This document shows, one piece after another, positions 1-64,000 of a DNA stretch of 64,000 bases. Made by a program: the position numbers and the translations under genes. The DNA is from Dysidea avara (taxonomy: Eukaryota > Porifera > Demospongiae > Dictyoceratida > Dysideidae). The stretch is taken from assembly GCF_963678975.1 (NCBI RefSeq), contig NC_089277.1, positions 23,572,672 through 23,636,671 of the forward strand, given 5' to 3'. Under the pieces are notes generated by a model. That model did not search any database and was not told the origin of the DNA. It worked only from the letters and a program-made list of their open reading frames with translations. Positions within the stretch are counted from its first letter, which is position 1. Each line of letters begins with the position of its first letter.

Positions 1-26
1 GTTACTGTTCGGTGTAACTTTCACTA

Positions 27-304
27 CCAGAGACATGTACATGAAAATCCCAGGAAAAAACAAGCCCAACCTATGAATTGTTAAGTTTCATTGGTTGGTA
101 CCAATGAAATTTTATTTTCATGGTATTTTCATTGGACAAATCTATGAAAACCCTATGAAAAACACCAATGAAAATCCTATGAAAAAGTGATTTAATGGAA
201 TTTTCATAGGTGGTTGTCCTATGAAAATAAATTTCATAGGTACCAACCAATGAAATTTAACATTTCATGAGTTTTTCATTGTGTTTTCATGGACATGTCT
301 CTGG
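27..304. mobile_element. MITE with long imperfect terminal inverted repeats
   Basis: The left end (CCAGAGACATGTACATGAAA) is repeated inverted at the right end, and the arms continue inward through CCTATGAA / TTCATTGGTTGGTACC words for roughly 80 bp. The interior is built from short repeated words such as CCAATGAAA and CCTATGAAAA. It has no coding capacity. The related inverted copy of the flanking repeat near 8.09 kb runs straight from CCAGAGACA into GGTGGGG without this element, so that copy approximates an empty site. Confidence 0.6.
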
Positions 305-860
305 GGTGGGGTCTATTCTACGGAACGGAACGGAATGATGGACTAAACTGCGGAACGGAATGCTTTCTCAGATTGAAGCTTGCAGTTTGCCATTGCTGTA
401 CAAGTTATCAGTGGCACTTCCAGCAGGTAATCAAACGTACCCCAAGAAAGATAAAACGAATTTAAGGATCGATTGTGGGTTCTTGTTGGTTGTCATTAGT
501 AACGAAGTACTAATTGCGGGAATAGCTGACTCAGTGTGTTCATCTTCGGATATATCAAGTAGGGAACTTAATGCATGACTTGTTTTTACTAGTATGTGAG
601 TTATTTTTACTTACTTGACTTTAGAATGTACAGCCTGAGGCCCAGCCTTTCTAATCGGCATAAATCAGTATGTGTATAGCTACACTACAAAGGAAACAAG
701 TATGGTGACAAGCTGAATCAACTCAGTCTAAGCAGAATCTAAAGGAATTTTGTGCAGTGTGAGAGGAGCAAACATTCAGATACCTCAAGGAGGCTATATT
801 GTGTGAACATCAATGATTCATTAACAGAGTAGTGGACTATTGTCAGACATCTCAGCCTGA
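305..860 (+). repeat. GGAAC-rich dispersed repeat, copy 1
   Basis: The segment starts GGGGTCTATTCTACGGAACG and continues into a stretch that matches the reverse complement of about 7.6-8.09 kb over several hundred bases. Shared blocks include GGATCGATTGTGGGTT, GTTGGTTGTCATTAGTAACG and AATTTTGTGCAGTGTG. A third, shorter copy of the start lies near 890-960. The short open frame at 360-578 falls inside this repeat and is not supported as a gene. The family is not recognised. Confidence 0.6.
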
Positions 861-1315
861 GTAGCTACTGAGTTGAATTCTGGATGGGGTCTAATTTACA
901 GAATGGAATGCTTTCTGAATCAACTTGCAGCTTGGCTAGCTGCTATCATTGCTGAAATTGCATTTTATCTGTGGAACCTCCAGGAAATGGAATAGGATAA
1001 TTATAAAACATTAATTAAGTGATTGTTTAGGTAATCATGACTTTATTCAGTCTAATAAACAGAATATATGGTTGATTGAGTGAGGTATCACTTTCAGAAT
1101 GTTCAGACGACCAGTGATGAGATGCATGGATTCATCGAATTTTTGTTGTGGTTGGAGACATTAAATATCCAAAAGCAAACTGACTGTATAATATTAATTC
1201 ACTTTCTTTATATTTTCTCAATTTTGAGCCTGTATACAAATAATTGAATTTTCCTTGTCAATAGGAATCGTAGAATAAGATGGGAGAGAAACTTATCTTT
1301 GTTTACCTATACTGT

Positions 1316-1573
1316 ACAACCAAGAGTTCGTAATACTGATTTGTATGGGGGAGAGTGTCTAACTCTCAGTATGGCCTGTACAAACACCCTGCGTCAAGTT
1401 CACCTTTCATCAAATCAACACCTTTACTGGGGGATAGAAAACTGTTGATTAGTGTTGCTGAAGAAGGTAAAGCCTTTGTTCTGAAATAAGGCTGAGGTGT
1501 TACTTTAAGCAGGGTGTTTGGTGAATGCATTCAAGTTAGACACTCTCCACCTTATTATGAACTCTTGGTACAA
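1316..1573. mobile_element. Foldback/MITE element
   Basis: ACCAAGAGTTCGTAATA near 1318 reappears inverted as TATTATGAACTCTTGGT near 1555-1571, and GGAGAGTGTCTAAC pairs with GTTAGACACTCTCC further in. The element is about 255 bp and noncoding. The target duplication is unclear (possibly ACA). Confidence 0.5.
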
Positions 1574-1634
1574 CTTCAAAGGAAAATGAAGAAAACATAC
1601 AGATGAATCAATAAAATCACTACAGTAAGGTAAA

Positions 1635-1954
1635 TCTAATCCAAAACAGCCAAGCTGTAAAAAAAGTGTGCGGCCCTCAGAAAGGCTATGGTGAAAAAAG
1701 ATGTGAAATCCAAGGTGGTGGCCAAGAAATGGCTGTGATGGTAGGTTAATGGTAAAAATTTTAATAACGACAATTCAGGTGAATTTTTGTGCCGCTTCAC
1801 AAAATTTACCTAAATTGTCATTATTAAAATTTTTACCATTAACCTACCATCACAGCCATTTCTTGGCCGCCACCTTGGATTTCACATCTTTTTTCACCAT
1901 AGCCTTTCTGAGGGCCGCACACTTTTTTTACAGCTTGGCTGTTTTGGATTAGAT
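1635..1954. repeat. 320 bp near-perfect palindrome (5' end of Helitron-like element)
   Basis: Arms of about 155 bp run from TCTAATCCAAAACAGCCAAG to its complement at 1935-1954, with the centre near 1795. The small open frame at 1749-1952 reads through one arm and is an artefact of it. The same palindrome closes the second copy (39313-39638), so it is a structural part of the element. If transcribed it would form a long double-stranded RNA hairpin. Confidence 0.9.
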
Positions 1955-2124
1955 TTCATTTCTTTTTGTATTTGTATACCCCAAAGCCGGCCTATGGCCA
2001 GCTTTGGGACTTTTTTAACCTATGTTTTTTTCTTTACTACAGGAAGAAGAAAAGATGAAGTAGATGTACTTTAAATATTTTATCAGTAAAATTAATGTAC
2101 AAATTATATATACTGTATAATACA

Positions 2125-2367
2125 TATGTGACTGGATTTGCGAAAAGGGGTCTTCCACACACATCCAATTTGCCAACTTTGACAATTGATAACTTCAGAT
2201 TGGAAAGAGCTATTGCCTTGAATTTTGGACAGTGGTGAGCACCACTATAGCTGAATACGTGATGAAATTTTCAGATTAATATGTTACTTGAACACTGAGT
2301 TATGGTCTCCAACGGTTACGGAATTGGATGTGTGTGGAAGACCCCTATTCGCAAATCTGGTCACATA
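2125..2367. mobile_element. MITE with GTGACTGGATTTGCGAAAAG inverted ends
   Basis: The left end TATGTGACTGG...GGTCTTCCACACACATCC is matched inverted by GGATGTGTGTGGAAGACC...CTGGTCACATA, giving arms of about 45 bp and a total of 243 bp. A diverged relative with an internal insertion lies at 42829-43316. It is nested inside the Helitron-like element, because copy 2 passes directly from spacer to array at the equivalent place. It has no coding capacity. Confidence 0.75.
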
Positions 2368-2393
2368 ATATTATATTGATTACAGAAATCTCC

Positions 2394-5300
2394 ATGGTGG
2401 TTTCTTTGTAACTGAACACTGTACTAGGTGACTTCTTCTAATTGCTCTCTCTACAGGGTGAATTGTTTGTAGCTGAACGATCTACAAGGTAACTTCTTCT
2501 AGCTGATCTCTCTACAGGGTGATGTGTTTGTAGCTGAATTCTGTATAGGTGATTTGTTTGCAGCTGAGTTCTTTACAGAATGGTTTCTTTGTAGCTGAAC
2601 TCTCTAAAAGGTAACTTCTTCTAACTTATCTTTCTACAGGGCAATTTGTTTCTGGCAGAATTTTCTACAGGGTGATTTCTTTGCAGCTGAACTCTCTACA
2701 TGGTGGTTTCTTTGTAGCTGAACTCTCTACAAGGTAATTTCTTCTAGCTGATCTCTCTACAGGGAGGTTTGTTTGTAGCTGAACTATCTACAAGGTAACT
2801 TCTTATAGCTGATCTCTCTACAGGGTGATCTGTTCGTAGTTGAATTCTGTACAGGTGATTTGTTTGCAGCTGAGCTCTTTACAAAATGGTTTCTTTGTAG
2901 CTGAACTTTCTCCAAGGTAACTTCTTCTAACTGATCTTTCTACAGGGTGATTTGTTTGTAGCTGAATTCTGTACAAGTGATTTGTTTGCAGCTGAGCTCT
3001 TTACAGAATGGTTTCTTTGTAGCTGAACTCTCTACAGGGTGATTTGTTTGTAGCTGAAATCCCTACAAGGTAACTTCTTCTAGCTGATCTTTCTACAGGG
3101 CGATTTGTTTGTAGCTGAGTTCTCTACAGGGTGTTTGTTTGCAGCTGAATTCTCTACATGGTGGTTTCTTTATAGCTGAACTCTCTACAAGGTGACTTCT
3201 TCTAGCTGATCTCTCTACAGGGTGATTTGTTTGTAGCTGAACTCTCTACAGGTGATTTGTTTGTAGCTGAACTCTCTACAAGGCGATACTTCTAGGTGAT
3301 CTCTCTACAGGATTCCTTGTTTCTAACTGAACTCTCAACAGGGTGATCTGTTCATAGCTGAACTTTCTACTGGGTGATTTGTTTGCAGCTGAACTCTCTA
3401 AATGGTGGTTTCTTTGTAGCTGAACTCTCTACAACGTGACTTCTTCTAGCTGAACTCTCTACAACGTGACTTGTTTCTAGCTGATCTCTCTACAGGGTAA
3501 CTTGTTTGTAGCTGAACTCTCTACAGGTGATTTGTTTGTAGCTGAACTCTCTACATGGTGGTTTCGTTGTAGCTGAACTCTCTACAAGGTAACTTCTTCT
3601 AGCTGATCTTTTTACACTGCATATTTGTTTGTAGCTGAGTTCTCTACAGGGTGATTTGTTTGCAGCTGAACTCTCTACATGGGAGTTTCATTGTAGCTGA
3701 ACTCTCTACAATGTGACTTCTTCTAGCTGAACTCTCTACAGGGTGACTTGTTTCTAGCTGAACTCTCTATAGGTGATTTGTTTGCAGCTGAACTCTCTAC
3801 ATGGTGGTTTCTTTGTAGCTGAACTCTCTACAAGGTAACTTCTTCTAGCCGATCTTTCTACAAGGTGATTGAGTTTTTTGCAGCTGAACTCTTTACATGG
3901 TGGTTGCTTTGTAGCTGAACTCTCTAAAAGGTGACTTCTTCTAGCTGAACTCTCTACAGGATGATTTGTTTGCAGCTGAACTCTCTACGTGGTAGTTTCT
4001 TTGTAGCTGAACTCTCTACAATGTGACTTCTTCTAGCTGAACTCTCTACAGGGTGACTTGTTTTTAGCTGATCTCTCTACAGGGTGACTTGTTTCTAGCT
4101 GAACTCTCTACAGGTGATTTGTTTGCAGCTGAACTCTCTACATGGTGGTTTCTTTGTAGCTGAACTCTCTACAAGGTAACTTCTTCTAGCTGATCTTTCT
4201 ACAGGGTGATTTGTTTGTAGCTGAATTCTCTACAGGGTGATTTATTTGCAGCTTAACTCTCTACAAGGTGACTTCTTCTAGCTGAACTCTCCACAGGATG
4301 ATTTGTTTGCAGCTGAACTCTCTACATGGTAGTTTCTTTGGAGCTGAACTCTCTACAATGTGACTTCTTCTAGCTGAACTCTCTACAGGGTGACTTGTTT
4401 TTAGCTGATCTCTCTACAGGGTGACTCGTTTCTAGCTGAACTCTCTACAGGTGATTTGTTTGCAGCTGAACTCTCTACATGGTGGTTTCTTTGTAGCTGA
4501 ACTCTCTACAAGGTAACTTCTTCTAGCTGATCTTTCTACAGGGTGATTTGTTTGTAGCTGAATTCTCTACAGGGTGATTTGTTTGTAGCTGAGTTCTCTA
4601 CAGGGTGATTTGTTTGCAGCTGAACTCTACATGGTACTTTCTTTGTAGCTCTACAGTGTGACTTCTTCTAGCTGAACTCTCTACAAGGTGACTTGTTTCT
4701 AGCTGATCTCTCTACAGGGTGACTTGTTTCTAGCTGAACTCTCTACAGGTGATTTGTTTGCAACTGAACTCTCTACATGGTTTATTTCTTTGTAACTGAA
4801 CTCCCTGCAAGGTGACTTCTTCTAGCTGATCTCTCTACAGGGAGATTTGTTTGTAGCTTAACTCTCTACAGGTGATTTGTTTGCAGCTGAACTCTCTACA
4901 TGATGGTTTCTTTGTAGCTGAACTCTCTACAAGGTAATTTCTTCTAACTGATCTCTCTACAGGCCGATTTGTTTGTAGCTGAACTCTCTACATGATGGTT
5001 TCTTTGTAGCTGAACTCTCTACAAGGTGATTTCTTCTATAGCTGATCTTTCTACAGGGTGATTTGTTTGTACCTGAACTCTCTACATGATGGTTTCTTTG
5101 TAGCTGAACTCTCTACAAGGTAACTTCTTCTAGCTGATCTCTCTACAGGACAATTTGTTTGTAACTGAACTCTCACATGATTGCTTCTTTGAAGCTGAAC
5201 TCTCTACAAGGTGATTTCTTCTAGCTGATCTTTCTACAGGGTGATTTGTTTGTAGCAGAACTCTCTACAAGGAAACTTCTTCTAGCTGATCTCTCTACAG

Positions 5301-6030
5301 GGAGATTTGTTTGTAGCTGAACTCTCTATACATGATTTGTTTGCGGCTGAATTCTCTACATGATGGTTTCTTTGTAGCTGAACTCTCTACAAGGTAACTT
5401 CTTCTAGCTGATCTCTTTACAGGGTGAATTGTTTGTAGCTGAACGATCTACAAGGTAACTTCTTCTAACTGATCTCTCTACAGGGTGATTTGTCTGTAGC
5501 TGAACTCTCTACAAGGAAACCTCTTTTAACTGAGCTCTGTACAGGGTGAATTGTTTGTAGCTGAACTATCTACAAGGTAACTTCTTCTAGCTGATCTCTC
5601 TACAGAATGATTTGTTTGTAGCTGAACTATCTACAAGGTAACTTCTTCTAGCTGATCTCTCTACAGGGTGATTTGTTTGTAGCTGAATTCTGTATAGGTG
5701 ATTTGTTTGCAGCTGAGCTCTTTACAGAATGGTTTCTTTGTAGCTGAACTCTCTACAAGGTAACTTCTTCTAGCTGATGTATCTACAGGGTCACTAGTTT
5801 GTAGCTGAATTCTCTACATTGTGGTTTCTTTGTAACTGAACTATCTATAAGGTGACATCTTCTAGCTGATCTTTCAACAGGGTGATTTGTTTGTAACTGA
5901 ACTCTCTACAAGAAAACTTCTTCTAACTGAAGTCTGAACAGGGTGAATTGTTTGTAGCTGAACTCTCTACAGGGTGATTTGTTTGTAGCTGATCTCTATA
6001 CAGGTTACTTATTTCTAACTGATCTCTTGA
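2394..6030 (+). repeat. Minisatellite array, 30-31 bp unit, about 3.6 kb
   Basis: The array holds over a hundred tandem units built on TAGCTGAACTCTCTACA followed by a variable half. Three unit types alternate: GGTGATTTGTTTG, GGTAACTTCTTC and GGTGGTTTCTTTG. They often form 60 or 90 bp higher-order blocks. No long reading frame runs through it. The array ends at the motif GACTGCTCTATTAGAGTATC near 6070. The second copy (37995-39215, inverted) is only about 1.2 kb, so the array length is variable. Confidence 0.95.
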
Positions 6031-6249
6031 ATTCTGTTCAGGGTGACTGCTCTATTAGGATGACTGCTCTATTAGAGTATCTCGATCTCGCACTTGCTAC
6101 ACCAAGTTGGATTTCGTGTTATAACTCCGTGGCTTTAAGTCTGATTTTTCTACACCATTGAAGAGCCTTTCTAAGATGATAACTCCATCTGTACAGCGAT
6201 TTTCAAAGCATTACCCCAAGTGGTTTATCTGGTAGGCGTGGCAAGCATA

Positions 6250-6271
6250 ATAATAATAATAATAATAAAAA
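6250..6271. repeat. (TAA)n microsatellite
   Basis: A short run of TAA/AAT trinucleotides in the 3' tail of the Helitron-like element. Nothing coding is associated with it. Confidence 0.9.
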
Positions 6272-6901
6272 TTAGCTAATCTTGATTGCGTAATTGTTAC
6301 ACACTGTTGATTTTTTCGCTGTATCTTCCTGGTTTTTAGCTCGATTTCTTTCAAACCACAAAAGGTTTGAGGTTCAATAGTTAACCTATTCACCCACCGA
6401 TTTTCAGCTTCTTCCCATACGCGGTTTACCCTGTAGGCGTGACAACATATTGGTGTTATGTTTCGTGCATAATCGTTCATAACTCTTTGCCTGTTTATGG
6501 TATTCCAGCCAAAGTTGGTACAGAGATGCGCCTTTATACCCCCTTTTGTGTGCCAAATTTCAAGGCAACCGGATAACGCGTTCGCGTGTTATAGCAGTTT
6601 TTGTAAGTGTGCGAAAAGAGGAAGAAAAATAAGAAGAAAAAAAAAAACGAAGAAACTAAGCCAATTTTTGAAGTCGCATATCTCAGGAATGCCTGAAGCG
6701 ATTTCGCTCAAATTTGGAATGTGGAGTACTGAAGTTGGAGGGAATGTACACAGCAAAATTTGTCTTGTTTCATCAAGGCAGCACAGAGCTACGGAGGTGC
6801 GAAAATTGCGTTTTCTTTCTTCCTGTCAATATACTCACGGGGTTGCGCGCCGGCTTCTTGGGCCGCACGACACACTACCGTGTGTCTTGATTACAGACTA
6901 G

Positions 6902-7600
6902 TGAGATCTTGGTTAATTAATGACAGTGGTTGGAGATTAAGTGTGGTAGCTTCTTGTTCTTGAATATGTTGCACAGTGGAAGTACAAATCAAAATGGGAT
7001 ATCAATTTCATTATGAAAAATTTGCATACATAAATAATCTAGCATTACTATTTCATTTGTCCTCCACTTAAACATGCTACAACAGTACTAGTGTCAGTAC
7101 ATTGGCAGTGAGTCTACCTTGAAATCTCTACTCTAGAATAGATCCAACACAGGACAGCCCGCACTATAACAAATACACGTGATCCCATTGTAATTTCATG
7201 GACCAGCTGGACTGGGAATCACTTGAAAATAGACGAACAAATTTAACCTGTTTTGTTTGAAGTGAAGCATGTGAAATGTTACACTTAAGAAATCCTACGA
7301 TTCTTAGGTGGTATGTAATTAATGTGAGTGTTCCATTTCAGGTCTGACTAGATACATTGAAATTACACACACATCCTGGTCCAAATCACGTTTGCCTGGT
7401 GGCTACGGGCATGGTTTCACATGTGGCTTATAATAGAGATTTGGCTGATCTTGGAGTTTTGGCATTTAGCCTGATTCAAGGCTAGCAGTCAGACACATCC
7501 TTGAATTGTGCAACAGATAAAATCAGCTCACTATTGAATACGGCATTAGTCCACTGCACCAGCTGTTAATATATAAATAACTCCATGCATACACTTCAGT
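6902..7600. other. Intergenic, no recognisable feature
   Basis: AT-rich unique-looking sequence between the Helitron-like element and the inverted GGAAC repeat. I see no coding region, RNA gene or terminal repeats. Confidence 0.5.
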
Positions 7601-7609
7601 GATATTTGC

Positions 7610-8087
7610 AGAATATACCCTCCTTGCGGTCTGCCAAAATATTTGCTCCTCACACACTGCACAAAATTCTTCAAGTTTTAATTCAGCTGGCTCTTTCCTG
7701 TTACCAGTATTTTCCTGCTTGCTTTATTTATACACTGACTTATGACTTGAAAGACCGGCCCAGACTGTTTTCTAAAGTCTAAATAAGAAAAACAGCTCAC
7801 ATAAAGTTCCCTTCCGTATGGATGAACATCACTGATACAGCTCATCCCACAATAATACTTCGTTACTAATGACAACCAACAAAAACCCACAATCGATCCG
7901 TTAATTGTTTTTATCTTATGTTTAATCACCCACTGGAGATGCCACTGCTAACTTATAAGGGAAGTTTCAGCAATGGCAAGTTGCAAGCTTCAATTTGAGA
8001 AAGCGTTCCGTTCCGTGGTTTAGTCCATCATTCCGTTCCGTTCCGTTCCGTTCCGTTCCGTAGAATAGTCCCCACCTGTCTCTGGTA
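7610..8087 (-). repeat. GGAAC-rich dispersed repeat, copy 2 (inverted)
   Basis: On the minus strand it starts GGGGACTATTCTACGGAACG with at least five tandem GGAAC pentamers (8035-8063 on the plus strand), versus two in copy 1. It then follows copy 1 for several hundred bases. Together copies 1 and 2 make a large inverted pair flanking the Helitron-like element. The minus-strand open frames at 7678-7929 and 7967-8269 lie in it and are not supported as genes. Confidence 0.6.
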
Positions 8088-9334
8088 GTGTTTGTTAAAT
8101 GGGCACGGTAGGCCTTGCGAGACGACTGCCAGCGACGTAAATTCTCCATTGTACTGTATATCTTCGTCACAAGTTGACAGTAGCTAACTGTAAAGAGAAT
8201 GCAACAAATAAGAGTTCTTCGGATTAATTCGCTTGCCTTCTGGGGTACCGTTCTCACTCCAAATGCCACGGTACCACAGCTTTTTCGTAACGGGTTACAA
8301 AAGTAAGCGTAGCTAGCCGTAAGGCGAAGCGGATCCTGGTCACAGCACTAACAATGTGTGATAGTATTATGAAACGGTAAGCCAAACAACTAAGTAGAGA
8401 GCGTTTCTTTAGCTACAACTTTTACAACCCACTCTCCAACATGGTTAATACAGCCAATCATATTGCTGCACGCGACTGTTTACAATTACGTAATAGTCTA
8501 TATACAATTGTACTGACGTCAATTCTCGACAATAAGGTCTCAAAACTGGCTAAAATGACAGGAAATTTACAGCAGAGGTACTTACTCAACACCACAGAGC
8601 TGTACAGCCACATACAGTCATACCCAGGCTGACCAGACATATCAAAACTTGTGTAAGATATTCCGGATTTCCGAATGGGTTACGCCCGTTTCGTATAAAA
8701 TAGGCTGTTGATATTTAGCCGGTCATTGCAATTAAAAAAATATATATTAGAAAAAATCGCCTCTAAACAAGGCGCCATAACTTCCGCGTACTTTGGTTGA
8801 CAGGCACGAAGTTTGGTTTATCAGATTCCTTGATGAAAGGCGATTCGATTCATGTATAAGTTCTTTGTGTAGTAACGAAGGGGAAGCTAGAAAGGAGCCT
8901 TGTACCGCGAAATTTACGTGTTCAGAATGCCCGTAAAAACACGTGTTTTTGAACATATTTCTATAAACTAACCTGTTTAACAATTTGTACGGTCGGAGTC
9001 TTATTAAGCATCCTTCGCTGCGTAGAATGATACCAAATTTAGCGAATTTGGTTGAGGATAACAACTTGTAAATTGGGATTTTCCCGGCGAGATAACTAAA
9101 TTTTCCAATAGGTTAATGTATGGAGCACGTATTATGTCATCATCAGCAGTAAATAACTGTCGCTATGGCGACATTTTCCCATTTGTACGGTCGGAATTGG
9201 ATAGAGAAATTCAAGAGCTTTCTTTTATTGTATGGTGTGCTGTAGAAATTTTGTGAGTTAAAGGTTGTAAATTAATGTTTTTGCGTGTAGTGTAAAATAC
9301 ATGTATTTTGTATTGGACAACAAATGACAAGGAA
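8088..9334. other. Intergenic region with a motif shared with the LINE 5' end
   Basis: No convincing gene is present. A plus-strand frame of 63 codons starts at 8441 but shows no domain. The block around 8236-8285 (GGTACCGTT, then GCCACGGTACCACAGCTTTT) closely matches 13519-13552, just upstream of LINE ORF1. It may therefore be a fragment of the same LINE 5' region or a shared promoter-like repeat. 8750-9060 is noncoding with frequent stops. Confidence 0.4.
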
Positions 9335-9425
9335 TTATTATTATTATTATTATTCTTGGGGGTACAGGTAAGGAGGCAAAGCCTGTAAAAACCTGACCTA
9401 AACAATCAAACTACTACAAAAATAA

Positions 9426-12409
9426 CTATACAATATCATACTGGTAATCATAATAAAATCTATCTAGGTGTGTCTTAAACAAATTGGTTGAATGAACATT
9501 AACTGAGTCATATGGGAGTCCATTCCAATCATTTATAATTCTTACTGAATAAAAGTGACGGCGTGGCAAGCAGGTAGCGTGTGGTTTATAGATCTTTAAA
9601 TCATGACCTCTTGTTATAAAAGATGATCGAAGGGTAAATAAAGATGAGCTATCCATGTCCAGCATGTTATGAAATAGTCTGTATGTGTAAATTAAGTCCC
9701 CTCTACGACGTCGATATCTGAGAGATGGTAAGTTTAGGTGGTTTAATCTGTCAACATATTGCAAGTCTTTAATTTCGCTCACTAACTTGGTAGCTCTTCA
9801 TTGAATTTTTTCAACTGACTGCTGATCGAGTATGAACTGTGGACCCCATATAATATTTCCATATTCTAATATGGGACGAACAAAGGATTTGTACAGTTGG
9901 AGTAACACGTTGGTGTTCAAGTACTCAAACGATTTATTAATCACAACTAGTATACGATTAGCTCTTGCAGTTACTATAGCAGTATGGTTATGAAACTTCA
10001 GAGAAGAGTCAACGATGATTCCCAAATCTTTGACTGACTCAGTAGATGTTATAACATTACCGTCAATACAATAATTTCCATAGGAGTGGGTGAGACCTAA
10101 ATGCAAAACATAACACTTGCTAATATTAAAATTAAGCAACCAGGTTCTCGACCATTCAAACAATATATCAATATCCCGTTGAAGTTGTAAGTAATCGGCT
10201 TCACATCTAATTGATCGAAAGATCTTGGCATCATCAGCAAATAGTAAGATTGGGCTGTCCACAGATAACGGAATATCATTAACATATAATAGAAAGAGCA
10301 GGGGGCCAAGGACTGAACCTTGGGGAACCCCACTAGAGACTGTGGACCAACTAGAGTGATCACCATTAAGCACAACTCGTTGCCTTCTACCAGAAAGAAA
10401 ATTCTGTACCCATCTTAGTAGAGACCCGCCCATGCCATATGCCTTCAATTTCATCAGTAGTCGATTATGAGGGACAGAATCAAATGCCTTTCGGAAATCT
10501 AAATATATAATGTCAACAGGATAGCCATCATTAAGTGATTGGGTCCAGTAGTCCATTGCTGTAAGAAGCTGTGTTGTGCACGACCTGCCAGCAATGAAAC
10601 CATGTTGGCTTGGAGAAAATAAACTGTTAGTGAGCATGTGGTGTGTGATATGATCTTTAATGATTGACTCCAAAATTCGGACTATAGGTGACGTTAAACT
10701 TATTGGACGGTAGTTATCAGCAGCAGAACGATTTCCCTTCTTGTGAATTGGTGTGACATGGGCGTGTTTCCAACTACTAGGGAGACAGCTACTACTAAGT
10801 GACTTTTTAAACAGTATACACAATGGAACACTAAGCTGTAAAGCAGTTTCCTTTAATGAGAGTAGAGGCCAACCATCAGGTCCTGATGATTTGTTTACAT
10901 TGATTTTCTCTAACCTGTCAAGTACAATGGATGGTGTTATATCGACATCATTAAGTGTTGGTACTGTGTGATCAAGATGAAATGAAGGTACTGAGGATGT
11001 ATCCTCTCTAGTATATACACTGGCAAAATGATTGTTGAAAACATTAGCCATCTCAGTGTTGGAGTGTGTCATGGAGCCATCAGCATGTTGTAGACAATTG
11101 ATACTAGACTTTGATTTTAATCTGGAGTTTGCATATTTCCAAAATACTTTCTGGTTAGTTTTAATATTGGAGGCGATTTTCTCTTCATATAACTTGCGAA
11201 GAGACCTTGTCAAACTACGCAGCTCATTTCTGGCTTTGCTATTATAGTGAATAGTCTGTCTTTGTGCCAGATAGCTTATACTGTTTCCAAAGCTTACATT
11301 TTTTTTTCTTCATACGAAATGCTTCACGTGTCATGTAAATGTTTTCCTTCTTCATTTTAAGTGCATGGCAGGGTATACATTCCTTAAGAATCAACTCATA
11401 ATGAGAGGCAAATACATCCCATGCTTGATGAATGTCTAAGGAACTTAATGTATCATCCCAGTCTATAGCCTCCAGCAAAGTCCGCATCCTGTCAAAATCA
11501 GCTTGATGAAGGTTGTACCTTGGCTTGTTATCATGGATGTACTTACCATAACATGTTAAAACAAATTTGAGACAAACATGATCACTCAAACCGAGACCAG
11601 GGAGATGTTGTATATCAGATATCATTCCTTCTTCATTTGTGAAAACAAGATCAAGTAAACTGGAAGAGGAGCTACGATGTCGTGTTGGTTCCAGTACATG
11701 TTGAAAGAGATATATATCTTGAACAGTATCAAGAAATAGCTGTTCACAATGAGCTGGTGCTGATGGTAATGACCAATCTATGTTAGGGTAATTAAAGTCT
11801 CCACATATTAGGACATGAGAAAACTTGAGACTAGGAATTGACTTCAGAAGCTCACACAGGGAATTAGTACTACTTAATAACTCAGAAGATGGGCTTCGAT
11901 AGATACACCCAATGAGTAAATTATCACAACCTTTGAGCGAAATTGAGATCCAAATATGTTCTTGAAAGCTGGAGCCTGTGAAATGATATTCCAAGACAGA
12001 TATTCTTTTTGAAATATATATACCTACACCACGAGTGCTAGTGGTTGGTTGACAGCCATCAGGATCAAAATTAAAAAAACATATTGTAACCATCCAAGGA
12101 TAGTCTCGAAGAAGAAATAGTGTTACAATGGCTCTTTGGCAGGATTTCACTGATCAGAATTATGTCAGGTTCATTGCCAGCAATGAACATCTGTAGTTCA
12201 TCACGCTTATTAAGAAACTGATCAGCATTAGTATAAAAGACTGTTAAGGATTGAAAGTCAAAGTCAGGTGACTCACTATCAGAGTTATTGTCACTGTCAT
12301 AATCACTATCTGGGGTATCAGATGTAGTGTAAATAGAGAGGTCAGGAGAAAAGTCACATTGGTCACTATAACTTAAATCAGATGTAATGGACATGGAATG
12401 GTTCATCAC
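9426..12409 (-). pseudogene. LINE ORF2: endonuclease-reverse transcriptase, three small lesions
   Basis: The endonuclease part holds FYTNADQFLNKRDEL, PDIILISE, GVGIYIS, LIGCIYRSPSS, LICGDFNYPNIDW and LSDHVCLKF, in the expected order for the APE-like fold. The reverse transcriptase follows with GPDGWP, RPISLTSPIVRILESI, QHGFIAGRSCTTQLL, YLDFRKAFDSVPH, SGVPQGSVLGPLLFLLYVND and the catalytic FADDAK. A LINE-type C-terminal segment (FVRPILEYGNIIWGP, then RRGDLIYTYRLFHNML) ends near 9429. Lesions: a frameshift in a run of seven T (minus strand) near 12075; a one-base shift near 11243; and a TGA near 9802 where the related 31 kb LINE has an Arg codon (a CpG change would explain it). FADDAK instead of the commoner FADDTK is a mild variant. 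Confidence 0.88.
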
Positions 12410-12425
12410 GCCAGTGCGAGAGTCG

Positions 12426-13445
12426 TCAGGAGTGTTGATTAGTAGTACCAGTGTTTGGCACTGAAGTGGTGTTACTTCTAGCAGTAGGTTTGGTGATTAC
12501 AGCTCCGTTACGAATTACAAGGTTGGTCTCACCTTGTGAACGTCTGCTTCTAAGTTCTGAAACTAATTTTCTGTGCTTTTCCCTCTCAAACTTGGTTCTG
12601 TCAGGGACTATGAATACATTCTTATAAGAGTCATTATGGCGCAACAGATAAGAGCGGGAGAGTAACATAAGTTTGTCCTGTTCATTCTCCAAGCACAATA
12701 ACAATGGCCTATGTTTATTCACTATTTTCTTTCCCAAACGTACTGACTTTGTGATAGTACATGCACAATTGTAGACAGAGGAACAAAGAGTTGCAAAAGC
12801 ATCACCATCACTTTTACCATTAGGAGTAGACTCAGGCAGGTTGTAAACAATTATATTCTTCTTCCTTCTGTCACGGTCAGCAAGCTCATCGATTATACTA
12901 AGAGCAGAACTGGTAGGAGGCACAGTTGCAGAAATAGTTTGACCTGGATTAAGAGAATCTGAGGTGGTTTCAATTTCCATATGAAGATTGTTGTTAGAAG
13001 TGGACAGAGCAGTAATTTTTGATGATAAATCATCAATAGACTGTTGTAGCTTCTTGCATGTATCCTCCAGGGATACTGCACTTGTTGCCTCAAAACATTT
13101 AGTAAGGTGCTGACCAATTCCTTTAAGCAACTTATTTTCCATGGATTGAAATCTGTTTTCAAATTCAATATCAAGTTTAGAGTAGGTCTTGTACAGGAAA
13201 AGAGCTTCTGAAACTTCAGGTAAGCAGCGACAACAGAAAAAGGCTACATTCTCATAATTACACAGCTCAAAATCCTTCTCATGAATTGAAGCACAAGATC
13301 TATGTTCCCATTCAGAGCACCAGTCGCAGGAGATACAGTCCTCAACCACAGCTTCATCACATTTGACACAAAGATCTACTTTAGCTGACTTATCCGATGA
13401 TTTATCTGGTGTACTATTCGGTGATCTAGGTTTCTTGAATGGCAT
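12426..13445 (-). CDS. LINE ORF1 protein with PHD finger and RRM-like domain
   Basis: The product is a 339-residue RNA-binding, chaperone-type protein that packages LINE RNA. Residues about 26-75 form a PHD-like zinc finger with CVKCDE, CISCDWC, EHRSC and CCRC spacing. Residues about 95-175 are rich in heptad-like Leu/Ile and probably form a coiled coil. Residues about 190-325 start DRRKKNIIVYNLPES and continue through VRLGKK, RPLLLCLEN and KNVFIVPDRTKFEREKHRKL, resembling the RRM plus C-terminal domain of L1/CR1-type ORF1 proteins. The frame is intact. It ends 16 bases before the first ORF2 codon seen (12409), an arrangement that suits coupled translation of ORF2. Confidence 0.85.
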   Translation of the reverse strand: MPFKKPRSPNSTPDKSSDKSAKVDLCVKCDEAVVEDCISCDWCSEWEHRSCASIHEKDFELCNYENVAFFCCRCLPEVSEALFLYKTYSKLDIEFENRFQSMENKLLKGIGQHLTKCFEATSAVSLEDTCKKLQQSIDDLSSKITALSTSNNNLHMEIETTSDSLNPGQTISATVPPTSSALSIIDELADRDRRKKNIIVYNLPESTPNGKSDGDAFATLCSSVYNCACTITKSVRLGKKIVNKHRPLLLCLENEQDKLMLLSRSYLLRHNDSYKNVFIVPDRTKFEREKHRKLVSELRSRRSQGETNLVIRNGAVITKPTARSNTTSVPNTGTTNQHS

Positions 13446-13600
13446 CTCCGGTTAGTACCCACTTGCTGTGAAAGAAAGCTACAAACGACTGTACAATAGA
13501 ATTGCGCTCGCCTTTCGTGGTACCGTTAAGTATGCCACGGTACAACAGCTTTTGGGAGTAAGGTGAGGTGTACCGTGGCGAGTGCAGAGGAGGTCGAATA

Positions 13601-15002
13601 TTGTCACAACTCTCGAGATCACGTGATGTGTATTTGGAATGATGAGATTTTATGATCAGCCTGTTTTAGCTACCAAGTTGAGGTTTCAAAAAGGATATTA
13701 AACAGATATTAGATTTATTTAATGCATAATTCTTAAATTTTAAAGGTTTAACCCAGTGTTTGAAAACTTTTAATGTTGACCACCTGAAAATGCTTGATTT
13801 GATAAATCCCATACATATGTTTTGATATGAGCTCCATTAAGGCCCCACACCACACGTACGGATTGCCACTGGGCTTGGGAAAAGCAGCCAGCAAAACCAG
13901 ATCACTCAAGTCTAACTGATTTTGATTGTGGAATTAGATAGTCTATTCATGTAGCTTTGTGTCCTGGGTGAAAAATCGAATCTGCTGACATGGGCGATAA
14001 GACCGGTTTTCTCAGACTGGGTCACATATATATACGGCCACTGCTGTAAGGACAAACACTATCACACAGAAGGAGACAGTCATTGTTTCCATACCAAGTA
14101 GAGTACATAACTATAGCTCTAAGTTTTGTTCCTTTTATATTGTATATATATGGCAGAATGTTTGATACAATGGTGAGGGTAGCAGTGCACAGGTCTAGAA
14201 GAATAGGTTTAATTTCAGCTTACACTTTGGTAACTAGCTTCTTGAAAATTATAGTTTTAATGATGGATGTTCTATTAGAGTGGTTGACTGTTCTATTAGA
14301 GTATTTCGATTTTAGCAGCTTCTATAGGTAAGACTTACTTCAATGATGTAATTTTAAACCCCTCTTAGTAATTCTTGGATAAGAATAGCTATTTCCTTTG
14401 CTATTCTCATCTTCTCATTGCCCATACATGTGTATAAAATGCAACTGCACCTGTACTACAGCTTCTAGAAGCTTTTTAGTTTGCTCATTGTAAAATTTCG
14501 GAGGGGGGTGCTTCAGCCCCCCAAGCACCCCCCTAAATCCGCCCTTGAGCATGGTATGCATGTAAGTTTGTAATTCATGTGTAGGCCTGAGTCAAATATG
14601 CTCAAAAATTTGCCCAAAATGCTTTCAGGAATTTCCTAAAATTTTCACCTATTATGCTCTTCAGTGTTCCCATTATGCTTGCATTGTGTTCCTAGGTTAG
14701 CAGCATTACTTACAATTATCTTTAATCAATGTTTGTTCTATTAGTCTAGAGTATTTCACTACAAAGTGACTGTTCTATTACAGAGTATCGATCTAAGGAG
14801 CTATGTACAGTTCATTTGAGTGCAGTTCGCAGTTTCCACTGAGCGCTCTATTAGGGGAGATTGATCTATTTTCATGGAATTAAGCTCCGTATTTTGAAAT
14901 ATACACCTATTATAATGCTAGCATAGCACTCCATGGCCAGCCTATTATGCTTTTTATTATGCTGGCATATTTGATGCAGGCCTATTCATGTGTCTCTTAT
15001 AG
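13601..15002. other. Intergenic/intronic DNA with repeat fragments
   Basis: Contains AGACTGGGTCACATATATAT near 14020 (matching one end of the MITE at 40171-40428), copies of the CTATTAGAGTATTTCGAT motif near 14272-14312 and 14738-14790, and a G-rich hairpin at 14502-14538 (GGAGGGGGGTGCTTCAGCCC). No upstream myosin VI exon was recognised here. The 82-codon frame at 14083 has no domain and overlaps the repeat motifs. Confidence 0.5.
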
Positions 15003-16297
15003 TGTTCCACTGAAGAAAGATCAAGCTGCTAAAAGGGATGCTCTGGCCAAAGCATTGTACATGAAGATGTTTGATCACTTTGTGGGCAGTTTTTCCCATT
15101 TACCTCATTGGCCAGTACTGGACATCACTGGATTTGGTACGCTCTGTGTTACTACATGGTCTTTCTCATATGTATTTGTCTTGTAAAATATTTTCAGGTC
15201 AACAGTTTTGAGCAATTCTGTATAAATTACTGCAATGAAAAACTTCAACTATTTTTCAATCGAAGAATCCTAAAGGAGGTATAGTATAGTACCCATATTA
15301 TAATTTTTATTTGATTATATAACTTAATATGTTACATATGTATGTCTTGGAGCTGCATTATATATAGCTAAGTAGCTGCAGAACAAATGCTAGGTTGACA
15401 TTTTGTATATATGTACAGCAAATGTGTATAATTATTATGTTCATGTTAGTGACCATGCATGTTACGTATTTATGTAGGAGCAAGAGCTATACAAAAAAGA
15501 ATACCTCGGGTTAACAGAAGTGTCTTTTATTAATAACCAAGACTGTATTGGTGAGTTATAGGGCAATGCGTTGCCAATTTTGTTGTGTTACAAAGCCATT
15601 CAAGGTTGCATAAGCACATGACTTTAGGGACCAAGAAAATCATGTGTTTTCTGTACCAGTAAGGTGGAAGAATAATCTAAAAACCATCCACAGATGTGAG
15701 ATGTCATCCTATGGCTGTAAAAGGAATAAACAAACAGCTGAGCAGTAATTGACACTACAACGGCCACTTGTCTTAATGTATCAATATGTCTGTATGATGT
15801 ACTATTTGTAGTGCATCTGCATCTATTACAGTATGACAAATGCTACATGTTTACTGTACAGACTTGATAGAGATGAAGAGTAGTGGTATAATGGACTTGT
15901 TAGATGAAAAGTGTAAACTACCAAAAGGATCACCTGACCACGTCACTGATACTGTACATAGTACTCACAAGGGACACTTCTAATTAGACTAACTGTAAGC
16001 GTGTGAAGATTATGCTACTTACGTACATACATGCATGTGTAATTCGTACGCTACTATTATGCATACTCACATACTGTGCGATACATTGTACAGTAAACCA
16101 TATCACAGAGCCTTTTGTAATTGACCCATTTGCCTTTGTACCCCATACAATTCCCAAAGATAGCACGGTAGTAGTAAATTTGTACAATTTTAATTGTGCA
16201 CGTTCCTCGTAAGCCCAAGTTGAATTATCATCGTAACTTGAGAGATGATGAAGGATTCATAATCAGACATTTTGCTGGTGCAGTTTGTTACCAGACT
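15003..16297 (+). pseudogene. MYO6: Myosin VI motor-domain exons (gene fragment)
   Basis: Five blocks match the myosin VI motor in order. 15003-15136 gives VPLKKDQAAKRDALAKALYM and DITGFG (switch II region). 15198-15278 gives [20 protein letters not shown] and RILKE. 15478-15550 gives EQELYKKEYLGL and NNQDCI. 15862-15979 gives IMDLLDEKC and DHVTDTVHSTHK. About 16200-16297 gives [20 protein letters not shown] and [11 protein letters not shown]. Most junctions have good GT/AG sites, but the acceptor before NSFEQF would lose four or five conserved residues. The fourth block runs into a stop at HKGHF with no donor, and the fifth has no clear acceptor. A weak sixth exon could lie near 16590-16639 with a one-base shift. 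No ATP-binding loop, lever arm or tail exons lie nearby. I read it as a duplicated or decaying fragment; a real gene with exons outside the window is less likely. Confidence 0.8.
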
Positions 16298-17045
16298 GTA
16301 AGTGAACTGATGTATCCATGTATTCATATGTACACATGAGAAGTGTAGTACATGTAGAGGAATGAGTGTCACTGTTACACTGTTACAGTAGTCAGCTATG
16401 ACACTTGACTGTCTTTTTATACATATGTCTAAAGGGATAATTATCTAAACTTTATATACTTACACAGGAGTGCATTATAGGGTATGCTTATAATGAAATT
16501 ATAGCAATCTGTCGAATTATGAAATATTTAAACTTAATTTGTAATTAAAAGCATATCTTTCAGCATAGTGCTGCTGTTGTAACTCCCATTGAAAAATCCT
16601 GATCACTTCCTGCAATCACAAAGCATTATTGCTTTTCAAGTATAATTTACAATAACATACCACTTAATAAAGACAGGTGAATCGAGAAGTGTATAGCTAG
16701 CAACATCAGGAGGGGTGGTTGGGTAAACAGGCACCAGCTACATACACGCAGGCTTCAAAATGGACATTATTATGAATGTCGCAATATTGATTGGATAATA
16801 GTACTAGTATTTCATTGGTGTATAAGGATCACTATTTAAGAGGGACATAGCTAAAATAATTGTGACCATGCAGATCTGTGAAAACCCAATAATTATAATA
16901 AGTATATTATTAGTTCTAACATTCATTTGCTTAAAATGCTTTACTATACATACAGTGTGTACATGGGAAGCCCTTGGCAATATGTTCATTTGAGTTTCTC
17001 TGACTTTCCTGGTACTGTATGTAGTGTGTTTTGCAATACATAGAG

Positions 17046-17916
17046 TAACTCACCTAAAATCGGACGGGCTCCAAAATCGGACGCAATTACTCGAGCTACA
17101 ACAGGAATTTTGAACAACTCATATGTCTTTAGATAGTTCAAGGCTGTGGGACTTTGGGCACCAAGTATCAGCTTTCTCGGCTTCTTTGTCTGGTGGCAGC
17201 AGCCCTGCAAAGTCATTTCCGATTAATACGTATAATCGGAAAAAACAGTCGATTCACGAACACTCACCGTCTACATATCAGACTTGCATTCAATCAACAG
17301 TTTTCTACCTTAAAGTAGTAGAGTAACTCATCTACTTTCTGGTTTATTAAATCAAATCCTTTTAATCTTTAATCACGAATTACAAATCAAATAAAATGAG
17401 ACGTCACTGGAGTAATAATCGCACTATGATTTTAAGTATACGGAAGTAAACGATGTTTGTAAAAGTGTACGGTGAACATTTCCCGTATACGTATCTCAAA
17501 CAATCAAGTTTCCGTATACTTAAATTTATGGTTCGATTATTACTCCAGTGACGTCTCATTTTATTTGATTTGTAATTCGTGATTAAAAGGATTTGATTTA
17601 ATAAACCAGGGATATTTAGAAAGTAGATGAGTTACTCTACTACTTTAAGGTAGAAAACTATTGATTGAATGCAAATCTGATATGTAGACGGTGAGTGTCC
17701 GTGAATCGACTGTTTTTTCCGATTATGCGTATTAATCGGAAATGACTTTGCAGGGCTGCTGCCACCAGACAAAGAAGCCGAGAAAGCTGATACTTGGTGC
17801 CCAAAGTCCCACAGCCTTGAACTATCTAAAGACATATGAGTTGTTCAAAAATTCCTGTTGTAGCTAGCTCGAGTAATTGCGTCCGATTTTGGAGCCCGTC
17901 CGATATTAGGTGAGTT
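17046..17916. mobile_element. 870 bp near-palindromic foldback element
   Basis: The left arm starts AACTCACCTAAAATCGG and the right arm ends CCGATATTAGGTGAGTT. The arms stay highly similar for about 420 bp and meet near 17480 around GTACGGTGAACATTTCCCGT. The two open frames of 67 codons at 17123-17326 (plus) and 17632-17835 (minus) are the same stretch in mirror image. The minus reading of the left arm (LILGAQSPTALNYLKTYELF, 16986-17216) looks more like coding sequence and may be a captured gene piece. It could be a foldback transposon or an inverted duplication. Confidence 0.75.
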
Positions 17917-17989
17917 CCTCTACACTGTGTTGTAGATGGTAATAAACAGTTTACAGTTGTTGATATAATATAGCATTACCTACCATAGT

Positions 17990-18340
17990 CGGCAGAAAGG
18001 GGGGACTAGGGGGCTAAAGCCCCCTCCCTGGGTCTGCTGAGGGGGCTTAGCCCCCCTCAGAATGATATCACGTCGAAATTATCCTTGGAGTGGGGCTGAA
18101 AATCGTGGTAAAGATCGAGATACTCTAATAGAGCAGTCACTCTAACAAAGCAGTCACAGTCTTAGAGCAGTGTGTAGCGAACTATGTAAGGATTATATGT
18201 GTTTATCAGCTATAGTCACGATCAGCTGGTTGTGACCTTTTTTTTTTTGGTCTCACCTTACCAAACCAGAGACCATGTAGATCATTTCATTAAGTCTGGG
18301 TCAGCCCAGCCCCTCCTCATATCAACTACTTCCTCCACCC
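17990..18340. repeat. Dispersed repeat with G-rich hairpin, TACTCTAATAGAGCAGTC motif and poly-T
   Basis: A GGGGGCTAAAGCCCCC hairpin (18009-18024) is followed by GATCGAGATACTCTAATAGA at about 18115, a degraded second copy, and about 65 bases later TTGTGACC followed by a run of T. The same order (motif, 60-80 bases, TGTGACC, poly-T) recurs at 41600-41760, so this is one repeat family. No gene is present. Confidence 0.6.
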
Positions 18341-18770
18341 CTGTTACCTACTGGTACAATATGCTAGTGTAGGAAGTTTATTTAATATACTGATCACTGA
18401 TCAGTTGATAGCATAGTGTAGGAAATTTATATTGTGCTTACATTAAGGTGTTGATTGGTCAGGTTCCATTGACACTAAAATAATAGGTTTGGTGATGCGG
18501 AAGAGCAGCAATTCCGCAAAACATTTGGTGGCTTAATTAGGTGTTTATGTAAGCCATCCACTTTCGTTTCTATTATACGCTGTAACTATGTGATGTTTAC
18601 CCCTTACCACTGCAGCCACAATAGTAAACAGTACTAAACTTAATCATGATGTATAAAATAAAATAATATAAGATCTCTAATCAGTTGGCAAGTGTGTGCC
18701 ATAGTAGTATACAATGCTCTTTCTACTGTGTGCATATGTATGTCTGTCCCAATGTATATAGCTAGCCTTG

Positions 18771-19532
18771 TTATTTGGTACACACCACGCAGGTTAGTTC
18801 TTTGTCACTACAAGTAATGAAGTGGCCACAGTGTGCTTCGACTGTGTAGAAGAGATATCCATTGGTGTCACTTCCACTACCTGGTATCTGTTCAAGGGTT
18901 CTGTCAATACAAGTAAACTGTGTAGCTGCTTTGTGACCATGATATCCAGCCATAAGATAGCCGTAGTACTCAGTATTCCATCCTGGAGGACACTTGTAAT
19001 GAGAAGGAATCATCATCTTGCTGGTGCGGCCACTAGCTTGACACATTGCACAAGGCACATTACGGTCATAGCTGTGGTCTAGTGGAGTATGATGTGTCTG
19101 ATATTCTGCTCCGAATAATTGCACCCAATTTTGATAACCTGGCTGGGATTTGAGGTACTGTGGGTCATGTGGTAAACACAATGGATCAACTGCAGCTCCT
19201 TCATGGAGATGATTTGATCCAGCTACAACTCCAGAGTAGATGGTATCTGCTCCATAGGGACAAGTAGAATTACCCCATCTAACATAGGTGACTCCTGCAG
19301 CAGGTGGACAAGCGCATTTGTCATTGCTAGCAGCTGCAGCTACAGAACGTTGTTCAGATTTTTTTGCGATCTCATTTGTGTCTCCAGTGTTTGGTTTAAC
19401 CATGATCTTTGACTCAAGTTGTTGTATCTTAGCAAGTAGGTAGGAGACTAGTGGATCTTCACTGGTGGCCTCCACAGCATCCGTGAGGATGAAGGTGGCA
19501 AACAGCAACAGAACAAACACCTTTATCTCCAT
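18771..19532 (-). CDS. Secreted protein related to short-chain collagen C4 C-terminal domain
   Basis: An intact single-exon frame of 253 residues. Residues 1-19 (EIKVFVLLLFATFILTDA) form a signal peptide, and residues 26-45 (LVSYLLAKIQQLESKI) a short amphipathic helix that could oligomerise. From CACPP at about residue 73 the protein matches the conserved domain found at the C-terminus of sponge short-chain collagen C4: YVRWGNSTCPYGADTIYSGV, GAEYQTH, VPCAMCQ, MIPSHYKCPPGW, YYGYLMAG, CIDRTLEQIPGS, then LFYTVEAHCGHF and CVVCTK. Unlike classic C4 collagens there are no Gly-X-Y repeats between helix and domain. It is probably extracellular, perhaps matrix or body-surface. A broken paralogue lies at 44774-45582. 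Promoter elements were not identified. Confidence 0.85.
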   Translation of the reverse strand: MEIKVFVLLLFATFILTDAVEATSEDPLVSYLLAKIQQLESKIMVKPNTGDTNEIAKKSEQRSVAAAASNDKCACPPAAGVTYVRWGNSTCPYGADTIYSGVVAGSNHLHEGAAVDPLCLPHDPQYLKSQPGYQNWVQLFGAEYQTHHTPLDHSYDRNVPCAMCQASGRTSKMMIPSHYKCPPGWNTEYYGYLMAGYHGHKAATQFTCIDRTLEQIPGSGSDTNGYLFYTVEAHCGHFITCSDKELTCVVCTK

Positions 19533-19847
19533 AACATTGACCTATTGATATTATTGTTCATTGCATTGCAAATAAATTCATGAGTAGAACATAGTACTAA
19601 CATTGTTTAAACATAAGGTTAAGAATAAAAATCTCTTGAATTATCAGTTTTACTAGACTGCTTTATTGGAGTATATGACTGTTCTATTAGAGTATCACAA
19701 TGTTTACAAGTATAGTGGCTAAGCATCCTTTGAAATAAGTTGCTAGTCATTTTGCTGTTAATACCTTGCATAGTATAATAAATAGTCTACAGCCATCTTA
19801 GCAATCTCAATGATATACATGTGTCACAACATATACAGCAATACATG

Positions 19848-19880
19848 TACAAAGGCCACACAAGTTGTGTGGCCTTTGTA
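19848..19880. repeat. Perfect 16 bp inverted repeat with 1 nt centre
   Basis: TACAAAGGCCACACAA, a single G, and TTGTGTGGCCTTTGTA. It lies about 320 bp upstream of the 18771-19532 gene. It could extrude as a cruciform or bind a dimeric factor; no function is shown. Confidence 0.85.
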
Positions 19881-22800
19881 TTGCTTATTTTGACTGTCAA
19901 CAAGGTGCAGAATTTCTCACTTATCTGTTAGGTAGTATGTGGTAAATCAAATATGGTAACTTTATTTAGTAATGGTAAATTCTCAGGGACTAAATATCCT
20001 TGTAATTTCCATATGGTGAACAATTATATTCTAGTGTCTAACATTGTTATGCTTCAGTTGCCTTTGCTTGATTTGTCTTACCACTTGTGTGACAGAAGTG
20101 TGAAAGTATGTACTAACAAAGAACAATTACATAATGTATTATAACTATTCCAATGTACCAGAATTTTTTTTCACTGTGCCAGACACACAGACACGTACAA
20201 CTGTGTGTTGTTTTGTTGCTGATATCTACAAATTTTGTACATTTACAAACACATGTGTGTTTGTATGCGATGTATATATGTTCTTATGCACAATATACAG
20301 TGATGTACATACTTATGCACATATGTTTGTGCTTGTATGTATAAATATACAGCCGCGGCGTATACATACGTACGTATAGCATATTAATAAATGCAAAACA
20401 GCACTACAAGGTAAAAAAAATAGATACTCATGTATGTATAAGGACATATGTATGTTAACATGTAAGTAAAATAATATTACATATAATTATGTGTACAACT
20501 TTTCCTTACTTACCACAAGTAGCTACCCTGCAATTGTATGTAGAGCAATTTGGAAAGTGTTTGTTCTTTGTAGTGTACGCTGAGTAAATGCTAATTACAC
20601 TACACAGCAATAACACACTTTTGTTCAGTGATAGTCAGCAACTGTGATAATGCATTGCATGTTGGTTCTTTTATAGTAGAGTGTATGCATGATATTATCA
20701 AAACACAATGACATCATATGTATAAGCTAGTTTGTGCCAGCCTCACATACTGCACAGAATATTTATGCTTCATGAAGGATTAGCATTTCCAATGTACTCA
20801 TAAACATATGTGTACTGTTGTTATATAGGTATTTATTATGTACTTATAAACCACTTTAGCGTGGGTGTTCAAAGGCACTGCTCGGTGTTTAACTCACATA
20901 TTGCCCGGGCAATATCATGGGGAAGCGGTTTGCCAATGACTTTGATACCCAGCCAGTTCAAAGAATCGATGTGCTTTGACTCATTATATTGAACGACATA
21001 GAGCTTTGTAATGGTGGGACTCATTTTTGTAGTAGTTGCTAAGCTTACTACATTTGCTAAGATAGACTAGTTCGGTGTTACTAAAGGATAATGATGGCAC
21101 AAAATAATTGTTTGGGTGATTGTGGATGCGTATTTCTACCCACCGTGTATCAGCCTTTGAACAGACCACGGAACAGCAAAGCTACTACTGCTACTTTGAA
21201 ATAGGTTAGTAACTTACAGTCCTAAGTACTTAACTTAATATACACTGTGAAAAAAGCTCAGAATAATAAGGTCTATATATAACAGTCTTATTATGTTAGT
21301 ATTAGAATGAAATAGTACAGCATATATTATTAGATTAGGACTTTACTATTACAAGCTTATTGAATACATTTAAGACAGTCATATATTAGAGATTAAATTA
21401 CTAGTATAGTGCAGTGTATTATCAGACTATACTAAGCCTATTTTAAACGTATATTGGCTACTATACTACTGTACTTTTTACTTTCCCATAATCTGTGGCT
21501 ACCTTAATTAAATAATTATTATATTTGTAATAATTTAATTCTGTAAATATGTTAAAACCACAATAGGTACAGCTAGTAAAATCGATGTCTCCTTGGCCGG
21601 CCATGACAGTATCAACTCAATTTCGTCATTTATCAGTCTTTATCCAACTGTAGCAGGTAAGACAGTAAATACAATCAGGGCCGGAGGAGAGAAAATTGAG
21701 TTGGTCAGGCCATTGACTATAATGTTGAAATTGCTACTATATACATGCCAATGAGAGAAGAGCCGTTGCACAGTGTGTGAAGCACACTCTGTGAAGTGCG
21801 AAGCACGAGCATTCTACGGGGCCTGGGGGCATGCCCCCACAGAAAATTTTTGAAAATTAGACACTCAGATATGCAATTGTAGTGATATTGCACTGCTAGC
21901 TAGCTATATAAATATGCTCAAGCCTATCTGTTGTTCAGTAGACTTTCTATACTATGTATAATTGTAGACCTGACATACAGGGGACACAACATGAAACTTG
22001 CTGTATGGTTCATTTAGTTATAGCTAGCAATTAGAAGTTCATGGGGGGTCTGGGGGTGCAACCCCCAGGAGCTGCAGAATTTTTGCAATATAAAGGCTTG
22101 AAAATGCCTTACAATACTAGCTAGCAACTTGCAACTTTCCCCCCAAATTTCACAGGGAACCCATGCAGCATGGCCCCCTTTAGCTAGGCTATAAGTACTA
22201 TACAGTGAATTCACACAGCTACAATAAAAAGCTACACAGCTACAAAAATACAGTATACTACTATACTGGTTTGTATGAAGTGAACGGATATCACGTAAAT
22301 ATACTGGTGGACAGTCACGAGACCAATCAGTATTCGAAAATGGCGCGATGTGGGTAAGACTGAGAGTTTGCTCAGTATCTCGACAGGACGAGTGGGTAGT
22401 TGAAGAGGAGTGATTTCTACTCAACATCTCATCTAGATGGCCACCATGTAATGTATGGGTGTACAGCTTCTTGCCGCGGAGTGAGTCATCTGGTTTGTCA
22501 CTGCCACTCAGAGCCCTTCGCCCAGTAAAAGAAGCCAAGAGAGACAAGCCAAGGAATGTTAATGATTATTTTATGAAGATTGAATTGTGATACGAGTGTG
22601 CTAGTTTAGAATCAAAGAAGGCACCTGCCTTACACGTGATAAATGCCAACTGTCAGCACACGTGATACTGTACGTATAGAACCCACAATCATTTCTGTAC
22701 AAAACGATACGAATGCTATGCTGTACTGTAAGGTAATTGGAGGTACTATACGTGTAGTTCTGTGCTTTAGTTAGGCTGAGAAACTGTCATGCATTTTCAA

Positions 22801-22960
22801 TAACATCTGTAAAATGTACGTAGCTACATGTAGATGTGATCGTCCAAAGATTGCATGAGAGTAATGTAGTTCAAGCTGGTCAGTTAGTTGGTTCAACTCC
22901 AGATTATTGGTCTGGCTCAGGCCTGACCAACCGGACCGTCTCCTCCGGCCTTGACAATTC
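19881..22960. other. Intergenic region without a supported gene
   Basis: Mostly AT-rich. 21240-21440 resembles a MITE beginning CACTGTGAAAAAAG, and a similar end (TCCACAGTGA) is seen near 31778. 21790-21850 and 22035-22070 hold G-rich hairpin words (GGGGGCATGCCCCC, GGGGGTGCAACCCCC) of the same type as at 14.5, 18.0 and 43.05 kb. A minus-strand frame of 177 codons at 22014-22547 begins with Ser/Thr-rich sequence and ends in one of these repeats. It has no recognisable domain and I do not call it a gene. Confidence 0.45.
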
Positions 22961-23439
22961 ACAAGTTCCATTACTAATTACCTGTATCATTATCACCATG
23001 TTCATCACCATGTAGAACTCTGTGACAATCTGTTAGTCGTGTCCCACAGCTCTAATACAAAGATGGTAAATATAATGTGCATTCTGGACAATCGTTGAAC
23101 TTACTAACAGTTTGTAACAATAAGAATCTCATAAAACCTAGACCTTGTATGGAAACCTAGTATTACCATGCAGAACTGCGGCTAGGTCCCACAACTCTAT
23201 TAAAGATGGTAAATATAATGGTATACTGAACAATCATTGTACTTACAGTTTGCAACAATCTTGTAAAACTGAGACCGAGTCTGAGACTGACAATCCATGG
23301 AACTAAGACAAGTGTGATAAGACCAGGTCTCAAAACCCTAAATAGAGGCAAACATAATTCATATTCTGGATTACTTATATAGTTGTTATCAGTGAGTCTA
23401 ACCAGACATAAAACAGCCACTTAGTATGTGATTTTGTCA

Positions 23440-24410
23440 GGCTAATATCAGACGAAGATTTTTGAACAGTCATATCTCAGCCAAGAACAATGATATCAAG
23501 CTGTAATTAGCAGGTATGGTTGTAAAGTGTTACAGGTTTTTGCAATTGAATTCGTCGCCTTTGCAATTGAATTCGTCCCGTTTGCAATTGAATTCGTCCC
23601 GTTTGCAATTGAATTCGTCCCATTTGCAATTGAATTCGTCGCTTTTGCAATTGAATTCGTCGCTTTTGCAGTTGAATTAGTCTGTTTTGCAATAGAATTC
23701 GTCGCGTTTGCATTACAATTCGTCATAAACAAAACGGCTCCAAGAAACCAACCCGTTCATTAAGAGATGAACAATTTATGCCTTGGAGAGTTACACTTGA
23801 GACACTAGAAGGTGGTAGTACGCGAAGTTGATAGCTGTCTGACAAGTTAATTAGCTTGCTCGCGAGTGACCACACCCATCGCGAATGGCGTAGTAGAGTT
23901 TGGAATGTTGTTGGAGAGACTGTAGAGGAAGAATTATTGCCTTATAAAGAGTTGTTTACTACTGTTGTACTTGAACAAGTTCTTGTAGCAGCTGCTACAT
24001 CGTGTTTTCATGTTTGCTCCAGCTGCCATTCTTGTTATGGACGAATTTAACTGCAAAAGCGACGAATTCAATTGCAAAAGCGACGAATTCAATTGCAAAC
24101 GGGACGAATTCAATTGCAAAACCGACGAATTCAATTGCAAACGGGACGAATTCAATTGCAAACGGGACGAATTCAATTGCAAACGGGACGAATTCAATTG
24201 CAAAAGCGACGAACTCAATTGCAAACGGGACGAATTCAATTGCAAAGTCGCCGAATTCAATTGCAAAAACCTGTAAAATAAGTACATTCAAGCATTGATT
24301 TATGTCAAATCCCTATTCTATTGGCTAATGTATAAGCATACCTGCTAGTTAGAGTTTGATATATTCGCCCTTGGCTGAGATATAACTGTTCAAAGTTCTT
24401 CATCTGACAC
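23440..24410. mobile_element. Inverted-repeat element with 21 bp tandem arrays in both arms
   Basis: The left flank (GACGAAGATTTTTGAACAGTCATATC, read in pieces, then GCAGGTATG) is found inverted at the right flank (CATACCTGC ... GAGATATAACTGTTCAAAG). Between them lie a 21 bp array (about 23536-23735), about 300 bp of unique sequence, and a second array (24035-24276) in the opposite orientation. The whole is about 970 bp, like a foldback transposon with satellite arms. The unique core has no clear gene. Confidence 0.6.
24035..24276 (+). repeat. 21 bp tandem repeat, second array
   Basis: Unit GACGAATTCAATTGCAAACG plus one base, about eleven copies; the mirror array is at 23536-23735. Because the period is a multiple of three, several frames stay open. 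One plus frame reads as repeated DEFNCK plus a variable residue (R, S or T), giving a Cys every seven residues. There is no start context or flanking domain, so I treat it as noncoding satellite rather than a protein. Confidence 0.9.
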
Positions 24411-25118
24411 TCGCCCATACCTAAAACTCACAAAAATACTCCTACCACGTGGCCATTTTTATGTCTGTTGCGTAAGCTCACAAGAAGCATCTGATACACT
24501 GATAACCAAGTCCAAGAATCTTGTAATCACTAAGTACAATTGAAACAAGACTAAATATAATATAATTTGCATACTCTCAGTGGACTTACTTTTGTTAGCA
24601 ATACGAGTATGGTCAGTGAAGTAAGGACAAACAAGATGAAACAGGTTCTTGAAAGCACTCAACACATTTACAGTGCCAGACGTACATGAGGTAGCAGCCA
24701 TCAGTTGTTGATAAAAAGTAGTAGAAAACATGAAGAAATGAGACCAGTTCCCAGAAGAAATGAGACCAGTTTCCATAAACCTAAACGAAGGTAAATATAA
24801 ATTGTATATTGGACACTCTCAGTGTACTTACTCACAGTTGTTGGCAATAAGAAGAATCTCCTAGAACTGAGACTAAGTCTGTAATTCCTACCCTATTGAA
24901 AAGAAAATGAATAAAAATACAATCAGGCCTAACGCATTTACAGCTGTAATTAATTAGAAGAACTCCGTGAAAAAAGAACAAAACTGTCCACATATGTCGC
25001 TACCAGATTCTTTAAAGAAAACAGCTGCCATTGAAGGAAACTAACACTGCAGATGTTGTACACTAACAACCTGTAGAACTAAGAGGTCCGATAAGAAACT
25101 GCAGTACCTCTGAAGAGA

Positions 25119-25177
25119 TAGTCTCGCGGCGCCCGACCCTAAAAAGAGGGTCTGGTGAAACTGTGTACGAAAAGTTT
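25119..25177 (+). repeat. Left terminal inverted repeat of the AcademH-like transposon
   Basis: It matches the complement of 30025-30083 at 58 of 59 positions. It contains the internal hairpin at 25135-25152. It ends about 118 bp before the transposase start codon and therefore probably contributes to its promoter. Confidence 0.95.
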
Positions 25178-25294
25178 TCGCTTAGGAATTTAAATTGTGT
25201 GACGTTAGTGAATTATTGCATAACTGTAAAAATGAATCAATATCGTTAAGTACTGAAAAATCCGGTGGTATACTAGTAGGTAGTTCTGTAGTTC

Positions 25295-28200
25295 ATGGCA
25301 ATACTCGTGCCTTGCTGTTTGCTATGTGGAGCTGCTTTACCAGAATCTAAATGCAGAAGGAGTGTTTTGTCGAACGAAGGGAATAATGTTAAGCGGGTAG
25401 TTGAAGATTATGTGCGGAAAGAACTGTGCATCAGCTATCTTGCAGAAGAGTTTAGAAACTAACAGACAGAATGTCTATAAGCCTGACAAAAATGTTTTAG
25501 TGGCAGTTATTGCTGGTGTGATGTTGAGAAACTGTAGCCAGCGTGCCAATTTCCTGCAATCTGTAATTTCACTGCTTTTGTATTCTAATCATTGTCCAAA
25601 ACAGGTACATAGTTGTAATTGTAAATTTTGGATTGAGGCATAGCCTGTACATCCAAATTTAGTTAACGACATGTGTGTATTGCCATTGTGCTTTTTCTAG
25701 ATATTCAGGTGCTTACACAAAGCATGCCTGTGTTTGTCACATAGAACCACAGTGCAGCTTGTGGATGATTTTGGAAAGGAGCATGATAAGCCTGTGAATA
25801 CCTGGCATGATGAAATATTTGAAAGACAATTGCTAAAGGTTTGCAAAAGCATTTTGTTGTGCTGGATTACTGTTTATATCATTATAGAATGTACCATGCT
25901 AGAATCCTAGTGACACTGCCAACCATAGCACTGTGAATCCTGGTGCTACTACTGCAGTAACTATTGAATCCAATGTGTTTTGTGATCCAAAGGCTGGTGA
26001 AACAAATGACGAATGGAACAGTAGTGTACAATCATCTCAAGACAGTAGTAGCGCTGATACTTTTTGTAATTTATTATCTTCTCCCATTGCACCAAGGTTT
26101 TCTCCTGTACTTACAGCTTCTGACACTGCAGAGTCTTCTGGGACAGAAGAGTTTTTTGATTTCCTTTGTTCTGAATTGCCCATGTCAACCTTTAAGTTTG
26201 TAGCTGATAATGTTGATTTTTACATTAGACCCAGACAGGAAACATTGGACCATCATGCTTACTCTTTACATTGTACACATATAATGGCAGTGAAGGATAG
26301 AGTTGACTGTTCAGTTCTGAGTGATACACCTCGTTCTGTTGATATTGCATCAGTAGACTTTGAAACAGTGTTACCTAATCATAATGACTTGAAAGGTTTG
26401 AAAGAAAATCTGACCATTCTTCTGTCAAGAACCGTTAGAGCGCATATGCCATTCTTTCGCAAACATATCAGTGTGAAAGCAGTCCCTCAACACATACAAC
26501 ATCAGTTTTCAAGTGAGATGTCCAGCAAGTCAGAGGTGGTAAGAAGTTCATTACTTTGTATACATATGCATAGCTAATACATGTACAGTATCACTCAAAC
26601 ACATCACCTTGTGAGAGTGAAAGTGATTAAAAAACGTGCTAATCAATGGCACTCTCAAGTATTCATTCTGTTTTGTTTGAGATGCAAGCAAAATTGGTGC
26701 CACCCCTTTAATTAGTAAGGTTGCTCTCTCCCGCAAGACGTGTTGCATTTGAGCAGTACATATCATACGTGTATGTCAGGATGATGATGAATACAGTATG
26801 CGTGTATGATGCCTATATATGTTATTATAGCATACTGTACCAAACTAACATAGATGCGCTTATTCAATAGTTTTACTATGTAGGTTCCATTAGGTGTAAT
26901 GCTCAAGAATGAGAACAAGCAAGATGAAATGATTTGTGTGCTGGAAAAGCTTATGGAGTATGTTCCATCTGTTACTACTGTAGACAGTGTTGTTGATCCT
27001 GACACTGAGGAAACAGTAAATTTGGTATCACACAAATTTCATCGTGTGATGTGTGGCGGAGATCAATTAACTGCAGAACGCATCCGTGGCTGTAAAAGAA
27101 CTAAAAGCAACTCAAATACAGATAAAGAAAGATTGCAAGGATTAGAACTCGTAGTAGAAGATTGGCATTCAAAGGTTGCGCTATTAAAAGTAAGCAAGCA
27201 AGTACAAAGTAGGTATGATTCCCTTTAAATTAGTGCAATAAACAACTTGACTGTACCTAATTATGTATGTGTGTTATGTACGTTTACAACTGTTTGATTT
27301 CCATATTTTATAGGTAATATGGAAGAGATTGTATAATACCTCCTCAGGCATGGACACCTGTACGCTTTATCATTTGCGTAATCAGTTACAAAGGAGAGCT
27401 GTCACTAAGAAGGTTAAGACTGACCCCACAAGTTGTGAAGATTTTTTCTGTTAGTCACTACTGGCCATCTGTAATATGCAGTGATGTCTGCTATTGGTAT
27501 GTTATCATTAGAAGATTCACCATCAGATGAATGTTATTCTGATTTTGCCAATAAATCTGAAGGAGAGCGCAAGGAAATTTTTGAAGAACAATGCGAGATG
27601 TCTTGGACTCCCATTTAAACATTGAAACCATCACTTTACCATCAAGTGAAGAAAGTAGCAATGAACAGCCATCACCCAATATCATTTCAGCTTGCAATGA
27701 AGATGAAGAACAACATGCACCATGTAATAAGACAAGCAACAACTCTGTTTTAGCATATGCTAATGAAGTTTTTTCATTAGGGCTTTTGTTGATGGAGTTT
27801 ATTGATGCTGTTAAGGAAGGAGATGGGCAAAGAATATTGACATGTTGGAAGTACATGCTGTTATATCACATAAAACTAAATATTCAATTGAAGCATTTCA
27901 TTTACTTGCACACTATAATTACATATACAGTGAAAGATTGTGCAGACAGTTACTCTGGAGTCGTACCATTAATGTTCATGGAAAGCCTGGTAAAAATATT
28001 TCCATGGATTTACACATGGAACACCTGAACAGAGACTTTAAAACTGTAGTTAGTCACTTAAAACCCAACACCCTTGGTCCATCCTTACAAAGAACTGGAA
28101 GAGCATTGAAGATTTTAAGAGAAATTCAATCTCACTATGACGAGGTTACATGTGTAACAACTGAATCTGCGTATCATTCATCCAGAAACAGCAATAAGGA

Positions 28201-28297
28201 CCTACCCATGGTAATAGAACAATTGCAAAAAGCAGAAGTGTTCAGAATGATTGAAAACCGTCAACACCAGCAATTTTCTGACAGGCAGTTTACTTAA
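25295..28297 (+). pseudogene. DUF6589-type transposase (Academ family), decayed
   Basis: Begins MAILVPCCLLCGAALP, a zinc-ribbon-like start (CCLLC, later CGKNC). Probable exons: about 25295-25610 (SVISLLLYSNHCPKQ), 25700-25839 (RCLHKACLCLSHRTTVQLVD), 25888-26538 (contains FKFVADNVDFYIRPR), 26884-27189 (MCGGDQLTAERIRG, LVVEDWHSKVALLK), and 27314 onward (IWKRLYNTSSGMDTCTLYHL, LRNQLQRR). The C-terminal part reads EAFHLLAHYNYIYSERL, LLWSRTINVHGKPGKNI and LHMEHLNRDFKT. These are the conserved blocks of DUF6589. Asp in ADNVD, Asp in GGDQ and Glu in MEHLN are plausible DDE residues (inference). Lesions: a one-base frameshift near 25413, a TAG near 25900, frame changes and a TAA near 27450-27475, and shifts near 27600 and 27850. 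Confidence 0.85.
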
Positions 28298-28487
28298 CAA
28301 ATTGGATACATATGAACTTAGGGACTGGATGACATCTCAACTTCGCAGTATTTTACGCTACTGTATTCAAGACAGTCTTTAGTTTCTGATATGTGTGGCA
28401 GTTAATATCAATATAGTTATTTTCATTAATTAAAATCTGTGGTGCAACAGTAAGATAATCATTGTAAAATATATAAATAAGATATTG

Positions 28488-29973
28488 TTAACACAAGCCA
28501 CAACAGCAAGCTGTGGCACAAATATCACAGCACAGACAGCCTGCTGGTCTACTTCCATCGTACGAGTCAAAATCCTGGAAAAGAGTGTGTCGCCTACATT
28601 GGAGATTGCAGTAATCTTTCATGCTGTCTTCAATGTGCCCTAGTTCAAGATCGTTGTTGGAAAAATACAGTACAGCATGAGATACCTGTCCATCTCGTCC
28701 AGTCTCCTGCACTTAACTTTCTACATCGGAGGGTGGGCCCCAATGTATAATTCTATGAACATTAGAACAATCCATTCCCATACCAAATGCCACTGTAGCT
28801 ACTATTATTCTAAGCCTTCCTTCAGGCTGTGTAAAAGACTTTACAATGCCTTCTTTCACATCAACACTGGTACAAGCTGTAAACATGTCCATCAATCTAA
28901 ATCGAGAAATATCAGGGTACCCAATAGGATTCATCATCTCTTTACCTAGCATGCTTTTAAAGAATAGATATATATGATCTGTGTCCTCATATGTCCTACA
29001 GAAAATTATTGTTTTGTTAGTGTTTCTGCGATTCTTACTGAGCTCTTCTACTAGGGAAGCAAATGTTTCTTCAATATCTGCAATCTTCTTTGTTACTTTA
29101 TATACAATGTTTGGCTTCTCAGGAGATCTTATTATCATTACTGGCTTTACCAAACCAAGAGACTTACAGATATCTTTTCTTGTTTGTTTAGTAGCTGTGG
29201 CTGTCATTGCCATTATGTTAACAGATGTGTCCAACAATCCTCTCATTTCACCAAGATTCGAATACTCTTGTCTGAATTCTTTACCCCTACATTAAAAATG
29301 AGTGGAAGCATACACTACATGATACTTATATGCTAGTTAGTTTAGTATTACAGTGACACAATTATTGACTGGTTAAAACATCATGATAGCTAACACTAAG
29401 CTTGCCATTTCTTGATACAGTGTGCTTCGTCCACAGCTATACCAACTAGGCGATCATGATAGGTCTTTGAACGGAAGATGTCTACCCAGCTTTTGTCTCC
29501 AAGCAGTAATTCAGGGCTTATAAATATTACAGAATAGTCACCTGCACTTAATTTAGTTTTGATGGTTTCATCTTCATGGTCAAACTTTTCTTGAACATAA
29601 ATGGATTGTACACCCTTCTGTACTAGGGACCGCGCCTGATCTTTCATTAGTGCCTGTAAAGGGCTTACTACTGTAACAATGATAATTGAGTATGGACTTT
29701 CTCTTTTAGACAGTCATAGACCCATGGTAAGCTCGAGTAGCAGAACGATTTACCATAGCCAGTAGGAAGAGACAAAAACAAATCCTGTCCCAACACGAAA
29801 GACTTAACTGCACCTTGCTGGCACGGCTTCAATTCAGTGAATCCAAGTCGCCATGCCACTGTAGTGACAACAGAAGACAACTTTCTATCTTCAATGTAAT
29901 GATATTTACAGTTGGAACTCGAAGCCATAAAACTATCCACGTAAGAATCCACATAATTACTAGGTTGCGTCAC
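28488..29973 (-). pseudogene. RecQ-like helicase of the AcademH-like transposon
   Basis: A superfamily 2 helicase read from MTQPSNYVDSYVDSF (29973), in two exons (29973-29406 and 29286-28488) joined by a GC-AG intron within the KKW/GKEF codons. Motifs in order: GFTELKPCQQGAV (motif 0), LPTGYGKS (Walker A), VVSPLQALMKDQ (Ia), VDEAHCIKKW (DEAH box), MAMTATAT (III), KTIIFCRTYEDTD (IV), RIIVATVAFGMGMDCSNV (V) and VQETGRDGQ (VI). A Cys cluster CRRH...CCDIC resembles the RecQ zinc-binding region. Lesions: a one-base shift near 29697 before the SIIIV strand, and a TAA in place of Tyr immediately before motif VI near 28710. It presumably aids strand separation or repair during transposition (inference from AcademH). 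Confidence 0.85.
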
Positions 29974-30024
29974 TAATTACAAATGGAGCAATCTGATTGG
30001 AGCTTCCAACATTCCGGCAGCGCC

Positions 30025-30083
30025 AAACTTTTTGTACACAGTTTCACCAGACCCTCTTTTTAGGGTCGGGCGCCGCGAGACTA
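30025..30083 (-). repeat. Right terminal inverted repeat of the AcademH-like transposon
   Basis: Inverted partner of 25119-25177 with one mismatch. It starts about 50 bp upstream of the helicase start codon, so the repeat may supply the helicase promoter. The duplicated target CTGAAGAGA follows directly. Confidence 0.95.
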
Positions 30084-30334
30084 CTGAAGAGATAATATAC
30101 AAAATCATAAGAGCAGACCATGCATACTCTTACTGTTGATGGCTGATGAACTGTATCCACTCATCATCCGCCATAAGCTGAGATAACAGGTTATAAAATA
30201 TGTAATACGTACGCAGCAACCAAAGTTGAATCATTTGCAGGCCGTTGTCATACAATACACAATAAACAATTTAATATGGCTAAACCTATCGTACAAACTA
30301 TCATTTTAGTCTAATACTTACTCATTTAGAGCTG

Positions 30335-30600
30335 TTTTTGATCACTGCCATCGTAGGAATTGGGCCACTACGCCGCCACTTCACCACTACAACCAGCAAG
30401 GATGCCACAGTTGTGGTCCATAACTATCATCGTGCGGAGCATGGGTCATTGGACGATGGCGCCGATCGCGCACACTCTCTCCGCGAGATACACCGTCTCA
30501 CATTTACAACCTCTCAGGCTCTGATGCAACAATAGCAACAAAGATGGCGACTTAATTGCATCTGCTACGCATGCGCACACCACTGACTCCTTCAATTTTA
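30335..30600. promoter_or_regulatory. CpG-rich segment, possible promoter or first exon
   Basis: Unlike the AT-rich surroundings, this stretch is rich in CpG (CGCCGCC, GGCGCCGATCGCG, CTCCGCGAGA). On the minus strand it ends in GTAAGT at about 30323, a good splice donor. It could be the 5' end of a minus-strand gene that includes the duplicated modules at 22.9-24.9 kb and was later interrupted by the transposon. No coherent protein was found. Confidence 0.3.
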
Positions 30601-30617
30601 AACAAGCATTACTTTTT

Positions 30618-31275
30618 ATTATTATTATTATTATTAAATACAGAGAAAAAGGCATTATGCCTGTGAGTCCTGCTCATTACAATAAACAATTACATTAAGA
30701 ATAAAAGTTATCAATCAAAATTGTAAAGTTGTCAGTAGAATTAGACGACACTACATAATTGGGTAAATTATTCCATGAATTGATGGTTCTTACTGAAAAG
30801 AATTTACTTCGAACATTCTTTTGGGCTTGAGGTTTAAAAAGTTTGAAGTCATGTCCCCTTGTGGCACTTGACAAATTCAGGTGGAAAAATAATTCAGGTT
30901 GAAGATTAACATTCCCTTGTAAGATATTATATAGCATAATCATGTCAGCACGATGCCTTCGATATGACAAAGCTTGAGGGTAACCAGACGTTCATCATAC
31001 TCCAAACTGGACAGATCCTGAACACATTTAGTGGCTCTTCTTTGCACTCTCTCCATCCTGTCACAATCTCCAATATAATTGGGTCCCCATACAACATTAG
31101 CATATTCAAGGTGAGGTCTTACCAGAGCCTTGTAGAGTATTGGAAGGGTCTTTTTATTTAGAGTGTTAAATGATTTTTTGACTAATCCCAATACATGATT
31201 GGCTTTGTTTATAGCAGAGGTTGCTTGGCTATGGAACTTTAAGCTAGAATCCACTATTATTCCTAAGTCTTGACG
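30618..31275 (-). mobile_element. 5'-truncated LINE, reverse transcriptase C-terminal part
   Basis: The minus strand reads SLKFHSQATSAINKANHVLG, ALVRPHLEYANVVWGPNY and RVQRRATKCV, then after a frame change near 30965 SYRRHRADMIMLYNIL, RGHDFKLFKPQAQKN and FFSVRTINSWNNLPN. It ends near 30700 and is followed by an (ATT)n tail at 30620-30636. It is the same C-terminal arrangement and tail type as the 9.3-13.6 kb LINE, but a clearly different family member. Confidence 0.85.
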
Positions 31276-31947
31276 TTCTGATTACTATACCAACTTTTGC
31301 AGGTGTGCTAACTGTGCAAGAAAATCTGGATTTGTATGACTCTTAGAAAGAATTGATTGAATAATAAATTTTTCTGGTATTATATGCTTTGCCATATGAA
31401 AATGTGTACGTATGAAATTAGCTATCACAACAAAGCTAGCTATAGTGATTAACGGAAGTGTAGCTACTTATTGTAAAATCATCATGACTTTGTTTGATAC
31501 AGTAAAAAATCTTAAGTCACATGCTGTATGCATAAACAAAAGTCCGTGAATAATGAGATGGTGAAGCTAAAAAGCCACTGAGTTATCACATTTAGTAAAG
31601 TAAACAAAACCATAGCAAAAGAATGTGTATTAAACTAAGGTATAATCTGTTTTCCATAATATAAGATGGGGTTTATACTAAAGTATAAGATAGTTAGTAT
31701 AATGCAAGACTATACTGAGATTATTTGTATAATTTAAGCCATTAGATATACCATCTTATATTCCTCTTTTTCCACAGTGATAATTACTTTCTTACTGTCC
31801 CAATAGCGAAGTTAGTTGGCTTAACTTAGTGCAAAAATGATAACAATATAAACTCCATACCACAATCGCAAGTTTTCTAACATTGCGTGTTGAAACATAG
31901 TAACGTTTTAACGTATGGACAACGTTTTGATAGCTATTACATAACTA
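31276..31947. other. Intergenic, AT-rich
   Basis: No coding feature. TCCACAGTGA near 31778, preceded by TAAGATGG / CCATCTTATA words (31663 and 31750), suggests a small MITE of the CACTGTGGAAA type, not delimited with certainty. Confidence 0.4.
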
Positions 31948-32305
31948 CTCGTTTACTCAACATGAACCGAGCGCTCAAAATGTAGTCTCGCTCGCTCGAG
32001 ACTAGCTACCCGAAACATAGCTCTTATCGCACGCCTCGGCTTTAATTAATCCGGGTCAGCAGTAGTGACCCGGTTTCAACGCTGCTTGGGGCGCACTCGC
32101 CTAATAGGTGAAAGAACTAACGAGAACTCATCCCATTTGTTTTACACAGTAGCATCTGAAGATCGATCGTGGTTTTAATAGCGTGGGCTGGGTCAGACCC
32201 GGATTAATTAAAGCCGGCCGAGGCGTGCGATAAGAGCTATGTTTCGGGTAGTCTCGAGCGAGCCAGACTACATTTTGAGCGTTCGGTTCATGTTGAGTAA
32301 ACGAG
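31948..32305. mobile_element. 358 bp MITE with ~110 bp inverted ends and TA duplication
   Basis: CTCGTTTACTCAACATGAAC at the left is inverted at the right (CATGTTGAGTAAACGAG), and the arms continue through GTAGTCTCG and CCGAAACATAGCTCTTATCG to about 32056. TA flanks both ends, which fits the Tc1/mariner superfamily (inference; many foldbacks also use TA). The inner part holds GACCCGGTTTCAACGCTG, repeated at about 33805-33825. Confidence 0.8.
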
Positions 32306-32482
32306 TATTAATGAAATTTAAAAAAAAGAAAAGGTTTTGTACTTGTAGTGTAAAAAAAGAAAGAAGAGTAGTTATGTGATAACTAAGCCGGTAAGTTTAT
32401 AATTTAAAATCAGTCAGTGGGTTTTGGTTGCACGTAGCTACTGTGAGTTTACAGACAGCAATTGGGTGTGGTTTCGTGCATT

Positions 32483-32880
32483 ATTTATTTATTTATTGTT
32501 AATCAGCAGGACCCTCCAGGGGTATAATGCTGATGTGCAATTACATGTGTACAATTTCAATTAGTTACTTAACTATATAAGTATGTACAATTACGACAAG
32601 TTACTTAATTATATACATATGTACAATTACAATAATAAACTATAAAAATATATACAATTACGATAAGTTACTTAACCATATACATAAAAGGGGCTAATTT
32701 TTGCTTAAATTCTTCAACACAGTCAGTCTCAATAATCTCAGCATCTAATCTATTCCATTCTGGTACAGTTCTTGGGAGGAAGGAATATTTATATACATCA
32801 ATTCTTGGTTAGTAAGGTACTAGTTTAAAGTTGTGTGAGTGTCGGGTCCGTAATACAGTAGATGCATACGTAGTATTACA
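32483..32880 (-). mobile_element. LINE 3' fragment with (AAAT)n tail
   Basis: On the minus strand the sequence reads RIDVYKYSFLPRTVPEWNRL and ETDCVEEFKQKLAPF, the end of a LINE reverse-transcriptase protein. It is followed by noncoding 3' sequence and an ATTT repeat at 32483-32497. A TAA in the first line shows decay. It sits inside another repeat (GCAGACAGCAA...GTTTCGTGC) also seen near 33551-33580. Confidence 0.7.
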
Positions 32881-34255
32881 ATTTCCCGATATATTGAAGT
32901 GGGTGTGGCTCACAAGTATTAGGAATGTCTAACGGATTTTTAAAAGTTTGACAAATGAGTGTTTTTTATAGCTACAGCATCTTGTAGAGCTCGGAAAATG
33001 CTGCAGATTGATATATTGGTTTGCCACATTTGCTTTAGTGGTAGCCAGTAATTGTTAAATAAACAAATAGGCGGTTCTCCAGACTTCTCTATTGAGCATC
33101 ATTGGTAGCCATGGCACAAAACAAGTGACGTTGGGTGATTACGTCACTTTGTATTATCAATTGCGTAGAATTGCCAGGAAACTAATACAGGCGTTCAAAT
33201 TGAATCTTGTACTAACTGAAAACCAACCTATCGATTAACTGGAACGCTTCTGTGCATGGCGATCGACAAAACTAGCTTGCTGTCATCTTCCATACATTTT
33301 CTAGGCAGAGAACTAACATTGGGGCTTACACACGTACCTAGCTACTCTAATGGCGAGGAAACTCACCAGAAGAGTACTACCTTGACCAGTTCATCACTAT
33401 GAAACGAAAAATTACGCACAATTCATTGTGCCACTTTTTAATGAAATTTACGGGAGATAATTTTGAGTTTTGACATCCTTTATCCTGCTGCAAGACTAGA
33501 CTATATACAACTCGTACAATAATCGATTTGTGGGCGTGGCTCCAAGAAGCTTGCAGACAGCAACGGACACAGTTTCGTGCTACAGACTGCACTTACTAAT
33601 AAATGAGTGTGGCTGAGCGTATGCTTGTAACGCGATAAGTGGGCGTGGCTCACGAAAGAGCTATACGTGACTAGTGTTTATAAGTTTCCACGCCGTCAAA
33701 CGAACAATTTCGTTTCTCACGTGATCCAATCCGGGTCAGACCCGGATAATGTAAACCCGGTCGGACCCAGATGACCCGGAGAAAATGTGACCCGGATGAC
33801 CCGACCGGGTTTCAACGCTGGCCCCAAGTGATATATATCACTTATACTAGCGACCTCGGACCAATTTTAATTATTGCATATTTTGATTTTTTTACATTAC
33901 AGGTGTGTAAAAAAATTATTGAGGATACCATATCTGAAAACAGATTTTCAATATCTTATTCCATTGTCTTTTTACGGCTAGTAATGTCTGTCAGTGTAAG
34001 GGTTTTTTTGTACACAGTTTCTCCATAGGGAAAATGGCACCACTACTGGAACCAAATTTTCTACAACTCATAACTTCAGTAAACGTGAGAATTTTTCCAC
34101 CAAATTTGGACCCGATAATGTAAACATGTATAGAAACAAATTGCACACTTAACTAGCCACACCCACTTTTGGTTTCACAGGAATTCGTCAAATTCATAAC
34201 TAGAACACACTAAAATCACATACACTATATACAAAAACAAAGATAAAAAGCTTAA
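32881..34255. other. Intergenic with degraded repeats
   Basis: Contains several copies of GTGGGCGTGGCTC (near 33532, 33640), words of the CCGGGTCAGACCCGG type at 33730-33815 related to the MITE at 31.9 kb, and no supported gene. Confidence 0.45.
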
Positions 34256-34257
34256 TC

Positions 34258-35135
34258 CACAAATTCAGGGTCACCTTGTTTAATGTCCAAAAGCAAGTTC
34301 AATGACAGAACTTGGTTTTCATTGTCATATTGGACATTATACCAGTCATCTGTACCAGGGACAATATCTAGAATCATTCCAGAGTATCATTGCTCTTCTC
34401 CATCGACCATCCATCTGTGCTTAATTCTTTGGCTGATTAGTCCTTCTTGGTCTTCACTAGGAGGCAAAAAGTTTGTGCAGGTTGCTGCAAACTTCTTCTA
34501 GACAACTTTTTTTTTATTCTTCTAGAGGTGGAATATACTTTTATCTGCAGAGCATTACTCCAAAACTTTCTGTCTGAAATCCAATTGAACTTTCAAAGCA
34601 TGCAACTTGCTAGTTTTTGATTTTAGTTTTGCAAGACCATCTACTACATGCTGTTCATTCTGTCATATCCCAAACTTCATGACTGCCTTGGTAAAGTTTT
34701 CTTTCTCTCGTACCTTCTTTTCTCGCAAATGAAGCAAAGAAGCCTGTATTGCCTGTAGAAGTTTAGCACAGTCTTCAATCAGCTTCTTTCTCCAAACTTG
34801 ATACTGTTGCTTTAAATGAACTACTTCTTGCTTTGTGTAGCAACTCACAGTGCTCAGCAGGAGATTTATCATTCAACCAACTAGCAGTTTTGTTGTTGCA
34901 GAACGAGATCAAGCTTCAAGTGATAAAATGGATGCATTTGGTTTTTCCCTGAGGAAGCGATCCAGCTGTGCAAAATCCCTCTCACTAATAGTGTTGGTCT
35001 TTGGAACAGACTTTGTTTCTGCAACCAAAGATACATTTGTAGCATCATATTTCCAGCGTTTCTTGTTCAGTCTGAATACAAGTGATTTAATAGCCGTCAG
35101 TGTTAATGGTAATACATCAACCATCAATGTCAGCT
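34258..35135 (-). pseudogene. Decayed coding sequence with Tudor-like C-terminal segment
   Basis: Minus-strand blocks keep protein-like sequence across frame changes: RWKYDATNVSLVAETKSVPK, ERDFAQLDRFLREKPNASIL, FCNNKTASWLNDKSPAEHCE, then a basic helical stretch (KKLIEDCAKLLQAIQASLLH) and a C-terminal part GLISQRIKHRWMVDGEE, YSGMILDIVPGTDDWYNVQY and NLLLDIKQGDPEF. The last part has the spacing of a Tudor/SH3-like barrel. I have seen similar proteins repeated in cnidarian and fish genomes but cannot name the family. At least two frame changes (near 34840-34910) and several stops (near 34380, 34560) are present. It may be a transposon-carried gene. Confidence 0.5.
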
Positions 35136-35885
35136 ACTCATAAAAACAATTCCATGAAAAATTACAGTTAACTCAAAATGCATTTAATTCAAAAACCACT
35201 CCTTTAGTAATCAAAGATATTAGTAAGACTGGTAAAATGTGGTTAACAATGCCTTGAAGCAGAGATTCCAACTCGCTCACAGTTTTCACCAAGGTAAGGC
35301 AGTGACAAGGCCATCTCCAACCAACAATTAACACTATCAATTCTACACAATAGACACATAATCATAATATGACCCCACAACTACAATACTGGCATTCCGC
35401 GAAATTCCGCTAAAAATAAGCTACCAAAAACTGACCTAAAACAATCAATATTGAGGCTACTTCACGAGACAAAGTGTTACCTAGACGAACTCTGCACTAC
35501 ACCATATTTAGCTCACCAAAATCAATGTAAAAGAGTGTGTTTCACCTCAAAATGTGTCGAGAATCGAACTCAGCACCTTCACTTTGCCCAGGGAAGTCTC
35601 AAACGACTCTGAAATCCATCAGCAAATTCACCCGCACTCAAACAAGGTCGGTGCCATAATTGCAATACAAATATCCGTACGAACTTTTTTCTACAGAAAG
35701 TATGCGGACTTAAAAATGTTCCGTGCTGTTTCTCCAGAAATGCTTAATCCCGGAACACCAAACTTCAGCGCCATAATGCATCATTATTATAGATTGTTTG
35801 CTGAATGAGCAAGAGAATAAGGCTTCCCTGTTTTAAAGATACGAAGAAAATATTCCAGGTAGTGGAAATTTTTGCCAGTCTGAGG
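35136..35885. other. Intergenic, no supported gene
   Basis: Short frames only. A tRNA-like B-box (GAGTTCGATTCTCG on the minus strand, about 35551-35564) occurs without a matching A-box. Confidence 0.4.
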
Positions 35886-35891
35886 TCGCTA

Positions 35892-36005
35892 CTTATACCA
35901 CATCTGATTGGGATTTTGCTGACATATACACCCGCAGTCCTCGGGCCTGCGGCTCTCGGGCCTTGGGTGTATATATTAGCAAAATCCCTCACAGCCATGG
36001 TATAA
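35892..36005. mobile_element. Small GC-centred foldback element
   Basis: TTATACCA...GGGATTTTGCTGACATATACACCC is mirrored by GGGTGTATATATTAGCAAAATCCC...TGGTATAA around a GGGCCTGCGGCTCTCGGGCC centre. It belongs with the interrupted element at 36554-37117 and probably with 59039-59175. Confidence 0.7.
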
Positions 36006-36553
36006 CTATTACATGTATGTATGTATCCATGTTATGACCTGGTACATGCTATCTTTACTACAAGACATTTACTGTGTAGTGGATAATTTTTCTCCCAACT
36101 GATAGTATCATGAATGTATGAGCTGCATACTACAGTCAGTACATGTTCACCTGTCAAGTCACAGAGATGAACATGTGTTCACTCCCAATGGTTTTGTACT
36201 GGAACAAGCATGTGAACATGTTTACATGCCTGAATGGTCTATACTAAATGTATGAGATATTTTTAAAGCCTCGTAACTCACTTGTTCTTGCCCGTATCAG
36301 AGCATTTAAAAAAAACAGTTCTGACATTTAAAGGGCTTCATAGCACTACTAAATATTTGGGCGGATGGCTCTTGTAACAAGAGTAATTAACAAGAAATGA
36401 GGGTTCAGGTGAACATTAACAGACTATATCAATAAGTGTAAACTATGACATAATACCATATATACTGTATATTATCTGTAGCTGCTAGTAAACCTTATGA
36501 GAACATATTATTTACAAGAAAAGGGAACATTGTCTTGTTAATATATTTATTAG

Positions 36554-37117
36554 TTATACTATGGCCATGAGCTCGAGGGATTTGCCTGATATATATTAGT
36601 GATGCATTTTGGCGGTATCGGACTTGTATCAGTAAAGCTAAAAATTCCTGATACCAACCGATACTTTAAATGATGTCATTTAATTACTTATCAAGATGGC
36701 GGCATACATAGCGCATTGAATGAAGTTGAGCAAAAGCTGATATAAGCCATGAATTCCATAAAAGAAGCAAGCTACTAGAATTATTAGTACAGTGGAAACT
36801 GAAGTAAGCCACGAAATAAGATTCATTGAAGCCATAAACTATTATCTTCGCATAATTGATAGCCACAAAACCAGCAAACTGCAGTTGATGGGATTAGCAA
36901 ATGAGACTTTAGTAAGCTAAATCACTAGCTGTTTCTTGTGAGAAATGCCTGTAGGGCAAAGTATCAGTATCGGATCGGCATCGGCCATTTCTGGCCTCAA
37001 ATGTATCGGTATCGGATCGGTAGTGAAAAAGTGGTATCGGTGCATCACTAATATATATGCCCAAGCCTGAGGGCACAAGCATATAGATCAGGAAAATCCT
37101 GAGTGGCCATGGTATAA
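36554..37117. mobile_element. Foldback element of the 35.9 kb family, interrupted by a hAT MITE
   Basis: TTATACTATGGCCATGAG and CTCGAGGGATTTGCCTGATA on the left pair with ATAGATCAGGAAAATCC and GGCCATGGTATAA on the right. The two halves are separated by the 454 bp element at 36597-37050 inserted at an ATATATAT site. Without it the foldback would be about 100 bp. Confidence 0.7.
36597..37050. mobile_element. hAT-type MITE, 454 bp, perfect 8 bp duplication
   Basis: Ends TAGTGATGCA...TGCATCACTA with inner GGTATCGG words, typical of hAT elements with ATGCACCGATA-type termini. The flanks are ATATATAT on both sides (36589-36596 and 37051-37058), the 8 bp duplication expected for hAT, although this target is itself low complexity. 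Noncoding. Confidence 0.8.
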
Positions 37118-37994
37118 GTAATAAAACAAGACACACGATAGTGTGTCGTGCGGCCCAAGAAGCCGGCGCGCCACACCGTGAGTATATTAACAGGAAGAAA
37201 GAAAACGCAATTTTCACGCCTATATAGCTCCGTGATCCCTTATCCGATTGGAACCAAATTTGCTAGAGACGTGCCGCCCAGTTAGGGGAGTCTACATACC
37301 AAATTTGAATAAAACCGCTCCAGCCATTTCCAAGATACGAGCGAACAAAATTTCGTTTTAATTTCTTCGTTTTTTTTCTTCTTCTACTTCTTCATTTCGC
37401 ACACTTCGCAAAATCCGCCATAAAACACGAATGCGTGCTCGGATCGGGCTGAAATTTGGCACACTTAAAGGGCTCATTAAGGCGGATTTCTGTACCAACT
37501 TTGGTAGGAATCCGATGAACATTCACGGAGTTATGACCGATTATTTGCGTAAAATAAGGTCGAAGGTCTGTCACGCCTACAGGGTAAACGCCTTGGAGGA
37601 ATCAGTTGAAAATTGATATGTAGATGGAGCAACCATCGTAGGAGTGCCTTTTTGTGGTTTGAAAGGAATCGGATTAAAGACCATGGAGATATGACACAAA
37701 ACCCAACCTGTGTCAAAATTACGCGATCGATTTTTATGAATAAAAAAACTATTAGTTTTCGTGTCTACCAGGCAAACCGCTTAGAGCAACGAGCTGAAAA
37801 TCAGTATGTAGCTGGAATAATCATCATGGAAAGTTCTTGCAGTAGTACAGAAGAATCGGATTACAAATCACTGAGTTATGATTCGAAAGGCAACTAACTG
37901 CAGCAAATGCGAGATCGAGATACTCTAATAGAACAGTCACCCTAATAAAGCATTCAGCTGCATGTATAATTTACTTAGTTATATTACATTGCAA

Positions 37995-39215
37995 GTTATT
38001 CTGTAGGGAATTCAGCTACAAACAAGTCACCCTGTAGTCAGATCAGCTAGAAGAAGGTACCTAATAGAGAGTTCAGCTACAAAGAAGCCATCATGTAGAG
38101 AGTTCAGCTGAAATAAATCACCCTGTAGAGAATTCAGCTACAAACAAATTGCCCTGTAGAGAGATCAGCTAGAAGAAGTCACATTGTAGAGAGTTCAGTT
38201 ACAAAGGAACAATCATGCAAAGAGTTTAGCTGCAAACAAATCACCCAGTAAAAAGTTCCGCTATGACAAGATCACACTGTAGAGAGTTCAGTTAGAAACA
38301 AGTCATCTTGTAGAGAGATCAGCTAGAAGAAGTTACCTTGTAGAGAGTTCAGTTAAAAAGAAACAATCATGCAAAGAGTTTAGCTGCAAACAAATCACCC
38401 AGTAAAAAGTTCCGCTATGAACAGATCACACTGTAGAGAGTTCAGTTAGAAACAAGTCATCCTGTAGATAGATCAGCTAGAAGAAGTCACTTTGTAGAGA
38501 GTTCAGCTACAAAGAAACCACCATGTAAGAGAGTCCAGCTGCAAACAAATCACCTGTAGAGAGTTCAGTTAGGAACAAGTCACCCTGTACAGAGATCAGC
38601 TAGGAACAAGTCATCCTGTAGAGAGTTCAGCTAGAAGAAGTTACCTTGTAGACAATTCAGCTACAAACAAATCACCCTGTAGAGAGTTCAGCTAGAAATA
38701 AGTTACAGTGTAGAGAGATCAGCTAGAAACAAGTAACCCTGTAGAGAGTTCAGCTAGAAGAAGTCACATTGTAGAGAGTTCAGCTACAAAGAAACTACCA
38801 TGCAGAGTTCAGCTGCAAACAAATTGCCTTGTAGAGAATTCAGCTACAAACAAATCACCCTGTAGAAAGATCAGCTAGAAGAAGTTACCTTGTAGAGAGT
38901 TCAGCTACAAACAAATCACCCTGTAGAGAGTTCAGCTAGAAACAAGTCACCCTGTAGAGAGATCAGCTAGAAGAAGTTACATTGTAGAGAGTTCAGCAGT
39001 TTAGCTGCAAACAAATTGCCCTGTAGAGAATTCAGCTACAAACAACTCACCCTGTAGAAAGATCAGCTAGAAGAAGTTACCTTGTAGAGAGTTCAGCTAC
39101 AAACAAACCACCCTGTAGAGAGTTCAGCTACAAACAAGTCATCCGGTAGAGAGATCAGCTAGAAGGGTCACCTTGCAGAGAGGTCAGCTACAAAGAAATC
39201 ACCCTGCTTCATCTT
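37995..39215 (-). repeat. Minisatellite array, 30-31 bp unit, about 1.2 kb
   Basis: Reverse complement of the 2394-6030 array: units TGTAGAGAGTTCAGCTA with AGAAGAAGTTACCT, CAAACAAATCACCC or CAAAGAAACCACCA halves. Roughly 40 units. Noncoding. Confidence 0.95.
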
Positions 39216-39312
39216 TTCTTCTTCCTGTAGTAAAGAAAAAATGACAGGTTAAAAAGCCCTAAAGCCGGCCATAGGCCGGCTTTGGGGTATACAAATACAA
39301 AAAGAAGTGAAA

Positions 39313-39638
39313 TCTAATCCAAAACAGCCAAGCTGTAAAAAAAGAGTGCGGCCCTGAGAAAGGCTATGGTGAAAAAAGATGTGAAATCCAAGGTGGCGGC
39401 CAAGAAATGGCTGTGATGGTAGGTTAATGGTAAAAATTTTAATAACAACAATTCAGGTGAATTTTGTGCCACTTGGTCTTGGCACAAAATTCACCTGAAT
39501 TGTCGTTATTAAAATTTTTATCATTAACCTACCATCACAGCCATTTCTTGGCCGCCACCTTGGATTTCACATCTTTTTTCACCATAGCCTTTCTCAGGGC
39601 TGCACTCTTTTTTTACAGCTTGGCTGTTTTGGATTAGA
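39313..39638. repeat. 326 bp near-perfect palindrome (Helitron-like copy 2)
   Basis: The same hairpin as 1635-1954. The centre is at GCCACTTGGTCTTGGCACAA. The arms are more alike within this copy than between copies in places, which would fit arm-to-arm correction. Confidence 0.9.
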
Positions 39639-41598
39639 TATATATACCACTCAGGTCTGCTCACCTAATAGGTGAAGGAAATTCACCACATCACTTTATA
39701 CAGAGGTTTGTAAACATTGATTGTGAGATTTAATTGTGGACACAAAAAAGAATAGAGTGTGGTTATAGTGATACATTAATTACATTTCTGACCAAATAAC
39801 CACTTTGTGGATACCTAAAAGCTAAAATAAGTACTTAGGAGTATAGGTTGAGAATGTCTGAGCCATCTTGTCATATGATTGAAACGTGCTATGTAAAAAC
39901 AAAATTAAAAAATGGCCACCACATTGCGAAAACGATTATTTAGTGATGATTAGTAAGTGATCTGTGCAATGCTGACTCACTCAATTATTTTTTTCATTCA
40001 AGAGAATGCTTATAGGCTAACTAAACCAACACACCAACAATGTAAAACTTTAAGCAGCTCGATATAAAGAATCAATGGGAACTAATGCTTTGTAACTGCC
40101 TTAGTATCAAAGGCAACTGTGGTCAGGGCTATATATATTATCATGATATCACCCTATATAACACAAAGCGATACGTGACCCAGTCTGACAAAATGGGGCT
40201 TATAGCCTGTCAAATTTTGACCATAATTTCAAAGTTTGAAATTTTATAACTTTTTCTGTGGACATAATAACTATTAAAAATGTTCATCACTTATGTAGAA
40301 ATTTATGGAGAATTTACTGAAACTTGCAGAATTGTTATAGCTTACACAGTAATGGATATACACATTATTAAGCAAACACATGTATTTTCCAGCTATAAGC
40401 CCCATTTTGTCAGACTCGGTCACATATATCGCCCTGTGGTAAGGGCAGTACATGAAATATAGCCTTGTAGTAGAGCAGCTAAGCAACAATTTTTTGATGA
40501 AATTGTTCACTTTGTGATAAAAGCATCAAATTTTCTGTGGAAGTTGAGTAAGGCATACTAAATCATTTGAGATACAGTACCACTTCAAAACTCATTGCAT
40601 TAGGGCATGTTTGAAATTTTTAAAACTAGGTTGTAAGCCCATTTCTAGCTGGTCAGGAAACTATACAAGCACATTCAAAATCTTTGCTTTTGTCTAGATC
40701 ACATAAATGTATTTCAAATTTACAGAAAATCTTTCAAAATGTGGTAAAATAACCTGTTTTAAAACACTTCTAATGGAACCAATATGTTAAAAGTACAGGA
40801 ATAATCCAATAGAAATAATACATTGCACATCTATGGCTTCATATACCATAACCCTTTGTGCTTCTTAACATGGCAAGCTAATGACCTGGTTGGATGCTTC
40901 AGCTTTTTGGATATGACCATCCCTTGCTCGTCTATTCAGACGCTAATTTTCAGTATACTGTATTTACTATTGAGCACTTTTATGGCTTCCCCAATACATT
41001 TTCTATTGATTTCAATTTTCAGGTTCTTTGAGTGTGATATGATTGGTAATTTTACTGGCACTGTATCCAATATGAAATAATATGAATTAAGCAAATGTTA
41101 TACCGTTATACCAAGTTTGGTGCTTTTATCAAAGAATGAGCAATGTTTTTGCTTAGCCACTCTACTATTGTGGTTTCCTTTGATTTGAGGTGCCAGAGTG
41201 GTATCAACTGCACAGTCTCCACTCTGGAAAAGATCATAAATACTATAGCTTTTCTGGCATACTCTTTTGTGCTGCAATAATATTATCATCATGGGTTGCA
41301 ATGTGCATGCAAAGGTGAGTATTACAAGCCTCACTCTACGTGAATCTCATGACTTAGGCACAGTTCTCAAAAGACAGAGAGCAAAAAGGCTGAAACACAG
41401 CTAATACTGCATAGTAAACCAGCTTTGTTTTTGCTACAAGTCCTCCTGGGGAAAGACTGGTAACCTTCCAAAAATCTGAACATTAGGTTATCAATTCCCA
41501 ATTACGTATACAGCTGGGTAGGCTGGAGCAAAACTGGGTAACTGCACAGTGGGCACGTTCCCCCCTTCCTTCATCCCTTTCAAAAAGAATTGCATACA
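39639..41598. other. Intergenic with one MITE
   Basis: 40171-40428 has inverted ends GTGACCCAGTCTGACAAAAT and its complement ATTTTGTCAGACTCGGTCAC, so it is a MITE of about 258 bp; a matching end occurs near 14020. The rest shows no supported gene. The frames at 40823-41080 and 41098-41334 have no domain. Confidence 0.6.
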
Positions 41599-41599
41599 A

Positions 41600-41815
41600 G
41601 ATCGAGATACTCTAATAGAGCAGTCAATCACTCTAATAGAGCAGTCACAGTGTTCATGAGGCAGTGCAGCTTATCTATGAAGCTATAAATATATACTTTA
41701 TAATATATACAGGGTAGCCATTATTGCTGTGACCTTTTTTTTTTTTTTTGCTTTTCAACTTTTTATCAATGTGCACCCCCTCTTTCCAAACTCTGGATCT
41801 GCCCCTGAAATAATA
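41600..41815 (+). repeat. TACTCTAATAGAGCAGTC dispersed repeat with poly-T
   Basis: GATCGAGATACTCTAATAGA followed by a second TCTAATAGAGCAGTCACAG, about 75 bases, TGTGACC and a T run, then GGATCTGCCCCTG. The layout matches 18.11-18.34 kb and partly 55.32-55.48 kb. It interrupts duplicated sequence that starts at 41811. Confidence 0.6.
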
Positions 41816-42500
41816 CACTGATTTACCAGCTCAAGTGTAGCTACTTGACAATAAGCATTAGACAGCAGCACAGCTCTCGGACTCACTAAAGTAATGTAGT
41901 AGCTGGTGTACGGACATGTAGAGTACTGCCAACTTTTATAGAAGAACTGATACGCTACTACAGATTCTTCAGTCAATTCTATTGTTAGCTATGATTTTAC
42001 ACAGCAGAGCACATCCTTTATTGGAATGTTGTTTTGTTAGAAACTTGTCTCATGTCTCTTGTATAACTTTAATTTTTGATGGAATTCTTACTGTGTCTCT
42101 AGCAACATAATATTATAGGGTTTTAATCAGTGATACTACACCCTGGTATATGATCAGCAAGCTAGCTATATAGTATGATTTTGGTATAATGCAGCAGTAA
42201 TGCTAATTGATTTGACTGTACAAGGTAAACACAGGATTATTGTTTTGTTTATTGCTCACACATATCTAGAATGATTCAATACAATGTGACTTACACTATG
42301 AATTTCAAGCTGTTTTTTGGGAAACATACTGAATCTATAGAATACAGCAATTAATGACACGCCATTCTTAATATGTTGCATTTTATAGGTCTACATTACT
42401 CATTGCACTCCCCTGACTTGTATCCATCCATAAACTCCATGATTGATACACATGGACATCACTTGTAAAGTGACCACTGCTGTAATGATGGTAATTGGTG
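41811..42500 (+). repeat. Segmental duplication, copy A
   Basis: Aligned over about 690 bp with 45602-46330: TACACTGATTTACCAGCTCA, GTACAAGGTAAACACAGGAT, GAATACAGCAATTAATG and CTTGTATCCATCCATAAA are shared. Copy B is the upstream flank of the short-chain-collagen-like pseudogene, but copy A has no gene beside it; the poly-T repeat abuts it instead. Confidence 0.75.
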
Positions 42501-42828
42501 CAACTTTTCACTACCCAACAAAAGCTACCACTCCAAAACAACTATTGCAAAGCCAGGGTTGAGTTTTGATGAGTAGGATGAACACATGTTTGTACTTTGT
42601 TTTTGGAAGTACTGGCATTGCTGTCTGTCTTATGTGCAAATAGCTAAATACAAATCCTATGAGTGATCACCCTGTCTTACAACATATTTAATACGGCAGA
42701 TTAAGTTCTTGATACAGTTAAGTGAGTAAAACTTTGTCACACAACTTGCAGAAGCAAGAGAAGGTAAGTGCTATATTATCACAGTAAAAATGTACTCATT
42801 ATAATTATGTGATTGCACTCTATATGAT

Positions 42829-43316
42829 AGTGACTGGACTAGCAAAAGGGGTTTTCCACACACATCTAGTTGGCAACCATAGACAATTCTAAGGGGGGGG
42901 GGGGGGGGGGGCATGACCCCCCTTGCTGAAAAATAACTTTTCAAAAATCTTGGGGAAAAATTACAGTATTGTATAGATTGGCATTGTTATTTTTAGCGTT
43001 TTTCATGTTTTAACATAAATTTCAGGTGCAAAATTTCTGTAGCATCTGGGGGTTGCATCCTCAGACCCCCCTGAAATTATACTTTATATTACAGCTGTTC
43101 CCTACTTGGCTCCCATTGTAGGTCAGATCTAGAATCGCCACTGTTGGAAACTATAAGCTATTGACTTAAAATTTGGCCACATGCAGTGAACAATAACATA
43201 ACTTAATGGGTGGAGAAACTCCAGATTTGTGTGCTACTTTGAGAAATTTGAAGTTAAAGGCTTTCAAGCTCATAGGTGGATGTGTGTAGAAGATTCCTTT
43301 CATAAGTCCACTCATA
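42829..43316. mobile_element. MITE of the 2125-2367 family with nested insertion
   Basis: Left TGACTGGACTAGCAAAAGGG and TTTTCCACACACATCTAGTTGG; right GGTGGATGTGTGTAGAAGAT and AAGTCCACTCATA. About 250 bp between 42888 and 43140 is extra relative to the 2.1 kb copy. The extra part starts with 21 consecutive G, contains GGGGGTTGCATCCTCAGACC and ends CTAGAATCGCCACTG, a G-rich repeat seen elsewhere in the window. Confidence 0.6.
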
Positions 43317-43609
43317 ATTATTATTACGTTCACTATACGTATGTATTCTAATAGAAAGGTCATTAATTTAAAAGTATTACAAAGATGCTTGACATTTAAT
43401 GACATTTTCAGTCCGACAAATAAGCTTTTACTATTGGATGTCTTTACAGGTATTGTTTTAAGTAGCTATAACCTGCATTTGTGAACTTGTACTGAGCACA
43501 ATGAATGTACATTCTTGATGTACAGAAAGGTATAAGGTGTCTCTCTAAAGGCATACAGCTATCTAGATATCTGAACTCTTTCTTTGAAGTTCGTATGCAA
43601 CATTAAATT

Positions 43610-44330
43610 ATACCAAGTCTTAGGGTTGCTGTCAAGGACACGGAACTTCTGTTGCTACCTTGGCTGATGGAAAGACTTCAAATTAGCTACTCTGTACTTG
43701 TGTTGTGTCCTTGGCTGTAGTGTATCAGGATCTTTTGCTACTGTCATTTTTGGATTACATGTACATAGTGTCATCAGACAAAAGACGACTCAAAAGGACA
43801 GGAAGATCATACAACTAATTAAGAGTGCTGATCAGCCATGTGGGTGATGCAATCAAAGAAGGGGGGATCCTTGTTGCAGTTGCTGCTGGAAATGATTTTA
43901 CTGATGCATGCAGATATATGAATGAGCCTGTAATTCTGGATGGTTTTTTAATGTGCAATCATCTGGTACTTCTCCTGATGCTCTCACAGTTGGAGGATCA
44001 CAATGAAATGATGAGCTGTATGTTGGTTTCATTGATAAAGTTGTGTTGATATCTTTGCTCTTGGTGAAGACATACTAGTACAAGATCAGATGTACCAGTG
44101 GTACGTACCTCACAAGCTACATCACGTGTTAGTGGAGCAGCAGCCATTTATTGGAGTATGAACACAACACAGGACATTAGAAATGATCTCATTTTAACTT
44201 GTACCAGAGATAAACTCAAAATTAATCGCGCAATACTATTTAACTTCCAAGACACATCACATAATTGTCTTTTACACACCAGTAACAAATATCCAAAGCC
44301 AAAACCATATCAGGTGTAATACTCTGTACC
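43610..44330 (+). pseudogene. Subtilisin-like (S8, proteinase K type) protease remnant
   Basis: Catalytic-His block GHGTSVATLADGKTS at about 43636-43680; then HVGDAIKEGGILVAVAAGND (oxyanion Asn region) at 43836-43900; SPDALTVGGSQ near 43970; VDIFALGEDIL near 44046; and the Ser block TSQATSRVSGAAAIYWSMNT at about 44104-44165, followed by LTCTRDKLKINR. The order is that of S8 peptidases. The blocks lie in different frames with several shifts and no clean introns, and the Asp block and prodomain were not found. The Ser motif lacks Gly before TS. A decayed secreted protease. Confidence 0.75.
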
Positions 44331-44773
44331 AGGTATTGACTAAACTTGACAATGTCATTGAAGAGATGGAGAGCAATCTTTATGGTGAACGTTCATAATC
44401 ACCAGCATGCAGACACCATGTGAACTCTTCGTATATGTACCCACTCCAATAATGTAATTGTTAACAAAACCTTTATAAGTTGTAGGAATACATACTACAC
44501 TTATAGTTCACTATGCACTATACACATACTCTGAATATTAGTGTCATCAGAGCATGCATACAGTACTTGCAACATTGATAGCCATTCTATGGACTTCCTG
44601 TCAGTCATATTTCAGCAGCAAGCTACTTAACATATGCATAAAAAGTAAATGTCACACATTTCAAATTATCATTTATGCACAAATACATTTAAACTACTGA
44701 GTGTGTGCATAAATGCAGCCAAAATATTTGTATCAGTACAACATGTGTACATCATCATAACTAGAATAGTGTC

Positions 44774-45582
44774 TTATTTGGTACACACCACACAAGTGAG
44801 CTCTTTATCACTGCAAGGAAAGAAATGGCCACATTGTGCTTCAACTGTGTAGAACAGCTTTCCATTAGTATCTGCTCCACTACCTGGTATCTGTTCAAGA
44901 TTTCTATCCATGCATACTGCTTGTGTTGCTGCTGGGTGGCTGTAAGCTCCAGCCATAAGATAACCATAGTACTCCTTAGTCCAGCCAAGAGGGCACTCAT
45001 AATGTGAAGGGATCATTATTTTGCTGGTGAGGCCAATAGCTTGGCAAAGAGCACAAGGAACATTACAATCTAAGCTGTGGTTAAGAACAGCGTTATGTGT
45101 CTGATACTCTGCTCCAAATAGTGGCACCCAGGCCAATTCTGATAACCAGTTTGGGTCTTGAGATATTGTGGGTTAGGCGGTAAACACAATGATTCAACTA
45201 GACCACCTTCATGAGTGTGACTTGATCCAGCTACAACTCCAGTATTTGCTCCATAGGGACAAGTAGAATTACCCCATCTAACATACAGTAGGTGACTATA
45301 ACAGGTTGACAGTTACACTGTTTGTTATCTTCAGTAACAATAGTGTCAATCAGCTTATCTGATTCCTCTCTAGTACTTCTGCTACGTATGTGTATTTGGT
45401 CTAACCATGATCTTTGATTCCAATTGTTGTAGTTTAGCAAATAGGTAAGACACTAGTGGAGAATTGATATTTTCATCAGTGACCTCCATTACATCGGTGA
45501 GGAAAATGACAGCAAAAATCAATATTAAAGTGATAACAATAAAATGATTCATTTTGATGAACCTGAAATGCAAGGCCATCAT
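44774..45582 (-). pseudogene. Broken paralogue of the 18.8 kb short-chain-collagen-like gene
   Basis: Signal-anchor start (HFIVITLILIFAVIFLTDVM), the helix SPLVSYLFAKLQQLESKIMV, then RWGNSTCPYGANTGVVAG, LCLPPNPQYLKTQTGYQNW, FGAEYQTHN, VPCALCQAIG, MIPSHYECPLGW, YYGYLMAGAYSHPAATQ, LEQIPGSGADTNGKLFYTVE and CVVCTK. Compared with the intact gene it has a frame change near 45395, a 5-base insertion (CTGTA on the minus strand) near 45290, a small in-frame loss after CPYGA, and a 5-base insertion (CCTGG) near 45137. The later half is otherwise very well kept, so loss is recent or the breaks are assembly errors. Confidence 0.8.
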
Positions 45583-45601
45583 ATATGAAGTTTCATAATA
45601 G

Positions 45602-46330
45602 AAAATAATACACTGATTTACCAGCTCAAGTGTAGCTACTTGATGACAAGCATATACTGGACAGTAGCACAGCTCTTGGACTCACTCAAGTCAATGAAGT
45701 CATGTAGTAGCAGAGTACATGCAGTACTGTATGAATATGATGTACGTGTATTGTCAAGTTTATATATACACTACCACAGATTCTTCAACCAAGTCTGTTA
45801 TTAGCTATACAGGACTTGAACACATTCTTTATTGGAATGTTGTTTTGATAGAAACTTGTCTTATGTCTCTCAATTCTTCATGGAATTCTTACAATGTCTT
45901 TAGCAATGGTATTCTTAATCATGTGATACTATACCCTTGTATAGTATCACTGAGCTAGCTAGATGATTTTGATATAAAACTTGAACATGTACTAATACTG
46001 CAGTAATGCTAATTGATTTGGCTGTACAAGGTAAACACAGGATTATTGTTTTGTTTACTCACACATATTTAGAATGTTTCAATACAATGCAATATACACC
46101 ATGAAATCCATTCTATTTTTGGAAAACACACTGAATCTTTAGAATACAGCAATTAATGTAAATGTACATGCCATTCTTGCATGTACATGTTGTACATTTG
46201 GGAAATATGTATTGGTGCATCTTATAGCTCATCATTACTCAATTGCACTCCGGCCCCTGACTTGTATCCATCCATAAACCCCATGGATGATGATACACAT
46301 AGACATCACTTGGATAGAATTATCCCATCT
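45602..46330 (+). repeat. Segmental duplication, copy B
   Basis: Partner of 41811-42500. It starts 20 bases upstream of the pseudogene start codon, so it is probably that gene's promoter region duplicated. Small indels such as an extra TAAATGTACA near 46156 separate the copies. Confidence 0.75.
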
Positions 46331-46395
46331 AACATAGATGACTACACTAGCAGGTGGACAGCTACATTATTTGCAATCAGTATTCAGATTCAAGA
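46310..46395 (-). pseudogene. Third fragment of the short-chain-collagen-like family
   Basis: ATAGAATTATCCCATCTAAC and GCAGGTGGACAGCTACATTA match the part of the intact gene encoding CACPPAAGVTYVRWGNS. Only about 85 bp remain. It lies head to tail with the 44.8 kb pseudogene, next to duplication copy B, showing that the family expanded as a cluster. Confidence 0.6.
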
Positions 46396-47503
46396 GAATG
46401 TTAAAAGACACTACTCATGCAGCTGAAAACTAGAGATATTATCATGAACCATGTGTAATGGTTCATAATAAAGATTTTGTTTTCCAAAATCCTATAATAG
46501 AACATTCACCTAAACACCACCATTCCAACCTTACAAAAAGGCGTAGAAGTTAATTTGGAAGAAGTTTAGGTTCACTAGTGATCATGAAGTCTAAAGGACC
46601 TGATAAAAGTATGTATACCTTTCAAAAAATTGAAATCTACCATTTTGAGCCATTTTGTTCATCCTCCCATTCTGATTATTATTTTATTATTATTTTTCCA
46701 CAGGGCTTGGTATCACAGTTGTGTGGCTATAGTTTACACAAAGACTGCATGACATGTACACTACCACACAGAAACCATTGTATAGTATCCCATGTATACC
46801 TATGCAAAAACAGCTTGGCTGAGATGCAAGCTATCCATTGATGGTTTCATGATCGAGAGCAGTACAATTAATGTGAATCCTTACCAAATGTCCCCTGTGT
46901 CAAATCCTGTATAGCTAGTAGTCTACCATGCCATGTGGTGAAGAAGATACATTACAGATGAAACTTTTGCTAATACCACCTATCCATGGTACAGGATAAT
47001 ATGCACTTTTTCACTAACGTAGTTTCTATTGTACTGTATTATCATGATGCATTCTCCATAATGCACTACTGGCATTAACACCCACATACTATTACATATT
47101 TATAATTTGTCATAATGAAAAGCAACTATACACAATACAGAAATGCTAGAAAATTAAATGTCTAATAGCTGGGTACACATATGGATGTGTTCTGTTACTG
47201 CTGTGTGCGTAAAATTATTGTTTCACAATCTGAATTATGTGTAACAGCTATCTTGCTTCACAACAACAATTTGATATACCATAACAGTTAGATTATGCAC
47301 ATAGAAAAAAATCCAGAAGACACAGGAATTTGTAGTGGTTAAAAACAACATCCACCACACCAGATACACTGGCACTTGTGTACATATACGTATCAATTCT
47401 GTACAAATACCATCTGTGCAAGTATGAGCCTGTGTGCATGCGTGCTGCTGTATACATATGGTACTGCTATAATATTTATACCAGTTACTTTTGATGTAAA
47501 TAG
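46396..47503. other. Intergenic, no supported gene
   Basis: AT-rich, with no domain-bearing frame, RNA gene or terminal repeats recognised. The 87-codon frame at 46578 is low complexity. Confidence 0.45.
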
Positions 47504-47714
47504 TAGTGTTGTGAACCTATAAAACCGGTATGAAAAAAACTGGTTATTAACCAGTATACAGTCTAGGTCAAGTCAGTTACTGGCAAAGAAGCCTTTAAAC
47601 CAGTTTTGCCCACCCATCTGGTAAACCATAAATTACCGCTGCCGACAAGTGTTAACGTCTCTTATTGGCAACCAGTTAACCAGTTTTGAATTTGCTATCA
47701 GGTTCACAGCAACA
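47504..47714. mobile_element. hAT-like MITE, 211 bp
   Basis: Ends TAGTGTTGTGAACCT and AGGTTCACAGCAACA, inner words CTGGTTA and TAACCAG. Flanks GTAAATAG and ATAAATAG agree at 7 of 8 positions, fitting an 8 bp duplication. Noncoding. Confidence 0.65.
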
Positions 47715-47722
47715 ATAAATAG

Positions 47723-48889
47723 AGACAGATTTTCCATGTATCAACAGTTTGTAATTGACACATGATGATAACAGGATAAGCAGCTGTTGGTATGTGCGTA
47801 CTTATGTAATTAAGACATCCATCGGTGTAAGATATATACAGTACATATGTGTGTGTGTGTGTTTGCTGCGAATAATAATACCAAGAGGACATTTCTGTAG
47901 AATATGATAAATACATTGAAGTTTCTTAGTTTACTAGAGTAGTATATTCTCAGTATATGGAACAGTTAATAATTTACTTTTTTAGTAGTAAAGCTGCATT
48001 CACTGATGTTTTACTGAGAGTTTAAAACTTAGCAAAACAACAAGTTCCATATACTAAAAGTTACTGATATTTTACTATCAGTATAACCAGGTACAACTAC
48101 AGTAAAGCAGCTTAACGATTTAGTAAACTAAGAACCTTTAAGCAGTGATTATATCCAGAGTGTCTGCACTTTAGTTTCATTTGATATGCACAGATTGCAC
48201 AGAGATACATTCTTACTCTTCATATAAGTGTAAAATTTTATCTGGCATAAGAGAATTAGACAAAAGAACAGAAAGCTGAAACCAAGTTTTCTACACAAAA
48301 CACTTTGTACTCAAGAATTCAACAATGCAATGTCCAACTCTTTAATCCAAATCTTTACCAAAGAAAGTTGGTCCGTTTCTTCAGTAGACTATATGGTTAC
48401 CTCTAGAAACAAGTATGCTGTGGCTGTATCCTGGCTAGAAGTGGTGTCATTGTCTTCTTGTAAAGGCATATAAAATTCAAGAGAACAGCATGGTTCATAG
48501 CAACACCATTTCCTTTCACAACACCCCATATATAAGAGAACGTATATACACTATTTACAAGTAAGAGTTCTTATAAAATATCCTATAGTTATAGCTATAA
48601 CACATACTCTGGATTTACTTGAGTACCGTAAAGAGCTTTACCACTTACACAAGTTTCAAATGCCTGCAAAGTTGCATTTGATAGTAGAATAAATTCTCAG
48701 TGCTTGCACTTGTGATGATTCAACAATGCATACAGATGTGTCATAGCATCTCTTTCTAAAGTATGTGTACATAAACGGTGTGGAAATAACCTACTATACT
48801 GTAAATATGTATCAATAAAGTCCACTGATTATGTATGCAGAACAAAAATGTCTAGCAATTCAGTCTTCACAACAGCATAACTGTAACAA
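47723..48889. other. Intergenic with a probable foldback near 47.93-48.14 kb
   Basis: TTTCTTAGTTTACTA (about 47923) and TAGTAAACTAAGAAC (about 48121) are inverted, with GTATATGGAAC / GTTCCATATAC inside, indicating a MITE of about 210 bp. The rest shows nothing supported. Confidence 0.5.
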
Positions 48890-49621
48890 GATTACTGCAT
48901 ATACAACTGAGCTTCTTTCACCAGAACAGACTCATCACCAAATATCTGATCATAACAAATCCTAGCTTCAATATCTTCAGTATTGGTTAATGGTAACTGA
49001 TGGAAGAACCACAGCAGGTTGGGTTGTGTACAACAAGTGTTCTTACTCCCACAACCTTTACTGTCCCATAAAAGGTCAGCTGTAAAATAAGTAGCAACCT
49101 GTGTTCTACCACTAGAGCCTGATTCATGGTAGTAATGATCACCCACAAAGGGTAGAGTTGTCCACGATCCTTTGAACAAGGACAAGTTAATGCCTTGTGA
49201 CTAGCATACTCTGGATTCACACTAAGGCCTACTCCATAGGACCAGATGTGCTTCCTTGGAGCACTAAAAGTAATGGAGATGCCATCCAAGTATGGAAGAT
49301 CAATGGACAATTGGTAAGGACCACCCATCATGCAGGAGTTCCCTTCTGAATATCTATCATCATTCCACATAATCTACTGTATAGAATGTGGTGGGCAGGG
49401 AAAAGAGTGGAGAAACAACCTGCAAAGTCATTGTGAGGTCTACAAGCAGCAACAGTAGTAGCAATCTGCATGGACAACCTCCCTTCGCAGGGTTAACATC
49501 AGCTATCTCTTTTCCCTGCCCACCTCCCTCAGCTATCTCATCAGCAACAGTAGTAGCAATCTGCATGATCCAACCTTTCTCTCCACCACATTCTAGTGTC
49601 ATGTCACAGTACACAAAGTGA
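48890..49621 (-). pseudogene. Remnant of a sponge-type secreted Cys-rich protein (ECGGEKGW family)
   Basis: Blocks on the minus strand: CDMTLECGGEKGWIMQIA, GGPYQLSIDLPYLDGISITF, RKHIWSYGVGLS, LTCPC, PFVGDHYYHESGSSG, GCGSKNTCCTQPNLLWFFHQ and LPLTNTEDIEARICYD, ending ALYMQ-like at 48892. The CGSxNTCC...PWF...LP...DDIE.RIC pattern is shared by a large family of secreted sponge and cnidarian proteins whose function I do not know. Frame changes occur near 49372 and 49170. A block of about 94 bp containing GCAACAGTAGTAGCAATCTG is tandemly duplicated (49447 and 49541). Confidence 0.65.
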
Positions 49622-50309
49622 ACATCATCACTCTTTACAATGTAATAACCAGAATTATTACAAGAGGCTGGGTTTAGCTGGTAAATATCTCTGCAAGACT
49701 TTTCTGGCTGTGTATAGTAGAAAAGCCATATCGGTTACAGTCAGTATTAGCCATCACCACTCCCCAATTAATAATGACAACACCAAGTATGGTCATGCAT
49801 GTTAACAGTCACTACCTAGAACTTCTCAATACTAACATTACTGTATTACATATTTAATACTGTATATACTTGGTTAAATGCCGCGACATTTATACCTTAG
49901 TTCTACTCAAAAATGATGTTTAAGCTATTATTTTCAAAATAGATTAAGGTACCACTCAAGTGCGGTTACTATTTGAAGGTGTACATGTGATGGTGTGAAA
50001 TCTATATATACATACATAAGTACATAAACAGTACTACATAAGTTACTGTAAGATTTCTACAAACTGCAATAGTACTTCTCCCACTGCCATTAACAAGCAA
50101 ATAAACCATAAAATTTACCAGTACTCTTTTTATTGTGCAGCTGTCAGACAGGTGGTACTATTAATACTTATATTACTGTTTATCATATTCAGCTATTACC
50201 AAAAACACACTGTGTATACACATGTGTAACAACTCGATACTGTATGCAAGTAAACAAGAAGGCTTAGCAACATTGTTGGACTAATACAAAGTTACATTGT
50301 CCAGTTTAC

Positions 50310-50580
50310 TGCACGTAAAAACAAGCTTCTTTTACTAAAACAGATTCATCTCCATAATGTTGATCATAACAGATCCTAGCCTCAATATCATCACCATGAG
50401 TTAATGGTAACTGACAGTAGAACCACGGCAAATCAGGGTCCACACAACAAGTATTCTTACTTCCACAACCTTTACCAGGGTCACTTGTACAATAAGTGTT
50501 AAATTGTATTCCACCAGTAGTGCCTGATTCATAGTAGTAATGATCATGAATAAATGGTACTCATCTGAACATTTAATAGG
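50310..50580 (-). pseudogene. Second, shorter remnant of the ECGGEKGW family
   Basis: Only the C-terminal block: HDHYYYESGTTGGIQFNTYC, KGCGSKNTCCVDPDLPWFYC, QLPLTHGDDIEARICYDQ and ESVLVKEACFYVQ, followed by a stop. The N-terminal part is absent. It lies 0.7 kb beyond the fuller copy and on the same strand, so it is a tandem paralogue. Confidence 0.65.
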
Positions 50581-50599
50581 CAAGCAAAGCCTTGAACAT

Positions 50600-53500
50600 T
50601 AGATTTGATAAATGTGACCAAAACTATACTGTACATTTGGATACAAGCAAATTTGTGGGAATACTCAATTTATGTCATAAATCTCTGGAAGACAATTGTG
50701 CATATAATTATGTATACATTAGCTACCTGTAAATTGTTAAACGTACACACACGTAGACACACAGAGTAGTACTGTATACACCTGACTATACAAGTACACA
50801 AACACACTCACATACGATAATGCCATATACATGCATTATAGTAAGTACAAGCTGTAGCTAGTTCTAACAGATTAGCCAGATGCAATAGCTGTACACACAA
50901 GTGCGATGCCCTAGGACAAGAAGTACATAATAAACAAAATTATTGCTAGCTATCAGACAGTACCCAGTAACCAAGTGTACAGGTCACAACTAGTATTACG
51001 TTGCAAGTATAGGTGAATTACCAACAAGTGTGGGTGCCATGAGGAACGAAAGGGAATTTTTAACCCGTAAGACAGGCACAACTGCATGAGGGACAAGTAA
51101 TGAAAGACACTGGGATGGATAGCCATATAGGTTAATGCAGGGGGTAGGCCAAGAACCTAGGAATAAGTTTCGGAACATTGCTGCATTAATTCCAAAGCAC
51201 TGATAACAGTACATACATTCATACACCATAGGAGGATTTTAGTTCTACAATATATTGCTTTCCTCCACATGCATACACAGCTATGTGTATTGACTCTTGA
51301 GATGAGTTCTGAGTATACAAAACCTTCTGTAAAAACTTTTGATAACTGTTTACACAATTATTTCTAATTACAACCACTGCAACAAGAAATCCAATATTTG
51401 GGACCAATTTGCTAAACCTATAACTATTTACAATTTTGCATAATGTGCTTTATTTTGAACATTTTGGGAAACACAGAGAATTTTTATGAGCATAGAAAAC
51501 ATGCACACTATTAATGGCTTGTGAGTTCTATACTTTTGGGAATCAAGGAGCATCTTTTTAAGTATGCAATTTGTATGTATTTAGAAACATGATACAAACA
51601 TACTTTGTGTAAAGTGATATATCATTATTAATTGTTATTTTCTTTATGGCATAGTCATGCTATAGTCCAAAACAACTATCCTATATCCAGGATGGTAAGA
51701 CTGGGTGGTAGGGGGAATAACATTGAAGACACACTATGTACGCGGTATTTTCTTGAATAGTAACTCTATCCAGTGCTGTTTAAAAAGGAATGTATATGCT
51801 CATCACTGTTTGACATCACTTTGTTAGGCTGACATCACCTACCACAGTATAAATACAATGCATAATTAATATTATGGACTTGCCATGCCATTGGCCTCCT
51901 TTGTGTCCCGTTTCTTTCTCCACTAGCTAGTGGAGGTGTTAATTCAAGGGTAGCATGTCTATGGTATCTTGAGCTAACCATTGTGTTTATAACAGCTAAT
52001 GATTGAATTGGTATTTTTCAGATTGTTCTTTGCTGTATAACGAGCAAAGGGATTGGAAAACGAGCAGTACTGTTACTGTGTTTCCAGAACAACCCTCCTC
52101 AATGTCTTATATCTGACAACTAAAATATAAGGATCAGTGTCATTTTAAACATAACATAAATTCTGTTTTTTTTTTGTACTGTTTGTAAAGTATAGGGTTG
52201 AGCTTTTTATGTTTACATTTACGAATATCTGTGAATGAAAGGTTATACCTGTTATTATTAGACAACTATCCCTCGAACCTGCAAGGAGGCTAACAGTAAG
52301 CCTGTGAAGCAGGGAGACAGAAACCTGTAACTGAAAACTGTAATGAAACACAGCAGATGAAATCTTCCATCATTCTTACCATTGCCACCCAGTTGATGAA
52401 ATACCTCCTGCAGGAGCCAGTCAGAATTATGATTTATATAGCATGTTCACAGCCTGTTAACACTGTTCAGTATGTTTTAAACACTGTTTACTATGACTAT
52501 TGGAGGTGACTGGCAACGTATTGTATACATAGAAAACACTGTGGATGACTGAGAAGAAAAATGTGCACTGGGTAGCCGATGTGTGCCATTATACTGCATG
52601 CTTTCCTTAAGGCTCATCAGCACTTGAGGAGATGTGTACCACTGAAGTCCCCTTATAATTTGCCACTGCTCTCAGCAGACTACACAGACAATCCATGCAC
52701 ATAGCTGAACACTACAACATAGTTTATTAATTATCAGCGTTAGGTCAACTAAAGTGATGTAACAGCTGAAGTAATGTATGGTACGAACAAGTGGACCAAC
52801 ACCTGGAGCAACCACAAGTGGACCATCACCTGGAGCAACCTTACCAACATGCTTGTTGTTTCTGTATTGTTTTCACTAACAAGTAAACACAATTAAGGAC
52901 AGGCGCTCCCTACATTACTTTAATGAACAATATCGCTAACCAGCTGCCCATATAACACACATTAGTTATGTGACATCATCAGTTTCCAATCGCTATAATA
53001 TCTATGGCAGAACCTAGTTGAAAACAAAGCTGAATGACCACCTTCTTTTCCCACCTTATAGTCAGGAGAATTTTCAGACATAAAACTGATTTTATGATAC
53101 GTCCAGTGGCACATTTTCCATGATGCGGTATTCATGGGTTTACAATGCAAGGAAAATAATATATTGTAAATTAGAGTAGAGATCATAGAAAATAAAGAGT
53201 AATGAAATAAGGGAGGATGCCTACACCTGCAGCATGGACATTTAATCCTGATTAAATATATATACCCATGAACGAATTAGGGATTAAATGTCCACTAGGC
53301 AACCTCCCTTGTTTTACCACTTATTGATCCCTAATTGAACTTAAAAATATTTACTTATTTTGTAACACCATTATGTAACACTGTGTAATGGGCTGAACAT
53401 AGCTGAAAATGAAACATAATGGCCACTTCGCTATTTCAGTAATTGATAGTTGGGATGCACAATCAGATGAAAGCAATAAGCATGGCATCATTTTTTTTTC

Positions 53501-54050
53501 TATAATGCAGTATGCTCAAGTTCGCCAGTCAATCCTCTGCAATCAATCCAACCACAATGGAAAACCTAGACGATTCCTGTTACAAACATAGGGAGGCCAT
53601 CACACAGCACTACGACCAATTGACACCTTGCGCTGTCAGCAAAGACAAATGTGACTCACATTAAGGAGAACACATGTAAGTCCATAAAACATGCACTGTA
53701 CATATTGTGGTATGCCAAAAGGCATCTGTCAGTCTGAAGCAATGTTGAATAGTGAAAATATTTAGCCTGTACCCTTTGCTGTTATCAAGTTAAGTTTGTT
53801 TGAAGGCAGAGTCAGTCAGAAGAATATTCCACGGAATGATTTTTAAAAAATTAAAATAATTATAATTGTAGCAACCTATTGGAAGCTTTTCAGGTCATAC
53901 TGAAGACACTTTTGTACTTGGTTATACCTAACCAATACGGCCAAGGTGTCATGAGGTTAGATTTAGGGTGATAATTTTGCCCAAACCCTCTATATACAGT
54001 AAAATCGTACTGTAGGGTTTCACAATATTATAGTGGAAACCAGTCTTAAT
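50600..54050. other. Intergenic with dispersed repeats
   Basis: 51890-51960 (CCTTTGTGTCCCGTTTCTTT) and 53385-53460 (GCTGAACATAGCTGAAAATG, AATGGCCACTTCGC) recur diverged at 58495-58560 and 58800-58870, so one repeat family occupies both zones. A 20 bp inverted pair (GGACATTTAATCCTGATTAA and its complement) lies at 53236-53300. No gene is supported; the minus frame 50996-51229 has no domain. Confidence 0.45.
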
Positions 54051-54059
54051 CGCAACCAT

Positions 54060-54505
54060 TAGAGGTGCACCGATAAAGGATTTTTCCGATATGCTGATAT
54101 AATTTGCTTCAAAACTACTGATTCTGATACCGATGTTGTTAGTGTTGGGTTGCATCTGAACATAAAAGGTTTTCAGTATGGACACACTACAATAAATGTT
54201 AAAATATTATGACAAAAAGCTAAAAAGGTGGTTGCCAAAAAGTTTTTGCAAAAAGAAAAAAAAGGACATGTGAAAAAGGTGCTATTAAAAGGTCTGCGTA
54301 AAGAAAAAAACACCTTGACTTAGAATCGAACCTTGGTCACTGTAAAACAGCTCACATCTTTAACCTAATGCTTTACCCACTGTGCTACAGACAGGAAAAC
54401 TCAGCAATTATGGTACTTAAGTACAACATATCTACTTAAAGTCAACTTTTTACTGATACAGATATTACCGATACCGATAACAATATTTATATCAGTGCAC
54501 CTCTA
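54060..54505. mobile_element. hAT-type MITE, 446 bp, with internal tRNA-like promoter
   Basis: Ends TAGAGGTGCACCGATAA and TATCAGTGCACCTCTA. The flanks GCAACCAT and GTAACCAT differ at one base (8 bp duplication). Inside, on the minus strand at about 54325-54400, TAGCACAGTGGGTAAAGC resembles a tRNA A-box and GGTTCGATTCT a B-box, spaced as in a tRNA gene, but the T-stem and anticodon stem pair poorly. A tRNA-derived SINE piece or captured tRNA gene seems likely. Confidence 0.75.
54325..54400 (-). repeat. tRNA-like sequence (SINE head?) inside the hAT MITE
   Basis: A-box and B-box consensus blocks about 40 bases apart. The weak stems argue against a working tRNA. It could drive RNA polymerase III transcription across the MITE. 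Confidence 0.45.
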
Positions 54506-54669
54506 GTAACCATACCCTTAGCAATGTAGCTAACTTCCTTACATGGTAGTTTGCATGAACAAAATCATCCCAAAGGTACTAGTTACAATTAACCACCTCG
54601 GGCTGGTTCCACTGTTTACGTATGTAAGTAAAAACCACAGAAAGTGAAACTACAATTGTACAAAAATAT

Positions 54670-57600
54670 TCATGTCACCATAGCTCTTATTTCTGTTACA
54701 GAATTCGTTTCATTTTTACTATTTTCTTCAAGACTACTGTTCAATACATCTTCAGCTTCACTATAATCATCTGACATTAAATCAGTTTGGACAGTGTGGT
54801 AACCTTCTTGTTCACGGCTGACTGGAGCATCCAGACACTTCCACTCACAGAACAGCGAGGAGATGTAGTTACTCCAATATTTCTTTGCCATGATGGACTC
54901 TGATGGTGACGCTTGTTTAGGAGTTAATATGGTGAACATTATCACTCCAATTAAGATCATGAAGAATGACAAGAAATAGATGATAGTAAACTAAAGAATA
55001 TAAACAGCAAACATGTAAAAATATTACATACGTACACAAATGTATTAGACATACAGTGCACAGTAGCAATGGCATTTTAAACATCATTTATTGTACATAC
55101 ATTAATTTAAATGACTAGAGCAGTTTATTCACTTTTGTCTACATTTTTAGAATTCCTTACATACTCAAACATTTGCTTTAAACTCTACAGGCGGCATGTT
55201 ACAATAAATATCACTGGTACCACATTCGGAAAATACGTATGCAGATACCAGGAGCAGGGCCCCAGCCTGAAATGGGCCACAGGGGGCCCCATTAAGTGCC
55301 CCTTGAATACCTGCTAAAAAGATCAATATACTCTATTAGAGCAGTCAAAATCTAGATGCTCTAATAGAGCAGTCACAGTATTCTTTGAGGAACAGTGTAG
55401 CAAGCTATGTATGTAGTTCTAAATAAGAAGATATAGTTGGTGAGGGGCAGCTATTGTCATTGTCAACACGTAATGACCTGTTTTCCAGCTTACGGCTAGG
55501 CTGAAGTTGTGATTCAGAGTGGAACTCTCCTTGCACCAGGGGCCCCACTTTAACTCTTTGCTGCCCTGGGCCCCTTAATTTCTGTGGGCGGCCCTGACCA
55601 GGAGTGCATCAAATATGTTATGATAAGGTAAATATAGCATACTCCATACACTTCTAACATTACAAAATTTGACATGACATATTACGTTAATGATGAAATA
55701 ATTGTTCTTACACAACAGGGATGCACAGAATGGGTTGCTACTTCATTGTGTTATGTGAAGACAATAAAGCTGTATTTTAGGAAGGTCATGGAGTCGAGAA
55801 TAAACTTACAATAGTAGACTGGGTAATGTTGCATTGTTATTGACTAAACAATAGTTATCCAGTTCTACATGTGCTGCCACTCTTTTGTCATGTCGTTTTA
55901 CTTCATTTCTATATCTCCGCTTCATGGTGCTAGTATTATGATGCTATTGAGCATGCGTCTCTACAAAACAATAAGCAGTTTTAAAGGTTCTTTTTTATAG
56001 TACATAACAGCCATGTTTGAATTCACATCTTTACATAATGATATCCCTTGTCCATAAGGTTTGACACTCTCCAGCTGAAGTACATAGGTCAGTCATTTGA
56101 ATTATATACTGTATATTGGTGCAACCCTGTAAATAGCTGCATCACTCACTTTATAATTGAACAGGAATAATCCCCAACAGAGGTTGTATACATTTCCAGT
56201 CAATATGGACAGGTTGACTAGTGTAGCACTGGAGTACTTCATTGTAATGGGAGACATGACATAGAAACAGTATAAACAAAGTGCAAACCCAACATAGAAC
56301 AGCACTAGAAAAAGAAAGTACACACGTAAATATCCAGCGTAGTACCATATACTGTAGAATGTAAGGCTACGTGGAACTTTGAGACCCTTTACCAATAGGA
56401 CCACAGTCTTGTTCAAATAGCTAAAAGTTCATTTGTCATTTGTGTCATGGTTATCATAAAACAATAAAGCATTACTTACAAATTGGTATCTAGTAGTTAA
56501 TTTTTATTCACCATTTTACAACTGTTATAATAGAATGCCCAAATACTCTAATAGAATAGTCATTTAGTGTCCACACTCGTACAACTTAAATTCCACTGCA
56601 TATTCAAATTATCATACACTACAGCAGAACCTCAGTAGTTATCCAACCCTTTGGTATTCTGAAAAGTTTGCAGCATGTAAAATCACCTTAAAATAATGTA
56701 TTTAACACTTTTACAAGCAATGAAATTTTTGACTACTCTAATAGAACAACCAATAATAATAGAATAATCAGAGTTTGAATGTTTGAGTTGGATAACTGAG
56801 GTCCCACTGTAGTTCATTAGAGTTTGCAATTGTCACAGTTAGTGTGCTAAGATGAGAGCAATGTACATGTACAACGCTGAACTAGTTTTAGCGTGAAGCC
56901 CAGCCTAGTTCGTTATTAATTAATGACATAGTTTTGCAATGGTCAGCCACATTCGAAAGGGCACACAACATACTCCAATAGAATAGTTACCTGTACACAA
57001 TTATCTCTATACTACCCCACACTTACCAACTGGAATATTCCACTGCTGTTCCACTAGATGATGTCTGTCTAGGATAACCCTACAGAACAGCATCGCAATG
57101 ATAACATCATAGTTAGGGCATGAATGAATCTACTGAAATTCAACGAAGTTCATTAACTTTATTTGTTTTGTAATTGAACATTTGAACCAAAACATTCAGA
57201 CTGAACACCAACGTCAATCACCAGGTATGTACAGCTGGAAACACAAAATAATGTGACAAAAGCCCAAGGAAAATTGAAAAGGGATTTCCACTGCAACTAA
57301 GTGACTGTTCTATTAGTCTAAGAGTAGTTTCTGCTTTATTGGAGTATCTCGATCTTTTCGCCCAATTACAGTTCCCAAAGTGAGAAACCATTGCTTAAAT
57401 AATTAAGATAAGGGTCCTATTCCACGGTGGATCCCTGGCTTTGGAACCTAAAGTCTCAATTTCTTAACGTTGAAAGTAGTGCATCAAATTTAAAAAAGAT
57501 TTTCTGAAACCCCTGGAAAACCCCCTGGGTACATCCCTGTACTCCAGCTGTACAAAAATCTACTTCGCTTTTCTTTCACTTGTTTATTAACAAGTGCTTT

Positions 57601-60600
57601 TAAGTTCTGGAATTGCAATTGACAAAGGGGTCTTATGCTACAATAGTTTTTAAATAAGACTAGTGGGTTTTAATTATTAAAAACACTAGGATTGCTTGTA
57701 ATATTCAATACAATGATATGGACATACTTACAGTTGGATTGCAGATATGAAGCTGCTGGCGAAGCCCAGAAAACCAAGGAAATGGGTAAAGGAGAAATTC
57801 TTGGCAACAAACTCAGCAGACACGTTGGTGACAGCATAACACAGTGCACCCACCATACACAGGATGTCACCGAGCACTGGATTAGATCCTGTAATAGAGG
57901 CAATACTCAAAATATAAAACAATTATACAGACTTCATAAATGAGATCTGCAAGCTTAATTCCATAACAAACACCTTGTCGCCCAAGTAACAGAATTATTT
58001 AGACTACCATTTGATGACTTTGCATTCATGCCAGTGTTTTGTACTAAACCAATGCACCATCACCGTGTGATCACACATTTTTGTTTAGGCCATATATAGA
58101 AATTGTAAGGAATAATATGCCGTACAGTTCAGTGAAGCTGCAACTAAATCAACTCCACATTACAACATACATACGTACTGTAAAGGGGAATATTGTAAAC
58201 CCAAAAATGCTGTCAGAGCCCAAATTCTTCTAACAAGAATTATAAAAATTATTTATTTAACTGAATTTTCTGCTGAGTGACTCCTGCCTGCTTGTAGTTA
58301 GCGATGTGGTATCGGTAGCAAGATGAGCTACTGCTAACATGGGCACACCCATAGGGATAACTGGATCTCTCTCGGACTAGTAGATGCCTCCAGCTGAGCA
58401 TAACTTGACTATAGTTAAGACTGAGGGCTTGATTTCTTCATTGCTTTGGCTCGAGTTGTGACTGTTCGTTGACATAATGCATGCATCATTAACTTACCTT
58501 TATTCTCCTTTGTGACCTGTTTCCTTCTTTGCTATAGTGTAGGTGTTCATTCATGGCAATGCATCACAGATTCAGTGCAAGTATCATTCCTAATTTCCAT
58601 AGTGACCAGATTGATTTAAGAGGCACTTCTTGGCACTGTTCTTACAGAAGTAACAAACCTGAAACAAAGCAAAGGGCTTCTTCGTTTTTCAACAATTTAT
58701 AATATGGGTGTACATTCACTTGTAATTTGCATAGCCACTGGATTGATAACAGAGGCACTTGTCAATACTGCTCTTTGTTTAAATGCTGTAAAATGGGTGG
58801 AACATATCTGAAAACAAAGCAGAATGGCCACTTTACTTTTCAGTAATTAATAGTAGGGGCACACGTTCAATTGTACAGTTATTATCTATATATATAATGC
58901 TATACTTTGATGCAGTATGTAAAACCAACCAATTTTGTGTAGTTTCCAGCTGTTTGCTCACGTAGGACATGCAGACATGTATTTCCTGAATTGAACAGTT
59001 ATGTTTGGTGTTTGGATAATTAAGGTATATATATAATAGTTATACGGGCACAATGTGGAGTCTAAGAAATTTATAAACCCGAAGGTCCGGGCTATAGCGC
59101 ACAAGCGAAGCGAGGGCGCTACTAAGGGCCTGAGGGTTTATAAATTTCATAGACTCCACATTGTGCCCGTATAACTGCTTTAGACTCTATTTCACATTAC
59201 ACTCAGATTACTTACCTCATCCATGGCTGTTTCTACAGTAGGCTCGGAAAAAGCGGCTGGTTTTCTTACGATAATACTAGCACCATGGCAACTATGTGTC
59301 CTCACGTGACTAAATAATCGCGCCCGTTAAATCACTGCACGTGAATAACGCATAGCGATTGGACAAACCCGATTTTGAGCATATGTCATATTGTGCTTAA
59401 AGGCGTGGAGTATATTAGAAAACAAGGTGGAGTATATGAGATTTATTACCCACCCAAAACAGCCTAAATAGAGTCTAAAATAATATTATGTTGTGCACCA
59501 AATTGTTAGTGATACTGTCAGTCAGTAAATTCAGCTTTGAAGTTTATCGTGATCGTCAAAAATGGAATAGTTGCAGGCCACATTCCAAACATAGTATTCA
59601 CGACAAAATTACTCACAAGCAAAATGATAGCATGCATTTTTATGTTTAGTATAACAAAAAAAAAAAAAAAAGCTATTAATTCAATGTGCAATTCTTTCAT
59701 CACTGAAATACGTACCATACATAGAAGTATTATTACACTAGAGCTGTGACCTGGACCAAATGTACATAACTGATTATTGGCTCCCTATCACCGATTGATT
59801 AACCGATTAATTGGCTTAATGATTATTTTTACATTTTCAATGTCATTTGTATATTAACAGTGTTTTCTTAATCAAACGTGCTGTTTGATATTAGAAGTAA
59901 GGTGAAAGAGTGGCTTTGTGATGTGTAATCCCTAACAAACAATTGATAAACAGCTTCCTTGCTCACTTTAGTACACTCTTTATGACCAAAACTGTAAACA
60001 ATTCTGTGGTCATGTGATCCAATTGTATAATTGGTTGTTGCATACATAGCCTGATTATCAATCACTTCAACAATAACTGATTGATTAACCGATTATTGCA
60101 TAACCGATTCACAGCCCTATATCTCACATACTGTACCTTTGTTAGATTTTCCACTGGTAATATCAGCATATGCAAGAGCAGCTATACCCAGCAGGCACAC
60201 ACCAGCCCCAGCAATGTGTAGTAGTTGATACTTGACCTTCAAGAACACGACAGAGAGCAGCATCACCCAAATGATTGTGCCACCACTGCCCAGTATCTGT
60301 GTGCAAGACGTAAAGCAGCAACTAACATTATGTTTTGTTTATGTGACTATTGTATACTGTACAGTGTATGTGAATGAGTTGGAATTTGGAAATCTTTCTA
60401 GATAGACGTTTTTACATACTGTATGAATAGAATAGTTTTCTGGTAAGATGCACACAATGAAATAGTGCGTAAGCCATGTGATAGGCTGCTTCTAATGTTT
60501 CAAAAGTACATTAGCAAGAAACACAGCAAGAATCCTGTCTAGCCGCCAGGTCACATCATACCATTTGCCACAATATTTTTCCATAATAATCCCTAGATGT

Positions 60601-60742
60601 GTTACTTATGAATAGTAAGGAATTTAGACACAAAGATGACTTCACAGGCAACACACATCACACTTCAACTTTTTTTTGCAAATAAATTGATTATTATGAA
60701 CTGTATATATGTGTGTAAATGCTGCAGATATGTGTGTACACA

Positions 60743-60828
<86 letters not shown>

Positions 60829-61946
60829 TACACACACTCACGTACACTACACATACTCACGCACACTACACACACTCACGCACACTACACACACTCACGC
60901 ACACTACACACACTCACGCACACTACACACACTCACGCACACTCACGCACACTCACACACTACACTACACACACTCACGCACACCACACCACACACACAC
61001 ACATACTTACTTGTATGCTAGTTAAGCTGGTGTACTGGTAAGCTAACACAAAACAGTAATTCCCTTCAACGTCCAACAAGGCCAACAGCAAGTACTTCCA
61101 CCAATGAGATTTTAGGACCTTCTCAAAGTCAGCACGTACTACAGCTAGGTAAGGAGTAAATGTCAATGCTATTAGGAAGTACATGAAAAACACTTGAGTA
61201 GTGGGTGTATCAATCGAGTATTTCTCCTCCAGTAACTGACTGAATACCCCACTACCACTGAGTAGCAGGGCCAGTACCTGCCCAGAAGCGAGTGTCAATA
61301 TCAGCCTATATTACACAATGGACAATCTGTACATACTGTAGTGTGTATAGGGTGAATCTATATATGCTACATATTTACAAGTAGATAATATCAAAAACTA
61401 GTCTCTGGGAGGGGGAACATGAATAGTAATGCCTTTGGTATTCACATGACTCAAAATGTAGTACATGTATTAAGCAGATGAGATTGGACACACTTTCAAG
61501 TGCCACTAAAACAAATTACACAAAGTTCATTATATTGAGGAGGGTGGTACGTACGTTGATCTTAGTATAATGTAGGTGGAGAAGCACCATTGTTTTATTT
61601 ATAGAATACGAAAGTGATAATATCTGGTGAAGTTGCATGCACTAAGCCACAACTTAATAATTTACCCATAACTCTGCGAAGCACAATCTGAATATCCAAC
61701 AAACCCCATAGTTTATCAAACAGTATGGTAGTACTGTTTAAGTAGGGATCGCTCTAAACGTGACACGTGGCGCCTAAACAAATTCCGCCTTTAAGAATCA
61801 TCTTAGAGGCATCTTATGCGACAAAAATCACCTTTGTGCAATAATATTAGTCCATCTAACATGAAATACAGCATTAAAAAGCAAGAAAACACTCACCAGT
61901 GGCCGGATATAGAATGTAAAAAGACCGCCAAAACCTGAAATTTCAT
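54670..61946 (-). CDS. SLC35F: SLC35F1/F2-like solute carrier, seven coding exons
   Basis: Exons (minus): 61946-61897, 61305-61011, 60296-60137, 57888-57732, 57079-57027, 56304-56150, 54990-54670; total 1,191 nt, 396 residues plus stop. All introns are GT-AG and every phase agrees. The start MKFQVLAVFLHSISGHW is chosen because its 50 nt exon gives the required phase 2. Conserved pieces: SHWWKYLLLALLDVEGNY, AYQYTSLTSIQ, GSGGTIIWVMLLS, GDILCMVGALCYAVTNVSAE, FLGFLGFASSFISAIQL, FALCLYCFYVMSPITMKYSS, ATLVNLSILTGNVYNL and GLFLFNYK, then FLSFFMILIGVIMFTIL. These match the human SLC35F1/F2 layout of about ten membrane helices (drug/metabolite transporter superfamily). The acidic cytosolic tail (DLMSDDYSEAEDVL) is lineage-specific. 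Substrate is uncertain; human SLC35F2 imports queuosine-type and drug substrates. TE insertions lie in introns only. Confidence 0.92.
55240..55620. repeat. Dispersed repeat in SLC35F intron
   Basis: GGGGCC-rich ends (CAGGGGCCCCAGCC near 55256 and CCAGGGGCCCC near 55538) bracket GATCAATATACTCTATTAGA and a second CTCTAATAGAGCAGTCACAG. It has the same motif as at 18.1 and 41.6 kb, here inside a longer element of about 360 bp. Confidence 0.6.
59039..59175. mobile_element. 137 bp foldback element in SLC35F intron
   Basis: GTTATACGGGCACAATGTGG and AGTCTAAGAAATTTATAAAC are mirrored at the right end with few differences; arms about 42 bp. The centre (GGTCCGGGC, GCGAAGCGAGGGCGC, GGGCCTGAGGG) is GC-rich and contains further inverted words. 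Resembles the foldbacks at 35.9 and 36.6 kb. Confidence 0.75.
59739..60119. mobile_element. hAT-like MITE adjacent to an SLC35F splice donor
   Basis: Ends TAGAGCTGTGA and TCACAGCCCTA, inner words CCGATTGATTAACCGATTA and complement. The flanks TATTACAC and TATCTCAC agree at 6 of 8 bases. The right end lies 17 bp from the GT of the exon 60137-60296 donor. Noncoding. Confidence 0.6.
60737..61002. repeat. (CA)n microsatellite and derived CACACTACACACTCACG repeat
   Basis: A pure CA tract (about 60747-60823) is followed by tandem variants of CACTACACACACTCACG to about 60975. It sits in SLC35F intron 2 and ends only about 8 bp from the GTAAGT donor of the exon 61011-61305. Open frames in it are artefacts. 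Confidence 0.97.
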
Positions 61947-62580
61947 CTGCCTCACTCACTGACCACGGTCACAAGCCTAGAAGCCAAACAAGGCAACGCA
62001 CAGCCATCATTTTACGCCTCAATAACAAACTCACCAATGGCATGTGCCTTTTATGATTCCGACGAGTGTGTTCCCTCTGCACCTTGTATTTCCTTTTATC
62101 TTCAATCAGGTTGGTTGTCTTCTTCTTCAAGAATCGTAACCATATTGAGGCGTTAATTTTCTGTATCAATACTTTCTTTCAGCCTCGCTTTCAGCAGCAT
62201 AATTATTTAGACACCACCTCAGAGCAGGATTTCAGAAGTGCTTCAGTCCTGGCACTACTATAAGAGGTATACAGCTAGATATCTGCAACTTCGCGATTGG
62301 GACCCCGTTCGCGGTAGCTTCGCAACCACACCCATCAAATAAAGATCTAGGTGGACTAATAGCGATAGAGTACGGAGATCACGCCTCTTAACAATCTAGC
62401 TATTTACTTAGCTAACAGTAAACAAGATGACCTCACCCCTTATTGGTCTAGCTAGCTGCACACCCCTTGGCTGACTCAAGATATACTCTAATACGACAGT
62501 CATGTAAGATATTCTAATAGAGCAGTCACAAGTTACACTGTAGCTAGCTGTGCTACAACATAAAACTACACAAACCAGTT
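61947..62580. other. SLC35F upstream region
   Basis: Probably the 5' UTR and promoter of the SLC35F gene. A basic minus-strand frame (LKKKTTNLIEDKRKYKVQRE, 61969-62169) has a GTGAGT donor after HMPL near 62037, so another 5' exon or an unrelated small gene is possible but not shown. CTCTAATACGACAGTCATG and a second TTCTAATAGAGCAGTCACAA (62486-62530) are another copy of the dispersed motif. Confidence 0.35.
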
Positions 62581-62588
62581 CTTTAAAA

Positions 62589-62838
62589 AAATGTCAATTT
62601 AAAAATGAAGTAGGGATTTATGCAATAAAAGTAGTGAAACAAGAGATGAATGATGGTATTACAGCATAGCTCAGTGGGAAAGTCCCTACTTTGGCAGTGA
62701 ACAAAATAATTGTTATAGCTAATGTGCCAAAGTAGGGACTTTCCCACCAAGCTATGCTGTAATACCATCATTCAACTCTTGTTTCACTACTTTTATTGCA
62801 TAGATCCCTACTTCATTTTTAAATTGACAATTTTTAAA
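62589..62838. mobile_element. 250 bp foldback element with ~110 bp arms
   Basis: AAAAATGTCAATTTAAAAAT and AAGTAGGGATTTATGCAATA at the left are mirrored at the right. The arms meet around TTGGCAGTGAACAAAATAATTG near 62715. Divergence between arms is a few percent, so it is young. Noncoding, family not recognised. Confidence 0.85.
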
Positions 62839-62839
62839 A

Positions 62840-63515
62840 ATACTATCAGTTTTGTATTGCGACTATTGCGGGTCACATGAAATACCAAATAAAACAAAGC
62901 AATTAAGGGTAATATAGTTAGATGGCACTTAGAGCGTGTCCAACCTCCCCTGTGTCTTACAGCATGCCCAAACTCCTCTGTGTATCAAGCATGTTATCAT
63001 ACACATGTGCACTTAGTCACATAAAAACCACCAAGCCACTACCACTCATAGTTTGTTTACTGGCTGCTCACTAACTTAACCGGCTCAGTGTTTAGACACG
63101 TACAGTGTTGTTTCAGTGAACTGCACTGTGTCAGACTAGGTCGTACCAACATGTTAATGAATTATTACTATACAATTACAAGTGTAGCAAAGTGACAAAA
63201 CACAAGTGGATTTATACCATTTTTATTAATTCTGTATGTAACATCCCTCACAATAAACACTAAACAATTGCACATCGAGTCAGTCACATCAGCACTTAGA
63301 CCTTCCACACATTATTATGACTTTTGAGAGATGAACCATCATAATTGAAAACTGAGACACAAAAAAGTACATAAATGAGTCCTTGGTCACATGCAACCAC
63401 CAAACAGGTTAGTGAATTAACGCCTATGAAGTGCTAAAGGCAACGTGAGAAACAAGGGCCTATTAAACTAAGGTGTTACAACCGTACGCGTGCTGTGTGT
63501 GACAACCCTGAAATT
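62840..63515. other. Intergenic, no feature recognised
   Basis: No coding sequence, tRNA or terminal repeats seen. Confidence 0.4.
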
Positions 63516-63517
63516 TA

Positions 63518-64000
63518 TCCTTTGGCAAATGCGGTACACAAAGCTGAACTGGAATGAACACTGTAAATATGTTTCAGCTAAAGCTACTAAAGCACTCAAT
63601 TTTCTTCGCCACTGCCTGTTCAATGCTCCTTCATCCATTAAATCTACTGCTTACAAATGCATTGTCCGCCCCGTTATGGAATATGCCAGTCCAGTTTGGC
63701 ATCCTCATACTGCTAAAAACATCAATGCTCTGGAATCTGTTCAGCGTAGAGCTGCCCGTTGGGCTTCCAATAGTAGGTGGATTCCTTCATCTCACTGTTG
63801 GAGTAAGTCTTCTGACGAATGCATCCAAGCATTAAAGTGGCCTACCATTCAACAGCGTCACAACTACTTTACTATTTGTTGCATTCATGATAGTCTCTAC
63901 CACAGGAATTCCTTACCATTTAGTGAACATTTTCAGTTGTCCCAAGCTCCCACAAGGTGTCACCCTCTATCTCTCCGGCCTGTGACATCGTCTATCAATT
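63518..64000 (+). mobile_element. LINE reverse-transcriptase C-terminal fragment, runs off the window
   Basis: The open plus frame reads TKLNWNEHCKYVSAKATKAL, NFLRHCLFNAPSSIKSTAYK, CIVRPVMEYASPVWHPHTAK, NINALESVQRRAARWASN, then CIQALKWPTIQQRHNYFTIC. This is the typical post-reverse-transcriptase region of jockey/CR1-type LINEs. No lesion is seen in this stretch. It differs from the two minus-strand LINEs at 9.4 and 30.7 kb and is a third family. The 5' part is missing (truncation near 63518). Confidence 0.85.

Follow-up and report, generated by a model that had tools for sequence, protein, structure and literature searches.

A probable AcademH-type transposon in the sponge Dysidea avara, a decayed copy with a DUF6589 transposase gene and a RecQ-like helicase gene

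AcademX transposons carry an XPG-type nuclease, and Helitrons have neither inverted ends nor target duplications. The AcademH lineage of Academ transposons reportedly goes back to a founding paper by Kojima (2020, Mob DNA 11:15). One published account gives 9 or 10 bp for the target duplications of AcademH and describes AcademX, of the same superfamily, as having duplications of 3-4 bp and a nuclease instead of the helicase (PMC10045372). According to another, KolobokH carries a RecQ helicase, one rhodophyte Kolobok has RecQ on the complementary strand, and Kolobok elements have 4-bp TTAA duplications and 5′-RR ends (PMC9587614). Helitrons are described in a third as having an HUH nuclease and single-strand transposition (PMC12730594).

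Within the window, the whole 64,000-nucleotide stretch of the D. avara genome that was analysed, a 4,965-bp DNA transposon spans positions 25119-30083. Its 59-bp terminal inverted repeats (TIRs), at 25119-25177 (+ strand) and 30025-30083 (− strand), are complementary at 58 of 59 nt (98%), in agreement with an earlier note on this DNA, which had described 59-bp inverted ends with one mismatch. The ends begin 5′-TA, and the 9-bp target duplication also claimed in the note was read from the sequence as exact copies of CTGAAGAGA at 25110-25118 and 30084-30092. The insertion is real, since a sequence made of the two flanks with a single 9-mer between them has matches that run through the junction at other places in the host genome. 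This search for empty sites, which likewise supports the two duplication copies, gave 233 candidates, and the 40 that were scored match at 91-96%, each over 233 or more of the 246 bases and hence through the junction. The left 291 bp of the element were matched at four other places, with 78-96% identity and extending beyond the end itself.

As the note had proposed, the element contains two convergent genes, a DUF6589 gene on the + strand facing a RecQ-family helicase gene on the − strand. DUF6589, which we take to be the Academ transposase, is a putative DDE transposase. Its profile (PF20231) matched three open + strand pieces, at 26884-27228 (41.8 bits), 27585-28028 (17.4 bits, below the 27-bit cut-off) and 27815-28297 (53.8 bits), two of them above the cut-off, which bears out the DUF6589 blocks reported earlier. 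A putative N-terminal part of the gene, an open frame at 25903-26540 with a donor placed by eye at about 26540, had no Pfam match. The exon at 26884-27188 encodes the GDQLT and DWH motifs (DUF6589 positions 70-154) and is followed by an intron extending, as judged by eye, to about 27312; the remainder, at 27313-28297, encodes the DAVKEGDG and DLHMEHLN motifs and is broken by a stop and frame shifts. As for candidate DDE catalytic residues, all five rows of the transposase alignment that cover GDQLT and DWH share the Asp of each, and in nine rows the DxHxEHLN motif has an invariant D214 and E218. A PDB profile search with DUF6589 gave three weak matches only (E 0.07-0.92), the best being a designed helical repeat protein; a search for DUF6589 relatives in viral contigs yielded 23 stretches that fit a pattern, none of them confirmed, and a literature search for DUF6589 matched no paper.

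On the − strand, TIGR00614, a RecQ-family model, matched three open pieces (E 2.7e-29, 4.4e-16 and 7.1e-7), all fragments that fall below its whole-protein cut-off, and Helicase_C matched one piece above its cut-off. The exon at 29420-29976 encodes the Q motif, Walker A and the DEAH box, with one frame shift near 29700. An intron at 29292-29419, whose boundaries were assigned by eye and at whose start copy L090 likewise has a sequence resembling a donor, separates it from an exon at 28488-29291 that encodes motifs III-VI together with a cysteine cluster of RecQ type. The claim that all motifs 0-VI are present fails because the helicase has, besides the frame shift, an in-frame stop (28713-28715) and, at about 28693, the in-frame loss of 9 bp from motif VI. 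The cysteine cluster was recognised by eye; the frame stops soon after it wherever the end is in view (the window, L017, L040, L043 and L089), and a profile search for the RQC domain found no match among the window's helicase pieces.

Both genes of the window copy are broken. Relative to the nearest copy, L089, divergence is 0.8-2.8% over the exons and introns of both genes. Changes at codon positions 1, 2 and 3 number 6, 4 and 5 in two helicase stretches and 12, 8 and 10 in three transposase stretches, so that no codon-position bias was found in either gene, and the ratio of nonsynonymous to synonymous codons is 13:2 for the helicase and 18:11 for the transposase. On these counts there is no sign of protein-level selection on either gene since the split from L089. 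The transposase shows more frame-shifting length changes relative to L089 than the helicase does, as a raw count in which the transposase stretch is the longer. The suggestion that a less decayed helicase reflects different selection on the two genes was dropped, the divergence being alike and the codon positions unbiased. An apparent divergence of 0.58 in the left 200 bp is an artefact of global alignment, which misplaces that stretch.

The same two-gene design is present in nearly all DUF6589 clusters of this genome. Genome-wide profile searches placed a helicase within 4 kb of 92 of 95 DUF6589 clusters, convergent in 88 of these pairs and not in the other four; three DUF6589 clusters have no helicase nearby, and 39 of 130 helicase clusters are without a scored DUF6589 neighbour. 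An exact 9-bp target duplication flanks all four full-length copies in which both ends are present (the window copy, L089, L090 and L091); L092, the fifth, has a single end in view and was left out of this count. In one family, the right ends of eight loci show no difference across the 100 bp read. A tree groups the 16 non-redundant helicases of AcademH type in a single clade (support 100/99), outside RecQ and separate from the BLM-like gene of the host; that gene is the one host RecQ included, and fragments serve as reference rows. Divergence of the helicase parallels that of the transposase over the 16 non-redundant pairs (Mantel r 0.76, a value reached by none of 9999 permutations).

Copies with the same ends and without the genes, which the note had named as evidence against its reading, do exist: 763 tips in the genome match the element end with up to two mismatches. 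Gene-less copies of this sort are frequent, as would be the case for non-autonomous partners. Twenty short copies of 59-918 bp were fetched, and 13 of them, at 413-415 bp, share 109-112 bp with one end of the window element and look like deletion-type derivatives by sequence. Since this set shares the element's own end sequence, these 13 copies were not counted against it. Exact 9-bp duplications, differing in sequence among copies, flank 24 of 31 short copies (18 of the 20 and six of 11 others), and seven lack them.

Taken together, these data are consistent with an AcademH-type transposon, present here as a decayed copy, an assignment that was made from published descriptions rather than named AcademH sequences and to which we give a probability of roughly 0.92. 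The 9-bp duplication lies in the 9-10 bp range given in PMC10045372, and a helicase accompanies DUF6589 almost throughout, both in keeping with the AcademH identity proposed in the note. That the inverted repeat is a chance or composite structure rather than a discrete insertion has a negligible probability: no supporting point was found for it, and it is refuted by the empty sites at the 40 scored places, the exact 9-bp duplication and the four places matching the left end and beyond. The helicase could instead have been captured from among the host's RecQ genes and be incidental to transposition, and by profile it is indeed a RecQ-family protein. The note had held that grouping with the host's RecQ proteins would speak against its reading; the separate clade, with its one host RecQ, together with the coupling in 92 of 95 clusters and the co-divergence of the two proteins, makes capture very improbable. 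A KolobokH-type element, in which a RecQ helicase accompanies a Kolobok transposase, would account for the helicase and, judging from one rhodophyte Kolobok, for its position on the complementary strand (PMC9587614). The TTAA 4-bp duplications and 5′-RR ends that the same source leads one to expect are contradicted by 9-bp duplications of varied sequence and 5′-TA ends, and this origin is more improbable still.

The end architecture of AcademH-type elements may be undescribed. At the left end of the window element (family F01), a terminal arm, CGCCCGACCCT, lies at 25130-25140 (+ strand, position 12 of the end) and an inverted subterminal arm, AGGGTCTGGTG, at 25147-25157 (+ strand, position 29). 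The end analysis placed the terminal and subterminal arms of the right dyad at 30062-30072 and 30045-30055, both on the − strand. In each of the 12 families whose end could be read, the terminal motif recurs in inverted orientation 31-77 bp inward, and five families additionally have a nearly invariant inner palindrome, kept while their helicases dropped to 38-52% identity. For this count F10 was replaced, F12 (L092) was added and L058, close to F04, was merged; L043, L047, L049 and L066 showed no recognisable end, L043 and L049 in a single inspection. A first count had found the motif in 10 of 11 ends, the exception being L067, whose outer tip is part of a different element and whose inner tip matches L064 and L065 (two mismatches needed) and has the dyad. 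Among five further ends, L108 alone has a recognisable, motif-bearing end; L105, L106, L107 and L109 have none and stand outside the 12 families.

Two readings of these ends were considered. It is possible, if unlikely, that the AcademH end code consists of two sites, the terminal motif and its inverted inward copy, arranged in some families around the inner palindrome, and that the resulting cruciform or hairpin is opened or resolved by the element's own RecQ-like helicase. Also doubtful is that the ends fold as single-stranded hairpins exposed by the helicase, the dyad being structural and not only a protein-binding signal. The arms do pair, with matched changes (CCAGACGG/CCGTCTGG versus CCAGACCC/GGGTCTGG), and their stem sum over 12 ends, 108, exceeds the highest value among 1000 shuffles, 95; these shuffles are post hoc because the dyad was noticed and then tested on the same ends. 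Single-strand folding, over lengths picked by the analyst, gave z of -7.7, -4.4, -3.7, -2.6 and -2.1 in five of 11 ends, but is weak in two (z -1.7 and -1.5) and without excess in four (z -0.69 to +0.77), one of which, L067, later proved to be another element's end. Since the terminal arm has drifted in F06 and F08 with the subterminal motif retained, and in five of 12 families (F01, F06, F08, F10 and F12) the stem taken by itself does not outscore shuffles at p 0.05, a protein-binding site fits better than a hairpin.

In the mechanism that we propose, the DUF6589 transposase would bind the terminal motif and the inverted subterminal copy at each end, excise the element and insert it into target DNA, the two joins being staggered by 9 bp. 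The helicase, provided by the element rather than by the host, would open the DNA either at the ends or at the junction formed by strand transfer; this could explain the longer stagger relative to the nuclease-coupled AcademX lineage. Full copies would also mobilise in trans the short copies that keep the ends alone. The window element is a dead member of a lineage already published, and more can be learned from the surrounding genome, where a dozen families or more pair a DUF6589 gene with a RecQ-like helicase of their own, exceptions being few, and both genes diverge together. Because this coupling is nearly constant and co-divergent, the role of the helicase becomes experimentally testable, and the common dyad offers a concrete cis target for both proteins. 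A two-site code with a helicase-opened hairpin or cruciform, if true, would make AcademH a DDE transposon with helicase-dependent end processing.

Compared with known systems, the window helicase has the helicase core and a RecQ-like cysteine cluster in common with BLM, WRN and RecQ, and differs in its separate clade, its early end after the cluster and its lack of an RQC match. Helitrons also carry a helicase; their HUH nuclease and single-strand mode, and their lack of inverted ends and target duplications, set them apart from the element, and they were rejected. KolobokH resembles the element in placing a RecQ helicase on a DDD/E transposon. AcademX, with 3-4 bp duplications and a nuclease, is unlike the element, with its 9-bp duplication and helicase; it was ruled out on the duplication, and of four XPG_I matches in the genome none lies, by eye, near DUF6589 among the matches listed. 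AcademH is alike in its helicase gene within the transposon, its TIRs and its 9-bp duplication.

The transposon copy at 25119-30083 of the window ends in inverted repeats of 59 nt (25119-25177 and 30025-30083) with one mismatch, and CTGAAGAGA flanks it on either side as a 9-bp target duplication (TSD), both as read in the earlier note. For an empty-site query, both flanks were fused with one copy of the 9-mer and searched against the host genome (550.8 Mb, 108 contigs). Of 233 candidate places 40 were scored, and all 40 matched at 91-96% across the junction, each with 233 or more of the 246 bases aligned. These empty sites indicate that the element was inserted in a high-copy repeat (24980-25118 and 30093-30199), of which the 40 copies scored at other places in the host genome are without it. 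The window also holds, on the - strand, an element with a reverse transcriptase domain at 9798-13451 (RVT_1, E 1.6e-35; further open frames upstream), which we take to be a non-LTR-type retrotransposon, and a 256-aa open frame at 18771-19541 with no Pfam match, presumably resembling short-chain collagen C4-like proteins of sponges.

The presence of two convergent genes was confirmed by DUF6589, RecQ-family and PDB matches. The + strand gene matches DUF6589 (PF20231) in three open pieces, two over the family cut-off; the - strand gene matches the RecQ family in three open pieces, which, being fragments, all score below the cut-off that the model sets for a whole protein, and one piece matches PDB chains of RecQ, WRN, RECQ5, RECQ4, RECQ1 and BLM. 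The nearest relative among the loci compared, L089 (contig C8; ends 6,426 bp apart, flanked by the TSD TTGCAAAAG), differs from the window copy by 0.8-2.8% in both exons and introns, with a misaligned left stretch excluded. L089 is about 1.46 kb longer owing to a single large insert close to its left end. The helicase had been credited with all motifs 0-VI, which did not hold: a 9-bp in-frame deletion removes part of motif VI that is kept in L089 and other families. An in-frame stop lies directly ahead of this motif, the frame shifts near 29700, and the transposase reading is broken by one stop and several shifts of frame. Different selection on the two genes, also proposed earlier, was not supported, as changes between the window copy and L089 show no third-codon-position enrichment in either gene.

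Coupling of the two genes extends across the host genome. A PF20231 search gave at least 111 matches in at least 95 clusters, and a helicase protein search at least 152 matches (150 listed) in at least 130 clusters. A helicase match lies within 4 kb in 92 of 95 DUF6589 clusters, convergent in 88 and not in 4, with a gap of 443-948 bp in 89 of the 92 pairs; by our arithmetic, fewer than one such pair is expected by chance. Three of the 95 DUF6589 clusters have no helicase match. The 39 helicase clusters without a DUF6589 match presumably include host genes and decayed copies; in at least one of them (L042), tblastn does detect a DUF6589 segment. One DUF6589 match (C1:8549563-8550465) is part of an open frame of 1,745 aa that has no helicase match in the 4 kb around it and may represent a separate lineage or a domesticated gene.

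The two genes have also diverged together. Among 60 stretches examined, 43 contain the helicase, 45 a DUF6589 segment and 38 both; removal of three loci entered twice left 35, of which 16 are non-redundant. Helicase and transposase distances for these 16 pairs are correlated (Mantel r 0.76, reached in 0 of 9999 permutations; Spearman 0.59). In a helicase tree with E. coli RecQ, Cronobacter RecQ, human WRN, human BLM and one host gene (L104, called BLM-like from its best PDB match), these five rows being segments taken from printed alignments, the 16 element helicases form one clade (100/99) and the host gene groups with human BLM (98/96). The element helicases thus stand apart from host RecQ as represented by this one gene.

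Exact 9-bp TSDs flank all four full elements with both ends visible: the window element, L089, L090 (5,794 bp, inverted ends of 237 bp) and L091 (5,551 bp, inverted ends of about 188 bp); L092 has one visible end. In L091 (1883-7891), a full AcademH-type element is nested between a pair of related ends, and this outer pair has an exact 9-bp TSD of its own (CTACCTAGC). Eight loci (L050-L056 and L062) have right ends identical across 100 bp and differing flanks, and seven have equal helicase scores and an uninterrupted frame; this family probably moved recently.

The 21-bp tip of the window element occurs 763 times in the host genome with at most 2 mismatches, suggesting a few hundred copies; 100 of these places were listed. 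The 9-bp duplication is exact in 18 of 20 short copies of the family hand-picked among the matches listed; such short copies, which lack the genes, are probably non-autonomous partners of the full elements. Thirteen of these 20 are 413-415 bp long, with 109-112 bp at one end matching the helicase-side end of the window element at 95-97% and 88 bp at the other matching its other side at 86-89%; their middle has no match. Fourteen micro-copies of 49-69 bp (L080-L082 and L093-L103) are nearly just two tips joined, and with 13 different cores and exact TSDs in 8 of 14 they are read as internal deletions, not a spreading family. Similar ends-only micro-copies occur with other tips (e.g. C1:8804024-8804096). 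Eleven of the fourteen micro-copies lie outside the set of 20 short copies, and 6 of these 11 have an exact TSD. In the seven copies of the two sets that lack an exact TSD, the two flanking 9-mers disagree at 1-7 positions.

The ends share a dyad. In all 12 families with readable ends, a [G/C]GTCTG motif, picked after inspection of the same ends, begins 31-77 bp from the tip, inverted relative to the terminal GCCAGACC-type motif (shuffle mean 0.41, maximum 4 of 12). The summed stem score exceeds all 1000 shuffles, with families related and copies repeated so that ends are not independent draws; taken singly, F01 (the window element's own family), F06, F08, F10 and F12 stay short of p 0.05. In the host genome 3,016 tips fit TAGTCTSGCGNNGCCMGMCC; 842 cases have GGTCTGG after a gap of 1-31 and 1,050 have it after a gap of 32-62, some of the latter being micro-copies with the motif read from the opposite tip; one scrambled motif at the near gap gave 0. 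An inner palindrome, GCTTATCGATT...ATTATAAGCG, starts 35-39 bp from the tip in F05, F07, F10, F11, F12 and locus L108, and is nearly invariant while the helicases of these five families, all within one subclade (100/99), share 38-52% identity. In the same subclade the palindrome is absent from F09 (L061), and for three further members no end could be located. Single-strand folding of 11 ends was strong in 5, weak in 2 and absent in 4, so a putative protein-binding site is the safer reading of the dyad and a hairpin the bolder one. The DUF6589 protein would be a DDE transposase, the dyad may be bound, and the helicase could act at the ends or at strand-transfer junctions.

No title among the papers listed names Academ in sponges or Academ end structure. 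In published accounts, TSDs are 9 or 10 bp in AcademH and 3 or 4 bp in AcademX, a difference linked to helicase versus nuclease (PMC10045372), and KolobokH also has a RecQ helicase, with TTAA as the Kolobok TSD (PMC9587614). The 9-bp TSD rejects both AcademX and KolobokH for the window element. An XPG_I search of the host genome gave only 4 matches, none close to any listed DUF6589 match, so AcademX-type pairing was not found there. Compared by published description, the 9-bp TSD together with the helicase fits AcademH, the identity originally proposed for the window element.
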